From Saccharothrix violaceirubra (GTDB lineage Bacteria; Actinomycetota; Actinomycetes; Mycobacteriales; Pseudonocardiaceae), in the NCBI RefSeq assembly GCF_014203755.1, contig NZ_JACHJS010000001.1, forward strand, positions 1,860,001-1,924,000: a stretch of 64,000 bases of DNA, written 5' to 3'. Below the pieces are notes generated by a model. That model was not told where the DNA came from. It did not search any database and worked only from the letters and a program-made list of their open reading frames with translations. A program made the position numbers and the translations under genes. Shown here in pieces: positions 1-64,000 of this stretch (position 1 is its first letter; each line of letters opens with the position of its first letter).

Positions 1-688
1 GGCGCACGGTCTGGGCCGCGTTGTTGATCAGGATGTCCAGCGGGCCGGCCTGGGCGACGTCGTCGGCGAGCCGGATGACCTGCGACGGATCGCGCAGGTC
101 GATGCCGACCACGCGCAGCCGGTGCAGCCAGTCCTCGCTGTCGGGCATCGACGCGAACCGGCGCACGGCGTCGTGCGGGAAGCGGGTGGTGATCGTCGTG
201 TGGGCGCCGTCGCGCAGGAGCCGCAACGCGATGTACATGCCGATCTTGGCCCGGCCGCCGGTGAGCAGCGCGCGGCGGCCGGAGAGGTCCGCGGACGCGT
301 CGCGCTTGCTCCGGTTGAGCGCGGCGCACTCGGGGCAGAGCTGGTGGTAGAAGGCGTCGACCTCGACGTAGCGGCGCTTGCACGTGTAGCAGCCGCGGGC
401 GCGCAGCAGGGTGCCCGCCTTGGCGCCGGGCTCCGGTTCGCGCAGCAGGATGCCGCGCGTCTCGTCGTCGATGCGCGACGGCGAGCCGGTCGCGGTCGCC
501 TCCGTCACCGCGCGGTCGGCGGCGAGTTCGGCGGCCCGGCGGTCGGCCTTGCGGCGTTTGCGCACGTCCTTGTAGACGCTGGAGGTCGCCCGGCGGATCG
601 CCTCCACGTCGGGGTGTTCGGTCGGGAGGTCCTGGACCTGGGCGAGCACCCGCAGGGCGATCTCCAGCTCGGCGGGGTCGATGGCCAC
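1..688 (-). CDS. SDR-family oxidoreductase with zinc-ribbon-like segment (3' part outside window)
   Basis: Only about the first 229 residues lie in the window; the gene continues past base 1. Residues 1-95 are a charged helical region. Residues 100-121 hold CxxC-x14-CxxC (C100, C103, C118, C121), a zinc-ribbon-like arrangement. A short-chain dehydrogenase Rossmann start follows (LLTGGRAKIG at 141-150) with the NNAA motif near residue 222. SDR enzymes use NAD(P)(H) for redox of alcohols/ketones; the substrate cannot be told. GTG at 688 is chosen because a TAGAGT -10 lies exactly 7 nt upstream, the usual leaderless spacing. It is divergent from the SLOG gene. The Cys-rich front end is not part of a minimal SDR. 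Confidence 0.8.
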   Translation of the reverse strand, partial: MAIDPAELEIALRVLAQVQDLPTEHPDVEAIRRATSSVYKDVRKRRKADRRAAELAADRAVTEATATGSPSRIDDETRGILLREPEPGAKAGTLLRARGCYTCKRRYVEVDAFYHQLCPECAALNRSKRDASADLSGRRALLTGGRAKIGMYIALRLLRDGAHTTITTRFPHDAVRRFASMPDSEDWLHRLRVVGIDLRDPSQVIRLADDVAQAGPLDILINNAAQTVR

Positions 689-695
689 GGCGAGC

Positions 696-757
696 ACTCT
701 ACCGGGGGCGAATGCGCCGACCGGACGGGTGAAATCCGGCACACCCGGCGCTAGGGT
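696..757. promoter_or_regulatory. Divergent pair of leaderless promoters
   Basis: Between the SDR gene and the SLOG gene there are two TAnnnT -10 elements facing apart: TAGAGT (complement of 696-701), 7 nt before the GTG at 688, and TAGGGT (752-757), 7 nt before the ATG at 765. Such spacing puts transcription start on the first base of the start codon in actinobacteria. No transcript data are available here. Confidence 0.6.
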
Positions 758-764
758 GCCCCGC

Positions 765-2330
765 ATGCCTACTCCAGGCCCTCGGGTGCGGCGCCTGACC
801 CACCCGGACGCGGAGGTGCGGGCACGTGCGCTCGGCCTCCCCCGCAACCGTCCCGCCCTGGTCGTGCTCGGTGTGCACGCGACCGTTCCGGCGCCGGGAC
901 CGCCCGCGGCCGGGTCGCCCGGCCTGTCACCGGGATCACCCGCCGCCGGACCGGCCGACCCGTCGTCGGGACCGGCCGGTCCACCCGGCGACCCGTCGGC
1001 TCGGCTCGCCCGCGGGTCGGACGGCCCGACCGGTTCGCCCGGCCGGACCTCGGCCCGGGTCGGTGAGGGTGACGATCCGTCGGCGAGGGCCGGTTCGGCC
1101 GACGACCGTCCGGGTGGGGACACCTCGGCCGGGTCCGGTGGTGGACCGTCGGCTCCGGGCGGCGGCGCGCGGGGCGGATCGGGCGAGCCGTCGTTCTGGT
1201 CGGCGCCCCTGACGGACAGCCTGTCGGCCGGCTCCGGCCGGGCCGCCGCGCACGCGGCGACCGGCCTCGACCGGGACACGGCCGCGTCGACGTTGACCGT
1301 CCTGCGGGCCGTGCTCGGCTACGCGGGCACGGCGGGTGTCGTCGTGGTCACGGCCGGTGCCGACACCGGCATCACCCACCTGCTGGGCCTGGCCGCCGAC
1401 GCCGTCGCGACCCTGCCCCGGTTGGTGGGCGTCGCGCCCAGCGGCCGGGTCGCCGAGGAGGGCGAGCCGTCGGCCGGCGAGGTCCGGCTCGAACCGCACC
1501 ACGACGCGGTCGTCCTGGTCCCCGGCTCGCGGTGGGGCGAGGAACTGCCCGCGCTGCCCCGGGTCGTGGACGCCGTGGTCCGGTCCCGGCGCACCGCCAC
1601 CGCGCTGCTGATCGGCGGCGACGCGGCCACCCGCGAGGCCCTGGCCGACCACCTGGGACGCGACCGCCCGGTGGTCGTGCTCGCCGGCACCGGAGGCCTG
1701 GCCGACGACCTCGCGCACGGCCGCGTCGACGACGACCTGATGGTCCTGGCCCGCGCCGGCCAGGTCTCGGTGATCCACGTCGACGAAGGTCCGGACCGCG
1801 TGGTGGCCGCCCTGAGCCGGGTGTTCGCCGACGAACCCCACGTGCCGGCACCGGTACCGGCGGTGTGGCCGCGCCTGCGTTTCCACCCGCCGCAGCGGCG
1901 CCCGATCGTGGACCCCGGCTTCCTGCTCGACTACCCGCTGTTGGCCGACGCCGTGCACGAGGCGGACCGCATCGTCGCGCCCGTGCTGCACGAGTGCGAG
2001 GTCGAGGCGGCCCGGGAACGCGAACGCGTCAAGCTGCGCACGGTCCTGGCACTGGGCGCCGGTTTCGCCACGACGACCTTCGGCGCCGTGCAGGTCTGGC
2101 TGGCCGACACCGCGTGGCCGGGCGTGGTCCTGGCCGCGTCGGGCGCGGTGGCCGCGATCCTGGTGGTGCTGATCCGTGACGGCGAGGACCCCGTGCACCG
2201 GACCAGGGCCGACCGCCTGCGGACCCTGTACTTCGACCACCTCGCCACGCCCCCGCCCGCGGCCGAGGACCGCGAGAACCGCCTGCGCGTTCTGACCGCG
2301 TCGGTGGCCGCCACCGCGACGACGAGGTGA
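765..2330 (+). CDS. TRPM-type SLOG (LSDAT) domain protein with C-terminal SLATT-like 2-TM module
   Basis: 521 residues. First SLOG strand ALVVLGVHA at 31-39; residues 41-140 are a Gly/Pro/Ser/Ala-rich, probably disordered insert; the fold then resumes with VVVTAGADTG (183-192, nucleotide-loop position), LEPHHD (222-227), LLIGGD (261-266) and a VVVLAGTGGLADDLA segment (283-297). This order matches the prokaryotic LSDAT/TRPM SLOG family, whose TRPM relatives bind ADP-ribose-like nucleotides. After a helical linker, two membrane segments at about 405-424 and 431-450 resemble a SLATT module. Families of this kind are predicted to sense nucleotide signals and act at the membrane in biological conflict. 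A leaderless promoter supports ATG 765. The next SLATT gene is 7 nt downstream, likely one operon. Function in this organism is inferred. Confidence 0.75.
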   Translation: MPTPGPRVRRLTHPDAEVRARALGLPRNRPALVVLGVHATVPAPGPPAAGSPGLSPGSPAAGPADPSSGPAGPPGDPSARLARGSDGPTGSPGRTSARVGEGDDPSARAGSADDRPGGDTSAGSGGGPSAPGGGARGGSGEPSFWSAPLTDSLSAGSGRAAAHAATGLDRDTAASTLTVLRAVLGYAGTAGVVVVTAGADTGITHLLGLAADAVATLPRLVGVAPSGRVAEEGEPSAGEVRLEPHHDAVVLVPGSRWGEELPALPRVVDAVVRSRRTATALLIGGDAATREALADHLGRDRPVVVLAGTGGLADDLAHGRVDDDLMVLARAGQVSVIHVDEGPDRVVAALSRVFADEPHVPAPVPAVWPRLRFHPPQRRPIVDPGFLLDYPLLADAVHEADRIVAPVLHECEVEAARERERVKLRTVLALGAGFATTTFGAVQVWLADTAWPGVVLAASGAVAAILVVLIRDGEDPVHRTRADRLRTLYFDHLATPPPAAEDRENRLRVLTASVAATATTR

Positions 2331-2337
2331 GACACCG

Positions 2338-3183
2338 ATGACCGACACCCCGCGCACCACCCGTGCCGACCTGGGCGGCCCGGCCGAGCCGCCGGCGAAG
2401 CCGACGAAGTCCCGCAGCCGGGCGAAAACCCCGACGACGAGCGAGGTGACCACCCGCCTGGGCCCGACGGACCCCGGGCGGACCTCGTCCGAGGCGGAAA
2501 CCGACCGTCCCGCCGCCGAGGCGACGGCTCGTGCCACGCCGAAAGCCGCCCGGCGGGCCGCTCCCGCGAAACCCCGCCCGTCCACCAAAGCCGCTGCGGC
2601 CAAGTCGTCCGCCGCGCCGGCCCGTCCCGACGCCTCCACCACCGCCGTCCCCGCGGCGGCCGACCCCACCGGAAACCCCACCACCGTGACCACGACCGAA
2701 GACCGCGCCTCCACCACCGCCACGGCGACCAGTTCGGCCACCGCCGCCGCCTGGGTCGGGTGGCACCTGTCCGACAGCGCGCTGGACGACCACCGCGAGC
2801 AGTTCGTCCGCGCCTACCTGCGCCATCGGGTCGGGGCCAAGCTCGGAGCCTTCGAGCGCGGCGGCCGGCGGTACGCGGTCGCGAAGCGGTGGACCACGGG
2901 GTTGACCGTCCTGCTCTACACCGCCGCCGCGGCGGCCGGTGCGGTCGCGGTCGCCGATCCCGGCCGGCGGGCGCTCTGGGGTTTCCTGGCCACGGTCGCC
3001 GCCGCGTTGGCCACGGCCGTCGCCGCCTACGAGGCCGCGTTCTCGTTCCGCGCCCAGGCCCGGCGTTCGGCGAGCGGCGCGGCGGTGCTCAACCTGCTCC
3101 AGGCGCACGGCGCGCCGTCGGGCACGGGCGGGGTCGCGGCGTTCCGGACGGAGGTCGAGAGCGTCCTGCGGCACTCGGACTGA
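2338..3183 (+). CDS. SLATT-like two-TM membrane protein with long disordered N terminus
   Basis: 281 residues. Residues 1-135 are Ala/Thr/Pro/Lys-rich and low complexity; the folded part starts near WHLSDSALDDHR. Two hydrophobic segments (about 185-204 and 213-232) are followed by a short helical tail, the layout of SLATT/DUF4231-type proteins, which are predicted pore or membrane effectors paired with SLOG sensors. ATG 2338 has a GAGGTGAGA ribosome site and starts 7 nt after the SLOG stop, so the two are probably co-transcribed and co-acting. Detailed family assignment needs a profile search; the two-TM topology and the partner are directly visible. Confidence 0.65.
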   Translation: MTDTPRTTRADLGGPAEPPAKPTKSRSRAKTPTTSEVTTRLGPTDPGRTSSEAETDRPAAEATARATPKAARRAAPAKPRPSTKAAAAKSSAAPARPDASTTAVPAAADPTGNPTTVTTTEDRASTTATATSSATAAAWVGWHLSDSALDDHREQFVRAYLRHRVGAKLGAFERGGRRYAVAKRWTTGLTVLLYTAAAAAGAVAVADPGRRALWGFLATVAAALATAVAAYEAAFSFRAQARRSASGAAVLNLLQAHGAPSGTGGVAAFRTEVESVLRHSD

Positions 3184-3232
3184 CGTCGACCCATCGCCAC
3201 ACCTTATGAGTCCCGAACGCGCTCGCTCCCGA

Positions 3233-3255
3233 TAGTGCGGTGTGCGCACTAAAGT
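3233..3255 (+). promoter_or_regulatory. Interrupted palindrome over the -10 of the peptide/TPR operon
   Basis: TAGTGCG (3233-3239), five bases, then CGCACTA (3245-3251): perfect 7-bp arms. The right arm overlaps a TAAAGT -10-like hexamer (3250-3255) ahead of the peptide gene. Placement over the promoter is typical of a repressor operator. The cognate regulator is unknown. Confidence 0.55.
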
Positions 3256-3291
3256 CGTGACCCCCGCGTTTCGCCGGTCGTGGAGGTTTCC

Positions 3292-3387
3292 GTGACGATC
3301 AAGATGAAGAGCATCCGCATCCGCTGGGTGGGCCCGGTCGACCTCACCTCCGCCTCGTGTTCGGTGTGCCAGGTCCCGGCACGCTGA
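3292..3387 (+). CDS. 31-residue Cys/Ser/Thr-rich peptide, possible RiPP-type precursor or signal peptide
   Basis: GTG 3292 has a strong GGAGG (3282-3286) five bases upstream. The product has a basic N-terminal half (KMKSIRIRW) and a C-terminal half rich in small nucleophiles: LTSASCSVCQ then a short tail ending in Arg, giving two Cys in a CxxC spacing plus Ser/Thr. It has no hydrophobic signal peptide. Its TGA overlaps the ATG of the next gene (TGATG at 3385-3389), so the two are translationally coupled, the best sign that this very short gene is real. A basic leader and a Cys/Ser/Thr core would suit a modified peptide, but no cyclase, radical SAM or protease gene lies beside it, so that reading is speculative. 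Confidence 0.6.
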   Translation: MTIKMKSIRIRWVGPVDLTSASCSVCQVPAR

Positions 3388-5432
3388 TGGCGCACCACGT
3401 CTGGCTGCGGGCGTGCACCCCGACCGACCGGGCGCACGTCCGCGAGGCGCTCGACCTGCCACCACCGCTGCTCGTCGTGGACGCGCATCGGGGGCTGCGC
3501 GGCCCTTACACCGGAGCGGGCGCGCTCTTACGCGCCGTCGCGCCCGAGGCGTTCCGCCATGCCCCCGACCTCGCGGTCCGGCACAACACCGAGCTGGCCA
3601 CCGCCGCGCCCGAACTCGCGGTGCACGTCCCCACCGCGTGGTCGACCCTCGAGTGGACGGTCAGCGACGAACGCCGCACCCGCTTCTACTCCCGCCTGCA
3701 CACGCGCGGCATCGCCGACGGCATCACCGCCTTCCTGCGCACCCACCTCGACCAGGCCGACGGCCCGCGCACGCTCGTGGTCGACAACGTCCACCACGCC
3801 GACCAGACCGACCGGGAGTTCCTGGCCGTCCTGCTGCGCCGCATGGACCCGGCCCGTCTGACCGTCGTCGTCGGGACCGACCACGACGACCTCGACGACC
3901 CGCCCGGCCCGCTGTCCGTGTCGCTGCCGCGCGTGCTGCCCGAGTTCGCCCGGGTCGTCGACGGCCCGTCCGTCGCACGGCACCACGACGACCGCACCTA
4001 CGTCGACAGCGACGGCACGACCGACAACCCGGACGCGATCGCCGAGTACCGCGCGTTGCCCAAGGAAGAACGCGCCCGCCTGCACGACGAGCGCTGCGAC
4101 GCGCTGTACGCGTTGGGGGAGCAGTCGTTGGCGTTGGGCGCGATTCCGTTCCACGCCGAACGCGGCACGCGCCGCGCCACCCTCGGCGTCAACGCGCTCA
4201 AGCACGCCCTGGGCCACTGCCGCAAAGTCGGCCTCTACCACGCCGCCGCCGACCTGGCCCTGCGCGGACGTGCCCTGGTCGAACGCACCCGTGAACCCGG
4301 CCTGTGGTGGCACTTCACGGAAGGCGCCGCCGCCGCGCTGGCCACCTCCGGCCGCGCCGACGAGGCCGCGCTGGTCTACGACGAGGCCCGTTCGGTCACC
4401 GAGAACCCCGAGCAGCAACTGCGGTTGGCGTACGGGACGGCCATGCTGCACGTCCGCCACCTGCCCGCGCACCGCCGCGACCCGGCCCAGGCCCGGGGCT
4501 GGATGGACCTGGCGATCGCGTTGGCCGACCGGCTGACCGACCCGCGCGAGGCGGCGTTCCACGGCGTGTTCGCGCGCAACGGCCTGGCGTTGATCGAGGT
4601 CCGCGACGGGCACACCGACGAGGCGTTGCGCCTGGTCGACGCCGGACTGGCCGCGCTGGACCAGGAACACGCGCTGCTGCACTCCGTGCTGCGCCTCAAC
4701 CGGGGGCTGGTGCTCGCGGCGGCCGGGCGGTTCGAGGACGCCCTGGACGAGCACTTCGCGAACACCGTGCTCGACCCGGGTTTTCCCGAGCACCACTTCC
4801 ACGTCGGCACGCTGCTGCGCCGGCTCGGCCGCGACCGGGAGGCGATCGAGGCGTTCGAACGGGTGCTGACGTTGTCGCCGCCGTTCCCCGAGGTGCACTA
4901 CAACCTGGCCGACGCGTGGTCGGAGCTGGGCGACGCGCGGCGGGCGTTGGCCGAGTTCGACCAGGTGCTCGACCTGGACCCCGAACACCTGCGCGCCTAC
5001 GTGAACCGTGCGGCGTTACGCTTCGAGGTGGGGGACACGCACGGCGCGCGCGAGGACGTCGAGGCGGGCCTGCTCCTGGCGCCCGAGGACCCGCACCTGT
5101 TGTGCGTCAAGGCGAAACTGCTCGCCGAGGACGGTGACCTCCGGGCCGCCGCGGCGGTGCTGTCCACGGCCGTGCGCCACGACCCGTCGTTCGCCTCGGC
5201 GTGGGCGTTGCGCGGGCAACTGCGGTTCGAGACCGGCGACTTCACCGGGGCACTGGCCGACCTGGACCGCGCGGTGGCGTTGGACGACAGTCCCGAGGTC
5301 CGCTTCAACCGGGCCGTGGTGTTCGAGAAGGTCGGCCGGTACCGGGACGCCGCCGAGGACTACCGCGCGGTCGTGGACACCTACGAGGACGCCCGGTCGC
5401 GGTTGGACTTCTGCCTGCGGGCCGTGGGCTGA
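3387..5432 (+). CDS. Degenerate STAND/AAA-like protein with C-terminal TPR array
   Basis: 681 residues, ATG 3387 overlapping the peptide stop. The N-terminal part resembles a P-loop NTPase: LLVVDAHRGLRGPYTGAGAL at about 28-47 sits where a Walker A loop would be but has no GK[S/T], while VVDNVHHAD (about 131-139) looks like an intact Walker B. From about residue 240 to the end come repeated TPR helices (for example in the VHYNLADAWSELGDARRAL region), a protein- or peptide-binding scaffold. Coupling to the 31-residue peptide suggests the TPR part handles that peptide or its product. LuxR-type or FxsT-like TPR proteins are alternative relatives; no HTH was seen. Confidence 0.7.
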   Translation: MAHHVWLRACTPTDRAHVREALDLPPPLLVVDAHRGLRGPYTGAGALLRAVAPEAFRHAPDLAVRHNTELATAAPELAVHVPTAWSTLEWTVSDERRTRFYSRLHTRGIADGITAFLRTHLDQADGPRTLVVDNVHHADQTDREFLAVLLRRMDPARLTVVVGTDHDDLDDPPGPLSVSLPRVLPEFARVVDGPSVARHHDDRTYVDSDGTTDNPDAIAEYRALPKEERARLHDERCDALYALGEQSLALGAIPFHAERGTRRATLGVNALKHALGHCRKVGLYHAAADLALRGRALVERTREPGLWWHFTEGAAAALATSGRADEAALVYDEARSVTENPEQQLRLAYGTAMLHVRHLPAHRRDPAQARGWMDLAIALADRLTDPREAAFHGVFARNGLALIEVRDGHTDEALRLVDAGLAALDQEHALLHSVLRLNRGLVLAAAGRFEDALDEHFANTVLDPGFPEHHFHVGTLLRRLGRDREAIEAFERVLTLSPPFPEVHYNLADAWSELGDARRALAEFDQVLDLDPEHLRAYVNRAALRFEVGDTHGAREDVEAGLLLAPEDPHLLCVKAKLLAEDGDLRAAAAVLSTAVRHDPSFASAWALRGQLRFETGDFTGALADLDRAVALDDSPEVRFNRAVVFEKVGRYRDAAEDYRAVVDTYEDARSRLDFCLRAVG

Positions 5433-5479
5433 GATTACGGGTCGACAGGGTCGCGGGCGGGCCGGAAGAATGCGGCGCC

Positions 5480-5890
5480 ATGTCCGGAATCATGTCGAGG
5501 TGGGCGGTACAGCGGGACCACGCGGTCGAGGGCGCGGTGACCGCCGAGCAGGTCGAGCGGTGGATCGACGACGCGTGCACGACCTACCTCGACCTGTGCC
5601 CGCTGCTGACGACCTACGACGTGCGCCGCGCGGTGCTGGCGATCCCGGACCCCGGCCTTTTCGGCACCCCGAACGAGATGACGGTGACCGCGAGCGCGAC
5701 CGAGGTGCGGCCGGGGGCGTTCACGCTGTCGGTCCGGCTGCGGCCGTTCGGCGGTGGCAACGACACGCCCGCGAACGTCACGTGCGTGGTCACGCTGACC
5801 GACCCGGAGACCGGCGCGCAGCGTCCCGTGGGGGACGACATCCGCGACCAGTTGATCGCGATCGAGCACGGCGCCCGTCACTTCAACTGA
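5480..5890 (+). CDS. Small hotdog-fold thioesterase-like protein
   Basis: 136 residues from ATG 5480. An N-terminal helix (VTAEQVERWIDDA) is followed by strand-rich sequence such as MTVTASATEVRPGAFTLSVR and TCVVTLTDPETGAQRPV, which suggests a hotdog-type acyl-CoA thioesterase fold; a Glu-based catalytic site cannot be placed with confidence. It lies 47 nt after the TPR gene, with no clear terminator between them. The thioesterase call is tentative; a strand-rich hypothetical protein is the safe minimum. Confidence 0.45.
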   Translation: MSGIMSRWAVQRDHAVEGAVTAEQVERWIDDACTTYLDLCPLLTTYDVRRAVLAIPDPGLFGTPNEMTVTASATEVRPGAFTLSVRLRPFGGGNDTPANVTCVVTLTDPETGAQRPVGDDIRDQLIAIEHGARHFN

Positions 5891-5905
5891 CAGGCGCCGC
5901 GCCGC

Positions 5906-6121
5906 CTATGCCTGTTCGACGGCGACGAACAGGTCCGTGAACTCCATCGGGCGCAAGGCGGACAACGCGCCCGCGATGAACGCGGGTCCGGGAAGGAGTT
6001 CTCCTTCCCGGATCCGCTTCACCGTCGAGCGGTGCACCCGCATCGCCCGTGCCACGGCGGCGTCCGAGCGGAAACCGGCCAACGCCATGGCTTTCGCGAA
6101 CGTGTCGAAGCGGAGGACCAC
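5906..6121 (-). CDS. Small XRE-like helix-turn-helix protein
   Basis: 71 residues, nearly all one helix-turn-helix: GFRSDAAVARAMRVHRSTVK is a Cro/CI-type recognition region, followed by a helical tail. It would bind DNA as a small regulator. It is convergent with the hotdog gene and lies 43 nt downstream of a 63-residue gene on the same strand, so the two could be co-transcribed. No effector domain is present. Confidence 0.65.
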   Translation of the reverse strand: MVLRFDTFAKAMALAGFRSDAAVARAMRVHRSTVKRIREGELLPGPAFIAGALSALRPMEFTDLFVAVEQA

Positions 6122-6164
6122 GGTGTAACCGTCCGCCGGGGGCGTTTCCGGGGGCGGGCCACCG

Positions 6165-6356
6165 TCAGCGCGCGGTCAGTTCGCCCTGCGCGGCCCGGAT
6201 CACCCCGGCGAACTTGGTGAACGCCTTGGGCGTCATCGCGAGGTCGAACGTGCTCCCGAACCCGATCTGCACCTGGTCGCCCACGACCTCGAACGTGATG
6301 GGCGCACCCTCCCTGATCTGCACGTAGGCGCTCGTGTCCACGTCGTTCAGCCCCAT
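6165..6356 (-). CDS. Small hypothetical protein divergent from the DUF5753 regulator
   Basis: 63 residues from ATG 6356 (MGLNDVDTSAYVQIREG). The sequence is strand-rich (ITFEVVGDQVQIGFGSTFDL) with a short C-terminal helix. No family is recognised. It is divergent from the HTH/DUF5753 gene across about 108 bp, and small genes in this position are often controlled by the neighbouring regulator. Function unknown. Confidence 0.5.
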   Translation of the reverse strand: MGLNDVDTSAYVQIREGAPITFEVVGDQVQIGFGSTFDLAMTPKAFTKFAGVIRAAQGELTAR

Positions 6357-6464
6357 GTGATGCCTTCTCTCCGAATGGTTTTTGAGCCCTCTTTTGAAGC
6401 TCAAGCGAGACTCTGGCAGATTGAGCTTCACCTCGCCAGTCGCCCAAAGGGAGTAGTGAGAGCT

Positions 6465-7373
6465 GTGGAATACGGACCTGGCACCCTTGTCACCATGCTT
6501 GACGACGACGACCCCGGTCCGATCGTGCAGCGCCTCATCTTCGGCGCCGAGATGGCCGAACTCCGAGGCAAGGCCGGGTTTTCGGTGGACGAGGCCAACG
6601 TGACGATCGGCGAGCGACTGGCCGTGAATCCGGCCGCGAAGCGCGGCTGGTACCGGGGGAAGCTGGGCAAGATCGAGAACGGCGACCTGAACATCAGCGA
6701 CGTCGAACTGGATGTCGCGTTCGCGCTCTATGGGGTCGGTGGCTCGAAGGCGAGCGAGATCCGCACGCTCGCGGTCGAAGCCAGGCGGCGGCAGACCCCG
6801 ATCCGTGTGCCGGACCACGGGCGCAAGTACATCTGGCTCGAACGGGCCGCGGACGAGATTCGCCAGTTCTTCGCCATCACGGTGCCGGGCAACCTGCAAA
6901 CCGCCGAGTACGCGTTGATGCAGATGAGCACCAGCCTCGTCATGGCTCCGGTCGACCTGCCGGAAATGGCCGCTGGGCGCGTCGCCCGGGGTGATCGGTT
7001 CGCCGCGGACGAAAAGCGTGTGCTGCACACCGTGATCGGAGAGGCCGCGCTGCGCACGCCGATCATGAACCCCGGCGTCATGCGTGGGCAACTCGACCGG
7101 CTGCTGGCTCTTGCCGAGCGTCCGAACATCACCATCCAGGTCGTTCCGATGGAGGTCGGGCTACAAGCGTCGCTCGAACACTCCTACTCCCTTCTCCACA
7201 TCGCCCGTGCCAGGACGACTATCGTCTACGTCGAGAGTCTGACCACGGCGGACTACCTGCCCCGACCGCCGCACACCACCACGTACGGCCTGGCCTTCGA
7301 GAAGGCGCAGAGTCTCGCGTTGGGACCGGCCGCCTCGGTCGACTTGATCCGTTCGATCTCGGGCGACCTGTAG
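6465..7373 (+). CDS. HTH regulator with C-terminal DUF5753 (Scr1/SCO4441-like)
   Basis: An N-terminal XRE-type HTH (LIFGAEMAELRGKAGFSVDE) is followed by a DUF5753 region with its usual features (WLERAADEIRQFFAITVPGN, the LQTAEYA segment, and VVPMEVGLQASLEHSY near the end). The family usually works with a DUF397 partner, here 17 nt downstream; such pairs have been described as antitoxin-like regulators affecting secondary metabolism in Streptomyces. The start is uncertain: GTG 6465 fits the GGGAG at 6449-6453, while ATG 6495 gives the length typical of the family. An upstream GTG at 6456 is too close to that ribosome site. Confidence 0.85.
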   Translation: MEYGPGTLVTMLDDDDPGPIVQRLIFGAEMAELRGKAGFSVDEANVTIGERLAVNPAAKRGWYRGKLGKIENGDLNISDVELDVAFALYGVGGSKASEIRTLAVEARRRQTPIRVPDHGRKYIWLERAADEIRQFFAITVPGNLQTAEYALMQMSTSLVMAPVDLPEMAAGRVARGDRFAADEKRVLHTVIGEAALRTPIMNPGVMRGQLDRLLALAERPNITIQVVPMEVGLQASLEHSYSLLHIARARTTIVYVESLTTADYLPRPPHTTTYGLAFEKAQSLALGPAASVDLIRSISGDL

Positions 7374-7390
7374 GAAGGGGCGTACGACGG

Positions 7391-7582
7391 ATGAGCCATC
7401 CAGACCGGTGGAAACATGCGCGGTGGAAAGTCAGCAGTCGCAGTGGAAACGGTGTCCAGTGCGTCGAACAGGCCGCTATCGCCGACACGATCGGCGTCCG
7501 CGACTCGAAGAACCGTGCCGCCGGTCTGCTGGAGTTCGACCCCGCCGCCTGGTCCCGGTTCCTGGTCGACCTGAAGCGTTGA
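7391..7582 (+). CDS. DUF397 protein, partner of the DUF5753 regulator
   Basis: 63 residues with the family signature SSRSGNGVQCVE, then a VRDSKN motif and the closing AWSRFLVDLKR. DUF397 proteins are small partners of HTH/DUF5753 regulators and have been proposed as the toxin-like half of Scr1-type pairs. It starts 17 nt after its partner with a purine-rich GGAAGGGG upstream, so the two form an operon. Confidence 0.9.
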   Translation: MSHPDRWKHARWKVSSRSGNGVQCVEQAAIADTIGVRDSKNRAAGLLEFDPAAWSRFLVDLKR

Positions 7583-7587
7583 CGCGT

Positions 7588-7665
7588 CAACTGGCCGTGA
7601 CCGCGAGACCGGTCGCGGCCAGACGCGCCGTGTGGGCCCGGCACACCCGGTCGTGGTAGACCGTC
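7588..7665 (-). pseudogene. Fragment copy of the LysR gene 3' end (copy A)
   Basis: On the minus strand this stretch reads YHDRVCRAHTARLAATGL and stops shortly after. It closely matches the last residues of the LysR gene ending at 10103 (YHDRVCRTRTARLAATGL). It has no start of its own. It is debris of the local duplication that also copied the lipoprotein and helical genes. Confidence 0.75.
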
Positions 7666-7679
7666 AGCGCGAGTCCGGG

Positions 7680-8276
7680 TCAGCCCTTGAGGTTGCCGAC
7701 GATGATCGCGGCCACCTTCTCCGAGGCTTGGCACGACTTGTCGGCAGTGCCTTGCCCCGTGGCGGGAAGGGAGGTCTGGACGAAGATCGGGTTCTTGGCC
7801 GACGTGCGTACCAGGGTGCTGCAATTGGAGGTGCCGTTGGTGCGGTCCGCGCTCACGGCCGTCAGTCCCGCGATGGTGGTCTCCCGGAAGATCGGATAGT
7901 CGCGAAAGTTCTCCACCATCGAGTCGAACGTGGCGTTCTTGGTCACCAGGGAGAGTTCGTAGGTGTTGTCCTTGGTGGGCTCGGTGCCCTTCCAGGTGCA
8001 CATCGGCCCGAGCGTGTTGGTTCCGGGTTTTGTCTCGCGAATCCTGCCAAGCAGGGCGAGCTGGTCCGCCTTGACGAGGTCGCAGGGCTTGTCGAGGAAC
8101 TTGGCGACGCCGACGTCGTCACCGTGGGGCGGCTGAGAACCGGTCACGTTCGGGGAGATCGCGGTCGAACCGCGACCCGTCGCCGCCGGAGTCGGGGCGC
8201 CGGGGATGGTGGCTCCGCATGCCGCGAGAGACGCCACGACCCCTGCGACAATCACGACCTTGACCTGGTGACTCAC
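7680..8276 (-). CDS. DUF3558 lipoprotein (copy 1)
   Basis: 198 residues with an N-terminal hydrophobic segment and lipobox (VVASLAACG, lipidated Cys about residue 20). The mature part has the DUF3558 pattern: DKPCDLVKADQLALLG near the front, a CTWKG segment, and a C-terminal ADKSCQASEKVAAIIVGNLK. The conserved Cys probably form disulfides outside the membrane. DUF3558 lipoproteins are common in Pseudonocardiales and mycobacteria; their role is unknown. It is a paralogue of the lipoprotein at 8950-9555 and lies just downstream of a decayed copy of the helical gene. Confidence 0.85.
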   Translation of the reverse strand: MSHQVKVVIVAGVVASLAACGATIPGAPTPAATGRGSTAISPNVTGSQPPHGDDVGVAKFLDKPCDLVKADQLALLGRIRETKPGTNTLGPMCTWKGTEPTKDNTYELSLVTKNATFDSMVENFRDYPIFRETTIAGLTAVSADRTNGTSNCSTLVRTSAKNPIFVQTSLPATGQGTADKSCQASEKVAAIIVGNLKG

Positions 8277-8284
8277 TGGTGTAG

Positions 8285-8668
8285 CCCTTCATTCCCTGCT
8301 CGTCACATCTTTGGTGGTCTGGCACCGGGCAAACGGCACCTCGATAGTGACGATCGTCTTCGCCAGTGCCTTATGAACCTTCAAGTTGGCCACGCGTATC
8401 CGCAGACCTCGGAGCCCGACGCCTGGCGGATGGCGATGGCCGCGAATCCGCCGAGGGTGTCTTTGCCTGGTGGTTGCGTCGACGAGCCGATCACCTTTCC
8501 CGTTCGGGGCGGTCGGCTCCGCCAGTGGGATGTCGAGCCCGTCGATCAGCTTCCGGCTTGGGACGGGTCGCCGCCGAACTTCGTCCAAGCCCGGATCAAA
8601 GCACTGCCGGCGGTCACCGTCGCGGCCACGAAATCGACTTTGCCACCGCTACCGCTCGCGTCGTGCAC
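8285..8668 (-). pseudogene. Frameshifted copy of the 9560-9961 helical protein gene
   Basis: From a GTG at 8668 the minus strand reads DASGSGGKVDFVAATV, matching the start of the intact gene, then a one-base loss in the codons for QARKLIDGL ends the frame. Homology resumes in another frame (KLIDGLDIPLAEP), shifts again (GKDTLGGFAAIAIRQASG against GKDPYSGAATKAIRAAAG) and ends in a third segment (NLKVHKALAKTIVTIE). The several frame changes indicate old decay. Confidence 0.8.
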
Positions 8669-8814
8669 CTCGCGGCGTTCCCTTCGCCCCGTTGTGGCTC
8701 GATGATGGCATAGCCGCACGGTCGGACGTGGGTGATCACGGCTGTTCGCTCGATGGCGGCGAACAGGTTTATGGAGTCCCCGTCAAAGGGATGATCGGCG
8801 GAACTGCCGCGTCG

Positions 8815-8890
8815 CCCGGCCGTGCCCGCGAGACCCGTCGCGGCCAGGCGTGCGGTGTGGATGTCGTCCGTGTCGCACGCTGGCCGCGAA
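8815..8890 (-). pseudogene. Degenerate fragment copy of the LysR gene 3' end (copy B)
   Basis: The minus strand reads HTARLAATGLAGTAG here, matching the LysR tail (RTARLAATGLVVAAS) but with a changed end and no stop at the expected place. It sits between the two copies of the lipoprotein module, where it marks a duplication joint. Confidence 0.65.
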
Positions 8891-8949
8891 GCCGACTGTG
8901 GTCATGGTGGTGTCGACCTGGCGAGCCAACTTCTCGTGCGACTCCGATG

Positions 8950-9555
8950 TCAGCCCTTGAGGTTGCTGACGACGATCGCGGCCAGCTTCTCGGATGCTTG
9001 GCATGGCTTCCCCGCGTTCGCGGCGTCCTGCCGACCCAAAGTCGACTGTGCCATGATCAGATGCTCGGCTGATACCTTGACCCCTGTGCTGCAACTGGAC
9101 TTGCCGTCGGTGGTGTCGTAGCTGAACGCGTCACGCCCGCCCACGGTCACCTCGGCGAATACTGGCAGGTCCTTGGCGTTGTCACGCCGGACTTCGAAGG
9201 TCCCGCCTTTCGAGAGCAGGGTGACGATGTAGGACGTGTCGTCTCGGGGATCGTTCCCCGGCCAGACGCACTTCACGCCGAACGGATCCGATTCCGGTTT
9301 CGCCGGACGAAGCTTTCCGAGACTCGCCAACTGCTCGGGCGTGACGAGTTCGCATGGCTTGTCCGCAAACTTCGCGATATCGAGATCGTCGCCCGTAGAC
9401 GGGCGCCCACCGGTACTGGTCGGAGTGGCCCCGCTCGACACAGACCCACGTGTGCTCTCCGCGGAGGGACTACCTGTCGTGGTGGGATTCGCGCACGCGG
9501 CGAGCCCGACTACCGAGGCGATCGCGATGACCGCGATCGCAGGCATGCGGTTCAC
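8950..9555 (-). CDS. DUF3558 lipoprotein (copy 2)
   Basis: 201 residues with lipobox VVGLAACAN (Cys about residue 21), a Ser/Thr-rich linker (about 22-52) and the DUF3558 body: DKPCELVTPEQLASLGKL, CVWPGND and a C-terminal GKPCQASEKLAAIVVSNLK nearly identical to copy 1. It follows the intact helical gene by 4 nt, so the two are one operon; this looks like the less damaged module. Membrane-anchored and extracytoplasmic; function unknown. Confidence 0.88.
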   Translation of the reverse strand: MNRMPAIAVIAIASVVGLAACANPTTTGSPSAESTRGSVSSGATPTSTGGRPSTGDDLDIAKFADKPCELVTPEQLASLGKLRPAKPESDPFGVKCVWPGNDPRDDTSYIVTLLSKGGTFEVRRDNAKDLPVFAEVTVGGRDAFSYDTTDGKSSCSTGVKVSAEHLIMAQSTLGRQDAANAGKPCQASEKLAAIVVSNLKG

Positions 9556-9559
9556 GAAG

Positions 9560-9961
9560 TCAGCCCTTCAATCCTTGTTCGGCAGCGTTCTCAGTGCTCT
9601 CGTACTGTTTCAGTGCGGCCTCGATGTTGTCGATCGTCTTGGTCAACGCATCGCATGCCTGCTTGTTGGCCCAGCCGTAGCCGCCGGCGTCCATGCCGGC
9701 CGCCGCGCGGATCGCCTTGGTCGCGGCTCCGCTGTACGGATCCTTTCCGGGCGACTCCGCCGTGCGGATCTGATCGGCCTGACGCCCGATCTCGATCAAC
9801 TTGTCCAATGCGAGAGTGAGCCCGTCGATCAGCTTCCTGGCCTGGGCCGGGTCGACGCTGAACTTCGTCTGGGACCCGACCAACGCGCTGCCGGCCGCGC
9901 CGCCGGAAACCGTCTCGGCCACGAACTCGACCTTGCCACCGCCACCACCCGCGTCGAACAC
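9560..9961 (-). CDS. Small alpha-helical protein, ESX/WXG-like in character
   Basis: 133 residues, GTG 9961 with a GGAGGGA ribosome site. After a Gly-rich start (DAGGGGGKVEFVAETV) it is almost wholly helical: ARKLIDGLTLALDKLIEIGR, then a second long helix with QACDALTKTIDNIEAALKQY. It has no signal peptide or membrane segment. Size, helical-hairpin character and a neighbouring DUF3558 lipoprotein recall type VII secretion-associated proteins of Pseudonocardiales, but no clear WxG motif is seen, so that link is tentative. A decayed copy lies at 8285-8668. Confidence 0.7.
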   Translation of the reverse strand: MFDAGGGGGKVEFVAETVSGGAAGSALVGSQTKFSVDPAQARKLIDGLTLALDKLIEIGRQADQIRTAESPGKDPYSGAATKAIRAAAGMDAGGYGWANKQACDALTKTIDNIEAALKQYESTENAAEQGLKG

Positions 9962-10102
9962 GTCGACGCTCCCTCCGCTCGGCTACGACTCGATGATGGC
10001 ATAGCCGCCCGATTGAGCGATGGGTGTTCGGGTTCGGTCGTTCGACGGCGGCGAACAGGTGGTGGTGATCGTCCCTGACCGATTGGGAGATCCTCCCTGT
10101 CG

Positions 10103-11059
10103 TCAACTGGCGGCGACGACCAACCCGGTCGCGGCCAAACGCGCAGTGCGGGTGCGGCACACTCGGTCGTGGTAGGCCCTCAACAACGCCGCGTGGATGT
10201 CGTCCGCGTACTCGGCCGCCTCGCAGTCGCGGTGCCACGCCAGCGTCACGCGCCGGTGCACCGGATTGCCCGCGATCGGCACCAACGCCACCCCGGGAAT
10301 CGTGCCCCCGAACGGGAAGAAGCACGCCACCGCGTGGCCCGCCCGCACCAACTCGGCCGCCGCCTCCGGGTCCACGCCCAAGTGCGCGAAGCGCGGGGTG
10401 AACCCGGCCGCCTCGCAGGCCAGGTGCAACGTCAGCCGCCCGCCCCCGTGATATTCCTCCGGCACGGCCCAGTCCTCGTCCGCCAACTCCGACAGCCGGA
10501 TCTCCGACCGGGTCGACAAGCGGTGCGCGGGCGCCACACCCACGAGCATCTGCTCGGTCACGACCGACCGCCGGTCCACCTCGGCCGGCACGCGCAACGG
10601 GCTGTGCGGCAGCTCGGTCACCAACGCCACGTCGACCTTGCCCGTCCGCACCAGGTCCAACACCGCGTCACACCCGCGCTCGACGTGCGTAGTGCGCGGA
10701 TGACTGGGTAAGAGGTCACGCACGACACCCACCAACAACGCCGTCGGGGCGCCCACCACGCCACCCAACCGGATCCCCGGACCGTCGCTGCGGGTCGCCA
10801 GCAGCCGAGCCGTGTCCAACAGGTCGTCGAACCGCTCGACCAGGTCGCGCGAGCGCAACACGACGTGCCGCCCCAGCTCGGTCAGCTCGACGCCGTCGCT
10901 GCGGCGGACGAACAAAGGCCCTCCGAAGCCGCGTTCGATGCGTCTGAGCTGGGCCGTCAACCCTGCCTGCGCGATCTTCAACGACGACGCCGCGCGGCTG
11001 ATGCTGCCCGCCTCCGCCACCGTCAAGACCACGTGCAGATGTCTCAGCTCCAGGTGCAC
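10103..11059 (-). CDS. LysR-family transcriptional regulator
   Basis: 318 residues with a classic N-terminal winged HTH (LRHLHVVLTVAEAGSISRAA, LTAQLRRIERGFGGPLFVRR) and a substrate-binding domain from about residue 90. Start GTG 11059. It is divergent from the griI/griH-like pair across 203 bp, and LysR proteins usually control the divergent operon, so it is the likely regulator of 3,4-AHBA synthesis. Its last codons appear as fragment copies at 7588-7665 and 8815-8890. Confidence 0.92.
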   Translation of the reverse strand: MHLELRHLHVVLTVAEAGSISRAASSLKIAQAGLTAQLRRIERGFGGPLFVRRSDGVELTELGRHVVLRSRDLVERFDDLLDTARLLATRSDGPGIRLGGVVGAPTALLVGVVRDLLPSHPRTTHVERGCDAVLDLVRTGKVDVALVTELPHSPLRVPAEVDRRSVVTEQMLVGVAPAHRLSTRSEIRLSELADEDWAVPEEYHGGGRLTLHLACEAAGFTPRFAHLGVDPEAAAELVRAGHAVACFFPFGGTIPGVALVPIAGNPVHRRVTLAWHRDCEAAEYADDIHAALLRAYHDRVCRTRTARLAATGLVVAAS

Positions 11060-11164
11060 TGGCGCAGCCTAGGGCAACCGCACGCCCGCCGAACCGACCG
11101 CGTGGCGGTCAACGAACACACCGGAAGTGGTCCTCCGGAAGGAGAACGCTGGGCTGAAAGGTGC

Positions 11165-11180
11165 ATAACCGACGAGTTAT
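11165..11180. promoter_or_regulatory. Candidate LysR operator, ATAAC-N6-GTTAT
   Basis: A perfect 5-bp inverted repeat, ATAAC (11165-11169) and GTTAT (11176-11180), stands in the middle of the 203-bp divergent region between the LysR gene and the griI-like gene, 82 bp before the latter. LysR boxes are AT-rich interrupted dyads of about this size. The regulator-site link is inferred from position. Confidence 0.45.
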
Positions 11181-11262
11181 CGCCAGGTGCGACTCCCGGC
11201 CGGTACTCCCGGCTCGACACCCTCTGCATGGCCCGCGCCGTCAGATCCGGGAGGTGTCCGAC

Positions 11263-12063
11263 ATGAGGAAAGCGTTGCGGCTGCGACGGCTTTCCCGGCC
11301 GCGTGACGACCGCTACCTGTTCGTCCCGCTGGACCACAGCGTCTCCGACGGCCCGGTGGTGCCGGCCGACCGCTGGTCCGACCTGATCGGGTCGGTCGTG
11401 GTGGGCGGCGCCGACGCGATTGTTGTCCACAAAGGACGATTGCGGACGATCGACCCCCGCCTGCTCGGCGAGTGCGCCCTGGTCGTCCACCTGAGCGCGG
11501 GCACGGCCCACGCCGCCGACACCAACGCCAAAGTGCTGGTGGGCGACGTGGAGGAGGCCCTGCGGCTCGGTGCCGACGCGGTCAGCGTGCACGTCAACAT
11601 CGGCTCCGACACCGAGGAACGCCAACTCGCCGACCTCGGCACGGTCGCCAAGGCGTGCGACGCGTGGAACCTCCCGCTGATCGCCATGGTCTACCCGCGC
11701 GGCCCGCGCATCGCCGACCCGCACGACCCCCGCCTGCTCGCCCACGTGGTCAACATCGCCGTCGACCTCGGCGCCGACCTGGTGAAGACCACGCTCGCGC
11801 TGCCCGTCGAGCGGATGGCCGACGTGGTCGCCTCCTGCCCCATCCCGGTGCTCGCGGCGGGCGGCCCGGCCGACACCGGCGCCTGCCTGGTCGACACCGC
11901 GCGGGCCGTGATGGCGGCCGGGTGCGCGGGGCTGGCGGTCGGCCGCCGGGTGTTCACCGCGCCGTCGCCGCTGGCGCTGGTCGCGGAACTGGCCTCGGTG
12001 GTCCACGGAGATCCCGACGCCGACCTCGTCCACTACACATCGACCATGACAGGTGCCGTGTGA
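11263..12063 (+). CDS. griI: 2-amino-3,7-dideoxyheptulosonate synthase-like aldolase (GriI-like)
   Basis: 266 residues, ATG 11263 with GGGAGG 7 nt upstream. A DeoC/LacD-type class I aldolase barrel: FVPLDHSVSDGPV near the front, GADAVSVHVNIGSDTE, and the Schiff-base region with Lys in GADLVKTTLALPVE, then VLAAGGPAD and AVGRRVF phosphate-binding turns. In archaea this family starts the alternative shikimate route; in actinomycetes GriI condenses aspartate semialdehyde with dihydroxyacetone phosphate toward 3-amino-4-hydroxybenzoate. The organism has ordinary aro genes (55.6-64 kb), which favours the GriI role. The next gene overlaps by 4 nt. Confidence 0.85.
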   Translation: MRKALRLRRLSRPRDDRYLFVPLDHSVSDGPVVPADRWSDLIGSVVVGGADAIVVHKGRLRTIDPRLLGECALVVHLSAGTAHAADTNAKVLVGDVEEALRLGADAVSVHVNIGSDTEERQLADLGTVAKACDAWNLPLIAMVYPRGPRIADPHDPRLLAHVVNIAVDLGADLVKTTLALPVERMADVVASCPIPVLAAGGPADTGACLVDTARAVMAAGCAGLAVGRRVFTAPSPLALVAELASVVHGDPDADLVHYTSTMTGAV

Positions 12064-13133
12064 AGTTCGCCTGGATCGACCTGCGTCCCGTGCCCGAGGC
12101 CCACCGCGAAGCCGTCGTCGACGCGGCCGTGCACGCCAGCCTCGGCGGCGTCGTCTCCGACGACCCGGCCCTGCTGGACACCCTGCCGCCGACGCTGACC
12201 CGCGTGCTCGTCGCGCCCGAGCCCGTCGACAGCCCGCACCTGGTCGCCGTCGTCGCGACCGACCGGGACCAGCTCGACCGGCTGCCCACCGACGCCGCGT
12301 TCGTGCACGTCGACGACGACCGCACGTTGCGCCTGGCCTGCGCCGCGGCCGTCAAGCTCGGTCACACGATCGTGGAGTTCGCGGACCCGACCAAGATCCC
12401 GCTGGAGATCGTCATCGCGGCGGCCGACGGCGCGTCCGGGCGACTGGTGACCGTCGTCGCGGACCTCGAAGAGGCCGCCATCGTGCTCGACGTGCTCGAA
12501 CACGGCTCCGACGGCGTGCTGCTCGCGCCCGCCGACGCCACCGACGTGTTCCGGCTGGCCCGCCTGCTGGAGGCCACCAGCCCGCCCCTGACCCTGACCA
12601 CGCTCACCGTCGCCGGCATCGCGCACACCGGCCTCGGCGACCGGGTGTGCGTGGACACGTGCTCGCACTTCGACGAGGACGAGGGCATCCTGGTCGGCTC
12701 GTACTCGTCCGGCTTCATCCTGTGTTGCAGCGAGACCCACCCGTTGCCGTACATGCCGACCAGGCCGTTCCGGGTCAACGCGGGCGCGCTGCACTCGTAC
12801 GTCCTGGGCCCGGACAACCGCACCAACTACCTGTCCGAGCTGCGCGCGGGCGGCACCGTGCTCGCGGTCAACGCCGAGGGCCGCACCCGGCGGCTCACCG
12901 TCGGCCGGGCCAAGCTGGAGACGCGGCCCATCCTCACGATCACCGCGCACTCGCCCGAGGGCGTCGAGGTCAGCCTGACCGTGCAGGACGACTGGCACGT
13001 GCGCGTGCTCGGACCCGGCGGCAAGGTGCGCAACGTGACCGAGCTGACCCAGGGCGACGAACTGCTCGGCTACGTCGCCACCGAGCAGCGGCACGTCGGC
13101 ATACCCATCGGCGAGTTCTGCAAAGAGGTGTGA
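12060..13133 (+). CDS. griH: 3-dehydroquinate synthase II-like cyclase (GriH-like)
   Basis: 357 residues, GTG 12060 overlapping the aldolase stop (GTGA). The family hallmark is present: DRVCVDTCSHFDEDEGILVG, then GSYSSGFILCCSETH and PFRVNAGALHSYVL. These are archaeal-type DHQ synthase (AroB') features. GriH uses the GriI product to form 3-amino-4-hydroxybenzoate, a precursor of grixazone-type and other secondary metabolites. Translational coupling to the aldolase and divergence from LysR fit a regulated precursor pathway. No tailoring gene, such as a phenoxazinone synthase, is adjacent. Confidence 0.85.
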   Translation: MKFAWIDLRPVPEAHREAVVDAAVHASLGGVVSDDPALLDTLPPTLTRVLVAPEPVDSPHLVAVVATDRDQLDRLPTDAAFVHVDDDRTLRLACAAAVKLGHTIVEFADPTKIPLEIVIAAADGASGRLVTVVADLEEAAIVLDVLEHGSDGVLLAPADATDVFRLARLLEATSPPLTLTTLTVAGIAHTGLGDRVCVDTCSHFDEDEGILVGSYSSGFILCCSETHPLPYMPTRPFRVNAGALHSYVLGPDNRTNYLSELRAGGTVLAVNAEGRTRRLTVGRAKLETRPILTITAHSPEGVEVSLTVQDDWHVRVLGPGGKVRNVTELTQGDELLGYVATEQRHVGIPIGEFCKEV

Positions 13134-13201
13134 CCCGGGCGGTGGCGTCTCGATTCGGGGCGTCTCGATCCGGGGCGCCGCCGCGTGGCACCATCGCGGA
13201 C

Positions 13202-13639
13202 GTGACCAGCACACCGGAGCAGCGGCTCGCGGACCTCGCGCGACTGCGCCGCGTGCGCGACCGGATCGATCGCGAGTACGCCCAGCCGCTCGACGTCGAG
13301 GCCCTCGCGCGCGGCGAGCACATGTCGGCCGGGCACCTCAGCCGCGAGTTCAAGAGCGCCTACGGCGAGTCGCCGTACAGCTACCTCATGACGCGGCGCA
13401 TCGAACGCGCCATGGCCCTGCTGCGGCGCGGCGACCTGAGCGTCACCGAGGTGTGCTTCGAGGTGGGCTGCTCGTCGCTGGGCACGTTCAGCACCCGCTT
13501 CACCGAGCTGGTCGGCGTGTCGCCGAGCGCGTACCGCAAGAACCCCGACGCCACGCCCGCGGGCATGCCGTCGTGCATGTCCAAACAGGTCACCAGACCG
13601 GTCAGGAATCGAGAAGCGGGGTCCCGGAGGCCGACCTAG
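13202..13639 (+). CDS. Short AraC-family regulator (HTH only)
   Basis: 145 residues from GTG 13202. Two HTH units of the AraC/XylS family are clear (EALARGEHMSAGHLSREFKS and the second with VTEVCFEVGCSSLGTFSTRF), then GVSPSAYRKNP. There is no N-terminal sensing domain. Together with the following VOC and UvrA-like genes it forms a gene order often seen in actinomycetes, so it probably regulates them. Confidence 0.88.
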   Translation: MTSTPEQRLADLARLRRVRDRIDREYAQPLDVEALARGEHMSAGHLSREFKSAYGESPYSYLMTRRIERAMALLRRGDLSVTEVCFEVGCSSLGTFSTRFTELVGVSPSAYRKNPDATPAGMPSCMSKQVTRPVRNREAGSRRPT

Positions 13640-13642
13640 TGT
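13637..13642 (+). promoter_or_regulatory. Leaderless -10 element of the VOC gene
   Basis: TAGTGT lies exactly 7 nt before ATG 13650 and there is no ribosome site close to that ATG. The element overlaps the end of the AraC gene. Confidence 0.55.
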
Positions 13643-13649
13643 CTTCCGC

Positions 13650-14060
13650 ATGGACCTCGCGATTCACACCACGTTCCTCGCCCACACCGACCCCGAAGCC
13701 TCCCTCGCGTTCTACCGCGACAGCCTCGGCTTCGAGGTCCGCAACGACGTCGGCCAGGGCCAGATGCGCTGGATCACGGTCGGCCCCGCCGGACAGGCGG
13801 GCACGTCGATCGTCCTGCACCCGCCGGCCGTCGACCCGGGCATCACCGACACCGAGCGGCAGACCATCGCCGAGATGATGGCGAAGGGCACGTTCGCGAC
13901 CATCGTGCTGTCCACGCCGGACGTGGACGCGATCTTCGAGCAGGTGCAGAAGACCGGCGCCGAGGTCGTGCAGGAGCCGATCGACCAGCCGTACGGTGTG
14001 CGCGACTGCGCGTTCCGGGACCCGGCGGGCAACCAGGTCCGCATCAACCAGACGCGCTGA
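13650..14060 (+). CDS. VOC/glyoxalase-family protein
   Basis: 136 residues with paired beta-alpha-beta-beta-beta modules: TDPEASLAFYRDSLGFEVRN in the first and IVLSTPDVDAIFEQVQKTGA in the second, then CAFRDPAGNQVRINQ. VOC proteins are metal enzymes or drug-binding proteins (glyoxalase, dioxygenase, bleomycin-type resistance). It precedes the UvrA-like gene by 11 nt, which fits a stress or self-resistance role, though the substrate is unknown. Confidence 0.85.
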   Translation: MDLAIHTTFLAHTDPEASLAFYRDSLGFEVRNDVGQGQMRWITVGPAGQAGTSIVLHPPAVDPGITDTERQTIAEMMAKGTFATIVLSTPDVDAIFEQVQKTGAEVVQEPIDQPYGVRDCAFRDPAGNQVRINQTR

Positions 14061-14071
14061 GAGGGATCACC

Positions 14072-16429
14072 GTGACGCACGCCGCCGACAGCCACGACCT
14101 GATCCGCGTCCACGGGGCGCGGGTGAACAACCTGAAGGACGTCAGCGTCGAGCTGCCCAAGCGCCGGCTCACGGTGTTCACCGGCGTGTCCGGCTCGGGC
14201 AAGTCGTCGCTGGTCTTCGACACGATCGCCGCCGAGTCGCAGCGGATGATCAACGAGACGTACAGCGCGTTCCTCCAGGGCTTCATGCCCACCCTGGCCC
14301 GGCCCGAGGTGGACGTGCTGGACGGCCTGACCACGGCGATCATCGTCGACCAGCAGCGGATCGGCTCGGACCCCCGGTCCACGGTCGGCACCGCGACCGA
14401 CGCGAACGCCATGCTGCGCATCCTGTTCAGCCGGTTGGGCAAGCCGCACATCGGCTCGCCCCAGGCGTTCTCGTTCAACGTGGCGTCGATCAGCGGCGCC
14501 GGCGCGGTCACGATCGAGAAGGCCGGGCAGAAAGTCAAGGAGCGGCGCAGCTTCAGCATCACGGGCGGCATGTGCGCGCACTGCGAGGGCCGGGGCACGG
14601 TCAACGACATCGACCTGACCCAGCTCTACGACGACACGAAGTCGATCGCCGAGGGCGCGTTCACCATTCCGGGCTGGAAGTCCGACAGCTTCTGGACGGT
14701 GAAGGTCTACGCGGAGTCGGGCTTGTTGGACCCGGACAAGCCCATCCGCAAGTTCACCAAGAAGGAGATGCACGACTTCCTGTACGGCGAGCCGACCAAG
14801 GTCAAGGTCGAGGGCGTCAACCTCACCTACGAGGGACTGATCCCGAAGATCCAGAAGTCGTTCCTGTCCAAGGACAAGGAGTCGCTCCAGCCGCACATCC
14901 GGGCGTTCGTGGAACGGGCCGTGACGTTCACCGTCTGCCCGGAGTGCGAGGGCACGCGGCTGAGCGCGCTCGCCCGGTCGTCGAAGATCAAGAAGATCTC
15001 CATCGCCGACGCGTGCGCCATGCAGATCAGCGACCTGGCCGACTGGGTGCGCGGGCTGAAGGAGCCGTCCGTGGCGCCGCTGCTGACGACGCTGGGACGC
15101 ACGCTGGACTCGTTCGTCGAGATCGGACTCGGCTACCTGAGCCTCGACCGGGCCACCGGCACGCTGTCGGGCGGCGAGGCGCAGCGCACCAAGATGATCC
15201 GGCACCTCGGGTCGTCGTTGACCGACGTGACGTACGTGTTCGACGAGCCCACGATCGGCATGCACCCGCACGACATCCAGCGCATGAACAAGCTGCTGTG
15301 CAGGCTGCGGGACAAGGGCAACACGGTGCTCGTGGTGGAGCACAAGCCCGAGGCGATCGTGATCGCCGACCACGTCGTCGACCTCGGCCCGCGCGCCGGG
15401 TCCGAAGGCGGGCAGGTGGTGTTCGAGGGCACCGTCGACGGGCTGCGGAAGTCGGGGACGCTGACCGGGCGGCACCTGGACGACCGCGCGGCCGTGAAGT
15501 CGTCGGTGCGTTCGCCTTCCGGGCACCTGGAGGTGCGCGGGGCGGACACCCACAACCTGCGGAACGTGGACGTCGACATCCCGCTCGGCGTGCTGTGCGT
15601 GGTGACCGGCGTGGCCGGGTCGGGCAAGTCGTCGCTGGTCCACGGGTCCGTGGCCAAGCGCGATGACGTGGTGGTCGTCGACCAGACCCCGATCAAGGGG
15701 TCGCGACGCAGCAACCCGGCCACCTACACCGGCCTGCTCGAACCGATCCGCAAGGCGTTCGCCAAGGTCAACGGCGTGAAGCCGGCGTTGTTCAGCGCGA
15801 ACTCCGAGGGCGCCTGCCCGAACTGCAACGGCGCGGGCGTGATCTACACGGACCTCGGGATCGTGGCCGGCACCTCGGCGCCGTGCGACGTGTGCGAGGG
15901 CCGGCGGTTCGACGCGTCGGTGCTCGACTACCACCTGGGCGGCAAGGACATCAGCGAGGTGCTGGCGATGTCCGTGACCGAGGCCGAGGAGTTCTTCGGC
16001 GCGGGGGAGGGCCGCATCCCGGCCGCGCACGCGATCCTCCGGCGACTGGTGGACGTCGGCCTGGGGTACCTGGGCATCGGACAGCCGCTGACGACCCTGT
16101 CCGGCGGCGAGCGGCAACGCCTGAAGCTCGCCACGCACATGGGGGACAAGGGCGGCACCTACGTCCTGGACGAACCGACGACCGGCCTGCACCTGGCGGA
16201 CGTGGACCAACTGCTCGGACTCCTGGACCGCCTCGTCGACGCGGGCAAGTCCGTGATCGTGGTCGAACACCACCAGGCCGTGATGGCACACGCCGACTGG
16301 ATCGTCGACCTGGGTCCGGGCGCCGGCCACGAGGGCGGTCGCGTGGTGTTCGAGGGAACCCCGGCCGAGCTGGTGAAGTCGCGTGCGACGGTGACCGGCG
16401 AACACTTGGCGTCCTACGTGGGTGCGTGA
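14072..16429 (+). CDS. UvrA-like ABC ATPase lacking the UvrB-binding domain
   Basis: 785 residues against about 950 for housekeeping UvrA. Two ABC cores: Walker [11 protein letters not shown] near residue 40 and [10 protein letters not shown] near residue 515, with signatures [11 protein letters not shown] and [11 protein letters not shown]. Zinc-type Cys pairs are retained ([32 protein letters not shown]). The missing length corresponds to the UvrB-interaction region, typical of UvrA paralogues such as DrrC-like resistance proteins that recognise drug-damaged DNA. GTG 14072 follows a GAGAGGG site. AraC-VOC-UvrA is likely one stress or drug-response unit. Confidence 0.9.
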
Positions 16430-16478
16430 GCTTTCGTGGGCACCGGGACTTCCGGTGCCCGCCGTTCCCACTTGGGCA

Positions 16479-16787
16479 TCAGGTCGACTCCCACTTGGGC
16501 ATCGAGTCGATCGAGTGGTCCGCGGCCTTCTCGCCGAGAGCGGCGCCCGCCGCGCCGCCACCGATGCCGCCGACCAGGCCGCCGAGGGCGGCTCCCGCGG
16601 CCGTGCCGACGCCGGGTGCCAACACCGAGCCGATCGCACCGCCGTACCACGTGCCGAACGCCCGGCCGGTCATGCCTCCGAGCCAACCGGCGCCGGTGGT
16701 GACCGTCGCGCGGTACGCGGCCCGGGTCGCGCGGTCCTTCCAGTGGAGCCCGGCGTCGTCCTCGAACTGGTCCCAGCCGGACTTCAC
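16479..16787 (-). CDS. Small glycine-zipper membrane-type protein, possibly truncated at the N terminus
   Basis: 102 residues from GTG 16787: a short charged helix (SGWDQFEDDAGLHWKDRA) then long Gly/Ala zipper segments (GTAAGAALGGLVGGIGGGAA), which could insert in membranes. Upstream in the same frame the sequence no longer looks coding and runs toward the 22-bp repeat array, and there is no good ribosome site. It may be a remnant of a longer type VII-type or toxin-like protein. Convergent with the UvrA-like gene. Confidence 0.45.
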   Translation of the reverse strand: MKSGWDQFEDDAGLHWKDRATRAAYRATVTTGAGWLGGMTGRAFGTWYGGAIGSVLAPGVGTAAGAALGGLVGGIGGGAAGAALGEKAADHSIDSMPKWEST

Positions 16788-16878
16788 GAACCCGAGAGTG
16801 GTGGGGACCCGGCCCAGGCGCCGGCGGCGATCCGGCCGTGCCGGGTGCCGGTTCCCAGGAGCGGGCCCGGCCGTCGCG

Positions 16879-16966
16879 AGTTGTGCACTCAGGCACCGCG
16901 AGTTGTGCGTTCAGGCACCGCGAGTTGTGCACTCAGGCACCGTGAAACACGCACTCGGGCGCCGGG
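16879..16966 (+). repeat. 22-bp tandem repeat array, four units (left arm)
   Basis: Units start at 16879, 16901, 16923 and 16945, with core AGTTGTGCxxTCAGGCACC followed by CGCG/CGTG. The first three differ mainly at two bases; the fourth is diverged (AAACACGCACTCGGG). No spacers separate the units, so this is not a CRISPR. It is the inverted counterpart of 17133-17220. Confidence 0.9.
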
Positions 16967-17132
16967 AGGGCTTGTGGGACGCGTGGTCGTGGGTGCGGGT
17001 GTGTCGATGGGATGTGGGTCGGGTGGTTCCGGGTCCGCACGTGCGGTCGCTCGCCGCTGGGCAGGCCGAGGAGGGGCTGACCCGCCGGAGTCCGCACGCT
17101 TGGGGGTGTTGTGGCTGGTGCGTCGTGTGCGT

Positions 17133-17220
17133 CGGGGTGCCCGAGTGCGTGTTTCGCGGTGCCTGAACGCACAACTCGCGGTGTCTGAGTGCACAACTCG
17201 CGGTGTCCGGCAGCACAACT
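17133..17220 (-). repeat. 22-bp tandem repeat array, four units (right arm, inverted)
   Basis: Units at 17133, 17155, 17177 and 17199 are the same repeat in the opposite orientation. The innermost unit is the diverged type and matches the innermost left unit over 16 bases (AAACACGCACTCGGGC). The two arms make an imperfect 88-bp inverted repeat about 340 bp long end to end, ending 60 bp before idi. Confidence 0.9.
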
Positions 17221-17280
17221 CGCGCGGCGTCCGGGTGATCATGGGGATGCCGGTGATCCGATGTGTGGCAGGGTGTGCGC

Positions 17281-17853
17281 GTGGAACAAGTCGTGCTGCT
17301 CGACGAGCAGGGTGCCGCGATCGGCGTCGCGGACAAGGTCGGTGTCCACCACGAGGACACCCCCCTGCACCTGGCGTTCTCCAGCTACCTGTTCGACCGC
17401 TCGGGCCGGTTGCTGCTCACGAGACGGGCGCTGCACAAGAAGACCTGGCCGGGCGTCTGGACGAACTCGTGTTGCGGCCACCCGGCACCGGGCGAGGACG
17501 CGGCCTCGGCCGTCCGTCGTCGGCTCCGGGAGGAACTGGGGCTCGGCGACGTGACGCTCGACCTCGTCCTCCCGAGGTTCCGGTACCGCGCGGTCATGGA
17601 CAACGGGATCGTGGAGAACGAGATGTGCCCGGTCTTCCGCGGCTACGTCGACACCGAACCCGACCCCAACCCCGACGAGGTCGACTCCGTCGAGTGGGTC
17701 GACTGGGCGGAGTTCGTGCCCGCGGTGCTGTCGGGGGTGCGGCCGATCTCGCCGTGGTGCCGACTCCAGGTCGAAGAGTTGGCCAAGCTCGACGACGACC
17801 CGACGCGGTGGCCGGTGGGAGTCGAAAGCGATCTGCCGCCGGCCGCCCGGTGA
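17281..17853 (+). CDS. idi: Isopentenyl-diphosphate delta-isomerase, type I
   Basis: 190 residues. It converts IPP to DMAPP for isoprenoids. Nudix-fold type I signatures: [20 protein letters not shown] with the active-site Cys, the REELG helix, and [10 protein letters not shown] with the catalytic Glu. Length is normal. GTG 17281 is chosen over an in-frame GTG 18 nt upstream because GGCAGGG is about 7 nt before it. The gene stands alone beside a repeat structure; no other terpenoid gene is near. Confidence 0.92.
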
Positions 17854-18545
17854 GGAAGCCGGCAGAACGCTGAAGGGCGGAACACCACCCGTCCGCCGTC
17901 CGTTTCGTCTGATGTGCTCACCCAACCAGCCCGCGCCACGGCGGCGGCCGGGGCGCTCGCCGTCGTCCTGACCGTCGTCCTGGTCGGCTCGCTCGACGCC
18001 TGTCGCGCGACCGTGTCCACCGCCTTCCTGCGCCGGACGATCAGCGAGTACGCCCTCGGCCCGCACCGGTGGGTGTTCGACACCGCCGTGGTGCTGCTGG
18101 TGCTCGGGTCGTGCGCCGTGCTGGCCGTCCTGGTCCGGCGCGGCATCGCGAAGAAGAGCGCGGCCGTGGCGATGGGCGCGTGGGCACTCGGGTTGACGCT
18201 GGTCGTGCTGTTCCCCAAGCACGACTGGGCCGTGGGGCCGAGCGCGAGCGGCACCGTGCACCGGGTCGGGAGCCTGCTCGCGTTCGTCAGCCTGCCGATC
18301 GCGGCGATCCTGCTGGCCAAGCCGTGGACCCGGCACGCCCGCTGGGGCGGCCACGCGCGGTGGACGTTGGGCATGGGCGTGCTGTCCGCGTTGAGCTTCT
18401 CGCCGCTGCTCTACGCGATCCTGCTCAACGCCACCACGGGCACGTCGTGGTGGCGCGTCTTTCCGCTCGGCTACGTCGAACGCGTCCTCGTGCTCACCGA
18501 GGTGGCCACCGTGCTGGTGGCCGCGCTGTGGGCGTTCGCCGTCGC

Positions 18546-20168
<1,623 letters not shown>

Positions 20169-20191
20169 GGGACCTCCTTGGAGCGGTGCTC

Positions 20192-20206
20192 TAGAGCGCT
20201 ACTCTA
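20192..20206. promoter_or_regulatory. TetR operator TAGAG-N5-CTCTA over the -10
   Basis: TAGAG (20192-20196), five bases, CTCTA (20202-20206) is a perfect dyad between the ligase and TetR genes. It covers TACTCT (20200-20205), which lies 7 nt before GTG 20213 as a leaderless -10. This supports autoregulation and shared control of the ligase gene. Confidence 0.65.
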
Positions 20207-20212
20207 ATCTCC

Positions 20213-20776
20213 GTGCGAAGCGAGAGTCGACGGGCGGTGCTGGACGCCGCGCTCGAACTGGTCTCCGGCGGGCTCGACGCCGTGACGATCAGCGCCCTCA
20301 CCGCGCGCTCGGGGGTGTCCAACGGCAGCGTCTACCACCACTTCGGCAGCCGTGCGGGGGTGTTCGCCGTGCTGTACGAGGAGAGCTTCCGGCACAGCGT
20401 CGACGCCATGGCGCCCGCGTTGCGCGCGGCGTCCGTCGAGGCCGTCGTCCGCGGCCTGGTCGGCCACTACCTGGACTGGGTCGTGGCGAACCCGGAACGC
20501 GCACGGTTCCTCTACGCCGCGCCGATGACCGTCGAACCGGTCGTCAAGGCCGCCGCGTTCGCCCCGATCGCGGAGTGGTTCGCGGGCCGCGCGGCGGCGG
20601 GCGAGCTGCGCGACGTGCCCGTGTGGTCCCTGGACCCGGTCGTGATGGGACCGGCGCACGAGTGCGCCCGCCGTTTCCTGCTGGGCGTGCTGGACCTGGC
20701 CGTCGTGCGGGCGCACGTGATGGACGCCGTGTGGTCGTCGGTGGCACCCGTCGGAATTGTCGGTACCGCCTGTTAG
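20213..20776 (+). CDS. TetR-family repressor, divergent from acyl-CoA ligase
   Basis: 187 residues. N-terminal HTH: VLDAALELVSGG then ISALTARSGVSNGSVYHHFG, the TetR recognition helix with the usual YxHF. The C-terminal helical part is the ligand domain, with no recognisable ligand motif. GTG 20213 is leaderless by its -10 position. Acyl-CoA or fatty acid is the most likely ligand given the partner gene. Confidence 0.9.
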   Translation: MRSESRRAVLDAALELVSGGLDAVTISALTARSGVSNGSVYHHFGSRAGVFAVLYEESFRHSVDAMAPALRAASVEAVVRGLVGHYLDWVVANPERARFLYAAPMTVEPVVKAAAFAPIAEWFAGRAAAGELRDVPVWSLDPVVMGPAHECARRFLLGVLDLAVVRAHVMDAVWSSVAPVGIVGTAC

Positions 20777-20786
20777 CTTGCGCGGC

Positions 20787-21395
20787 ATGGTCGAGAACAG
20801 GCACGGCGTGGCGTTGGTGGAGCGGGTCCTCGACGTGGTGCGCGAGAAGCCGGGGCGGTCGATGTTCGACTACACGGACGTCCCGTGGGTCGAGGGCGGA
20901 CCACGTCCGCTGACCGACGACCTCGTGTTCCCCTCGGGGCGCCCGCTGTCGCCCAGCCTGCGCGCGTGGATGTCCTACGACTTCGGCCTGTTCGAGCGCT
21001 ACGACTGGTTCGACGAGGACGGCGACCTCGCGCCCCGGCCGCTCGACGAGTTGGCGTCCGACGAGTACGGCGAGCTGTGGGGGCAGTTCTACCAGCCGAT
21101 CGCGGAGAAGTTCCCGGAGTGCTTCCTGCTGCCCGGCGGCTCGGACTCGCGCCGCGTGCTGGCCGTGGGCGAACCCGACTCGGCGGGGGAGTACCCGGTG
21201 CTCGCGCTGGACATCGACGACATGCCGTTCGCGGGCCTGATGTTCCCCGGCTTCGACGTGTACGCCGCCCACACCGCCGGCCTCGTCACCGACGACTTCC
21301 AGGGCTACACCGACCTGGCCGACGACCCCGTGTACGGCCCCCGCATGCGCGAACACGCCCGCATCCGCTTCGACGGCGGGCTGTACTTCCAGTGA
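20787..21395 (+). CDS. Hypothetical protein, tentatively SUKH (SMI1/KNR4)-like
   Basis: 202 residues from ATG 20787, preceded by TAGCTT at 7 nt (leaderless). Acidic and aromatic-rich. The PLSPSLRAWMSYDFGLF segment resembles the start of SUKH domains, which are often immunity proteins, but the remaining SUKH signature is weak. It is followed by another small acidic protein gene under its own promoter. No toxin gene is visible nearby. Confidence 0.5.
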   Translation: MVENRHGVALVERVLDVVREKPGRSMFDYTDVPWVEGGPRPLTDDLVFPSGRPLSPSLRAWMSYDFGLFERYDWFDEDGDLAPRPLDELASDEYGELWGQFYQPIAEKFPECFLLPGGSDSRRVLAVGEPDSAGEYPVLALDIDDMPFAGLMFPGFDVYAAHTAGLVTDDFQGYTDLADDPVYGPRMREHARIRFDGGLYFQ

Positions 21396-21447
21396 CGCCC
21401 GCCGATCTCGGGGTTCGTCCCGGCGCGGTTCCCCTAGGGTGATCACC

Positions 21448-21855
21448 ATGGCTACTTGGGGAGATCTTGCCGAGTACGTGCGCCAGACCTACGAGGTGAT
21501 CTCGCAGGGTCAGGACGAGATCCGCATCCTGTTCGACTTCGAGCACTTCGACGAGGACGACGAGCGCACCCAGGTCGTCATCCTCGCCCGCGAGGTCCTC
21601 GACAAGCAGCACGAGTGGGTGCAGATCGCGTCGCCGGTGGGGCTCGCGGCCCGGGTCGACCTGCGCGCGCTGCTGGTCGAGGTCGGCGAGTCGTCGATCG
21701 CCTGCGGCGCGGCGATCATGGGCGACCACGTGGTGCTGCGGCACTCGCTCCCGCTGGCCGACCTCGACATCCACGAGTTCGTCGACCCGTTGACGCTGCT
21801 CGCGGGCACGGCCGACCGCATCGAGGAGCAGTTCTTCGGCGGCGACGACTACTGA
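21448..21855 (+). CDS. Small acidic protein with YbjN/secretion-chaperone-like character
   Basis: 135 residues from ATG 21448, leaderless (TAGGGT 7 nt upstream). Layout of an N-terminal helix (WGDLAEYVRQTYEVIS), a strand-rich centre and a C-terminal helix (VDPLTLLAGTADRIEEQFFG), similar to YbjN or CesT-type chaperone folds. No catalytic motif. Function unknown; the fold is an inference. Confidence 0.55.
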   Translation: MATWGDLAEYVRQTYEVISQGQDEIRILFDFEHFDEDDERTQVVILAREVLDKQHEWVQIASPVGLAARVDLRALLVEVGESSIACGAAIMGDHVVLRHSLPLADLDIHEFVDPLTLLAGTADRIEEQFFGGDDY

Positions 21856-21859
21856 ACCC

Positions 21860-23338
21860 TCACGGCACCGGCCAGGTGTGCACGGGTTCGTTGGTGTGCA
21901 TGAGGTCCCGATAGGTGCGCAGCATCCGTCGCAGCGCCTCCGGCCGGTCCAGGCCGGTGCCGTCGTAGAGGCGGTGGAACGCGCGGCTCTGCCACGTCGC
22001 GCCGTTCACGCCCGTGAGGCAGCGCTGCTCGATCACGTCCAGCAACCGGTCCCGCCGGCCGGGGTCGACGCCGAGCCGGTCGAGTCCGTCGTGCGCCAAC
22101 GGCAGCAGGTGGCGCAGCACGAGTTCGGTGGCGGGCACGGTGCCCAGGCCCGGCCAGTACACCTGGGCCTCCATGCCCTCCTTCGCGCCGGCCAGGAAGT
22201 TGTCCTCGGCCGCGCTGAACGACATCTGTGTCCACAGTGGACGGTCGGCCTCGGCCAGCGAGCGCACCAGCCCGTAGTAGAACGCCGCGTTCGCCATCGT
22301 GTCCACGACCGTCGGTCCGGCGGGCATCGTCCGGTTCTCCACGCGCAGGTGCGGGCGCCCGTCCACCACGTCGTACACCGGCCGGTTCCACCGGTACACG
22401 GTCCCGTTGTGCAGCCGCAGCTCCGACAGCGCCGGGGTGTCGCCGCTGTCGAGCACCCGCACCGGGTCCTCGGCCTCGCAGATCGGCAGCAGTGCGGGGA
22501 AGTAGCGGACGTTCTCCTCGAACAGGTCGAAGATCGACGTGATCCAGCGCTCCCCGAACCACACGCGCGGCCGGACGCCCTGCTCCTTCAGCTCGTCGCC
22601 GCGGGTGTCGGTGGCCTGCCGGAACAACGCGATCCGCGTCTCCCGCCACAGCTCCTTGCCCAGCAGGAACGGCGAGTTCGCGCCGATCGCCACCTGCACG
22701 CCCGCGAGCACCTGGGCGGCGTTCCAGTAGTCGGCGAACCTCTCCGGCGGCACCTGGAGGTGGAACTGCGTGGACGTGCACGCACCTTCCGGCACGATCG
22801 AGTCCACGGTCAGCCGCAGCCGCTCGACGCCGTCGATCGCGATCTCCAGGTCCTCGCCGCGCGCGGCCAGCACCTGTTCGTTGAGCAGTGCGTAGCGCGG
22901 GTCGGCCGACAGCGCGTCCGCGGCCAGGTGCCGGGGCTGCAACGTGGGCAGGATGCCGATCGTGACCAGGTGCGCGCCCGTCTCGGCCGCCTTGCGCTCG
23001 GCCTCGTCGAGCGACGCCCGGACGACGTCCTCGAACCCGGACACCCCGTCGCGCGACAACGGCCGGGGCGCGACGTTGATCTCCAGGTTCCACCGGCCCA
23101 GTTCCGTCACGAAGTCCGGGTCGGCGATCGCGGCCAACGCCTCGGCGTTGCGCATCGCCGGGTCGCCCGCGGCATCGACCAGGTTCAGCTCGATCTCGAG
23201 CCCGGCGGTCGGGCGGTCGAACTCGAACCGGGACTCGCGCAGCATCCGGGCGAACACGTCCAGGCAGGTCCGCACCTTCGTGCGGTACCGGGACCGGTCC
23301 TCCCGGGTGAACTCCTGCCGCGCGACCTCGTCGCCCAT
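21860..23338 (-). CDS. GCS2-family glutamate-cysteine ligase-like carboxylate-amine ligase
   Basis: 492 residues. The family motifs TAGLEIELNLVD near the front, GRWNLEINVAPRPL and STQFHLQVPPERFADYW agree with GCS2/YbdK-type ligases, which join the gamma-carboxyl of glutamate to an amine using ATP. Actinomycetes use relatives for ergothioneine (EgtA) or unknown gamma-glutamyl compounds; no egtB/C/D genes are adjacent, so the product is open. It is 42 nt downstream of the phosphopantetheinyl transferase. Confidence 0.85.
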   Translation of the reverse strand: MGDEVARQEFTREDRSRYRTKVRTCLDVFARMLRESRFEFDRPTAGLEIELNLVDAAGDPAMRNAEALAAIADPDFVTELGRWNLEINVAPRPLSRDGVSGFEDVVRASLDEAERKAAETGAHLVTIGILPTLQPRHLAADALSADPRYALLNEQVLAARGEDLEIAIDGVERLRLTVDSIVPEGACTSTQFHLQVPPERFADYWNAAQVLAGVQVAIGANSPFLLGKELWRETRIALFRQATDTRGDELKEQGVRPRVWFGERWITSIFDLFEENVRYFPALLPICEAEDPVRVLDSGDTPALSELRLHNGTVYRWNRPVYDVVDGRPHLRVENRTMPAGPTVVDTMANAAFYYGLVRSLAEADRPLWTQMSFSAAEDNFLAGAKEGMEAQVYWPGLGTVPATELVLRHLLPLAHDGLDRLGVDPGRRDRLLDVIEQRCLTGVNGATWQSRAFHRLYDGTGLDRPEALRRMLRTYRDLMHTNEPVHTWPVP

Positions 23339-23380
23339 GTGGTGCCTTCCGCTCCGGTCGCCGGCGCGGAGTACCGGCGA

Positions 23381-24040
23381 TCAGCGCGCGGGTACCGCGA
23401 TCGCGCTGACCACAAACCCGTCCCGCGCCAGCCAGCGCCCGGTGAACCCGTCGACCCGCACGCCGTCCACGACCGGTGCGTCGATCAGCACGCGCGCGGT
23501 GAACGTGCCGTCGGGGTCCACGATCACCTCGGCGTCCTCGAACCCCAGCCACAGCCCGGTCAGCGGGAACCACGCCTTGTAGACGGACTCCTTGGCGCTG
23601 AACAGCAACCGGTCCCACGCCACGTGGTCGCCGGTCGCCCGCAGCCGGGGCAGGTGGGCCAGTTCGCCCGGCACGGCGATCGCGCCGAGCACGCCGTCGG
23701 GCGTGGGCTCGTTGGGTTCGGCGTCGATGCCGATCGTCCACACCTGCGACGTGCGGCCCACGGCCGCGGCCCGGTAGCCCTTGCAGTGCGTGATCGACCC
23801 GACCACGCCCTCGGGCCACCGCGGTGCGCGCTTCTCACCGGGCAGCAACGGCACCGGGCCGAACCCGAGCCTGCCCAGCGCCGTGCGCGCGAGGTGGCGT
23901 CCCGTCGTGAACTCGCGACGACGCTTGTCGACGGCCTTGGCGACGTGCTCCTCCTCTTCGGGGAGCAGCACGGCGTCCTCCGGGTCGCCGAAGAAGTCGA
24001 CCGCCACGACCGGCGGCGGCAGCAGGTCCCCGATGATCAC
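23381..24040 (-). CDS. Sfp/EntD-type 4'-phosphopantetheinyl transferase
   Basis: 219 residues, GTG 24040 overlapping the metallophosphoesterase stop (GTGA). It transfers phosphopantetheine from CoA to carrier proteins of NRPS/PKS systems. Motifs: GSITHCKGY, WTIGIDAEPNEP (Mg-binding Asp and Glu) and FSAKESVYKAWFPL. Length fits the EntD-like group. No carrier-protein genes are in the window, so it likely serves clusters elsewhere. Confidence 0.92.
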   Translation of the reverse strand: MIIGDLLPPPVVAVDFFGDPEDAVLLPEEEEHVAKAVDKRRREFTTGRHLARTALGRLGFGPVPLLPGEKRAPRWPEGVVGSITHCKGYRAAAVGRTSQVWTIGIDAEPNEPTPDGVLGAIAVPGELAHLPRLRATGDHVAWDRLLFSAKESVYKAWFPLTGLWLGFEDAEVIVDPDGTFTARVLIDAPVVDGVRVDGFTGRWLARDGFVVSAIAVPAR

Positions 24041-24882
24041 CGGTCGTCCCCTTCGCGCAGCACGTCCAGCAGGGGCGCGCCGGTCCAGCCGCGCGGCTGC
24101 CACTCGCGCGGGTAGCCCAGCGACACCTCGTCGAAGCGCACGCCGTCCTTGCGGATCGTGCGCGGGATGTGCAGGTGTCCGTAGACGGCGACGGCCGCGC
24201 GGAAGCGCAGGTGCCAGTCGGCCGTGCGCTCGGACCCGCACCACAGGGCGAACTCCGGGTAGCGCAACACGAACGTGGGATCACGGACGAGGGGCCAGTG
24301 GTTGATCAGCACGGTGCGCAACGCCGGGTCGACAGCCGACAGGCGCCGTTCGGTCTCCTCGATCCGCGCCCACGACCACTCCTCGCGCGACGCGTAAGGG
24401 TCGGGGTGCAGGAAGTACTCGTCCGTGCACATGATCCCCGCCTCCTGGGCGGCGGCCAGCGCGGAGGCCTTGTCGACCGTGCCCGCCGGGCGGAACGTGT
24501 AGTCGTAGAGCGTGAACAGCGGCGCCACCGCGACCGGGCCGCCCGCGCCCTCGAACACCGCGTACTCGTCCTCGGGCGTGAGCACGTCCAGGCTGCGGCA
24601 CAGCTCGACCAACTGCCGGTAGCGGTCGTCGCCGCGCGACTGGTTCGCGTCGTCCTTCACCGTCCACAGCTCGTGGTTGCCCGGGGACCACACGACCCGG
24701 CGGAACCGCCCGCGCAGCGTCGACAGCGTCCACTCGATCGACTCGAACTTCTCGGCGACGTCGCCCGCCACGATCAACCAGTCGTCCGGGGAGTCGGACC
24801 TGAGGTCGCGGACGAAGTCGCGGTTCTGCTGGTACGTCACGTGCAGGTCACTGGTGGCGAGCAGGCGCGGCGTGCGGGTCAC
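24037..24882 (-). CDS. Calcineurin-like metallophosphoesterase
   Basis: 281 residues. Metal-ligand motifs in order: TSDLHVTY (D-x-H), VAGDVAEKF (GD), SPGNHEL (GNHE), NHWPL and YGHLHIPR (GHxH). A leaderless TACGCT lies 6 nt before GTG 24882. Coupled to the phosphopantetheinyl transferase by a 4-nt overlap, an order common in actinomycetes. Substrate unknown. Confidence 0.92.
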   Translation of the reverse strand: MTRTPRLLATSDLHVTYQQNRDFVRDLRSDSPDDWLIVAGDVAEKFESIEWTLSTLRGRFRRVVWSPGNHELWTVKDDANQSRGDDRYRQLVELCRSLDVLTPEDEYAVFEGAGGPVAVAPLFTLYDYTFRPAGTVDKASALAAAQEAGIMCTDEYFLHPDPYASREEWSWARIEETERRLSAVDPALRTVLINHWPLVRDPTFVLRYPEFALWCGSERTADWHLRFRAAVAVYGHLHIPRTIRKDGVRFDEVSLGYPREWQPRGWTGAPLLDVLREGDDR

Positions 24883-25067
24883 CTCGCGAGCGTATCCGTT
24901 GGTCCGTCAGGGGAGTCCGGACATCGGGACGGGCGCGGTTTCGGCACTCCCGGAGGCCGTCGGGCCGTCCGGACGACGACCGCTCATCCGTTCGTCGCGC
25001 CTGTGACGCCGTTGGGCGTTGTCCGGGTGTCCGTGTAACGCTCACCCGCTCCGTTCGTCGCGTTCGT

Positions 25068-25098
25068 GGTTACTCGTAACCGTCCGGCTTCCTAGCGT
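25068..25098 (+). promoter_or_regulatory. Palindrome GGTTAC-TC-GTAACC upstream of a -10
   Basis: A perfect 6-bp inverted repeat (25068-25081) lies 11 nt before TAGCGT (25093-25098), covering the expected -35 of the promoter of the DUF4096 gene. Likely a regulator site; candidate binders include the DUF4096 protein itself. Confidence 0.45.
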
Positions 25099-25136
25099 GA
25101 TGACCATCACGACCCGCGTCCTGGGCGGAGGACCCG

Positions 25137-25709
25137 ATGACCGACCACGTACGAACCGCGCAGCCATTCGGCCGGACGGTGGGCGCCGAGATCGCCCGAC
25201 AGGTCCAGCAGCACGTCCACCCGGCGGTCGCGCCGAGACGGGACGACGCCGCGTTGGCCACGCTCCTGCGCGCCCGCCAGCGTGGTGACGCGCAGCGCCA
25301 AGAGCCGTGGGTGCGGCGTGCCCCCGAGGCACCGCCCAAGGCACCGCACGCCGACGTGATCCAGCAGTTGGCCGCGCGCCTGGTGCCGCAGTCCCTGTGG
25401 GCGCACGTCGAGCCGCTCATCCCGCCCGCCAAGGTCCGCCGCCAGGGCGGCGGCCGGGGCCGGGTGTCCGACCGCGCGATCTTCACCGCGATCGTGTTCG
25501 TCCTGACCAGCGGCTGCGCGTGGCGGCACCTGCCCGCGACGTTCGGCGTCACGGTGCCGACCGTGCACCGCCGCTTCCAGGAGTGGACCGACCTCGGGCT
25601 GTGGTCGGCGCTTCATACCGTGGCCAAGTCGGGCACGGCCGAGGACTCCACCTGGCTGCTGCTGGTCGTCGAGGCCGCCGAACGCCGGGGCGCGAAGGTC
25701 GCCGTCTAG
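25137..25709 (+). CDS. Stand-alone IS5-type DUF4096 domain protein with no DDE nuclease domain
   Basis: 190 residues, ATG 25137 with GGAGGA. Residues 1-75 are a unique Gln/Ala/Arg-rich extension. Then comes the DUF4096 DNA-binding domain of IS5 transposases: WAHVEPLIPP, RVSDRAIFTAIVFVLTSGCA, WRHLPATFGVTVPTVHRRFQ and a WTDLGLWSALH end. The catalytic DDE part is absent; the protein instead ends with a short Ala/Arg helix and its own perfect terminator. No terminal inverted repeats or target duplications were noticed. This looks like a domesticated DNA-binding protein rather than an active insertion sequence. Confidence 0.8.
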   Translation: MTDHVRTAQPFGRTVGAEIARQVQQHVHPAVAPRRDDAALATLLRARQRGDAQRQEPWVRRAPEAPPKAPHADVIQQLAARLVPQSLWAHVEPLIPPAKVRRQGGGRGRVSDRAIFTAIVFVLTSGCAWRHLPATFGVTVPTVHRRFQEWTDLGLWSALHTVAKSGTAEDSTWLLLVVEAAERRGAKVAV

Positions 25710-25720
25710 CCTGCCCGCGA

Positions 25721-25750
25721 AGCCCCCGGCCGCGACCTCGGCCGGGGGCT
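25721..25750. terminator. Terminator hairpin between convergent genes
   Basis: Arms AGCCCCCGGCCG (25721-25732) and CGGCCGGGGGCT (25739-25750), perfectly paired with a 6-nt loop, followed by TTCC. It serves the DUF4096 gene and probably the convergent kinase operon. Confidence 0.85.
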
Positions 25751-25765
25751 TTCCGCTGTCGCGGG

Positions 25766-26938
25766 TCAGGCGTGCACGCCCGCCTGGTACTTCGGCACCC
25801 GCACGCTGATCTTCGTGCCCAGACCGGGCGCCGTCTCCACCACGAGGCCGTAGTCGTCGCCGTAGCAGCGCCGCAGCCGCTCGTCGATGTTGCCCAGTCC
25901 GATGCCCGCCGTGTCGTCCACCTGGCCGGCGAGCGTGCGGCGGACCGTGTCGGGGTCCATGCCGATGCCGTCGTCCTCGACGGTGATGTGCGCTTCCTCG
26001 CCCGCGTCGGCCGCCAGGATCGTGATCCGCCCCGGACCGACCTTGCCCTCCATGCCGTGCCGGACGGCGTTCTCCACCAGCGGTTGCAGGCACAGGAACG
26101 GGATCGTCACCGGCAGCACCTCGGGCGCGATCTGGAGCGTGACGTCGAGCCGCTCGCCGAACCGGGCCCGTTCCAGCGCCAGGTACTGGTCGATCGACCT
26201 CAGCTCCTCCGACAGCGTCGTGAAATCGCCCGCGCGCCGGAACGAGTACCGCGTGAAGTCGGCGAAGTCCAACAGCAGCGTGCGCGCACGCTCCGGGTTC
26301 GTCCGCACGTAGGAAGCGATGGCGGACAACGAGTTGTAGATGAAGTGCGGCGAGATCTGCGCCCGCAACGCCCGCACCTCGGCCTCCACCAACCGGGTCC
26401 GCGAGCGGTCCAGTTCGGCCAGTTCGAGCTGGCCCGACGCCCACCGCGCGACCTCGTTCGTCGCCCGCACCAGACCCGCCGACGCCTCGCGCGAGTACGC
26501 CGCCAGCACGCCCACCACCCGGCCCTCCACGGTCAGCGGCGCGAACACCGCCGTGTGCACCGGGCAGTCCGGCTCGGCGCAGGCGATGTCGAACGCCCGC
26601 GTCCGGCCGGTCTCGAACACGTCCCGGGCCAGCCGCATCGCGTCGGCCGCGTGGTGCTCGCCGCCGCCCTCCCACGCCACGACCTCGGTCTCGTCGGTCA
26701 ACGCCAACGCGGGCGTGCCCAGCAGCGTGCGCAGGTGCCGGGCCGACTTCTTGGCCGCGTCCGGCACCAGGCCCGCGCGCAACGGCGGCGCCGCCGACCA
26801 CGCGGTGTGCAGCGTCTCGAACGTGATCCGCTGCGCCTCGGTGAGGAAGTCGTTGCGGCCACGCGAGGTCCGCCACAGCGTGAGCACCACGGCCGCGCCC
26901 ACCAGCAGGATCGCGCCCGCCGCGAGGAAGCCGGTCAC
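25766..26938 (-). CDS. LytS-type sensor histidine kinase
   Basis: 390 residues, GTG 26938 overlapping the symporter stop. One N-terminal membrane segment (FLAAGAILLVGAAVVLTL), a GAF-like sensing region (about 55-190, including VVGVLAAYS), the His_kinase phosphoacceptor region RAQISPHFIYNSLSAIASY and an HATPase with PLVENAVRHG and GIGLGNIDERL. It would autophosphorylate and pass phosphate to the LytTR regulator at the other end of the operon. Coupling to an acetate-type symporter suggests sensing of a small carboxylate. Confidence 0.92.
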   Translation of the reverse strand: MTGFLAAGAILLVGAAVVLTLWRTSRGRNDFLTEAQRITFETLHTAWSAAPPLRAGLVPDAAKKSARHLRTLLGTPALALTDETEVVAWEGGGEHHAADAMRLARDVFETGRTRAFDIACAEPDCPVHTAVFAPLTVEGRVVGVLAAYSREASAGLVRATNEVARWASGQLELAELDRSRTRLVEAEVRALRAQISPHFIYNSLSAIASYVRTNPERARTLLLDFADFTRYSFRRAGDFTTLSEELRSIDQYLALERARFGERLDVTLQIAPEVLPVTIPFLCLQPLVENAVRHGMEGKVGPGRITILAADAGEEAHITVEDDGIGMDPDTVRRTLAGQVDDTAGIGLGNIDERLRRCYGDDYGLVVETAPGLGTKISVRVPKYQAGVHA

Positions 26939-28656
26939 AACCGGTCCTGACTGCGCAGACCCAGGTTCTCCGGCGCGTGCAGACGCACCATCACGTGGTT
27001 CACCCCCGGTGGTACCCGACGCGGCGTCAGCAGCGACACGACGAACATGACCACGAACCCGAGCGGGACCGTCCACGCCGCCGGCCGCGCCAGGAACACG
27101 TGGTACCAGCCGGTCCCGCCGCCCGAGCTGATCGTGACCAGGCCCGCCACCAACGCGGGCACGCCGCCCGCGAGCATGCCCGCCACCGCGCCGACCGTGG
27201 ACACCCGCGTGCTCCAGATCCCCAGCACCAGCAACGGGCACAGCGACGACGCGGCCACCGCGAACGCCAACCCGACCATGTCGGCCACCGGCACCTTGCC
27301 GACCAGCAGCGACATCCCCAACGGCACCAGCACCGCGATGATCGACGACAGTCGGAACCCCCGGATGCCGCGCAGCCGCAGCACGTCACGCGACAGCACG
27401 CCCGCCAACGACACCATCAGACCCGAGGACGTCGACAGGAACGCCGCGAACGCCCCGCCCGCGACCAACGCCCCCAGGAGCTGCCCGCCCAGCCCGTCCA
27501 CCATCCGGCTGGGCAGCACCAGCACCACCGCGTCGGTGTCGCCGGTCATCAACAGCTCCGGCGTGTACAGGCGGCCGAGCGCGCCGTAGATCGGCGGCAT
27601 CAGGTAGAAGACGCCCAGCATGCCCAGCACGATCAACGTGGTCCGGCGGGCCGCGCGGCCGTTCGGGTTGGTGTAGAAGCGCACGATCACGTGCGGCAGG
27701 CCCATCGTGCCCAGGAACGTGGCGATGATCAGCGAGTACACCGCGTACAGCGGGAACCGCTCGCCGCCGCGCATGGGCAGCGCCCAGTCGTCGTTGGTGG
27801 CCGACGGGATCGAGTCGACGTGCGGCACCGCGGCGCCCTTGGGGAACGTCAGCCGCGACCCGGCGGCCACCGTGTGGTCGCCCGCCCAGAGCATGCCGCC
27901 GCCGTCGACCCTCGTCCCGTCGACCTCGCCGACACCGGCGTACGTCGTCGGCTCCTGCACCCGGAACGCGGTCGCGGTGTCGAACGCGACCGTCGTGTCG
28001 CTCGGGAACGCCGGGAAACCCGGCCCGTCCAGGTCACGCGCGCCGTGCGCGTGCCACGCGACCACCAGGAACACCACCGGCACGGCGATCGCGGTGAGCT
28101 TGAGCCAGTACTGGAAAGCCTGCACGAACGTGATCGACCGCATGCCGCCCGAGATCACGTTCGCGGTCACCACCACGGCCACGACCAGCGCGCCCACCCA
28201 GTCCGGCGTGCCCGTGACCGTGTGCAGCGTCAACCCGGCACCCTGAAGTTGCGGCAACAGGTAGAGCCAGCCGATGCCCAACGCGAGCACGCTCGTCACC
28301 GCGCGCACGACGGGCGACGCGAACCGGGCCTCGGCGAAGTCCGGCAGCGTGTACGCGCCGCTGCGCCGCAACGGCGCCGCGACCAGCGCCAGCAGCACCA
28401 GGTACCCGGCCGTGTAGCCGACCGGGAACCACAGCATGTCCGGGCCGTGCGCGAAGATCAGCCCGGCGATGCCCACGAACGACGCGGCCGACAGGTACTC
28501 GCCGCCGATCGCGGAGGCGTTCCACCACGGCGAGACCGTGCGCGAGGCCACGAAGAAGTCCGACGTGGTGCGGGAGATGCGCAGACCGTACGTGCCGACC
28601 GACATCGTGCCGACCGCGACCACCAGCACGGCGATGATGCCGTAGGTGCTGCTCAC
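26935..28656 (-). CDS. Sodium/solute symporter, acetate (ActP)-like
   Basis: 573 residues with about 13 membrane segments. SSS-family signatures: SRTVSPWWNASAIGGEYLSA, the GGMRSITFVQAFQYW segment and GTMGLPHVIVRFYT, typical of the acetate permease ActP. An unusually long polar loop (about residues 212-280, with GGGMLWAGDHTVAAG) sits outside. GTG 28656 overlaps the DUF485 stop, matching the usual DUF485-ActP pairing. It would import acetate or another monocarboxylate with Na+. Confidence 0.9.
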   Translation of the reverse strand: MSSTYGIIAVLVVAVGTMSVGTYGLRISRTTSDFFVASRTVSPWWNASAIGGEYLSAASFVGIAGLIFAHGPDMLWFPVGYTAGYLVLLALVAAPLRRSGAYTLPDFAEARFASPVVRAVTSVLALGIGWLYLLPQLQGAGLTLHTVTGTPDWVGALVVAVVVTANVISGGMRSITFVQAFQYWLKLTAIAVPVVFLVVAWHAHGARDLDGPGFPAFPSDTTVAFDTATAFRVQEPTTYAGVGEVDGTRVDGGGMLWAGDHTVAAGSRLTFPKGAAVPHVDSIPSATNDDWALPMRGGERFPLYAVYSLIIATFLGTMGLPHVIVRFYTNPNGRAARRTTLIVLGMLGVFYLMPPIYGALGRLYTPELLMTGDTDAVVLVLPSRMVDGLGGQLLGALVAGGAFAAFLSTSSGLMVSLAGVLSRDVLRLRGIRGFRLSSIIAVLVPLGMSLLVGKVPVADMVGLAFAVAASSLCPLLVLGIWSTRVSTVGAVAGMLAGGVPALVAGLVTISSGGGTGWYHVFLARPAAWTVPLGFVVMFVVSLLTPRRVPPGVNHVMVRLHAPENLGLRSQDRL

Positions 28657-29039
28657 GAACGCTCCACCAACTCGGCGAACTCGCGTTCGTTGCGCTCGGA
28701 CTGGCGCACGTAGAACCACCCCGCCAGGACCAGCACCGGGAACACCAGCACGCCCAGCAGCAACCACGGCAGGCTCAGGCCGAACAGGCGTTGCGTGGCC
28801 ACATGCGGCGCGACCGCGAACACCAGCGGCAACGCCGTGATGCTGCCGCACACCACCACGCACAACAGCATGCCCAACCGCCTTTGGGTGCGGATGAGCG
28901 AACGCATGTAGACCGTGCCCAGCGAACTGCCCTCGTCGATCTCGCGCGACGCCGGGTAGGGGCGGGGCGCGCGGGGTGCCCTGGTGCGCGGACTGGTGAC
29001 CACGACCCGCTGCCGGTGCGGGCGCTGCGGTCCGGTCAC
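28653..29039 (-). CDS. DUF485 small membrane protein, symporter partner
   Basis: 128 residues with an Arg/Pro-rich N terminus then two membrane segments (LGMLLCVVVCGSITALPLVF and WLLLGVLVFPVLVLAGWFYV) and an acidic tail. DUF485 proteins (YjcH type) accompany ActP symporters. It overlaps both its neighbours by 4 nt, so the four genes are translated as one coupled series. Confidence 0.85.
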   Translation of the reverse strand: MTGPQRPHRQRVVVTSPRTRAPRAPRPYPASREIDEGSSLGTVYMRSLIRTQRRLGMLLCVVVCGSITALPLVFAVAPHVATQRLFGLSLPWLLLGVLVFPVLVLAGWFYVRQSERNEREFAELVERS

Positions 29040-29872
29040 GACGGCTGCCGGTTGCGGCGCACCAGCAGTTGCCGCAGGTGGCGGGCGTGCCGACGGCTGA
29101 CCGGCAGGACCGCGCCACCGATGTTGACGCTCAGGTGGCCGTCCTCCAGCCGCAGTTCCTCGATGTGGCCCAGGGCCACCAGGTGGCTGCGGTGGATGCG
29201 GACGAAACCGGCCGAGCGCCAGCGCTCCTCCAGACCGTTGAGCGCCGCGCGGACCAGCCCGCTGCCGGTCGCGGTGTGCAGGCGGGCGTAGTCGCCGTGC
29301 GCCTCGACGTAGCGGATGTCGGCCAGCCGGATGAACCGCGTGATGCCGCCCAGCTCCACCGGGATGACCTCGTCGCCCACGTCCGGCTTCTTCTCGACCG
29401 GCGGGGGCGCGGGCTCGGCGGGCTTGGGCGTCGGCCCCTCGTGCACGATGCGGTGCACGGACTCGGCGAGGCGTTCCGCGCGGACCGGTTTGAGCAGGTA
29501 GTCCAACGCTTTCAGCTCGAACGCCTCGACCGCGGGCTCCTGGTGGGCGGTCACGAACACGATGGGCGGCGGCTGGGCGAACCGGGACAGCACGCGGGCC
29601 AGGTCGAGTCCGTCCAGGCCGGGCATGCGGATGTCCAGGAAGACCGCGTCGACGGAACCGCCCGCGTCCATCGCGCGGTGCAGCGTGCGCAGGGCCGTGG
29701 TCGCGTCCGTGACGGCTTCGACGTGCGCCACGCGCGGGTCGGAACGCAGCAGGTAGACGAGGTCTTCCAGGGCCGGTGCCTCGTCGTCGACCGCGAGTAC
29801 CCGCAGCGTGCGTTCGAGCGCGTTGCGGCGCTCAGGTCCTTCGCAGAGCGGGCACGGCAGTCCAGACGTCAT
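29036..29872 (-). CDS. LytTR-family response regulator
   Basis: 278 residues. The receiver domain starts at RVLAVDDEAPALEDLVYLL, phospho-acceptor Asp in AVFLDIRMPGLDG, conserved Lys in LDYLLKPVRAE. A Pro-rich linker precedes a LytTR DNA-binding domain (IRYVEAHGDYARLHT, FVRIHRSHLV). It is first in the operon regulator-DUF485-symporter-kinase, so it probably controls transport of the ligand sensed by the LytS-type kinase, in the manner of BtsSR/YpdAB systems. The first ~22 residues hold an odd CPLC; a later start is possible. Confidence 0.92.
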   Translation of the reverse strand: MTSGLPCPLCEGPERRNALERTLRVLAVDDEAPALEDLVYLLRSDPRVAHVEAVTDATTALRTLHRAMDAGGSVDAVFLDIRMPGLDGLDLARVLSRFAQPPPIVFVTAHQEPAVEAFELKALDYLLKPVRAERLAESVHRIVHEGPTPKPAEPAPPPVEKKPDVGDEVIPVELGGITRFIRLADIRYVEAHGDYARLHTATGSGLVRAALNGLEERWRSAGFVRIHRSHLVALGHIEELRLEDGHLSVNIGGAVLPVSRRHARHLRQLLVRRNRQPS

Positions 29873-29892
29873 CGGTATCCCAAGCGGTGCGG

Positions 29893-30195
29893 TCAGACCA
29901 TCGGACGGTCATCCTCGCCCCTCGAGGTGGCCAAGGGCAACGACCGACGCGCCGCGCGCACGTCGCCCAGCGTCATCTCCAGTTCGAGGAACGCCTCCTC
30001 GGCCCGGCGCGCGGCCAGCGAGACGGACGCGGCGGCGGCCGTGCCGACGAGCCGGCGGGTGGGTTCGTAGAGGTTGCCGACGACGTCCGACCAGCGGCTG
30101 GCCATGCGGGCGAGTTCCGTGATCGCCTCGACGAGTTCGTCCCGACTGCCCGGCGTCGACACCGCACCGAGATCCAGGTGTGGCTCGACTTCCAT
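29893..30195 (-). CDS. Small helical hypothetical protein
   Basis: 100 residues from ATG 30195. After an acidic start it forms two helices (SRDELVEAITELARMASRWS and AARRAEEAFLELEMTLGDV). No domain recognised; size and hairpin shape are WXG/LXG-like but there is no WxG. A longer in-frame start 36 codons upstream looks less like protein. The gene lies just upstream of the LytTR regulator on the same strand. Confidence 0.45.
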   Translation of the reverse strand: MEVEPHLDLGAVSTPGSRDELVEAITELARMASRWSDVVGNLYEPTRRLVGTAAAASVSLAARRAEEAFLELEMTLGDVRAARRSLPLATSRGEDDRPMV

Positions 30196-30321
30196 TGGCA
30201 CACCCCCGAATCGCCGGATCACCGGTGCCCGATGTTGGCCCTCCGCACCGGCCACGGTCAACGTCTGGGACGAGTGGTCTCGATTGGTGCCACCGGATCC
30301 CACTCCGAAGACCGGACCGGT

Positions 30322-30870
30322 TCAGGGACTCGGCGGCACCAGGTCGGGCCAGATGGCCACGGCCCGGTCGGAGGCGTCCCGCAGCTCGGCCGCGTCGAAC
30401 ACGGTCGCGGTCTCCGGGATGTCGCCGTCCGGCCAGGCCACCACCAGCGTCAGCGGCCCGGCGGGCGGCATCGGGGTCAGGTAGTAATCCTTCCGCTGGT
30501 GGAACTGGCTGCCACCACCACCCTGCGGGACCAGTGCCGGCCGGTCGTCGGGCAGGTCCCAGGGGTCGACGGTCGTGGCCCGCCGCCCGTCCGCGAACCC
30601 GACCCCGAACCGCAACGTCGCCTCGATCGACAAGCGGTTGCCGGAGAACGGCACCCGGCGCCGGAAGGCCAGGAGCGTGAACTCCACGCCCTCCCGCCAA
30701 CACCGCACCTGGTCCAACACGACGACGGCGGACCTCCCCTCGCCCAACCGCGCCGTCCACGGCACCGTCGCCGGCAACACCCACTCGCGCGGCGCCGAGC
30801 GCGACGACGGGTCCCACGCCGTCAACTCCTCGAAGCCCTGCTTCCGCTCGGGAACGTCGAAGAACGGCAT
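30322..30870 (-). CDS. Hypothetical protein, strand-rich
   Basis: 182 residues from MPFFDVPERKQGFEEL. Strand-rich with conserved-looking aromatic segments (REWVLPATVPWTARLGEGRS, FHQRKDYYLTPMPPAGPLT and a C-terminal helix around DAAELRDASDRA). No membrane segment or known motif. It is the last gene after the AfsR-like regulator and MFS genes on the same strand, 20 nt after the MFS stop, so co-transcription is possible. Function unknown. Confidence 0.6.
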   Translation of the reverse strand: MPFFDVPERKQGFEELTAWDPSSRSAPREWVLPATVPWTARLGEGRSAVVVLDQVRCWREGVEFTLLAFRRRVPFSGNRLSIEATLRFGVGFADGRRATTVDPWDLPDDRPALVPQGGGGSQFHQRKDYYLTPMPPAGPLTLVVAWPDGDIPETATVFDAAELRDASDRAVAIWPDLVPPSP

Positions 30871-30889
30871 TTCCCCTCCTGGACCGCGA

Positions 30890-32104
30890 TCAGTTCAACT
30901 GCGGATTGGGCACCGGCGTGGGCGTCGCGTCGAGCCGCGCCAACGCCGGCACCAGGGCCGTGGTCAGCAACAGCAGCACGCCGCCCACCAGGAACGGCAC
31001 CCGCAGCGTCGTCACCGTCGCCAGCGCGCCGCTCAACGCCGCGCCCACCGGCACCCCGGCCCACCCGATCAACCGGTACACCCCGCCGACCCGCGTCCGC
31101 AACGTCCGCGGCAGGACCCGCTGCCACAACGCCGACGCCTGCACCGTCCACACCACGGCACCGAACCCGCCGAACCCGCACATCACGGCGACCACCGCCA
31201 CCGACCCGCTGACCCCGACGACCAGCAGCGACACGCCCATCACCAGCAGCGCGCCGCTCAACGCCGCCGCCAACCCCAACCGCGCCCGCAGCCGCCCGGC
31301 CGTCACGCCGCCGACCACGCCGCCCACGGCGCCGACCGCGAGCACGATCCCGAACGCCGCCACGGACCCGCGCAACGTCCCCGTCACCAGCAGCACCAGC
31401 AACGTCGTCCCCAACTGCAAGGCCAACGCCGCGACGCCCAACCCCACCGCCAGCAACCGGAATCCCTTGTGCCGGGACAGCCACAGCACCCCCGAGCGGG
31501 TCTCCGCGAAGACCCGGTCCTCGGCGCGCGTCCGGTCGTTCGACCCCACCAGCGGACGGACGAGCACCGCCGCGAGCAGGAACAACGCCGCGTCGATCGC
31601 GAACGGCAACCACACCGCGAAACCGAACACCACCGCGCCCAGCAGCGGACCCAGCAACTGCCGGGCCGCCACCTGCGATCCCTGCAGGCGGCCGTGGGCG
31701 CGGTCCAGTTCGTCGGCCTCCACCAGTTCCGGCAGCAGCGCGCCGGACGCCGTCAGGTGCACCGTCCCCGCGCACCCGAGCAGGGCCGCCAGCACCACGA
31801 GTGTCACCAGGCCCGGCGGGTGCCGGTGCACCAGCACCGCCAACCCGCCCACGAGCACCGCCTGCGCCACGCCCGACAGCCACAGCAGCCGCGCCCGGTC
31901 GAACCGGTCCACCAGCACCCCGCCGAACAGCGAGAACAGCAGCCACGGCAGGTGCACGGCGACGGCGACCAGGCTCACCGCGGTCGGCGACCCGGTCGAG
32001 GCGGCGGTCAGCAGCGGCAGGCCCGCCACCCTGATGCCGTCGCCGAGCATGGTGGCCGTCGACGCGGCCCACAGGCGTGAGAACCAGGGATCGGACACGG
32101 GCAC
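30890..32104 (-). CDS. MFS exporter (MdfA/enterobactin-exporter-like DHA group)
   Basis: 404 residues with about 12 membrane helices. Early MLGDGIRVAGLPLLTA and a FSLFGGVLVDRFDRARLLWL segment are MFS motif-A-like. Such permeases export drugs or siderophore-type products by proton exchange. It begins 7 nt after the AfsR-like gene stop on the same strand and is probably regulated with it. Confidence 0.9.
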   Translation of the reverse strand: MPVSDPWFSRLWAASTATMLGDGIRVAGLPLLTAASTGSPTAVSLVAVAVHLPWLLFSLFGGVLVDRFDRARLLWLSGVAQAVLVGGLAVLVHRHPPGLVTLVVLAALLGCAGTVHLTASGALLPELVEADELDRAHGRLQGSQVAARQLLGPLLGAVVFGFAVWLPFAIDAALFLLAAVLVRPLVGSNDRTRAEDRVFAETRSGVLWLSRHKGFRLLAVGLGVAALALQLGTTLLVLLVTGTLRGSVAAFGIVLAVGAVGGVVGGVTAGRLRARLGLAAALSGALLVMGVSLLVVGVSGSVAVVAVMCGFGGFGAVVWTVQASALWQRVLPRTLRTRVGGVYRLIGWAGVPVGAALSGALATVTTLRVPFLVGGVLLLLTTALVPALARLDATPTPVPNPQLN

Positions 32105-32111
32105 TCCGACG

Positions 32112-35087
32112 TCAGGACGGCGACAGTGCGGACAGCAGGTCGTCCGCGGTGCGTCCGAAGGTACCGAACCCGGAGCGGAATGCGAGGTCCCGACCGATAC
32201 GGGCGTGCCGCACCGCGTCGCCGACCAGCCCGTCGTCGCGCAACGCCTTGGCGATGAGCACGTGCGTGCGGGTCACCCCGTAGCGGTAGTCGCAGTCGGT
32301 CGCCAACTCCAGCGCCCGCCGGTGCGCCGCCGCCGCGCGACCGGGTTCGCCCTGGTGACGCAGCACGAGCCCGAGCGCGTTGTGCACCTCGGACTCGATG
32401 CGCGGACTGCCGCCCAGCTCCTGCACCAGCGCCAACCCCCGCTGTGCGGTCCGCAGCGCCTCGGCGTGCGCGCCGTCCAGGCACAACGCCGTCGCCAGGT
32501 AGGCCAGCCCCTCGGCCCGCGCGTGTCGCGCGCCCGTCCGGTACCAGGCGGCCAACGCGAACCGCAGCAACTCCACCGCCGACTCGTACGCGCCGGTCTC
32601 CAGCCGGCACCGGGCGAGCAGGCTCGCGCACGTCGCCTCCAGGTTCACGCCCTCCGCGACCCGCGCCCGTTCCAGTCCGTCGAGCAGCGACTCCTCGGCA
32701 CGCGTCACGTCGCCGCGCATCAACGCGACCGCGCCCAGCCCGGCCAGCCCGCCGATCCGCGCGTGCGCGCCCAGGTCCAGCATCCGCGTGAACGACGTCG
32801 TCGCCGCGGCGAAGTCGCCGAGTTCCAGGTTGACCACGCCGTCGAGTCCGGCGTGCAGCCACAGCGTGTCGCCCGTCGGCTCGGCCTCGCGCAGGTACCG
32901 CTGGGCGACCCGCAGGTTGCCCAGGTTGCGGTGCTCGGCCGCGAGCCACACCAGCATCGCGGTCTGCGCGGCCGGTTCCCGGTCGCGCCGGGCCGCGCCC
33001 AGGGCCGCGTCGACCGCGTGCAGGAACTCGACGTGGTGGCCGTGCGATCCGAAGTAGCCGCTCACGGCGTCGATCAACTGCCAGGCCAGCCGCCGGGGAC
33101 CGAACCGCGCGCAGTACTCGGTCGCGGCCAGCACGCTGGGCCGTTCCGCCTCCAGCCACGCCCGCGCCCGCGCCGCGCCGAGCGTCGGCGTCCCCGCCGG
33201 TCCCGGCCGCAGTTCCGGGTAGAGCACGTCACCGACCGCGACCGCCGTGCCCAGGTACCAGTCGAACAGCCGTCGGCGTGCCGCCGTGCCGTCGTCACCG
33301 GCCGCCCGCGACCGGTCGGCCGCGTAGTCCTGGAGGAGGTCGTGCATGGCGAACCGGTCCGCGCCCACCCGTTGCACGAGGTGCGCGGCGGCCAGGTCGC
33401 CGAGCAGCCGTCGGGTCGTCGACTCCGGCCCGCCGATCAGTGCCGCCGCGCCCGCGACGCTGAAGTCCGGTCCGGGCACCAGGCCGGCGAGCCGGAACAG
33501 CCGGGCCGCGTCCGGCGACAGTGCCGCGTAGGACAGGTCGAACGCCCGCCGCACGGCCGCCGAGTCGTCGTTGTCCACGGCCAGCGCGGCGAGCCGGTCG
33601 CCGCCGCGCAATTCGTCCACATAGGACGAGATGTCCGCGTGCGACGACCCGACCAGGTTGCCCAGCGCGATCCGCAGCGCCAGGGGCAGGTACCCGCACA
33701 GCCGCGCCAGTTCGCCGATCGCCTCGAACTCCGACATGGCCACGTTCGGCCCGAGCGACCGGGCGAGCAGCCGCCACGCCTCGTCGCCGCGCAGCACGTC
33801 GAGCCGCACCACGGTCTGGCAGGTGCCCGAGCACAGCTCGTTGCGGCTGGTCACCAGGACCGAGCACCCGGCCTCGCCGGGCAGCAGCGGCAGCACCTGG
33901 TCGGTCGACGCCGCGTTGTCCAGCATGATCAGCACGCGGCGGCCGCGCAGCCGGTTGCGGTAGCCGCGCACCAGCGCGTCCTCGCCGACCGGGATGCGGT
34001 CGGCCCGCACGCCCATCGCGCGCAGGAACCGGGCGAGCACGGCGGAGGTGGTCAGCGGCGGCGACGTCGAGTGGCCGCGCAGGTTCACGTACAGCTGCCC
34101 GTCGGGGTACCGGTCGCGCACGGCGTGGCCCACGGAGATCGCGAAGGCCGTCTTGCCCACCCCGGGCGACCCGCACACCACGACGGTCGCCGTCGACCCG
34201 GACAGCAGCCCGGTCACGCGCTCCAGTTCCTCTTCACGACCGACGAAGTTCCCGACCGGTGCGGGCAGCTGCGACACCGGTGTCCACTCCGTCGCGGCGG
34301 GCCGGTGCAGGGCCGGGTCGCCGGTGAGGATCGCGTGGTGCACGGACCGCAACGCCTCGCTCGGGTCCACTCCCAACTCGCGGGCCAACGCCGTGCTCGC
34401 CTGCCGGTAGGCGTCGAGCGCGTCGGCCTGCCGGTCCACCCGGTACAGCGCGACCATGAGCTGGGACCAGAAGCGCTCCCGCAACGGGTGCCGCGCGGTC
34501 AGCCGGCGCAGGTCGGCGATCACCTCGTCACACCGGTCGAGCCGCAGCTTCACGTCCATGAGTTCGGACAGCACCCGCAACCGCCGCTCGGCCAGGGCGG
34601 GCACCTCGGTCTCGTGCAACGATTCCGAGGGCACGTCGGCCAGGACCGGTCCCCGCCACAACGCCAACGCCTGTTCGTAGTGGACGACGGCACCCGCCGC
34701 GTCCCCGCCGGCCACCGCCGCCCGCCCCGCGTCGGCCGACACCCCGAACCGGTCGAGATCGAGGGCCCCGTCCGGCACGTCGATCCGATACCCGGTGGAC
34801 GTCGTGTGGATCACTGCGGGATCCCCGAGCACCCGGCGTAATCGCATCACGTAGACCGGCAACGTCTGCCCGGCCCGATCGGGCGGAACCCCACCCCAGA
34901 CCCGCCGGATCAACTCGGCGGCCGACACCGACCTGTTGGCGCACAGCAGCAACGTCGCGAGGACAACCCGGTGCTTGGCCGCCGTGATCGTGACCACCCG
35001 TCCGCCACGCCGGACCACCAGCGGCCCGAGCACGCCGAACTCGTCGTGCGCCAGATCCCTCGCCTCCGCTCCGTCCCGACGCAACAT
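32112..35087 (-). CDS. AfsR/SARP-family regulator with NB-ARC ATPase and TPR
   Basis: 991 residues. The N-terminal OmpR-like winged helix (about 20-95; SAAELIRRVWGGVPPDRAGQ), bacterial transcriptional activation domain (about 100-260), then a STAND ATPase with Walker A GSPGVGKTAFAIS and Walker B VLIMLDNAAS, and C-terminal TPR-like helices. AfsR-type proteins activate secondary-metabolite genes in response to signals. No cluster is directly adjacent except the MFS exporter downstream. ATG 35087 has no strong ribosome site; it is the first candidate upstream of the DNA-binding domain. Confidence 0.92.
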   Translation of the reverse strand: MLRRDGAEARDLAHDEFGVLGPLVVRRGGRVVTITAAKHRVVLATLLLCANRSVSAAELIRRVWGGVPPDRAGQTLPVYVMRLRRVLGDPAVIHTTSTGYRIDVPDGALDLDRFGVSADAGRAAVAGGDAAGAVVHYEQALALWRGPVLADVPSESLHETEVPALAERRLRVLSELMDVKLRLDRCDEVIADLRRLTARHPLRERFWSQLMVALYRVDRQADALDAYRQASTALARELGVDPSEALRSVHHAILTGDPALHRPAATEWTPVSQLPAPVGNFVGREEELERVTGLLSGSTATVVVCGSPGVGKTAFAISVGHAVRDRYPDGQLYVNLRGHSTSPPLTTSAVLARFLRAMGVRADRIPVGEDALVRGYRNRLRGRRVLIMLDNAASTDQVLPLLPGEAGCSVLVTSRNELCSGTCQTVVRLDVLRGDEAWRLLARSLGPNVAMSEFEAIGELARLCGYLPLALRIALGNLVGSSHADISSYVDELRGGDRLAALAVDNDDSAAVRRAFDLSYAALSPDAARLFRLAGLVPGPDFSVAGAAALIGGPESTTRRLLGDLAAAHLVQRVGADRFAMHDLLQDYAADRSRAAGDDGTAARRRLFDWYLGTAVAVGDVLYPELRPGPAGTPTLGAARARAWLEAERPSVLAATEYCARFGPRRLAWQLIDAVSGYFGSHGHHVEFLHAVDAALGAARRDREPAAQTAMLVWLAAEHRNLGNLRVAQRYLREAEPTGDTLWLHAGLDGVVNLELGDFAAATTSFTRMLDLGAHARIGGLAGLGAVALMRGDVTRAEESLLDGLERARVAEGVNLEATCASLLARCRLETGAYESAVELLRFALAAWYRTGARHARAEGLAYLATALCLDGAHAEALRTAQRGLALVQELGGSPRIESEVHNALGLVLRHQGEPGRAAAAHRRALELATDCDYRYGVTRTHVLIAKALRDDGLVGDAVRHARIGRDLAFRSGFGTFGRTADDLLSALSPS

Positions 35088-35517
35088 GCTGGTACTCGAA
35101 GGGTTGCCGCAGTACCACCGGATGGCCCTCGTTACGGAGGATCACCGATCGACACCCCTCAGCGACACCAACCCACCGGCACCACCACGACGACCACCCA
35201 CACCCGCACACCCCTGCGCCGAGCACCGGCACCATCACGGTCGACCCGGCTACCTACGCGCACCAACCCCTATTCCCGGCACCGGCAGCACGGCAAGCGA
35301 CCCACGGCGGCAGCAGTCGGGGGCGGAATCCCCCTGAGTGCCCCTTTTCGGTGGTCTGCCCGAGCGGCGAGCGACGGGGATCCAAGCCCCGAACGCGAGA
35401 CACCCACCTTTCGGCGCACCAACGCACAACTCACGGTGCCTGAACGCACAACTCACGGTGTCCGAGTGCACAACTCGCGCGTTCACGGGAGCAACAGCAC
35501 CCGAAAAGGTCTCGCGA
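35088..35517. other. Gene-free stretch with a 22-bp repeat array
   Basis: 430 bases between the AfsR-like gene start and the helicase stop. The first 320 are C/A-rich with no credible gene and presumably carry the AfsR-like promoter. The rest holds three 22-bp repeat units (35410-35475). Confidence 0.65.
35410..35475 (-). repeat. 22-bp repeat array, three units
   Basis: Units at 35410, 35432 and 35454 are the same repeat as at 16.9-17.2 kb in the minus orientation (each ends with GCACAACT). The first unit is diverged at its front. The array begins about 43 bp beyond the helicase stop. Confidence 0.85.
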
Positions 35518-38001
35518 TCAGGGGGTGAAAGGCCCGACCTCGGTCACCCGAAGCGCGGCGCCCCCGGTCTCATCGGACTCGGCCAGATCCACCTCGGCCG
35601 TGAAACCCCAGTCCCGCTCCTCCGCCGGATCGTCGAACACCTGGCGGACCCGCCAGAGGCCGGGCTCCTCGGTGATCAGCAGCAGGGCGGGGCCGCGGGC
35701 ATCGGGGCCGGTGCCGATCGAGTCGTGCTCGGCGAAGTACGGCTCCATGGCCTCCTGCCAGTCCTCCGCGTGCCACCCCGCGTCCCCGTCCAGCTGCCCC
35801 AACTCGTACCAGTTCCGCCGCGCCGCCAACTCCACCCGGCGGAACATCGCGTTGCGGACCAGCACGCGGAACGCGCGCAGGTTGCGCGTGACGGCCGGCG
35901 GCCGGTCGTCCAGCGGCGTCTCCTCCTCGCCCGGGTTGCGCAGCTTCTCCCACTCGTCGAGCAGGCTGGAGTCGACCTGCCGGACGAGTTCGCCGAGCCA
36001 CTCCTGGAGGTCGTTGAGGTCCTCGGTCTTCGCGTCCTCGGGCACGGTCTGCCGCAACGCCTTGTACGCGTCGGCCAGGTACCGCAGCACGAGCCCTTCC
36101 GACCGGGCCAACTGGTAGAACGACACGTACTCGGTGAAGGTCATCGCCCGCTCGTACATGTCCCGCACCACCGACTTCGGCGACAGGTGGTGGTCGGACA
36201 CCCACGGGTGGCCGCGCCGGTAGGTGGTGAACGCGGCCTCCAGCAGCTCCGAGAGCGGCTTGGGGTACGTCACCTCCTCCAGCAGTTCCATCCGCTGCTC
36301 GTACTCGATGCCCTCGGACTTCATCGCGCCGATGGCCTCGCCGCGCGCCTTGTGCTCCTGCGCGGACAGCACCTGGCGCGGGTCGTCCAGGATGGACTCC
36401 ACGACCGACAGCACGTCCAGCGCGTACCCCGGCGCCTCGCGGTCGAGCAGTTCGACCGCGGCCAGCGCGAACGGCGACAACGGCTGGTTCAGCGCGAAGT
36501 TGACCTGCAGGTCCACGGTCAGCCGGAAGTCGTCGCCGTCGCGCTCGACCACGCCGGCCGCCAGCAGTCCCCGGTACATCTGGATCGCGCGCAGGATGTG
36601 CCGGCGCTGCGCGGCCCGGTCCTCGTGGTTGTCCTCCAGGAGGTGCCGCATGGCCGCGAACGCGTTGCCCGGCCGCCCGATCACGTTGAGCAGCAGGGCG
36701 TGGCTGACCTGGAAGCTCGACGTCAACGGCTCGGGCTCGGCGTCCTTCAACCGCTCGAACGTCTGGTCGCTCCAGGACACGAAGCCCTCGGGCGCCTTCT
36801 TGCGCACGACCTTGCGCCGCTTCTTCGGGTCGTCGCCCGCCTTGGCCAGCGCCTTCTCGTTCTCGACCACGTGATCGGGCGCCTGCACGACGACCGTGCC
36901 CACGGTGTCGTAGCCGGCCCGGCCCGCCCGGCCCGCGATCTGGTGGAACTCGCGGGCCTTCAGGTGCCGGGTGCGCTGGCCGTCGTACTTGGCCAACGCG
37001 GTGAACACGACCGTGCGGATCGGCACGTTGATGCCCACGCCCAGCGTGTCCGTGCCGCAGATGACCTTGAGCAGACCGGCCTGCGCGAGCTGCTCGACCA
37101 GCCGCCGGTACTTGGGCAGCATGCCCGCGTGGTGCACGCCGATCCCGTGCCGGACCAGCCGCGACAGCGTCTTGCCGAACCCGGACGTGAACCGGAACCG
37201 GCCGATCGTCGCGGCGATCGCGTCCTTTTCGGCGCGCGTGGCCACGTTGACGCTCATCAGCGACTGCGCGCGTTCCAACGCCGACGCCTGCGTGAAGTGC
37301 ACGACGTACACGGGTGCTTCGCGGCCGTGCAGGAGTTCCTCGATCGTCTCGTGCAGCGGGGTCAGCACGTACTGGAAGTTCAGCGGCACGGGCCGCTGAA
37401 CCGAACGGACGGTCGTGGTGGTGCGGCCGGTGCGCCGGGTCAGGTCCTTCTCGAAGAAGGAGACGTCGCCCAACGTCGCCGACATCAGCAGGAACTGCGC
37501 GTTCGGCAGCTCGATCAGCGGCACCTGCCACGCCCAGCCGCGGTCGGGCTCGGCGTAGAAGTGGAACTCGTCCATCACGACCTGGCCGACGTCGGCCGCC
37601 GCGCCGTCGCGCAACGCGATGTTGGCCAGGATCTCGGCCGTGCAGCAGATGATCGGCGCGGTCTCGTTGACGCTCGCGTCGCCGGTCATCATGCCCACGT
37701 TGTCCGCGCCGAACGTGTCGATGAGCGCGAAGAACTTCTCCGACACCAACGCCTTGATCGGCGCGGTGTAGTAGGTCCGCTTGCCCTCGGCCAGGGCGGC
37801 GAAGTGCGCGCCGATGGCGACCATGCTCTTGCCCGAGCCGGTGGGCGTGCTGAGGATGACGTTCGACCCGGAGACGATCTCGATCAACGCCTCCTGCTGC
37901 GCGGGGTACAGCTCCAGACCGCGTTCCAGCGCCCACTCGGCGAAGGTGTCGTAGAGGACGTCGGCGTCGTAGGTGGCGGGGAGCCGGTCTGTGAGAGTCA
38001 T
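35518..38001 (-). CDS. Ski2-like DEAD/DEAH-box helicase with DUF3516
   Basis: 827 residues. Motif I STPTGSGKSMVA, motif II as VVMDEFHFY (DEFH rather than DEVH), motif III LLMSATLGD, VHHAGMLPKY, and motif VI QIAGRAGRAGYD. The C-terminal half (from about residue 420) is the DUF3516 region seen in actinobacterial relatives. Ski2-like helicases unwind RNA or structured nucleic acid; the exact role in actinobacteria is not known. A TAGGAT lies 9 nt before ATG 38001, giving a near-leaderless start. Confidence 0.9.
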   Translation of the reverse strand: MTLTDRLPATYDADVLYDTFAEWALERGLELYPAQQEALIEIVSGSNVILSTPTGSGKSMVAIGAHFAALAEGKRTYYTAPIKALVSEKFFALIDTFGADNVGMMTGDASVNETAPIICCTAEILANIALRDGAAADVGQVVMDEFHFYAEPDRGWAWQVPLIELPNAQFLLMSATLGDVSFFEKDLTRRTGRTTTTVRSVQRPVPLNFQYVLTPLHETIEELLHGREAPVYVVHFTQASALERAQSLMSVNVATRAEKDAIAATIGRFRFTSGFGKTLSRLVRHGIGVHHAGMLPKYRRLVEQLAQAGLLKVICGTDTLGVGINVPIRTVVFTALAKYDGQRTRHLKAREFHQIAGRAGRAGYDTVGTVVVQAPDHVVENEKALAKAGDDPKKRRKVVRKKAPEGFVSWSDQTFERLKDAEPEPLTSSFQVSHALLLNVIGRPGNAFAAMRHLLEDNHEDRAAQRRHILRAIQMYRGLLAAGVVERDGDDFRLTVDLQVNFALNQPLSPFALAAVELLDREAPGYALDVLSVVESILDDPRQVLSAQEHKARGEAIGAMKSEGIEYEQRMELLEEVTYPKPLSELLEAAFTTYRRGHPWVSDHHLSPKSVVRDMYERAMTFTEYVSFYQLARSEGLVLRYLADAYKALRQTVPEDAKTEDLNDLQEWLGELVRQVDSSLLDEWEKLRNPGEEETPLDDRPPAVTRNLRAFRVLVRNAMFRRVELAARRNWYELGQLDGDAGWHAEDWQEAMEPYFAEHDSIGTGPDARGPALLLITEEPGLWRVRQVFDDPAEERDWGFTAEVDLAESDETGGAALRVTEVGPFTP

Positions 38002-38262
38002 CGCGCCCCGATCCTAGGCGGTTCCCGCCGCAGGTCACGTCCGGGGAAGGTGGGGCGCGGACCGACGCGGCGGACGTCCGGACCGGCGCGCGGGTCCGGG
38101 TCGTCCCGATCGGGGTTGTTCCCGGTCGTTCTCCGGCCGGGGGCGGGCGCTCGCCGTGGGCCCGAGGGGTGGCCGGCGCGCGGGTCGGCCTGTCGTGGTG
38201 GTGCCCGAAGAGCGTCCGGCGGGTCGGGCGACGGCAGGTCCGCCCGACCCGCTCCGAGCGGG

Positions 38263-38541
38263 TCAGACGCCGGCGGTGGCGGCGAGGCGACAGGCTTCGA
38301 CGGCCACCGCGCGGGCCACGCCGCGCCCGCCGAGCACCTCCTCGCAGAAGCTCGGGTCGACCGTCGCCACCCGGCAGACCGACGTCGCGGCCGGGGTGTC
38401 GGTGAAGCCGTTCGCGGCGAGGTGGGCGACGCAGTCGGCCGGGGCCGAGGCGACGGCCTCCCGGGCGGACGCGGCCGGAGCGGACACGACGGACACGGCG
38501 AGCGCGGTGGCGGCGATCAGCGTGGTGACGGCGCGGTGCAT
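38263..38541 (-). CDS. Small secreted protein with four cysteines
   Basis: 92 residues from ATG 38541 with GAGGAG upstream. A Sec signal peptide (HRAVTTLIAATALAVSVVSA, cleavage after APAASA near residue 26) precedes a mature chain of about 66 residues with Cys in DCVAHL, SVCRVA, SFCEEVL and EACRLA, likely two disulfides. It is divergent from cbiM. No family known. The 261 bases between it and the helicase start hold nothing recognisable. Confidence 0.75.
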   Translation of the reverse strand: MHRAVTTLIAATALAVSVVSAPAASAREAVASAPADCVAHLAANGFTDTPAATSVCRVATVDPSFCEEVLGGRGVARAVAVEACRLAATAGV

Positions 38542-38675
38542 GGGTACTCCTCGACGATGAAGCGGACAGGTGCCCCGGGAATTCCCGCCACGACGTCCCG
38601 ACCGACCGGGTTTCGCCCGATGGTGAGCGATCCTCACTCTTCTGTGACGCGTCGCATCGTTGTTGCACCGTGCTG

Positions 38676-38703
38676 GCCACTGCGGGGGAGTGGCATCTAG
38701 CGT
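38676..38703 (+). promoter_or_regulatory. Promoter of the ECF metal transporter with an overlapping dyad
   Basis: GCCACT-N7-AGTGGC (38676-38694) is a perfect 6-bp dyad just before TAGCGT (38698-38703), which lies 7 nt before GTG 38711. The dyad covers the -35 zone and could bind a metal-responsive repressor. It is not a cobalamin riboswitch as far as can be seen. Confidence 0.5.
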
Positions 38704-38710
38704 GAGGCGC

Positions 38711-39397
38711 GTGTCGGAACCGGTGGCAATGCACATGAGCGACGGGCTGCTGAACGCGCCCACGTCGCTGCTGTTCGTGGCGATCGCCGTCGTGGGCGTC
38801 GGCGTGGCGCTGGTCAAGGCGCGCGGCGACCTCGACGACCGCACCGCGCCCCTCGCGGGCCTGGTCGCGGCGTTCGTGTTCGCGACCCAGATGCTCAACT
38901 TCCCGGTGCTGCCCGGCGTGAGCGGTCACCTGCTCGGCGGCGCGTTGGCCGCGATCCTGGTCGGACCGTGGGTCGGCGCGCTGTGCGTGACGATCGTGCT
39001 CGTCGTGCAGTCCCTGTTCTTCGCCGACGGCGGCGTCACCGCGCTCGGCGCGAACGTCACCAACATGGCGCTGGTCGGTACGGCCGTCGGGTTCGCGGTC
39101 GCGGTGGCGCTGCGCGGGCTCGCCCGGCGCGGCAAGGGCGGTCTGGCGGCGGTGGCGTTCGTGTCCGCGCTGGTCAACACGGTGCTGGCGTCGTTCGGCT
39201 TCGTCGTCGAGTACGCGATCGGCGGCCAGGGCGGTGTCGGGTTCGGCACGGTCGCCGTCGCGATCCTGGGCGTGCACGTGCTGATCGGCATCGGCGAGGG
39301 GCTGATCACCGCCGCGACCGTGACCGCCGTGGCCGCCGTCCGGCCCGACCTGGTGCACCTGCTGCGCGGCGTGCCGCAGAAGCTGGAGCTGAAGTGA
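38711..39397 (+). CDS. cbiM: Cobalt/nickel ECF transporter substrate component CbiM-like
   Basis: 228 residues with about seven membrane segments. The CbiM signature AMHMSDGLLNAPTSLLF places Met-His residues at the start, where metal is bound, and VSGHLLGGALAAILVGPWVG is another family motif. GTG 38711 is chosen from the leaderless -10; ATG 38729 would start the protein at MHMSDG, matching the N-terminal metal site of studied CbiM proteins, and remains a serious alternative. It is followed by overlapping PDGLE and CbiQ-CbiO genes, giving a complete Co/Ni importer. Confidence 0.88.
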   Translation: MSEPVAMHMSDGLLNAPTSLLFVAIAVVGVGVALVKARGDLDDRTAPLAGLVAAFVFATQMLNFPVLPGVSGHLLGGALAAILVGPWVGALCVTIVLVVQSLFFADGGVTALGANVTNMALVGTAVGFAVAVALRGLARRGKGGLAAVAFVSALVNTVLASFGFVVEYAIGGQGGVGFGTVAVAILGVHVLIGIGEGLITAATVTAVAAVRPDLVHLLRGVPQKLELK

Positions 39398-39678
39398 AGC
39401 GTTTCTTCCTCGGGTTCGCGCTGGTCAGCCTTGTGCTCGCCGGTGTCGTGTCCTACTTCGCGAGCGCCGACCCCGACGGGCTCGACTACGTCACCGAAGA
39501 GCACGGCATCGCCGAGCACGCCCGGGACCACCCGCTGGGCGGCGGGCCGCTGGCCGATTACGCGGTGGGCGGCGACGACCGGCTGACCGGGGTCGCCGGT
39601 GTGGTCGGCGTGCTCGTCGTGCTGTCGGTCGCGTTCGGCCTGTTCCGGCTGCTGCGCAAGCGCACGCCCAAGGCGTGA
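39394..39678 (+). CDS. PDGLE-domain (CbiN-like) ECF transporter component
   Basis: 94 residues, GTG 39394 overlapping the cbiM stop. Two membrane segments (LGFALVSLVLAGVVSYFASA and GVVGVLVVLSVAFGLFRLL) flank an external DPDGLDYV motif, the PDGLE signature that replaces CbiN in many Co/Ni transporters. It is needed with CbiM for metal uptake. Confidence 0.88.
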   Translation: MKRFFLGFALVSLVLAGVVSYFASADPDGLDYVTEEHGIAEHARDHPLGGGPLADYAVGGDDRLTGVAGVVGVLVVLSVAFGLFRLLRKRTPKA

Positions 39679-41081
39679 ACGCCGCCCTCTACCGGCCGGG
39701 CGACTCGCCGGTGCACCGGCTGGCACCCCAGGTCAAGATCGTCGCGGCGGTCGTCGCGGTGCTGTGCGTGGTGGCGACGCCGCGTGAGGCGTACTGGGCG
39801 TTCGGGGCGTACCTCCTGGCGATCGGCGCGGTGTGGGCGGTCGCCCGGACCCCGGTCGGCTGGTACGCGCCGCGCGTGCTCATCGAGTTGCCGTTCGTGC
39901 TGCTGGCTTTCGTGCTGCCGTTCACCGGCACCGGGGAACGTGTCGACGTGCTCGGGGTGTCCGTGTCGGTGTCGGGTGCGTTGGCCGGGTGGAACATCCT
40001 GGCCAAGGGGACGCTGGGCGTCCTCGTGTCGTTGACGCTCGCCGCGACGACCGCGCCGCAGGACCTGCTCGCCGGTCTGGGCCGGTTGCGCATGCCCGCG
40101 GTGCTGGTCACCATCGCGACGCTGATGTTGAGGTACGCCGAGGTCGTCGTGGCCGAGGCCAAGCGGATGCGGGTCGCGCGCATCTCCCGGGGGGACGATC
40201 CGCGCTTCCTGTGGCAGGCGGGTGCGACGGCGCGGGGTGTCGGGGCGTTGTTCATCCGTTCCTATGACCGTGGCGAGCGCGTCCACCTCGCGATGGTGTC
40301 GCGTGGGTGGTCGAGCGTGCCGTCCCCGGAGGTGTCCCGACCGGTGCGGACGGGGCCGGCCCTGGTGGTCGAGCGGTTGGCGTTCGCGTATCCCGACGGG
40401 CACCAGGCGTTGTTCGGGGTCGACCTGCGGGTGGAACGCGGGGAACGGGTGGCGGTGCTCGGGCCCAACGGGGCCGGCAAGACCACGTTCGCCCTGCACC
40501 TCAACGGTGTCCTGGGCGGGGGATCGGGGCGGATCGAGATCGCCGGGCTGCCGGTGGAGCGGGCGAACCTCAAGGAGATCCGCCGTCGGGTGGGGGTCGT
40601 GTTCCAGGACCCGGACGACCAGTTGTTCCTGCCGACCGTGCGGCAGGACGTGGCGTTCGGGCCGACGAACTTCGGGGTGTCCGGGCCGGAGCTGGCGGCG
40701 CGGGTCGAGGCGGCCCTGGCCGCCGTGGGGATGACGGAGGCGGCGGACCGGTCCCCCTTGCACCTGTCCGGAGGCCAGCGTCGGCGGGTCGCCCTGGCGA
40801 CGGTGCTGGCGTGTGATCCGGAGATCCTCGTGTTGGACGAGCCGTCCGCGAACCTGGAGCCGGTGGCGCGGCGGGAGCTGGCGGAGGTCCTGCTGGGGCT
40901 GGACACCACCATGCTGATGATCACCCACGATCTGCCTTACGCGGCTCAGTTGTGTCCGCGGAGTGTGCTGGTGGACGGTGGTGTGGTGGTGGCCGACGGT
41001 CCTACCCGGGAGATCCTGGGTGATGCCGAGTTGTTGGCCCGGCACCGTCTCGAGTTGCCTTACGGGTTCCGCCTGGACTGA
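39675..41081 (+). CDS. CbiQ-CbiO fusion: ECF transmembrane T component fused to its ATPase
   Basis: 468 residues in one frame, GTG 39675 overlapping the previous stop. Residues 1-225 are the T component (about five membrane segments; coupling helix region ending MVSRGW). After a short linker an ABC ATPase begins at RLAFAYPDGHQ with Walker A GPNGAGKTT, Q-loop VFQDPDDQLF, signature LSGGQRRRVAL and Walker B EILVLDEPSAN. Most systems encode these separately. Only one ATPase is present, so it would act as a homodimer. Confidence 0.9.
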   Translation: MNAALYRPGDSPVHRLAPQVKIVAAVVAVLCVVATPREAYWAFGAYLLAIGAVWAVARTPVGWYAPRVLIELPFVLLAFVLPFTGTGERVDVLGVSVSVSGALAGWNILAKGTLGVLVSLTLAATTAPQDLLAGLGRLRMPAVLVTIATLMLRYAEVVVAEAKRMRVARISRGDDPRFLWQAGATARGVGALFIRSYDRGERVHLAMVSRGWSSVPSPEVSRPVRTGPALVVERLAFAYPDGHQALFGVDLRVERGERVAVLGPNGAGKTTFALHLNGVLGGGSGRIEIAGLPVERANLKEIRRRVGVVFQDPDDQLFLPTVRQDVAFGPTNFGVSGPELAARVEAALAAVGMTEAADRSPLHLSGGQRRRVALATVLACDPEILVLDEPSANLEPVARRELAEVLLGLDTTMLMITHDLPYAAQLCPRSVLVDGGVVVADGPTREILGDAELLARHRLELPYGFRLD

Positions 41082-41089
41082 AACGCGCG

Positions 41090-41147
41090 AGTTATGCGTT
41101 CGGACACCGCGAAATGTGCGTTCAGGCACCGTGAGTTGTGCGTTCGC
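41090..41147 (+). repeat. 22-bp repeat array, about two and a half units
   Basis: Units at 41090, 41112 and a partial at 41134, same orientation as the 16.9-kb arm (AGTT[A/G]TGCGTTC...). It starts 9 bp after the CbiQ-CbiO stop and ends about 62 bp before the rarA -10. Confidence 0.8.
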
Positions 41148-41208
41148 GTGGCCTGGTCTGGCGCCTGGCGCGGGCCTGTGGTCGTCCGGTGGTGTCGGAC
41201 CTGCGGGC

Positions 41209-41214
41209 TACAGT
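41209..41214 (+). promoter_or_regulatory. Leaderless -10 element of rarA
   Basis: TACAGT, 7 nt before GTG 41222. It decides the start over in-frame candidates further upstream, whose codons run into the repeat array. Confidence 0.6.
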
Positions 41215-41221
41215 CGGGGCC

Positions 41222-42601
41222 GTGAGCGACGGGGTGTTCGACGAAGGGCTGTTCGGGGTCGCCGAGGAGGTCAAGGCCGAGCGGATCGCGGCCAACGCAC
41301 CGCTGGCCGTGCGCATGCGGCCACGTTCCCTGGACGAGGTCGTCGGGCAGGAGCACCTCCTGGGGCCCGGGGCTCCGCTGCGCCGCTTGGTCGAGGGGGC
41401 CTCGCCTGCGTCCGTCCTGCTCTACGGGCCGCCCGGTACCGGTAAGACGACCCTGGCCACGCTTGTCTCCACGGCCACCGGACGGCGGTTCGCGGCGCTG
41501 TCCGCCCTGTCGGCCGGGGTGAAGGAAGTGCGTGCGGTCATCGACGAGGCACGGCGGCGGTTGGTGCGGTCGGGGGAGGCGACCGTGCTCTTCATCGACG
41601 AGGTGCACCGGTTCTCCAAGACCCAGCAGGACGCGCTGTTGGGGGCCGTCGAGGACCGGATCGTCCTGTTGGTCGCGGCCACCACCGAGAACCCGTTCTT
41701 CTCCGTCGTCTCCCCGCTGTTGTCACGGTCGCTGGTGCTGCAACTGCGCTCCCTCACCGACGACCACGTGCGGACCCTCGTCCGGCGGGCGGTGGGTGAC
41801 GAGCGGGGGCTCGGCGGTCGGATCGAGGTCGCGGCGGACGCCGAGGACCACCTGGTCCGGCTCGCCGGCGGTGACGGGCGGCGGGCGTTGACCGCGCTCG
41901 AAGCCGCCGCCGACGCCGCCGAGGGCGGGGTGCTCGACCTGGCCACGCTGGAGAAGACCGTCGACAAGGCGGCCGTCCGCTACGACCGCCAGGGCGACCA
42001 GCACTACGACGTGACCAGCGCGTTCATCAAGTCGCTCCGGGGCTCGGACGTGGACGCCGCCCTGCACTACCTGGCCCGGATGATCGAGGCCGGCGAGGAT
42101 CCCCGGTTCGTCGCGCGGCGGTTGGTGATCTTCGCCAGCGAGGACGTCGGGCTGGCCGATCCGACCGCGTTGCAGACCGCCGTCGCGGCGGCGCAGGCCG
42201 TGCAGCTCGTCGGCCTGCCCGAAGGCGGGCTCAACCTCGCCCACGCGACCGTGCACCTGGCCACCGCGCCCAAGTCCAACGCGGTCACCAAGGCCATCGG
42301 CCTGGCCATCGACGACGTGCGCAAGGGTGCGATCGGCGCGGTGCCGGCCCACCTGCGCGACGGGCACTACGCGGGCGCGGAGAAGCTCGGCAACGCGCGC
42401 GGCTACCGCTACCCGCATGATGTGCCGGAAGGGGTGCTCACCCAGCAGTACCCACCGGACGACCTGGTCGGCCGGGACTACTACACGCCCACGAACCGCG
42501 GTGCCGAACGCGTCGTCGCGGAACGTCTGCCCCGACTGCGTCGGGTCGTGCGCGGGGACGAAAATTCCCGTGCCGACCGACCCGGTCGTCTGGAACGGTG
42601 A
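41222..42601 (+). CDS. rarA: Replication-associated recombination protein A (RarA/MgsA, AAA+)
   Basis: 459 residues. RarA acts at stalled replication forks. Motifs: [20 protein letters not shown], Walker [13 protein letters not shown], Walker [11 protein letters not shown], sensor 1 AATTENPFF, and the C-terminal tetramer domain with [18 protein letters not shown] and [15 protein letters not shown]. Length is normal. The methyltransferase gene follows 4 nt later. Confidence 0.95.
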
Positions 42602-42605
42602 CACC

Positions 42606-43328
42606 GTGACCGACGTACCCGCCAACGGCCATGCGCTGCTCGACTTCAACGCACCGCTGTCCGACGCCCGGTCGTACGACCTGATCTCCGGGCTGCGCGC
42701 CCTGGCCGGCAAGGACGTCGTCGACTACGGCTGCGGCTGGGCCGAACTGCTCCTGCGGATCGCCGCGCACGAGCCGGGCGTGCGGGCGGTCGGCGTGGAC
42801 GACGACGAGTACGCGATCGGCCGGGGCCGGGCCGCCGTCGCCGAACGCGGTCTCACCAACGTCACGCTCCACCAGGCCGACGCCACCACCTGGCCCGGCC
42901 GCGCCGACGTGGCCATCTCCATCGGCGCCTCCCACGCGTGGGGCGGCACGCAGGCCACCCTGACCGCCCTGCGCGAGCGCGTCACGCCGGGCGGTCTCCT
43001 GCTGCTGGGCGACGGGTTCTGGGAACACCCGCCCACCCCGGCCGCGACGGCGGTGTTCGCCCAGGACGAGTTCGCCGACCTCGCGGGCCTGGTCGACCTC
43101 GCGCTCGCCGGCGGCTACCGGCTGCTCGGCCTGACCACCGCCACCCTGGACGAGTGGGACGCGTTCGAGTCGCGCTGGTGCGCGTCCCGTGAACACTGGC
43201 TGCTCGACCACCCCGACCACCCGGAGCACGCCGCGGTCCAAGCGATCGTCGACGACCACCGGGACGGCTGGCTCAAGGGTTACCGCACCCACCTGGGTTT
43301 CGCGTACCTGACCCTGGCCCGCCGCTAG
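42606..43328 (+). CDS. Class I SAM-dependent methyltransferase
   Basis: 240 residues from GTG 42606. Motif I is VVDYGCGWAELLLRIA, then VGVDDDEYAIGRG, DVAISIGASHAWGG and RVTPGGLLLLGDGFWE. Small-molecule type; substrate unknown. It begins 4 nt after rarA and ends at a strong hairpin. Confidence 0.88.
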   Translation: MTDVPANGHALLDFNAPLSDARSYDLISGLRALAGKDVVDYGCGWAELLLRIAAHEPGVRAVGVDDDEYAIGRGRAAVAERGLTNVTLHQADATTWPGRADVAISIGASHAWGGTQATLTALRERVTPGGLLLLGDGFWEHPPTPAATAVFAQDEFADLAGLVDLALAGGYRLLGLTTATLDEWDAFESRWCASREHWLLDHPDHPEHAAVQAIVDDHRDGWLKGYRTHLGFAYLTLARR

Positions 43329-43332
43329 CGGA

Positions 43333-43377
43333 CCGGTCGTGCCCGCCCGGCCGGGGATACCGGGCGGGCACGACCGG
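43333..43377. terminator. Bidirectional terminator with an 18-bp perfect stem
   Basis: Arms CCGGTCGTGCCCGCCCGG (43333-43350) and its exact complement (43360-43377) with a 9-nt loop, between the convergent methyltransferase and siderophore operons. There is no T-tract, as is common for actinobacterial hairpin terminators. Confidence 0.85.
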
Positions 43378-43383
43378 CGCCGC

Positions 43384-45129
43384 TCACCACCCGTCGTGCG
43401 GCGGCACGGCGGTGACGTGGTGCAACGGGTTCGGCACGGTCCCGGTCGTCGGCACGGGCGGGCGCGCGGCCAGGTCCCGGTAGCCCAGCGTCAGCCGGTA
43501 CGAGTTGAGCGGGAAGCGCAGGAATTCGGCCTCGGTCAACGACCCCGCGTCCATGCGCGCGCCCAACGACGGGAACCGCGTCCGGTACGCGTCCACCTCG
43601 CCGCGCACCAACCCCCAGAACCGCTCCCCGGGCACGTCCAGCAGCCGCGCCAACGGCCGGAACACGCCGATCAGCAACGCGTCCACGATGTACTGCCGCA
43701 GCACCCGCCACGGCTTGCGCGGCAGCACGTGGTCGTGCGCGTCCGGCTCCGGGCCGCGTTCGGGCACCCGGTCGACGGACAGGTTCACGTCGTCGACCAG
43801 GTCCAACAACGCCACCCGCACCGGCATGCCCTGCCCGTCGGTGATCACCACGACGTTCTCGCCGTGCGGGTTCACCGTGATCCCGTACGTGTACAGCAGG
43901 TGCAGCAACGGTCGCAGCAGCACGCGCAGCAACGTCGAGAACCACACCTCCGGGTCGGCCGACCCCACGAACGAGCGCACGAGCGGTCGCCCGTCGCGGT
44001 CCACGTGCAGCACCGCCGCCAACGACCACGACCGCTCGCCCGCGCGTTCCACCACGGGTTCGCGCCAGATGCAGCCCAACGTCTCCAGCCACTGGTACGG
44101 CACGGCACCCGCCCGGGACAGCACCGGGTGCCGCACGGTCACCGACGCCACCTCGCCCAGCAGCGCGGTGCCCCACTCGCCGATCAGCTTGTCCGCGTCC
44201 CACAGCCCGCGCAGCCACTGGGTCACGACGGGTGCGGCGGCCGTGCAGTGCGGCGGGATGCCCCGGTAGACCGACGTGTTGAGCACGCGCAGCGGCAGCT
44301 TGACCTGGAACCGGCCCGGATCGTCCACATTGGACATCGTGCGGATCGCCTGGGTGGGCAGGTACCAGTCCGGTCCCTCGCCGAGTTCGACGATCCGGCC
44401 GGTCGCCAGCTCCGGCGCCCACAGCGTGCGCACGACGTGGTCGAGCTGCCACGGGTGCACCGGCAGCCACACGTAGGCCCGCGGGTCGACGCCGAGTTCC
44501 TGCACCACCTCGGTGAACCGCTCCACGGTCATCGGGTCCAGCTCGTGCCGCAGCACGGCCTCCTCGGACAGCTCGGAGGTGCCCCGGAACTCGGCCAGCC
44601 CCCGGTGCACGGCCAGCCACGGCAGTCGCAGGGGCGTGCGCGACTCGGGCGCGTACCGGGCCACGTCCTCGGCGCCGAACCCGATCCGGCCCTTGTTCGC
44701 GATCAGCCACGGGTGCCCGGTGAGGTGCCCGTCCAGCTCGGCCCGGCCCATCGACGCCAGTTCGGCGGACGGCCGCGCGGTCGCGGCCAGCGCCACGTCG
44801 GCCGCGAGCGTGGCCGTCACCTCGGCCAGGAACCCGGCCGTGGTCGCCGGGTCCACGTCCAGTGCCACCAGGGCATCCGCCAGGAACCGCTGCACGTCGG
44901 CGCACGGTTGCACCACGTCGTCGCCCAGCACGCCGGTCGCCGTCCGGTGGACCGACGCCGGGTCGACGACCCACCCGCCGAACGCGGTCCGCTCGGCCGT
45001 GAACGTGTACACGGCGTCCGGGAAGCGCAGCGCGTAGCCGGGTCCGGGGGTGAGCAGGCCCTCGAAGCACAGCTCGCCGATCGCCTTCGCGAGCAGGGCC
45101 GCCGAGCACTCGTGCCACAGGTCAGTCAA
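43384..45129 (-). CDS. NIS siderophore synthetase, IucA/IucC family (second of the operon)
   Basis: 581 residues. It joins a carboxylate such as citrate or its monoamide to an amine or hydroxamate with ATP. Family motifs: GHPWLIANKGRIGF, WLPVHPWQLDHVV, FQVKLPLRVLNTSVYR and the active-site ITVNPHGENVVV, with a C-terminal FhuF-like thumb region. Its start overlaps the hydroxylase stop by 8 nt, and it is last in the operon, likely doing the second condensation. Start ATG 45129. Confidence 0.93.
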   Translation of the reverse strand: MTDLWHECSAALLAKAIGELCFEGLLTPGPGYALRFPDAVYTFTAERTAFGGWVVDPASVHRTATGVLGDDVVQPCADVQRFLADALVALDVDPATTAGFLAEVTATLAADVALAATARPSAELASMGRAELDGHLTGHPWLIANKGRIGFGAEDVARYAPESRTPLRLPWLAVHRGLAEFRGTSELSEEAVLRHELDPMTVERFTEVVQELGVDPRAYVWLPVHPWQLDHVVRTLWAPELATGRIVELGEGPDWYLPTQAIRTMSNVDDPGRFQVKLPLRVLNTSVYRGIPPHCTAAAPVVTQWLRGLWDADKLIGEWGTALLGEVASVTVRHPVLSRAGAVPYQWLETLGCIWREPVVERAGERSWSLAAVLHVDRDGRPLVRSFVGSADPEVWFSTLLRVLLRPLLHLLYTYGITVNPHGENVVVITDGQGMPVRVALLDLVDDVNLSVDRVPERGPEPDAHDHVLPRKPWRVLRQYIVDALLIGVFRPLARLLDVPGERFWGLVRGEVDAYRTRFPSLGARMDAGSLTEAEFLRFPLNSYRLTLGYRDLAARPPVPTTGTVPNPLHHVTAVPPHDGW

Positions 45130-46384
45130 CGGGTTCTCCCGGTGCGGTGAAAGCGGTGTAGGCGGTGTCGCGGGGCAGCGGGTAGACCTCGCGCCCGGCG
45201 ACCGCGTTGAGGATCGTGGCGTTGCGCACCGCGCCGATGCCCAGGTCCGGCGCCGCCACGCCGTGGCTGTGCAGGTCGGCGCCCGCGACGAAGATCCGCC
45301 CGGTCACGGTCGGGTCCAGCGCGATCGAGTGGTCCAGCGCCACGACGTGACGACCGCGGTGGTCCCGGCGGATCAGCGGTTCCAGCGGGTCGAGGAACGG
45401 CGTCGCCGCCTGCTCGTAGCCGGTCGCGGCGACCACGACGTCCGTGCGGTGCCGGAACAGCCGGCCGGTGTCGCGGTGCGCGCACGTCAGCACGGTCTCG
45501 CCGGCGACCCGCTCGGACGCCACCACGGCCACGCCCGGCCGCAGTTCGACCGGCGCCAGGCCGCGCTCGAACTCCCGCCGGTACAGCAGGTCGTGCAGCT
45601 CCTCCAGGGTCCGTTCGGAGATCGCCCGGTAGTGGCGCCAGTGCTCGGCGCGCAGCTCGTCGCGGCGGTCCTGCGGCAGGCTGTGGAAGTGCCGCACGTA
45701 CGACGGCGTGGTCATCTCCAGGACCAGCTTGGTGTAGTCCAGCGGCGCGAACACCGGCGTGCGGGTCAACCACGACACGGCCGGACCGCCCGCGAGGTTG
45801 CGCCGCACCAGGTCCAGCACGATCTCCGCGCCGGACTGCCCGGACCCGACCACCGTCACCCGGTCGCCGGACACGTCCGAGTGCAGGAACTCCGAACTGT
45901 GCACGACCTGTGCTTTGGCCAACGCCGTCGGCACGAGCGGGCGCGTGCCCACGCCGAGCACGAGGTCGCGGGCGTCGAGCGAGAAACCCTCGCCGGACAC
46001 CACGAACCGGTCGCCGGTCCAGTCCACCCGCGCGACCTCGTGCCCGAAGCGCACGGACGGCAGCCGCTCCACCGCCCACCGCAGGTAGTCCTCGTACTCG
46101 CGGCGCGTCGGGTGGAACCGCTCCCGCACGTAGAACCGGTACATCCGGTCCCGGTCGCGCAGGTAGGCCAGGAACGACAGCGGGTGCGTCGGGTCGACCA
46201 GCGTCACCAGGTCGGCCAGGAAGCTGACCTGGAGCAGGGCGTCGTCGAACATCATGCCGCTGTGCCAGCGGAACTCCGCCCGCCGGTCGAGCACGACCGC
46301 GTCCAGACCGTCCACAGTGGACGCCAGCGCGGCCAGGCCCAGGCCGAACGGTCCGCAGCCGATCGCCACGACGTCGTGCGTCAT
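45122..46384 (-). CDS. Siderophore amine N-hydroxylase (IucD/DesB-like flavin monooxygenase)
   Basis: 420 residues. FAD site AIGCGPFGLGLAAL at the start, NADPH site VTVVGSGQSGAEIVLDL, and the late ATGYE plus LHSHGVAAPDLGIGAVRN motifs of lysine/ornithine N-monooxygenases. It hydroxylates the terminal amine of a diamine such as cadaverine, or of lysine. ATG 46384 overlaps the acetyltransferase stop (ATGA). Confidence 0.93.
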   Translation of the reverse strand: MTHDVVAIGCGPFGLGLAALASTVDGLDAVVLDRRAEFRWHSGMMFDDALLQVSFLADLVTLVDPTHPLSFLAYLRDRDRMYRFYVRERFHPTRREYEDYLRWAVERLPSVRFGHEVARVDWTGDRFVVSGEGFSLDARDLVLGVGTRPLVPTALAKAQVVHSSEFLHSDVSGDRVTVVGSGQSGAEIVLDLVRRNLAGGPAVSWLTRTPVFAPLDYTKLVLEMTTPSYVRHFHSLPQDRRDELRAEHWRHYRAISERTLEELHDLLYRREFERGLAPVELRPGVAVVASERVAGETVLTCAHRDTGRLFRHRTDVVVAATGYEQAATPFLDPLEPLIRRDHRGRHVVALDHSIALDPTVTGRIFVAGADLHSHGVAAPDLGIGAVRNATILNAVAGREVYPLPRDTAYTAFTAPGEPVD

Positions 46385-46953
46385 CGGCCGCGCACCATGA
46401 GCAACGCCACCTTGTCCGGCAGCAGCACCTCGCCGACCGGCGCGAACCCGCCCGCCGTGAACGACGCGATCGCCCGCCGGTTGCGCACGTCCGGTTCGAG
46501 CACCACGCGCGTGCACAGCGGGTCGGCGTCGAACAGCGCCTCGCACAACGCGGGCAGCAGTTCGCGCACCAGGCCGCGCCCGGTCATTGCCAGCTCGCCG
46601 ATCGCCACGTGCAGGCCCACGTCGTGCGGCCGGGCCGGGTAGACCGACGCGACCACGTCCCGCGCCGCGCGGTAGATCTCCACGTACAGCACCGGATCGC
46701 CCCGGCCGACCAGGCACGGTCGCGAGTGCGCGCCCGCGAGCTGGTCGCGCAGCTCCCGCTCCCAGCGCTCGCGCGGCCACGCCTGGTGCCAGAACGCGGC
46801 CACGTGCGGTGCCTGCATCCACCGGTGCAGCAGGTCCACGTCCGGCCCGTCCGGGTCGACGGCGCGCAGCCACCACCCGTCGGGTGTCGGCACGGGCGGC
46901 GCGGGCACGCCGGACAGGTCGTCGGTCGCCCGATACGCGTCGAGGTGGGTCAC
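46381..46953 (-). CDS. Siderophore hydroxylamine acyltransferase (IucB/AlcB GNAT family)
   Basis: 190 residues. WMQAPHVAAFWHQAWPRERW and the YVEIYRAARDVVASVY segment are typical of the IucB/RhbD/AlcB acyltransferases; the acyl-CoA-binding GNAT turn lies near ELAMTGRGLVRELLPALCE. It would acetylate (or succinylate) the N-hydroxyamine to give a hydroxamate. GTG 46953 overlaps the preceding synthetase stop. Confidence 0.92.
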   Translation of the reverse strand: MTHLDAYRATDDLSGVPAPPVPTPDGWWLRAVDPDGPDVDLLHRWMQAPHVAAFWHQAWPRERWERELRDQLAGAHSRPCLVGRGDPVLYVEIYRAARDVVASVYPARPHDVGLHVAIGELAMTGRGLVRELLPALCEALFDADPLCTRVVLEPDVRNRRAIASFTAGGFAPVGEVLLPDKVALLMVRGR

Positions 46954-48836
46954 CGGGCGCACCTGCCCTCCCGCAACGGGTTCGGGGCCGCGAAGTACAC
47001 GGACTGGTTGTCCAGCGGGGCGAGCACCTCGTCGATGCCGGCCAGCCGGGTGAGCAGGTTCGCCTTGCACGGCAACGACTCGGCGGACAACCACCGCTTC
47101 GCCAGCCGGTCGCCGTCCGGCCCGGCCCGCGCCAACGCGGGCACCGCGTGCTCCAGCCGGGCGGCCATGACCGCCAGCAGGTCGCGCTCGTCGGCCAATC
47201 CCTCCTCGCCGAGGCAGCCGATCACGGCCAGCGCCTGGTTGCGCAGCAGGTAGTAGGTGAGCCGGTCGTCCACGATCGCGTCGTCGACGACGGCCAGGGT
47301 GGACTCGTGGACGCCGAGGTGCCCCAGCACCCGCGGCAGGTGCGAGGCGGCCAGGTAGTAGCCCTGGTTGTCCCGGTAGCGTCCGCCGACCACCCGGCCG
47401 GCCCGGTCGACGCGGACCAGCGTGTTCTGCTGGTGCGCCTCCAACCCGATGCCGGTCTCCGCGTAGAGGCGCAGCATGGGCACGAGCACGTGGTCGGTGT
47501 AGTCGGCGACCCACCGTGCCGCGTCGAGCCGGAGCACGAGTTCGCCCAGCAACGTGCGGCCGATGCCCGGACGCGGCGCCACCAGTCCGGCCAGGCAGCG
47601 CGAGTCGCCGATGTCCGAGGGGACCTTCCGCAGCGCCACGTCCAGGCCGGTCACGTCGCCGCCCTCGTCCACCGCGAGCCAGGCCGGGTCGCGCACGACG
47701 TCGAACGCCGGGTGCGCGGCGAGCGTCCCGGCCGCGAACCCGGTGTCGAGCAGGCGGTGGATCTCCGACCCGCGGCGCAGCTCGGTGGCCGTCGACTCGC
47801 GCCGGGAGTTGGTGATCCGCAGGCCCAGGGACAGCTTGAGCATCACCGGCGAACCCGTGCGGTAGACCGTGCGCAGGCTCGACGTCGCCGACCACGCCGG
47901 CCCGGACTCGCCCAGCGGTTCGAGCAGGCCGCGCGAGATCAACGACGCGATCCGGGGCCGGTGCACCAGGTCGCGCGCCTGCCACGGGTGGGCGGGCACC
48001 AGCACCCGGCCCGGCTCGGGCGTGCGCCCGGCGAGCGCGGCCAGCAGCGAGGGCGTGTCCGGTCCGTCGACCGCGCCGTGGGAGACGACCTCCTCGGCGG
48101 CGGAGAACCAGAACAGCGGGAACGAGCCGCGCAGCTCCGGCGAGAACCGCGCGTTGTCGGCGGCGGAGATGCCGTCCCGGCTCTTGGGCGCGGGGTGGTG
48201 CAGGTGCCCGAGCAGCAGGCGTTGTTCGGCCTCCAGGAACCGGTCGGCCGGACCCACGGGCTCGCGCCGGCGGTGCTCCACGAACACCTCGACCCGCCGC
48301 ACCGACTCGGCCACCCGCTCGACGAGGTCGGCCACGTCCCCGCCGAGCCGCGCGGCCACGAGGGCGGCGGCCAGGACCGGGTCGACGGGCCGCCCGTCGA
48401 GCGTGACGACCCCGAACCGGTGCCGCCCGGTGGGCGAGGCGTACCGGACGTCGGCCGCCAGCACCCCGCCCCGCACCTCCACCCGGACCCGGTCGTGGAC
48501 CGGGACGTCACGCTCGCGGGTCCAGCAGCGCAGCAACGCTTCGAGGTGGGCGTGGGCGGCGGCCTGTCCGGGCGGGCCGCACAGCGGGTCGCCGGCGTCG
48601 AGCAGGGGACGTCCCGGCGCGCGATCCCGGGGCCGCACCCGGCCCTCGTGGTGGTCGTGCGCACCGGGACCGCCGGAGGTCGGGTCGCCCAAGCCGCGAC
48701 CGGCGTCGTGACCGCTCGCGTCCGTGCCATCCGTGCCCGGGGCGGTCGGCGGCCGGCCGACGTCGTGCCCCGCCGGTAAGGGCGGGCGTCCCGGGAACCC
48801 CGTGGCGGGTGGGTGGTCGCGCGGGTCCGGCGTCAT
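46950..48836 (-). CDS. NIS siderophore synthetase, IucA/IucC family (first of the operon)
   Basis: 628 residues, ATG 48836 with GGAGGAGGGAG, overlapping the decarboxylase stop. The family core: HPAPKSRDGISAADNARFSP, VLVPAHPWQARDL, TSSLRTVY, VMLKLSLGLRITNSRRES and GIGLEAHQQNTLV. It is paralogous to the last gene, so citrate could be coupled twice. The first ~75 residues are a Gly/Pro/His/Asp-rich extension before the conserved domain, unusual for the family. Confidence 0.92.
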   Translation of the reverse strand: MTPDPRDHPPATGFPGRPPLPAGHDVGRPPTAPGTDGTDASGHDAGRGLGDPTSGGPGAHDHHEGRVRPRDRAPGRPLLDAGDPLCGPPGQAAAHAHLEALLRCWTRERDVPVHDRVRVEVRGGVLAADVRYASPTGRHRFGVVTLDGRPVDPVLAAALVAARLGGDVADLVERVAESVRRVEVFVEHRRREPVGPADRFLEAEQRLLLGHLHHPAPKSRDGISAADNARFSPELRGSFPLFWFSAAEEVVSHGAVDGPDTPSLLAALAGRTPEPGRVLVPAHPWQARDLVHRPRIASLISRGLLEPLGESGPAWSATSSLRTVYRTGSPVMLKLSLGLRITNSRRESTATELRRGSEIHRLLDTGFAAGTLAAHPAFDVVRDPAWLAVDEGGDVTGLDVALRKVPSDIGDSRCLAGLVAPRPGIGRTLLGELVLRLDAARWVADYTDHVLVPMLRLYAETGIGLEAHQQNTLVRVDRAGRVVGGRYRDNQGYYLAASHLPRVLGHLGVHESTLAVVDDAIVDDRLTYYLLRNQALAVIGCLGEEGLADERDLLAVMAARLEHAVPALARAGPDGDRLAKRWLSAESLPCKANLLTRLAGIDEVLAPLDNQSVYFAAPNPLREGRCAR

Positions 48837-50218
48837 GCCGCTCCCTCCTCCAGTGTGCGTTCCGCCGCCGCGCCCGCCTCGCGGACCAACGCCAGCAGCG
48901 CGGCCAGGTCCGCTTCCCGGGCCTCGGGGTTGAGCAGGGTGAACTTCAGGCACGTCGCCTTGTCCACCCGGGTCCGGCCCACCAGCGCCGAACCCCGGCG
49001 CAGCAGGACCCGGCGCAGTTCCGCGTTCACGCCGTCGGACCGGGACTCGTCGGCCGGGCGGTAGCGGAAGACGACCGTCGTCAGCGTCGCCTCGCCCACC
49101 AGGTCGAACGACGGGTCGGCGGCGATCAGCCGCGCCGCCCGCACGGCCAGGTCGTGGCAGCGGTCCAGCAGCGCGCCCAACCCGGCCCGGCCCAGTGCCA
49201 GCAACGTCGCCGCCACCTTCACCGCGTCCGGCCGCCGGGTCGTCTGCAACGTGCGCCCCAGCGTCCCGTCGTAGCCCTCGGCCCGGTCGTCCTCCGGGTT
49301 CAGGTACGCCACGGACCGGTCCAGGGCGCGGAAGACGTCCGGGTCCCGCACCAGCAGCACCCCGGCCGCCGCCGGCTGCCAGCCGATCTTGTGCAGGTCG
49401 GCGGTCACCGAGTCGGCCGCCGCGATGCCGTCGACCAGCCCGCGCAGCCGGTCCGAGAACAGCGCGCCGAAGCCGTAGGCCGCGTCCACGTGCAGCCACG
49501 TCCCGTACTCGTGCGCCAGCTCGGCCAGTTCGGGCAACGGGTCCACCGAGCCGAAGTCCGTCGTGCCCGCCGTCGCCACGACCGCGACCGGCGTGCCGCC
49601 CAGGCGCAGCGACGCCTCCAGGGCGTCGACCCGCATCCGCCGCCGCGCGTCCACCGGCACCGGCCGCACGGCCCGTTCGCCCAGGCCCAGCGCCGCGCAC
49701 GCCCGCAGCACCGAGAAGTGCGCCAGCTCCGAGCAGAACACCACCGGATCGGGCAGGCCCGCGACACCCTCCTCGCGGGCGTCCAGGCCGTGCCGGGCCG
49801 CCGCCGCGTCCCGGGCCAGCAGCAGCGCGGTCAGGTTCGAGAGCGTGCCGCCGGGCGTGAACACGCCGTCGCCCGCGCCGAACCCGGCCAGTTCCACCAG
49901 CGCGCCGAGCACCCACCGCTCCACCGCGATCGTCGCCGGACCCGAGTCGTAGGTGTCCAGGGACGCGTTGGACGCGCTGGCCAGCGCGTCGGCCTCGACG
50001 GCGACCGCCAGCGGCGGCGGCTGGAGGTGGGCCGCGCTGAACGGGCTGGTCAGGTCCGCGCCGTACTCGTCGAGCACGCGGCGCACCAGCGCCAGCGCGG
50101 CCGGTCCGCCCACGCCCCGGTGCGGCAGTCCGGGACCGAGCAGGTGTGCGGCGGCGGCGAGGACCTCGAACGGGCGGCCGGCGGGCAACGGTCGTCGGGA
50201 GGAACGAGCGGCGAACAC
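48833..50218 (-). CDS. PLP-dependent diamine-forming decarboxylase (lysine or diaminobutyrate type)
   Basis: 461 residues, GTG 50218. Group II PLP decarboxylase: FTPGGTLSNLTALLLARDAA, VATAGTTDFGSVDP, LHVDAAYGFGAL, and the PLP Lys at about residue 277 in SVTADLHKIGWQPAA. It starts the siderophore operon by making a diamine. Both DesA-like lysine decarboxylase (cadaverine) and 2,4-diaminobutyrate decarboxylase (1,3-diaminopropane) are relatives; no diaminobutyrate aminotransferase is present here, which favours lysine. Iron box 20 bp upstream. Confidence 0.88.
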   Translation of the reverse strand: MFAARSSRRPLPAGRPFEVLAAAAHLLGPGLPHRGVGGPAALALVRRVLDEYGADLTSPFSAAHLQPPPLAVAVEADALASASNASLDTYDSGPATIAVERWVLGALVELAGFGAGDGVFTPGGTLSNLTALLLARDAAAARHGLDAREEGVAGLPDPVVFCSELAHFSVLRACAALGLGERAVRPVPVDARRRMRVDALEASLRLGGTPVAVVATAGTTDFGSVDPLPELAELAHEYGTWLHVDAAYGFGALFSDRLRGLVDGIAAADSVTADLHKIGWQPAAAGVLLVRDPDVFRALDRSVAYLNPEDDRAEGYDGTLGRTLQTTRRPDAVKVAATLLALGRAGLGALLDRCHDLAVRAARLIAADPSFDLVGEATLTTVVFRYRPADESRSDGVNAELRRVLLRRGSALVGRTRVDKATCLKFTLLNPEAREADLAALLALVREAGAAAERTLEEGAA

Positions 50219-50237
50219 GGCACCTCCGACGGTCGAC

Positions 50238-50256
50238 TAAGGTTAGGCTTACCTCA
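50238..50256. promoter_or_regulatory. IdeR/DmdR iron box
   Basis: TAAGGTTAGGCTTACCTCA matches the actinobacterial iron-box consensus (TTAGGTTAGGCTnACCTAA) with few differences. It lies 20 bp before the decarboxylase start and should repress the operon when iron is plentiful. The 50219-50496 interval otherwise holds the promoters of both divergent operons; TAACCT near 50453 is a possible -10 for DUF948. Confidence 0.88.
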
Positions 50257-50496
50257 TCTACGCGGCGTCGTGTCAAGCGAGTGTGACGACCAGGTCGCAC
50301 GCTGTGACCAACGGTAGCCGTCGGGAACCCGGTCCAGTGGGAGCCATTCGGGCGTATCGATCGACTCCCCGTGATCAACCGGGAGGCGCGGTCGGCACCG
50401 CCGATCCGCCGACGACCGGATGTCGTTCGAGTCGGCGAGCGTGCTCGCGGTAACCTGTCGACCACCGTGCCGAGCACTACCCTCCAGGAGGATTTC

Positions 50497-50895
50497 GTGT
50501 CGCCAGGGCAGATCGCCGCACTGGTCGCCGCCGGTGCGTTCCTGCTGCTCGTGCTCCTGCTGGCGATCCCGTTGATCAAGCTGGGCCGGACGCTCGACGA
50601 GGCGACCATCGCCATCCGCAAGGCCCACGTGAACAGCGACCCGATCTTCTCCGGCGCCAACACGACGATCACGCACGTCAACACCCAGCTCGAGCGCGTG
50701 GACGGCATCACCGCCGACGCCCGCGCGGTCACCGGGAACGTCTCGGCGCTCACCTCGCTGTTCACCGCCACGCTCGGCGGACCGCTGGTCAAGGCCGCCG
50801 CGCTGTCGTGGGGCCTGAGCAAGGCCGTCCGCGCCCGTCGCAAGGCCGCCGACGCGCCCGCCGGCCGGCACGGTCGGAGGCGGGGTCGGCGATGA
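50497..50895 (+). CDS. DUF948 membrane-anchored protein
   Basis: 132 residues, GTG 50497 with GGAGG. One N-terminal membrane helix (IAALVAAGAFLLLVLLLAIP) then a soluble helical tail (LGRTLDEATIAIRKAHVN, NTTITHVNTQLERVDGI) and a basic C terminus. DUF948 proteins precede alaS in many actinobacteria; function unknown. Confidence 0.88.
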   Translation: MSPGQIAALVAAGAFLLLVLLLAIPLIKLGRTLDEATIAIRKAHVNSDPIFSGANTTITHVNTQLERVDGITADARAVTGNVSALTSLFTATLGGPLVKAAALSWGLSKAVRARRKAADAPAGRHGRRRGRR

Positions 50896-51155
50896 GGCGC
50901 CTGTTCTGGTTCGGGATCGGCCTGGCCCTCGGGGTCGTCGCCACCCGCAAGGTCAACCAGGCCGCCCACGCGGCCACCCCCGCCGGCATCGGCGAGAACG
51001 TCGGCGAGGGCCTGCGCGCCCTGGCCGGTGCCCTGGGCGAGTTCGGCGCCGACGTGCGCGCCGGCATGGCCGAGCGCGAGCACGAACTGCGGGACGACGT
51101 CCAGCGCCGCACGGGCCACACGCCGGGCCGGCGAGCGCGCGGGGCGAACGACTGA
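50892..51155 (+). CDS. Small membrane-anchored protein upstream of alaS
   Basis: 87 residues, ATG 50892 overlapping the DUF948 stop (ATGA). A short hydrophobic start ([20 protein letters not shown]), then an amphipathic helix ([20 protein letters not shown]) and a basic end. Conserved in position next to alaS in related genomes as far as general knowledge goes; no known role. Confidence 0.8.
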
Positions 51156-51222
51156 TCGAGCACGACCCGAGTCGTTCGCCTTATCGCGCCCCGAAACCTC
51201 CACCCGGACAAGGACCGAGCCA

Positions 51223-53898
51223 GTGCAGACCCACGAGATCGTCAAGCGCTTCCGCGAGCACTTCGAGAAAGCCGGCCACAAGTTCGTGCCCAGCGCCTCG
51301 CTGCTGCTCGACGACCCGAACCTGCTGTTCGTCAACGCCGGCATGGTGCCGTTCAAGCCCTACTTCCTCGGCGAGGCCCCGCCGCCCGCCCCGCGCATGA
51401 CCAGCGTCCAGAAGTGCGTGCGCACCCCGGACATCGACGAGGTCGGCAAGACCACCCGCCACCTCACGTTCTTCCAGATGGCCGGCAACTTCTCCATCGG
51501 CGACTACTTCAAGGAAGACGCCATCCGGCTGGCCTGGGAACTGGTCACCAACCCCCAGGACCAGGGCGGCTACGGCTTCGACCCCGAGCGCATCTGGGTG
51601 ACCGTCTACCTGGACGACGACGAGGCCATCGAGCTGTGGCAGAAGGTCGCCGGCCTGCCGCTGGAGCGCATCCAGCGCCGTGACGTCGAGGACAACTTCT
51701 GGTCCATGGGCGTGCCCGGACCGTGCGGCCCCTGCTCGGAGATCTACTACGACCGCGGCCCCGAGTACGGCCGGGAGGGCGGCCCGGTCGTCGACGAGGA
51801 CCGGTACCTGGAGATCTGGAACCTGGTCTTCATGCAGAACGTCCGGGGCGAGGGCGGTGCCAAGAAGGACTACCCGATCCTGGGTGAGCTGCCCGCCAAG
51901 AACATCGACACCGGCATGGGCGTCGAGCGCGTCGCCTACCTGCTCCAGGGCGTCGACAACGTCTACGAGACCGACCTGGTCCGCGCCGTCATCACCAAGG
52001 CCGAGGAACTGTCCGGTCGCAAGTACGGCGACAACGAGACCGACGACGTCCGGTTCCGCGTCATCGCCGACCACGCCCGGTCCGGCGTCCTGCTCGTGGG
52101 CGACGGCGTCACGCCCGGCAACGAGGCCCGCGGCTACGTCCTGCGCCGCCTGCTGCGCCGCATCATCCGCTCGTCGCGCCTGCTCGGCGTGACGCAGCCG
52201 GTGCTGCCGCTGTTCGCCGAGGTCGTCCGCGACTCCATGGGCCCGGCCTACCCCGAGCTGGTCGGCGGCTACGCCCGCATCGAGCAGGTCCTCAAGGCCG
52301 AGGAGGACACCTTCCTGCGCACCCTGGACTCCGGGTCGCGGATCTTCGAGACCGCCGCCGGCCAGGTCAAGGCCGAGGGCCTGGCCACGCTGCCCGGCGA
52401 CAAGGCGTTCCAGCTGCACGACACGTACGGGTTCCCGATCGACCTCACCCTCGAGATGGCCTCGGAAGCCGGCCTGACCGTGGACGAGGACGGGTTCCGC
52501 AAGCTCATGGCCGAGCAGCGCGCCCGCGCCAAGGCCGACGCCGCCGGCAAGAAGACCGGCCACGGCGACCAGACCGTGTACCGGGAACTGCTCGAACTCG
52601 GCGCCACCGAGTTCACCGGCTACACCGAACTCGCCAGCGAGGCCACGCTGCGTGGCATCGTCCACGAGGGCCGCCGCGTCCGGTCGGCCAAGGAGGGCGA
52701 CATCGTCGAGGTCGTCCTCGACCGCACGCCCCTCTACGCCGAGTCCGGCGGTCAGGAGAGCGACGCCGGCACGATCGTCACCGCCAACGCCGAGCTGGAG
52801 GTCGTCGACGTCCAGAAGGTCGCCCGCAAGCTGTGGGTGCACCAGGTCCGCGTGCTCTCCGGCGAGGTCGCCGAGGGCGAGCACGTCGAGGCCCGCGTCG
52901 ACCCCGAGTGGCGGATCGGCGCCCGCCAGGGCCACTCCGGCACGCACGTCGTGCACGCCGCCCTGCGCCAGGTGCTCGGCCCGTCGGCGTTGCAGAGCGG
53001 CTCGTACAACAAGCCCGGCTACCTGCGCCTGGACTTCGCCTGGACCGGTGGCCTGTCGGACGCCGCCCGGAGCGAGATCGAAGAGGTCTCCAACCTGGCC
53101 GTGCGCAAGGACCTCCCGGTCGGCGTCGTCTACACGGACATGAAGGGCGCCCAGGACCTCGGCGCCGTCGCCCTGTTCGGCGAGACCTACGACGAGACCG
53201 TGCGCGTCGTCGAGATCGGCGGCCCCTGGTCGCGCGAGCTGTGCGGTGGCACCCACGTCGAGCACTCGTCCCAGATCGGTCCGATCACGCTCATCGGCGA
53301 GTCGTCCGTCGGCTCGGGCGTGCGCCGCATCGAGGCCTACGTCGGCATCGAGGCCTTCCAGTACCTGGCCCGGGAACGGGCCCTGGTGCAGAACGTGGCC
53401 GCGCTGCTGAAGGTGCCCGACGCCGAGGTGCCCGCCCGGGTCGAGGCCCTGGTCGAGCGGCTGCGCGTGGCCGAGAAGGAACTCGACAAGGTCAAGTCGG
53501 CCCAGCTCCTGTCCGGCGCCGGCGCCCTGGCCGACCAGGCCCTGGACGTGCGCGGTGTGGCCGTGGTCGCCCTGGCCCTGCCCGGGGGCACGGCCGCCGG
53601 CGACCTGCGCACCATCGCCACGGAGGTCCGCAACCGGCTGGGCAACCGACCCGGCGTGGTCGGCCTGTTCGCCCCGGACGGCGACAAGGTCTCGTTCGTC
53701 GTCGGCACCACGGCCGCCGCCCGCGACCTGGGGCTGGCCGCCGGCAAGCTGGTGCCCGCCTTCGCCCCGGCCGTCGGCGGTCGCGGCGGTGGCAAGCCCG
53801 ACCTGGCCCAGGGTGGCGGTACGAACCCGGCCGGCGTGACCGAGGCCCTCGCCGCGCTGCGCGCCGAGGTGGACCGCGTCCTCGAGCAGCGTCCTTGA
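51223..53898 (+). CDS. alaS: Alanyl-tRNA synthetase
   Basis: 891 residues, full length. Class II core near residues 1-250 ([51 protein letters not shown]), editing domain with the HxxxH zinc motif [12 protein letters not shown] and the late CGGTHVEHS, then the DHHA1-type C-terminal domain ending in VLEQRP. It charges tRNA-Ala. GTG 51223 has AAGGA 8 nt upstream. ruvX overlaps its stop by 4 nt. Confidence 0.97.
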
Positions 53899-54410
53899 CC
53901 AGCGCCGATCGTGCCGGCGTCGACGATCCGGGCCTGGGCCGCAGGCTGGGCGTCGACGTCGGCTCGGTGCGGGTCGGGGTCGCTTTGTCCGATCCGGGCG
54001 CGGTTCTGGCGACGCCACTGGTTACCCTGTCGCGTGACGAGGCGCACGGTCGGGACCTGGCGGACCTGGCCGGCCTTGTCGCCGAGCACGACATCGTCGA
54101 GGTCGTGGTCGGACTGCCCCGCACTCTGGCCGGACGACACGGGCCCGCGGCGGAGCTGGCGACGGCCTACGCGGCGGAACTGCGCCGCCGGGTCGAGCCG
54201 GTACCGGTGCGGCTCACCGACGAGCGGTTGACCACGGTCACCGCGAGCCGGGTGCTGTCCGACCGGGGCGTCAAGGGCAGGAAGCAACGCGCCGTCGTCG
54301 ATCAGGCAGCCGCGGTCGAGATCCTCCAGACCTGGCTCGACGGACGGGCGCGACACGTGGCCCGTGCCGAACAGGAGGGACGGGCCCCCGGAGATGGAGC
54401 CCGCTCGTGA
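53895..54410 (+). CDS. ruvX: Holliday-junction resolvase-like protein RuvX/YqgF
   Basis: 171 residues, TTG 53895 overlapping the alaS stop (TTGA). RNase H-like fold: [54 protein letters not shown] and the closing [15 protein letters not shown]. Implicated in 16S rRNA 5' processing and DNA recombination. The TTG start is rare but is the only one before the conserved core that gives coupling. Confidence 0.92.
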
Positions 54411-55606
54411 GCGACGAACTCGGGTTGTTCACCGATCCCGACGACGACAAGCCGGGGGGCAGGTCGGCACGCCGCAAGCCCAAGCGGCGGCGTAAAACCG
54501 TGCTGTGGGTGGTCGTGGCGCTGATCGTCGCGGTCGGCGGCGTCGGCGCGTACTACGGCTACCAGACGCTGAGCGGCATCGGGTCCTACGAGGACTACGC
54601 CGGCCAGGGCGAGACCGACGTCGTGGTCGAGGTCAGGGACGGCGACCTGGTGTCGTCCATCGCGACCACGCTGAAGGAACAGGGTGTCGTGGCCAGCGCC
54701 CGCGCGTTCACCGAAGCCGGTGAGAACGACGCCCGCGTCACCGCCATCCAGCCCGGCTTCTACCTGATGAAGACCAGGATGTCGGGCGAGGCCGCGGTGA
54801 CCCGCATGGTCGACCCGAAGACCAAGGTCGTGCCGCTGGAGGTCAAGGGCGGCAACGTGCTGCACGACATCACCGGCGTGGACGGCAAGGTCGTCAAGGG
54901 CATCTTCTCGATGCTGTCCGACGCGTCGTGCGTCGAGATGGGCGGCGAGAAGAAGTGCGTCACGCCGCAGGAGTTGCGGGACGCGGCCGAGAACGCCGAA
55001 CCCGCCGCCCTGGGCGTCCCGGACTGGGCGACGGTGGACTTCCTCGCCGCGCCCAAGCCGAACCGGCTCGAAGGGCTGATCGTGCCCGGCCTGTACAGCC
55101 TCAAGCCGGGTGCGCCGGCGGTCGAGCTGCTCAAGAGCGTGATCGAGACCTCGGTGACGCGCATGCAGGGCTACGGCATCCCGGCGGGCACCAAGGAGAC
55201 CGGTTTCAAGCCGTACGAGGTGCTCGTCATCGCGTCGCTGGTGGAGAAGGAAGGCCTGGAGAAGGACTTCGGCAAGATCTCCCGGGTCATCTACAACCGG
55301 CTCAAGGTCGGCCAGATCCTCCAGTTCGACTCCACGGTCAACTACAAGCTCGACCGGCCGGTCGTGACCACGTCCGACGAGGACCGCGAGGCGTCCGGGC
55401 CGTACAACACCTACGTGACCGCCGGTCTGACGCCGACGCCGATCGGCTCGCCGAGCCGGGCCGCGATCCAGGCCGCGACCAACCCCGAGGCCGGTACCTG
55501 GCTGTACTTCGTGAAGTGCAACAAGGACGGCACCACCTGCTTCTCCAACACCTACGACGAGCACCGGCAGATCGCGGAGAAGGCCCAGCGGGAAGGCGTG
55601 TTCTAG
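54407..55606 (+). CDS. mltG: Endolytic transglycosylase MltG (YceG)
   Basis: 399 residues, GTG 54407 overlapping ruvX (GTGA). Cytoplasmic basic start ([10 protein letters not shown]), a membrane helix ([20 protein letters not shown], about 31-50), then the YceG fold with a LysM-like part and the catalytic Glu in [20 protein letters not shown] and [19 protein letters not shown] are family motifs. It cleaves nascent peptidoglycan at the outer face. Confidence 0.95.
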
Positions 55607-55608
55607 TC

Positions 55609-56445
55609 GTGTCCCGACGTGCCGCGGTCATCGGCTCACCGGTGGCCCACTCGCTGTCGCCCGTGCTGCACGACGCGGCGTTCGCCGCGCTGGAGCTGGA
55701 CTGGACCTACGACCGGGTCGAGTGCGCCGAGGACGGCGTGCCCGACCTCGTCGCGGGTCTCGGACCGGAGTGGGTCGGGCTGTCGGTGACGATGCCGGAC
55801 AAACGCGCGGCGCTGGCCGTGGCCGACGTCGTCGAACCGCGCGCCGCGCTGGTCGGCGCGGCGAACACGCTGGTGCGTACCGGATCGGGGTGGCGCGCGG
55901 ACTGCACGGACGTGGACGGCGTCGTCGGCGCGTTGCGCGCGGCGTGCGGGTTCACGTCCGGGACGCGGGCCGTGCTGCTGGGTGCCGGCGGCACCGCGAC
56001 GGCCGCCCTGGTCGGACTCGCGTCGGTCGGCGTGCGGTCGGCCTCGCTCGTGGTGCGCTCGCCCGAGCGGGCGGTCGAGGCCGTCGAGTGCGCCGGTCGG
56101 GCGGGCGTCGAGCTGGACGTGGTGGCGTGGGCGGACGCGGACTTCGCGGCGTTGGCGTCCGCTTCGGACGTACTGGTCAGCACCGTGCCGCCGGCGGCGG
56201 TCGAGCCGGTGGCCGACGCGCTCGCCCAGGCGCCGTGCGTGCTCGACGTCATCTACCACCCGTGGCCGACGCCGTTGGCGGACGCGGTCGGACGGCGTGG
56301 GCGCGTCCTGGCCACGGGCCTGGACATGCTGCTGCACCAGGCTTTCGGGCAGAGCGAGTGGTTCACCGGGCGGCCCGCGCCCCGCGCCGCGATGCGGGCG
56401 GCGCTGCACGCGGCGACCGGTGGCGTCCTGCCGTTGCCGATCTGA
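55609..56445 (+). CDS. aroE: Shikimate dehydrogenase
   Basis: 278 residues, GTG 55609, 2 nt after mltG. Substrate site IGSPVAHSLSPVLHDAAF, VTMPDK with the catalytic Lys, GAANTLVR, the DVDG motif, NADP site LLGAGGTATAA and LDMLLHQA near the end. It reduces 3-dehydroshikimate to shikimate. The order mltG-aroE, then aroC-aroK-aroB 5 kb on, is the actinobacterial pattern, here interrupted by a PTS cluster. Confidence 0.95.
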   Translation: MSRRAAVIGSPVAHSLSPVLHDAAFAALELDWTYDRVECAEDGVPDLVAGLGPEWVGLSVTMPDKRAALAVADVVEPRAALVGAANTLVRTGSGWRADCTDVDGVVGALRAACGFTSGTRAVLLGAGGTATAALVGLASVGVRSASLVVRSPERAVEAVECAGRAGVELDVVAWADADFAALASASDVLVSTVPPAAVEPVADALAQAPCVLDVIYHPWPTPLADAVGRRGRVLATGLDMLLHQAFGQSEWFTGRPAPRAAMRAALHAATGGVLPLPI

Positions 56446-56463
56446 GGCCCTGGAAAGGGGAAA

Positions 56464-56492
56464 GCCGGGTCCTCCGTGCTGGAGGACCCGGC
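56464..56492. terminator. Terminator hairpin between aroE and ptsH
   Basis: Arms GCCGGGTCCTCC (56464-56475) and GGAGGACCCGGC (56481-56492), perfect, loop of 5, flanked by AAA on the left and GTTT on the right, so it can act in both directions between these convergent genes. Confidence 0.88.
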
Positions 56493-56507
56493 GTTTCCTC
56501 GTGAGGG

Positions 56508-56777
56508 TCAGCCCTCGTCGAGGTCGGTGGAGATGATCTCCGCGATGGCGTCGAGTGCGCTCTCCGCGCCGTCTCCCTCCGCGGAGAGAACCACTTCGTC
56601 GCCGTGCATCGCGCCGAGCGTCATCAGACCCAGCACGCTCTTGGCCTCGACCGGCTCGCCACCGTCCTTGCGGATGGTGACCGCCACCGGCTGTCCGGCC
56701 GCCGCCTTGGCCAACACGGCCGCGGGACGTGCGTGAAGTCCGACCTTGCTCGCCACGGTGACCCGTCGCTCAGGCAT
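56508..56777 (-). CDS. ptsH: PTS phosphocarrier protein HPr
   Basis: 89 residues, ATG 56777 with AGGAAGG. Phospho-His15 in KVGLHARPAA and the regulatory Ser region AKSVLGLMTLGA (Ser47 here). It carries phosphate from enzyme I to EIIA. It lies 27 nt after the EIIC gene on the same strand. The gene for enzyme I is not in the window. Confidence 0.96.
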   Translation of the reverse strand: MPERRVTVASKVGLHARPAAVLAKAAAGQPVAVTIRKDGGEPVEAKSVLGLMTLGAMHGDEVVLSAEGDGAESALDAIAEIISTDLDEG

Positions 56778-56804
56778 GGACCTTCCTTTCCTGCTGGGGA
56801 ATCG

Positions 56805-58067
56805 TCACGCAGTCTTGCCGTTTGCCGGCTTCTCCGCGCCCTCGACCACGCTCGGGTCGGCCTCGGGGTCCTCGTCCTCGGCCCGGCCCGGCGTCCTCAG
56901 GTTCCACTTGGTGATCACGAAGCGGAAGAGGAAGTAGTACACCGCCGCGTAGATCAGACCCAGGAGGATGATCAGCAACGGCTTCTGGGCGATGTTGAAG
57001 TTGATGATGTAGTCGATGACACCGGCCGAGAAGCCGAAGCCGTCGTGGATGCCCAGCGCGTTGCTGACCGCCATCGAGGTGCCGGTCAGGAACGCGTGGA
57101 TGACGTACAGCGGCCACGCGACGAACATGAACGCGAACTCGAGCGGCTCGGTCACACCGGTGATGAACGACGTGAGCGCGGCCGAGCCCATGATGCCGGC
57201 GATGATCTTCTTCTGCGCCGGTCGCGCAGTGTGCACGATCGCCAGCGCGGCGGCCGGGAGCGCGAACATGAAGATCGGGAAGAAGCCGGTCAGGAACGTG
57301 CCCGCGGTCGGGTCGCCCGCGAAGAACCGCGGGATGTCGCCGGTCTTGCCCTGATACTCGCCGAAGACCTGCCACATGAACGTGTTCGGGATGTGGTGCA
57401 GGCCCAGCGGGATGAGCAGGCGGTTGACGAAGCCGTAGATGAACGCGCCGATGATCGTGCTGCCGGAGATCGCCTCGCCGACCCAGGTCAGACCCTTGTT
57501 GAACCACGGGTAGATCAGGCCGAGGACCACCGAGACGGGGATCATCACGCCGGCCACGATGATGGGCACGAACCGGCGACCGCCGAAGAACGCCAGGTAC
57601 GGCGGCAGCTTGACCCGGTGGTAGCGCTGCCACAGCGTCGCGGTGATCAGACCGACCACGATGCCCACGAGCACCGAGTAGTTGATCTCCTGCTGCTTGG
57701 CGCCTTCCTTGACGGGCAGCACGAACGGGGCAATCGCCTTGAAGACCGACGTGGTCACCACATAACCGACCGCCGCGGCCAGGGCCGTGGAACCATCACC
57801 CCGGCGCGCGAAGCCGATCGCGACACCGATGGCGAACAGCAGCGGCAGGTTGGCGAAAAGGGCTTCACCACTCGCGCCGATGACAGCCGCGACCTTCGTC
57901 CAGCCCCAGCCTTTATCACCGAGCAGATCGGGCTGGCCGAGGCGCAGCAGCAGACCGGCGACAGGCAGCGCGGCGATCGGCAGCATGAGGCTGCGACCGA
58001 AGCGCTGGATGCCCGCGAGTCCCTTGATATCACGACCGCCGGTCGCTTGAGGGGCGTTGGCGCTCAT
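56805..58067 (-). CDS. PTS EIIC permease, glucose/N-acetylglucosamine family
   Basis: 420 residues with about 10 membrane segments. Family motifs: QRFGRSLMLPIAALPVAGLL at the start, NRLLIPLGLHHIPNTFMWQV and ITGVTEPLEFAFMFVAWPLY (GITE-like). Only the C domain is present; B and A are separate genes on the other strand (59001-59686). With a DasR-type regulator next door, N-acetylglucosamine is the likely substrate (NagE2-like). ATG 58067 overlaps the regulator stop (ATGA). Confidence 0.92.
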   Translation of the reverse strand: MSANAPQATGGRDIKGLAGIQRFGRSLMLPIAALPVAGLLLRLGQPDLLGDKGWGWTKVAAVIGASGEALFANLPLLFAIGVAIGFARRGDGSTALAAAVGYVVTTSVFKAIAPFVLPVKEGAKQQEINYSVLVGIVVGLITATLWQRYHRVKLPPYLAFFGGRRFVPIIVAGVMIPVSVVLGLIYPWFNKGLTWVGEAISGSTIIGAFIYGFVNRLLIPLGLHHIPNTFMWQVFGEYQGKTGDIPRFFAGDPTAGTFLTGFFPIFMFALPAAALAIVHTARPAQKKIIAGIMGSAALTSFITGVTEPLEFAFMFVAWPLYVIHAFLTGTSMAVSNALGIHDGFGFSAGVIDYIINFNIAQKPLLIILLGLIYAAVYYFLFRFVITKWNLRTPGRAEDEDPEADPSVVEGAEKPANGKTA

Positions 58068-58831
58068 GAGGTACCTCCCTTGGCGGATGTCGGACCGGAT
58101 TCCGGGACTGTCCGGTCCAATTGCATGGTCACCTGGTAGAGATCACCCCGGTACCAGGAGGTCATGTCCTCCACGGGTCGGCCCTGTGAGCCGGTCAGGC
58201 GGCGGAAGACGAGGAGCGGGCTGCCCGTGCGCACACCGAGCAGCCGGGCGGTGTCGACGTCCGAGCCCTCGGCCCACACCGTCTGCCCGGCGTGGTCGAG
58301 TTGGACGCCGTACGTGTCGGCGAGGAGCGTGTAGAGCGACTCGGACAGGTCGTGCGCCGTCAGGTCGGGCACGAGTCGCGGGTTGTACCAGCCCCGCTCG
58401 ACGGCCAGCGGCACGCCGTCGGCGCGGCGCAGGCGGACGAGGCGGTACGCGGGTTCGTGCGGCGTCAGGCCCAGCGCCACCGACACCTCGGTGGGCGGCA
58501 CCTCCTCGACGCACTCGACGACGTCGGTCGCGGGCAGCAGGCCGCGCCGGCGCATGTCGTCGGTGAAGGACTCCAGGTAGAGCTGCACGTCCATGCGCCG
58601 GCGCGCGGTGAACGTGCCGCGGCCCTTCGCGCGGGTCAGCAGGCCCTCGGCGACGAGCTGGCCGACGGCGGCGCGCACGGTGATGCGCGAGACCCCGTAC
58701 TGGCGGGCCAGGTCGCGTTCGGAGGGGATGGCCGCGCCGGGCGGCAGTTCCTGTTCGGCGAGTCGGCGCAGGATGTCGCGCAGCTGGACGTGCTTGGGCC
58801 GGGGCCCGTCGACGATCTCGGTTCGGCTCAC
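58064..58831 (-). CDS. dasR: GntR/HutC-family regulator, DasR-like
   Basis: 255 residues, GTG 58831 with GGGGAGG. N-terminal winged helix (PSERDLARQYGVSRITVRAA, GRGTFTA) and a C-terminal UTRA ligand domain (VERGWYNPRLVPDLTAHDLS, FRRLTGSQGRPVEDMTSWYR). In Streptomyces, DasR represses GlcNAc uptake and many antibiotic genes and is released by amino-sugar phosphates. Here it is co-transcribed with EIIC and HPr and is divergent from EIIB/EIIA, with a dre site between. Confidence 0.93.
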   Translation of the reverse strand: MSRTEIVDGPRPKHVQLRDILRRLAEQELPPGAAIPSERDLARQYGVSRITVRAAVGQLVAEGLLTRAKGRGTFTARRRMDVQLYLESFTDDMRRRGLLPATDVVECVEEVPPTEVSVALGLTPHEPAYRLVRLRRADGVPLAVERGWYNPRLVPDLTAHDLSESLYTLLADTYGVQLDHAGQTVWAEGSDVDTARLLGVRTGSPLLVFRRLTGSQGRPVEDMTSWYRGDLYQVTMQLDRTVPESGPTSAKGGTS

Positions 58832-58875
58832 GACACCTCCCCGGTGCTCGCATCGGTAGACCGGGATTGGTACTT

Positions 58876-58891
58876 TCCGGTCTAGACCAGT
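58876..58891. promoter_or_regulatory. dre site (DasR-responsive element)
   Basis: TCCGGTCTAGACCAGT is close to the ACTGGTCTAGACCAGT consensus, with a perfect GGTCTAGACC core. It lies 45 bp from the dasR start and 110 bp from the EIIB start, so it can repress both directions. Confidence 0.9.
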
Positions 58892-59000
58892 TGGTGCGGG
58901 GAGGATGCTCTCCGCGCCGAGCGGGTGTCAACAGCCGTGACGGGATCGTGGCTTAGCGGGGCACCCGCTTCTCCGGCAAGTCTCGAAGAGAGGACCCGAA

Positions 59001-59237
59001 ATGGCAGACGACAGGGCGGCGAAGATCCTCGCCGCACTCGGCGGGGCGGACAACATCGTGGAGATCGAACCCTGCATCACGCGGCTGCGCTGCGAGTTGG
59101 AGGACGGCTCCGTGGTGGACGAGAAGGCGCTCAAGGGCATCGGCGCTCATGGGGTGATCAGGCAGGGCAACGTCGTCCAGGTGATCGTCGGCCCCGAGGC
59201 CGACACCATCGCGAGCGACATCGAGGACCTGCTGTGA
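59001..59237 (+). CDS. PTS EIIB, glucose/N-acetylglucosamine family
   Basis: 78 residues, a free-standing B domain: AAKILAALGGADNIVEIEPC with the phosphorylated Cys25 followed by ITRLRCEL, and GAHGVIRQGNVVQVIVGPEA. It passes phosphate from EIIA to the sugar on EIIC. ATG 59001; the EIIA gene overlaps by 4 nt. Confidence 0.94.
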   Translation: MADDRAAKILAALGGADNIVEIEPCITRLRCELEDGSVVDEKALKGIGAHGVIRQGNVVQVIVGPEADTIASDIEDLL

Positions 59238-59686
59238 CGCTGAGCGTGACGAGCCCGGTCTCCGGGCGGGTCGTGCCGTTGGCCGACGTGCCCGACCCGG
59301 TGTTCTCGCAGGCGATGGTGGGTCCGGGGGTCGCGGTCGAACCCGACCGGGCGGCGGCGGACGTCGTGTCGCCGGTCGACGGGACGATCGTGACGCTGCA
59401 CCCGCACGCGTTCGTCGTCGCGACCGCCTCGGGCGCGGCGGTGCTGGTGCACCTGGGCATCGACACCGTGCAGCGCAAGGGCGAGGGCTTCACCCTCCAC
59501 GTGGCCAAGGGCGATGCGGTGACCGCGGGCCAGAAGGTCGTGTCGTGGGACCCGGCCGAGGTCGAGGCCGCCGGTTTCGCCCCGATCTGCCCGGTGATCG
59601 CGCTGGACGCGGCGGCCGACGCGCTGCGGGATCATACGGCCGGTGCGGTGAAGGCGGGCGACCCGCTGTTCTCCTGGGAGCGCTGA
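59234..59686 (+). CDS. crr: PTS EIIA, glucose-type (Crr-like)
   Basis: 150 residues, GTG 59234 overlapping EIIB (GTGA). Metal/phosphate His pair: TLHPHAFVV (His58) and the active VLVHLGIDTV (His73), 15 apart as in the family; VSPVDGTIV and KAGDPLFSWE fit too. It takes phosphate from HPr. Together with EIIB, EIIC and HPr it makes a full sugar PTS except for enzyme I. Confidence 0.94.
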   Translation: MTLSVTSPVSGRVVPLADVPDPVFSQAMVGPGVAVEPDRAAADVVSPVDGTIVTLHPHAFVVATASGAAVLVHLGIDTVQRKGEGFTLHVAKGDAVTAGQKVVSWDPAEVEAAGFAPICPVIALDAAADALRDHTAGAVKAGDPLFSWER

Positions 59687-59764
59687 CGAACGGGTGCGGG
59701 TGGATGGACCATTCATCCGCACCTCCCCTTGCTCCATCCGGACGCACCTCCGGATGATCGAACC

Positions 59765-60268
59765 ATGAGATCGATTCCCTCGTGGACCGTCCGCGCCCTG
59801 CCCGCGGCGGTCCTCCCGCTGCTCCTCTGCCCGCTGCTCCCCGTCGACCGGGTGCCGATCCTGGTGGTGCTGGTCTGCTTCGGGGTGCCCCTGGCGGTGG
59901 TGGACCTGCGCTGTCGGCGGCTGCCCGACGTGCTGACGTTGCCCGCCTACCCGGTGGTCGCCGCGGTGGTCGTGGCGACCGGTGCGGACGTCGTGCGCGC
60001 GGCGGCGTGCGCCCTGCTGTGCTTCGGCGCGAACCTGATCGTCCACAGGCGACACCCGGACAGCCTGGGCGGCGGCGACGTGAAGCTGTCGGGCTGGTTG
60101 GGTGCCGCGCTCGGGACCGTGGGCTGGCAGGCCCTGCCCGTGGCGGCGGCGCTGTCGTCGTTGGTGACGTTGTCCTTGCGGCTGTCGCCCACACAACGTG
60201 GCCCTACGGTCGCGCACGGTCCGGGGTTGGTGGCCGGCGCTTGGCTCGCCGTGGCGTTCGTGCCGTGA
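59765..60268 (+). CDS. A24-family prepilin peptidase, short form without methylase domain
   Basis: 167 residues with about five membrane helices. The two catalytic Asp motifs are present: AVVDLRCRRLPD and SLGGGDVKLSGWLGAALG. The N-terminal zinc/methylase domain of bifunctional PilD is absent, as in TadV/CpaA-type proteins. It cleaves type IV/Flp prepilin leaders. A peptidase of this type between aroE and aroC is the usual actinobacterial order. ATG 59765. Confidence 0.9.
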   Translation: MRSIPSWTVRALPAAVLPLLLCPLLPVDRVPILVVLVCFGVPLAVVDLRCRRLPDVLTLPAYPVVAAVVVATGADVVRAAACALLCFGANLIVHRRHPDSLGGGDVKLSGWLGAALGTVGWQALPVAAALSSLVTLSLRLSPTQRGPTVAHGPGLVAGAWLAVAFVP

Positions 60269-61818
60269 TCCGTCCACTCCGGACCGTGACATCCCCGTGG
60301 CCGGTCGTGGCCCAGTACCCGCGGTCCGGCCGGTCACGGCAGACCTGGTCGGCCGGGGGCGCCGTCAGGTCGAAGTCGCCCCGGCGTCGGGCCTGCCCCG
60401 TCGGACCGCCGACGGGGACACGGCCGCCCACTGGGCAGGTCGCGCCGCGACCCGGGTGCCGGCCGGCGATGCCCGCCCCGGCCGCCACCCCGCGGCAAAC
60501 GAACGGCATGGCCGACGACCACCGGCTTCGGGTGTTCCCCGACCTGGACGCGGGCACGGGCGAGCGGGCCGGGACCCCGCCGGGAACGACCGGACGACGC
60601 GCCCCTGCCCACAACGGCGAACCCCGTCCACGGGAACCGTCCGACGAACCCGCCACCCGCGGTCGACGACGAGCCTCCGGCCAACTCGACGTGTCGGTCG
60701 GTCTCGACGACGACCCGCCCGGCGTGACCACCCGCATCCGCGGCCTGCCCACCGCCGTCCACCCCGCCCGGGCGCCATGCCGGTCACCGCGATCCTCGCC
60801 GCACTGGGACCGACAGGCCGTTCCCGGCATCGCGACCTCCGACACCATGCCACCCCATCCGGACGACAGCCCGAAAACCGTTCTCCCGCAACCCGGACAC
60901 GTCGTCACCGAGGCCGGTCGGACCCGCGATGGCGCACCCTCTCGCCGGGTCCTGCCCCCGGAGTCGGACCGCGGCCCGCATCCCGCGCGAGATCGGCGAC
61001 GCCACGGGCGTCAAGTCCTCCGGGCCCCGGCCGCCCACGTCGGCGCCACCCTTGGCCCGACGCCGCGGCGACGTCGATCAAGGGCGGGTCCGCCCCGGAC
61101 CGGGTGGCCGCGGCCTCGAACACGTCGTCCCCCGGGTTCGCCGCTCCGTCCGACCCGGTCGGCAGGACTTGCCACGGCAGGAGGGGGCCGAGGCGGGAGA
61201 CGCGACGCCGTCCTCGTCGCCCGGCTCACCGCCGGTCCGGGCGGTCATCGCGGCATGTTCCCGACCGGCTACGCGCGGCCTGCCCCGACCGTCCGGTAGG
61301 TGACACGACCACCCGCATCACCGGTCAGGGCCCCGCCCCGCCAGCGGGGCGTCGAACGCGCCCCGGACCGGATCGCCGCGTACCTCGGATATGCCCGCGA
61401 GCGCGAACGGTCTTCCGCACGGCCACGAAGCCGTCGTTCGACGGGCATGATCCGCGCCACTGTTCGCCGACTCGCGCAAAAAACCTGATCCACGGCCGGT
61501 CGCTGAAAACACTTCGTTTCCATAGTGATAATTCCCGAATCTTTCCGGCTGTGGTAGCACTTGTGCTCAAGGTGTCCGGAGTCTCTCCTGAGCTGGGATT
61601 ATGCATCAATGAATGACGGGTTCGAGTATTTCTCCTGATCGGGTGAACCGAATTCCTCGGAAGCGATGTCGTGGTGTGCTCCCGGAATTTCCGGTACGGT
61701 CCGGTGGTCGGTAATTCCGGTGACCGTCCGCGCCCGCCGGTGTGCACTCCGGCGGGACGGTCGCCGGCCGTGCCGACCTGTCCGTCCGCCCTGTGAACGC
61801 TGTGAAAGGATTCCGGTC
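60269..61818. other. 1.5-kb stretch without a convincing gene, upstream of aroC
   Basis: All long frames here are Arg/Pro/Gly-rich and lack recognisable motifs on either strand. One plus-strand frame from ATG 60511 to 61299 (MADDHRLRVFPDLDAGTG at its start) is the least bad but soon becomes low complexity. The last part (about 61480-61710) is clearly more AT-rich than the rest of the window, with clusters such as ATAGTGATAATTCCCGAATC, and may hold the aroC promoter or foreign DNA. Most likely a decayed gene plus regulatory sequence. Confidence 0.55.
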
Positions 61819-63014
<1,196 letters not shown>

Positions 63015-63018
<4 letters not shown>

Positions 63019-63518
63019 GTCCCCGGTTCGTGGTCCTCGGCCCGCCCGGAGCGGGCAAGACCACGGTCGGGCAGCTGCTCGCGGAACGCTTGGCGCTGCC
63101 GTTCCGCGACACCGACGAGGACGTGGTGACCCGCACGGGCAAGCCGATCTCCGACATCTTCACCACCGAGGGCGAACCGGCCTTCCGGGCACTGGAGGAG
63201 GACGCGGTCGCCGACGGGCTCGCGACCCACGACGGCGTCCTCGCCCTGGGCGGTGGTGCCGTCCTGTCCGCCACGACGAGGGAGCGTCTCCAGGAGCACA
63301 CCGTCGTGTTCCTGAACGTGGGCATGGCCGAGGGCGTCCGCCGCACCGGCCTGTCCACCGCCCGCCCCCTGCTGGCCGGCGTGAACCCGCGCGCCACCTT
63401 CAAGACGCTGCTCGACGCCCGCCTTCCGCTCTACCGGCAGGTCGCGACGGTCGAGGTCCTGACCGACGACCTGGAACCCGAGCAGGTGGTGACCGCGATC
63501 CTGGCCGCCCACCCCTGA
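63015..63518 (+). CDS. aroK: Shikimate kinase
   Basis: 167 residues, GTG 63015 overlapping aroC (GTGA). P-loop [16 protein letters not shown], shikimate-binding DTDEDVV, GGGAV, and the lid arginines in STARPLLAG. It phosphorylates shikimate using ATP. aroB follows after an unusually long 453-bp gap. Confidence 0.96.
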
Positions 63519-63971
63519 CCGGGTCCTCGGCACGGGCGCCCGATGGTCCGAGCCGAGCCCGGGAGCCCGGCCGGACAGGAACCCGGGCGGCGGTCGAGTG
63601 GGACAGGACTCCAGGCGACGGTCGAGTGGACAGCGGTCCGGTGAGCGATGGTCGACCGGACGCCGGTCGGGCCGAGCCTGGTCCGGTTCGGTCGGGTCCA
63701 GCCCGGTTCGGTTCGGTCGGGTCTGCCCGGTCGGTCCAGGCAGGTCTGGTCCGGCGGATCGGTCCGGTCCGGTGTCGTGTGGTCGGCCGGTTCGTCCGGG
63801 TGGTCGCCGGGTCCGGACGGGACCTGGCCGGGCGGCGTCCGGTGATGTGTGCCGGGCCGGGTGTGGGAAGTTGGACGGGTCGGCGTGTCCGGCACGCCGG
63901 TGCCGGAGGGCGTGCGGGACGGTGGATCCGCGATGGGTGACGACGACAGGATCGACGACAGGGGAGTGGTG
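63519..63971. repeat. Degenerate GGTCGG/GGTCCGGT-rich intergenic stretch
   Basis: 453 bases between aroK and aroB filled with short imperfect repeats of GGTC[C/G]GGT and GGTTCGGTCGGGT type and an earlier CGACGGTCGAGTGG-like repeat. No credible gene. aroK and aroB are usually adjacent, so this expansion is odd. Confidence 0.65.
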
Positions 63972-64000
63972 ATGGGCGAGCCGGTGCGCATCCGGGTTGC
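63972..64000 (+). CDS. aroB: 3-dehydroquinate synthase, first codons only
   Basis: ATG 63972 with GGGGAG 6 nt upstream. The visible start (MGEPVRIRV) agrees with AroB N termini, and aroB is the expected gene after aroK in actinobacteria. The rest lies outside the window, so the call rests on position and nine residues. GTG codons at 63966 and 63969 are in frame too. Confidence 0.7.

Follow-up and report, generated by a model that had tools for sequence, protein, structure and literature searches.

A short peptide paired with a pseudo-STAND/TPR protein in Saccharothrix violaceirubra: a putative protease-less form of a RiPP-like cassette

Introduction

In epipeptide systems, a radical-SAM epimerase is encoded beside the peptide. 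In PMC10885120, the epipeptide maturation protease EpeP/YydH is described as a membrane HExxH M50-type protease encoded with a small peptide gene, and the M50 membrane protease TglG/TmoG of the pearlins as having its site of action at the C-terminus of a scaffold peptide. RRNPP systems, as set out in PMC10075063, consist of a gene for a propeptide with a secretion signal beside a TPR receptor of 250-500 aa, with some members using another exporter.

We analysed a stretch of 64,000 nucleotides from S. violaceirubra (hereafter the window), in which a first-pass annotation had singled out a short peptide gene and a gene for a TPR protein as one unit belonging to no named system. Consistent with the latter view, we found no name for the pair and recognised no paper describing the related cassette in the literature searched, whose coverage leaves out most subscription papers. 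In its full form, this cassette comprises a short precursor-like peptide, a PqqD-like and M50-like membrane metalloprotease that we call F1, and a pseudo-STAND/TPR protein.

As with EpeP/YydH, the cassette encodes a small peptide together with a membrane protease of the M50 type that carries an HExxH motif, and the YydH/LiaK model matched one of 38 F1 proteins (E 0.0055). Unlike EpeP/YydH, it has a TPR partner and a protease with an N-terminal PqqD-like domain, and no F1 was found in the window genome. It resembles TglG/TmoG in its membrane M50-like protease, which would act at the C-terminal end of the peptide, and differs in having the TPR partner and the PqqD-like domain, with no further gene family in more than 12 of 73 loci. 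Like an RRNPP pair, the window peptide gene directly adjoins a TPR gene; in contrast to the receptors described in PMC10075063, the window TPR protein is far longer (681 aa), has no DNA-binding domain and carries a pseudo-STAND front half, and no hydrophobic core was seen by Kyte-Doolittle analysis in the front of the cassette peptides. In its workings the cassette is akin to RiPP or epipeptide-type systems while fitting no family's full definition, and we would apply the label RiPP to it by analogy. The window copy is reduced, in that a homologous precursor-like peptide is present and no F1 was found in the locus or the genome.

Results and Discussion

The short peptide gene occupies positions 3292..3387 of the forward strand, where a GTG start at 3292 opens a frame of 31 aa (VTIKMKSIRIRWVGPVDLTSASCSVCQVPAR) that ends with TGA at 3385-3387 and shares its last base with the ATG of the TPR gene (3387). 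This one-base TGATG overlap, which was also seen in one relative (G009), and a GGAGG ribosome site at 3282..3286 of the same strand, kept in all 4 members of the window's clade, were confirmed in the sequence and fit the translational coupling proposed in the first-pass annotation. Within the peptide, MKSIRIRWVGPVDLTSA is the part conserved across the family and the tail is the variable part, the family pattern being MKKI-x-(V/I)-RK-x-G-x-V-(R/K)-LT followed by a variable tail. The window peptide matched the profile of the peptide family with an E-value of 1.3e-4, while neither it nor 7 relatives matched any Pfam or NCBIfam model, those of precursor families included, at E up to 1. Searches with six short peptide strings found 0 papers containing them in the literature covered.

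We next measured how often the peptide accompanies the TPR gene. Among 60 related genomes, 34 matched the TPR protein at E 1e-3; 14 of these matches, the window included, were near full length, and the others were partial and mostly confined to the TPR part. A scan of a named genome collection with two sequence patterns, which samples the family, supplied 75 loci (L059-L133), giving together with the window and seven loci from relatives a working set of 83; six duplicates on the same contigs as L059, L060, L072, L095, L119 and L121 were removed. Three loci (L076, L132 and L133) lack upstream sequence, leaving 80 that were testable; L133, an Acidobacteriaceae fragment matching the TPR part only, may not belong to the family. 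By a search with the peptide profile, 78 of the 80 were preceded by a homologous short peptide, a tally that is not blind for the 17 of its peptides used to seed the profile, and whose counts are not independent since many loci are near-relatives (e.g. seven Herbidospora loci with identical peptides). The 2 loci whose TPR gene had no peptide upstream by this search came from Umezawaea (L065) and Plantactinospora (L131). Profile matches down to E 0.74 all lay upstream of F1 or the TPR gene, some in tandem arrays, and the first match at another kind of place appeared at E 1.2; the weakest accepted peptides (L059, 0.7; L106, 0.06; L095, 0.009) were supported by position as well.

The peptide frame stands above chance because 78 of 80 loci carry a homologue and because its first 17 codons have low pN relative to pS. 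Both the peptide (3292-3387) and the TPR protein (3387-5432) are genuine and evolve together, in agreement with the earlier suggestion that they form one unit. TPR homologues without the peptide, or a frame not conserved as protein, had been named as findings that would speak against this pairing; instead, the peptide was present at 78 of 80 loci and its front was conserved as protein. The description of the peptide as precursor-like likewise held up.

A gene of about 1.2 kb for the ~400-aa membrane protein F1 separates the peptide and TPR genes in 54 of the 78 peptide-bearing loci. F1 directly precedes the TPR gene in 49 of the 75 loci from the named collection, and the full three-gene cassette is found in 54 of the 83 loci, from Actinomycetota and four Bacillota. 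Thus, the first-pass statement that no maturation enzyme lies beside the peptide is correct for the window, in whose genome none was found, and incomplete for the family. The N-terminal part of F1 aligned with 26 PqqD-family domains from relatives (hhalign 95.8%, E 6.7e-9, 72 columns), and one F1 (in G001) reached Pfam's PqqD cut-off. The motifs HExxH and TDxY were present in 38/38 aligned F1 proteins. The Pfam models PqqD and Peptidase_M50 each matched 11 of the 38, mostly below cut-off, with best E-values of about 9e-4 and 7e-4, respectively. NCBIfam matches were weak, comprising the lasso PqqD model in 5/38, the YydH/LiaK model in the single protein mentioned above and a daptide protease model in 1/38 (E 0.31), and unrelated membrane models matched at similar E-values. 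A search of PDB sequences with F1 returned nothing significant, the best match being TfuB1 (E 0.46). In the one annotated record examined, the gene is labelled 'hypothetical protein', and its identity as F1 was supported at E 5.9e-132. Judged by these motifs and alignments, F1 appears to resemble M50/YydH-type maturation enzymes, with a PqqD-like (RRE-type) domain in front.

Two F1 searches found no F1 in the window genome (G000) or in G011. The one covering these two genomes matched nowhere, and the other, run within the genus using another F1 alignment, matched in 11 of 25 genomes; G009 and G023 contain only a distant F1 relative, elsewhere in the genome. Nine genomes whose TPR gene lacks an adjacent F1 were searched, of which 4 had no F1, 3 had a close F1 elsewhere and 2 had a distant one. 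No F1 was detected in the genomes of Herbidospora mongoliensis, Microbispora oryzae, Acrocarpospora catenulata and Plantactinospora alkalitolerans, and close F1 genes away from the TPR locus were found in Umezawaea (L065; E 2.9e-150) and two Streptosporangium. For Streptosporangiaceae without an adjacent F1, 3 of the 8 genomes searched had none at all. Since F1 is missing beside the TPR gene and yet present elsewhere in some of these genomes, 'loss' here refers to the locus and, for some lineages, to the genome as a whole.

The TPR protein (681 aa; 3387..5432, forward strand) has C-terminal TPRs at about residues 413-663, a Walker B-like site at about 130-144 and the motif GPY at 39-41. Pfam gave a weak AAA_16 match at residues 109-161, below the family cut-off, and no DNA-binding domain. 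Compared with ten STAND-like ATPases, the front half showed an alignment confined to the surroundings of Walker B (hhalign 96.8%, 57 columns). The family is like STAND/LuxR-type ATPases in this region and unlike them in the absence of a P-loop: Walker A, GxxxxGK[ST], occurs in 0 of 57 family proteins, in line with the first-pass observation of a Walker B-like site without the Walker A lysine. GP is present in 57/57 and GPY in 56/57, and we infer that GPY stands where the P-loop was. The front half can be read as a dead NTPase domain, probably kept for binding. Of 394 genomes sampled from the class, at least 19 had matches to this front domain at E 1e-16 or better, a lower bound since only six candidates were scored per genome. 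The first 271 residues matched nothing among PDB sequences (best E 0.32), and the TPR profile matched generic TPR proteins there. PADLOC gave only weak matches of the TPR region of the window protein to two candidate models (E 6.7e-5 and 0.0032), and these were not accepted.

A tree built from 57 TPR proteins out of the 83 loci requires four changes of F1 state, or three without the peptide-less rows. The window groups with three Saccharothrix-group loci, then with Umezawaea and then with Actinosynnema, on starred branches; the Umezawaea locus has the TPR gene alone and the Actinosynnema locus the full cassette. We infer that the three-gene form is ancestral in the window's clade. When genes around 73 loci were called with a simple gene caller and clustered, the TPR family was present at 66 loci, F1 at 45 and every other family at 12 or fewer; families at 9-12 loci belong to the Streptosporangiaceae loci, and the remainder reach at most 8. 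Family clustering revealed no prominent modifying-enzyme family beside the cassette. Radical-SAM genes were absent from the Pfam-scanned neighbours in the window, and no such cluster was noticed in the 73 loci by the same clustering. A flavin reductase occurs near 6 loci and an HTH gene near 4, one representative of each having been scanned.

Tails, counted from roughly residue 17 of the conserved block onward, contain both Cys and Tyr in 54/54 F1-bearing peptides among the 83 loci. Among the 24 peptides at loci without an adjacent F1, Cys is found in 4 and Tyr in 1, from Solihabitans (L099), which has kept both residues. For Cys, the association with F1 has a Fisher p of 5e-15 with relatedness ignored. 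Since the tree holds only three independent F1 contrasts, the 54/54 pattern does not represent independent events; across these contrasts Tyr follows F1 in 2 and Cys in 1 to 2, with none running in the opposite direction. A plasmid locus outside the 83 (L207) has F1 together with a peptide (front MRKISVRRTEPIKVTSA) that lacks both residues, bringing the count to 54/55. The association of Cys and Tyr with F1 is broad, reflects few events and is not absolute. The Cys pair that the first-pass annotation had taken as a key feature was rejected as defining, since it is not conserved within the window's clade, whose 4 peptides have 2, 1, 1 and 0 Cys.

We lean toward a reading in which the window holds a protease-less form of this RiPP-like cassette, the TPR protein binding the peptide front, F1 cutting the tail and the three-gene form being ancestral in the clade; the part of this reading that concerns homology and the missing F1 is, taken by itself, highly probable. 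The TPR/pseudo-NTPase protein would recognise and bind the basic conserved front. At loci with F1, the PqqD-like domain of this protease may present the peptide to the HExxH site, which would cut, and perhaps export, the short tail, usually with Cys and Tyr, as the product. The proposed loss of F1 in the window lineage would have left the tail free to drift, while continued binding by the TPR protein would have held the front under constraint. Peptide and TPR protein would be kept in step by translational coupling.

Patterns of substitution bear on this proposal and on a competing one, in which the loss of F1 left the peptide functionless in the window lineage, with the TPR protein repurposed or also on its way out. 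In the window's Saccharothrix clade, which lacks F1 at the locus, the front is constrained and the tail is drifting. In the tail, pN (0.25-0.57) is similar to pS (0.32-0.69), Tyr is absent from 4/4 clade members and Cys from 1/4, Umezawaea keeps a TPR gene without an adjoining peptide, and G007 and G012 contain TPR fragments without an intact gene, all as expected of a decaying remnant. In contrast, the first 17 codons are constrained among the three closest relatives, which are sister genomes (pN 0.05-0.11 vs pS 0.36-0.37), the ribosome site and GTG start are retained in the clade, and the TPR gene has a dN/dS of about 0.31-0.45. Pairs that include the window are looser over the same codons (pN 0.28-0.35 vs pS 0.52-0.64), the window peptide being more diverged than its sister peptides. 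On balance, we consider decay unlikely, though deserving of weight. Constraint was also evident in Streptosporangiaceae without F1, where the whole 24-aa peptide had a pooled pN of 0.049 vs a pS of 0.355 over non-independent pairs from 12 of 19 such loci, the other seven lying outside the test.

We likewise questioned whether the window encodes a signalling pair of the RRNPP kind, in which the peptide would be exported and trimmed before its re-import and binding by the TPR protein. The small peptide does adjoin a TPR protein, relatives have a membrane protease, and genes for BTAD/SARP-type regulators lie near 13 of 73 loci (two clusters of 8 and 6, with one representative of each confirmed by Pfam), as do HTH genes near a few. 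However, hydropathy analysis showed no secretion-type hydrophobic segment in the peptides: a 9-residue Kyte-Doolittle mean of at least 2.0 was reached in 1/78 (the G009 tail, 2.48), with a median of 0.92. Moreover, the TPR protein exceeds the 250-500 aa of RRNPP receptors and is devoid of a DNA-binding domain, and no single regulator family is common to the loci. These observations make signalling of this kind quite improbable. That the small frame is a mere translational leader for the TPR gene, as the TGATG coupling in the window and G009 might suggest, is very hard to credit given the amino-acid conservation of the peptide front and the F1 gene that separates peptide and TPR gene in 54 of 78 loci.

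Returning to the cassette reading, we tentatively extend it to a new kind of intracellular peptide-partner pair, in which a dead STAND/TPR protein would read the conserved front of a 24-31-residue peptide; such a pair may derive from a maturation cassette of two phyla and survive the loss of its protease. As examples of the pair without the protease we offer the Streptosporangiaceae, with 24-aa peptides under strong constraint and no protease in three genomes, and the window. Repeated protease loss seems to separate two roles of the peptide, that of a front under constraint even where only the TPR protein remains and that of a Cys/Tyr tail kept in nearly all protease loci seen, and leader recognition and product formation are thereby separately testable. 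The cassette, whose peptide matched no family model and whose protease is called hypothetical in the one annotated record examined, also directs genome mining towards peptides overlooked by current models.

Upstream of the peptide gene, the dyad TAGTGCG-N5-CGCACTA (3233..3251) overlaps a -10-like TAAAGT (3250..3255, forward strand) that lies within CTAAAGTCG, is kept in all 4 clade members and marks a putative promoter. The first-pass annotation had interpreted this dyad as a palindromic operator; the sequence is indeed present, but the operator reading was rejected, given the frequency of such dyads in shuffled sequence and the lack of conservation. When the 108-bp intergenic region was shuffled 2000 times with dinucleotides preserved, 135 shuffles (6.75%) held a 7-bp dyad with a spacer of 0-12, and an equally good one occurs in 196 of 1184 108-bp windows of the 64 kb. 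The dyad pattern has one site in the window genome and occurs in 0/24 other genomes of the genus, while a backwards control pattern occurs in 2/25; an alignment with three relatives showed nothing retained in the upstream region except CTAAAGTCG and the ribosome site.

Several further observations concern the surroundings of these loci. At 681-3183, the window contains a SLOG gene (LSDAT_prok, E 2.3e-47) and, behind it, a SLATT-like gene that matched NCBIfam SLATT_1 below cut-off (E 1.5e-7), a pair of the conflict-system type. As relatives of both genes are present in two of three clade relatives (L032 and L033) and missing from the third (L034) and from the Umezawaea and Actinosynnema loci, we regard the two genes as neighbours rather than part of the unit. 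Downstream of the TPR gene lie a 136-aa protein with no Pfam or NCBIfam match (5480-5890), then a small HTH-like gene and a DUF5753/HTH gene (5906-7373; E 2.7e-41).

Seven Herbidospora loci (L097, L101, L102, L108, L110, L112 and L129) encode peptides identical over 24 residues from DNA with silent changes, each directly preceding the TPR gene with no protease beside it. In Tumebacillus flagellatus (L090, 150-8178), four tandem peptides found by profile and a fifth found by eye accompany two F1 and two TPR genes, the peptide fronts being alike and the tails clearly different; tandem peptides also occur in Actinacidiphila (L084) and Actinoallomurus (L075). Of 126 matching plasmid records, a single one exceeded 80% cover; it holds the Streptomyces locus L207, where peptide, F1 and TPR gene stand in the same order at 3514-7157 amid transposase genes, as profiles confirmed. 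The TPR-homologue fragments of G007 and G012 (L138 and L139) are signs of repeated loss. Other genomes of the genus contain distant F1 relatives that likewise follow short KK-type peptides, without an adjoining TPR gene. At L134, L135 and L137, these peptides are of the KKLVVRxLE type, with Cys but no Tyr, and no TPR gene was found beside the F1 relative, which at L135 matched Peptidase_M50 just under cut-off (E 1.4e-5). At L136 (6467-8759), a distant F1 relative adjoins both a ThiF-family protein of 361 aa (E 3.1e-40), which also matched PqqD weakly, and the short peptide MENTKKKVSVKIRKLEKLETTVVRNDG.
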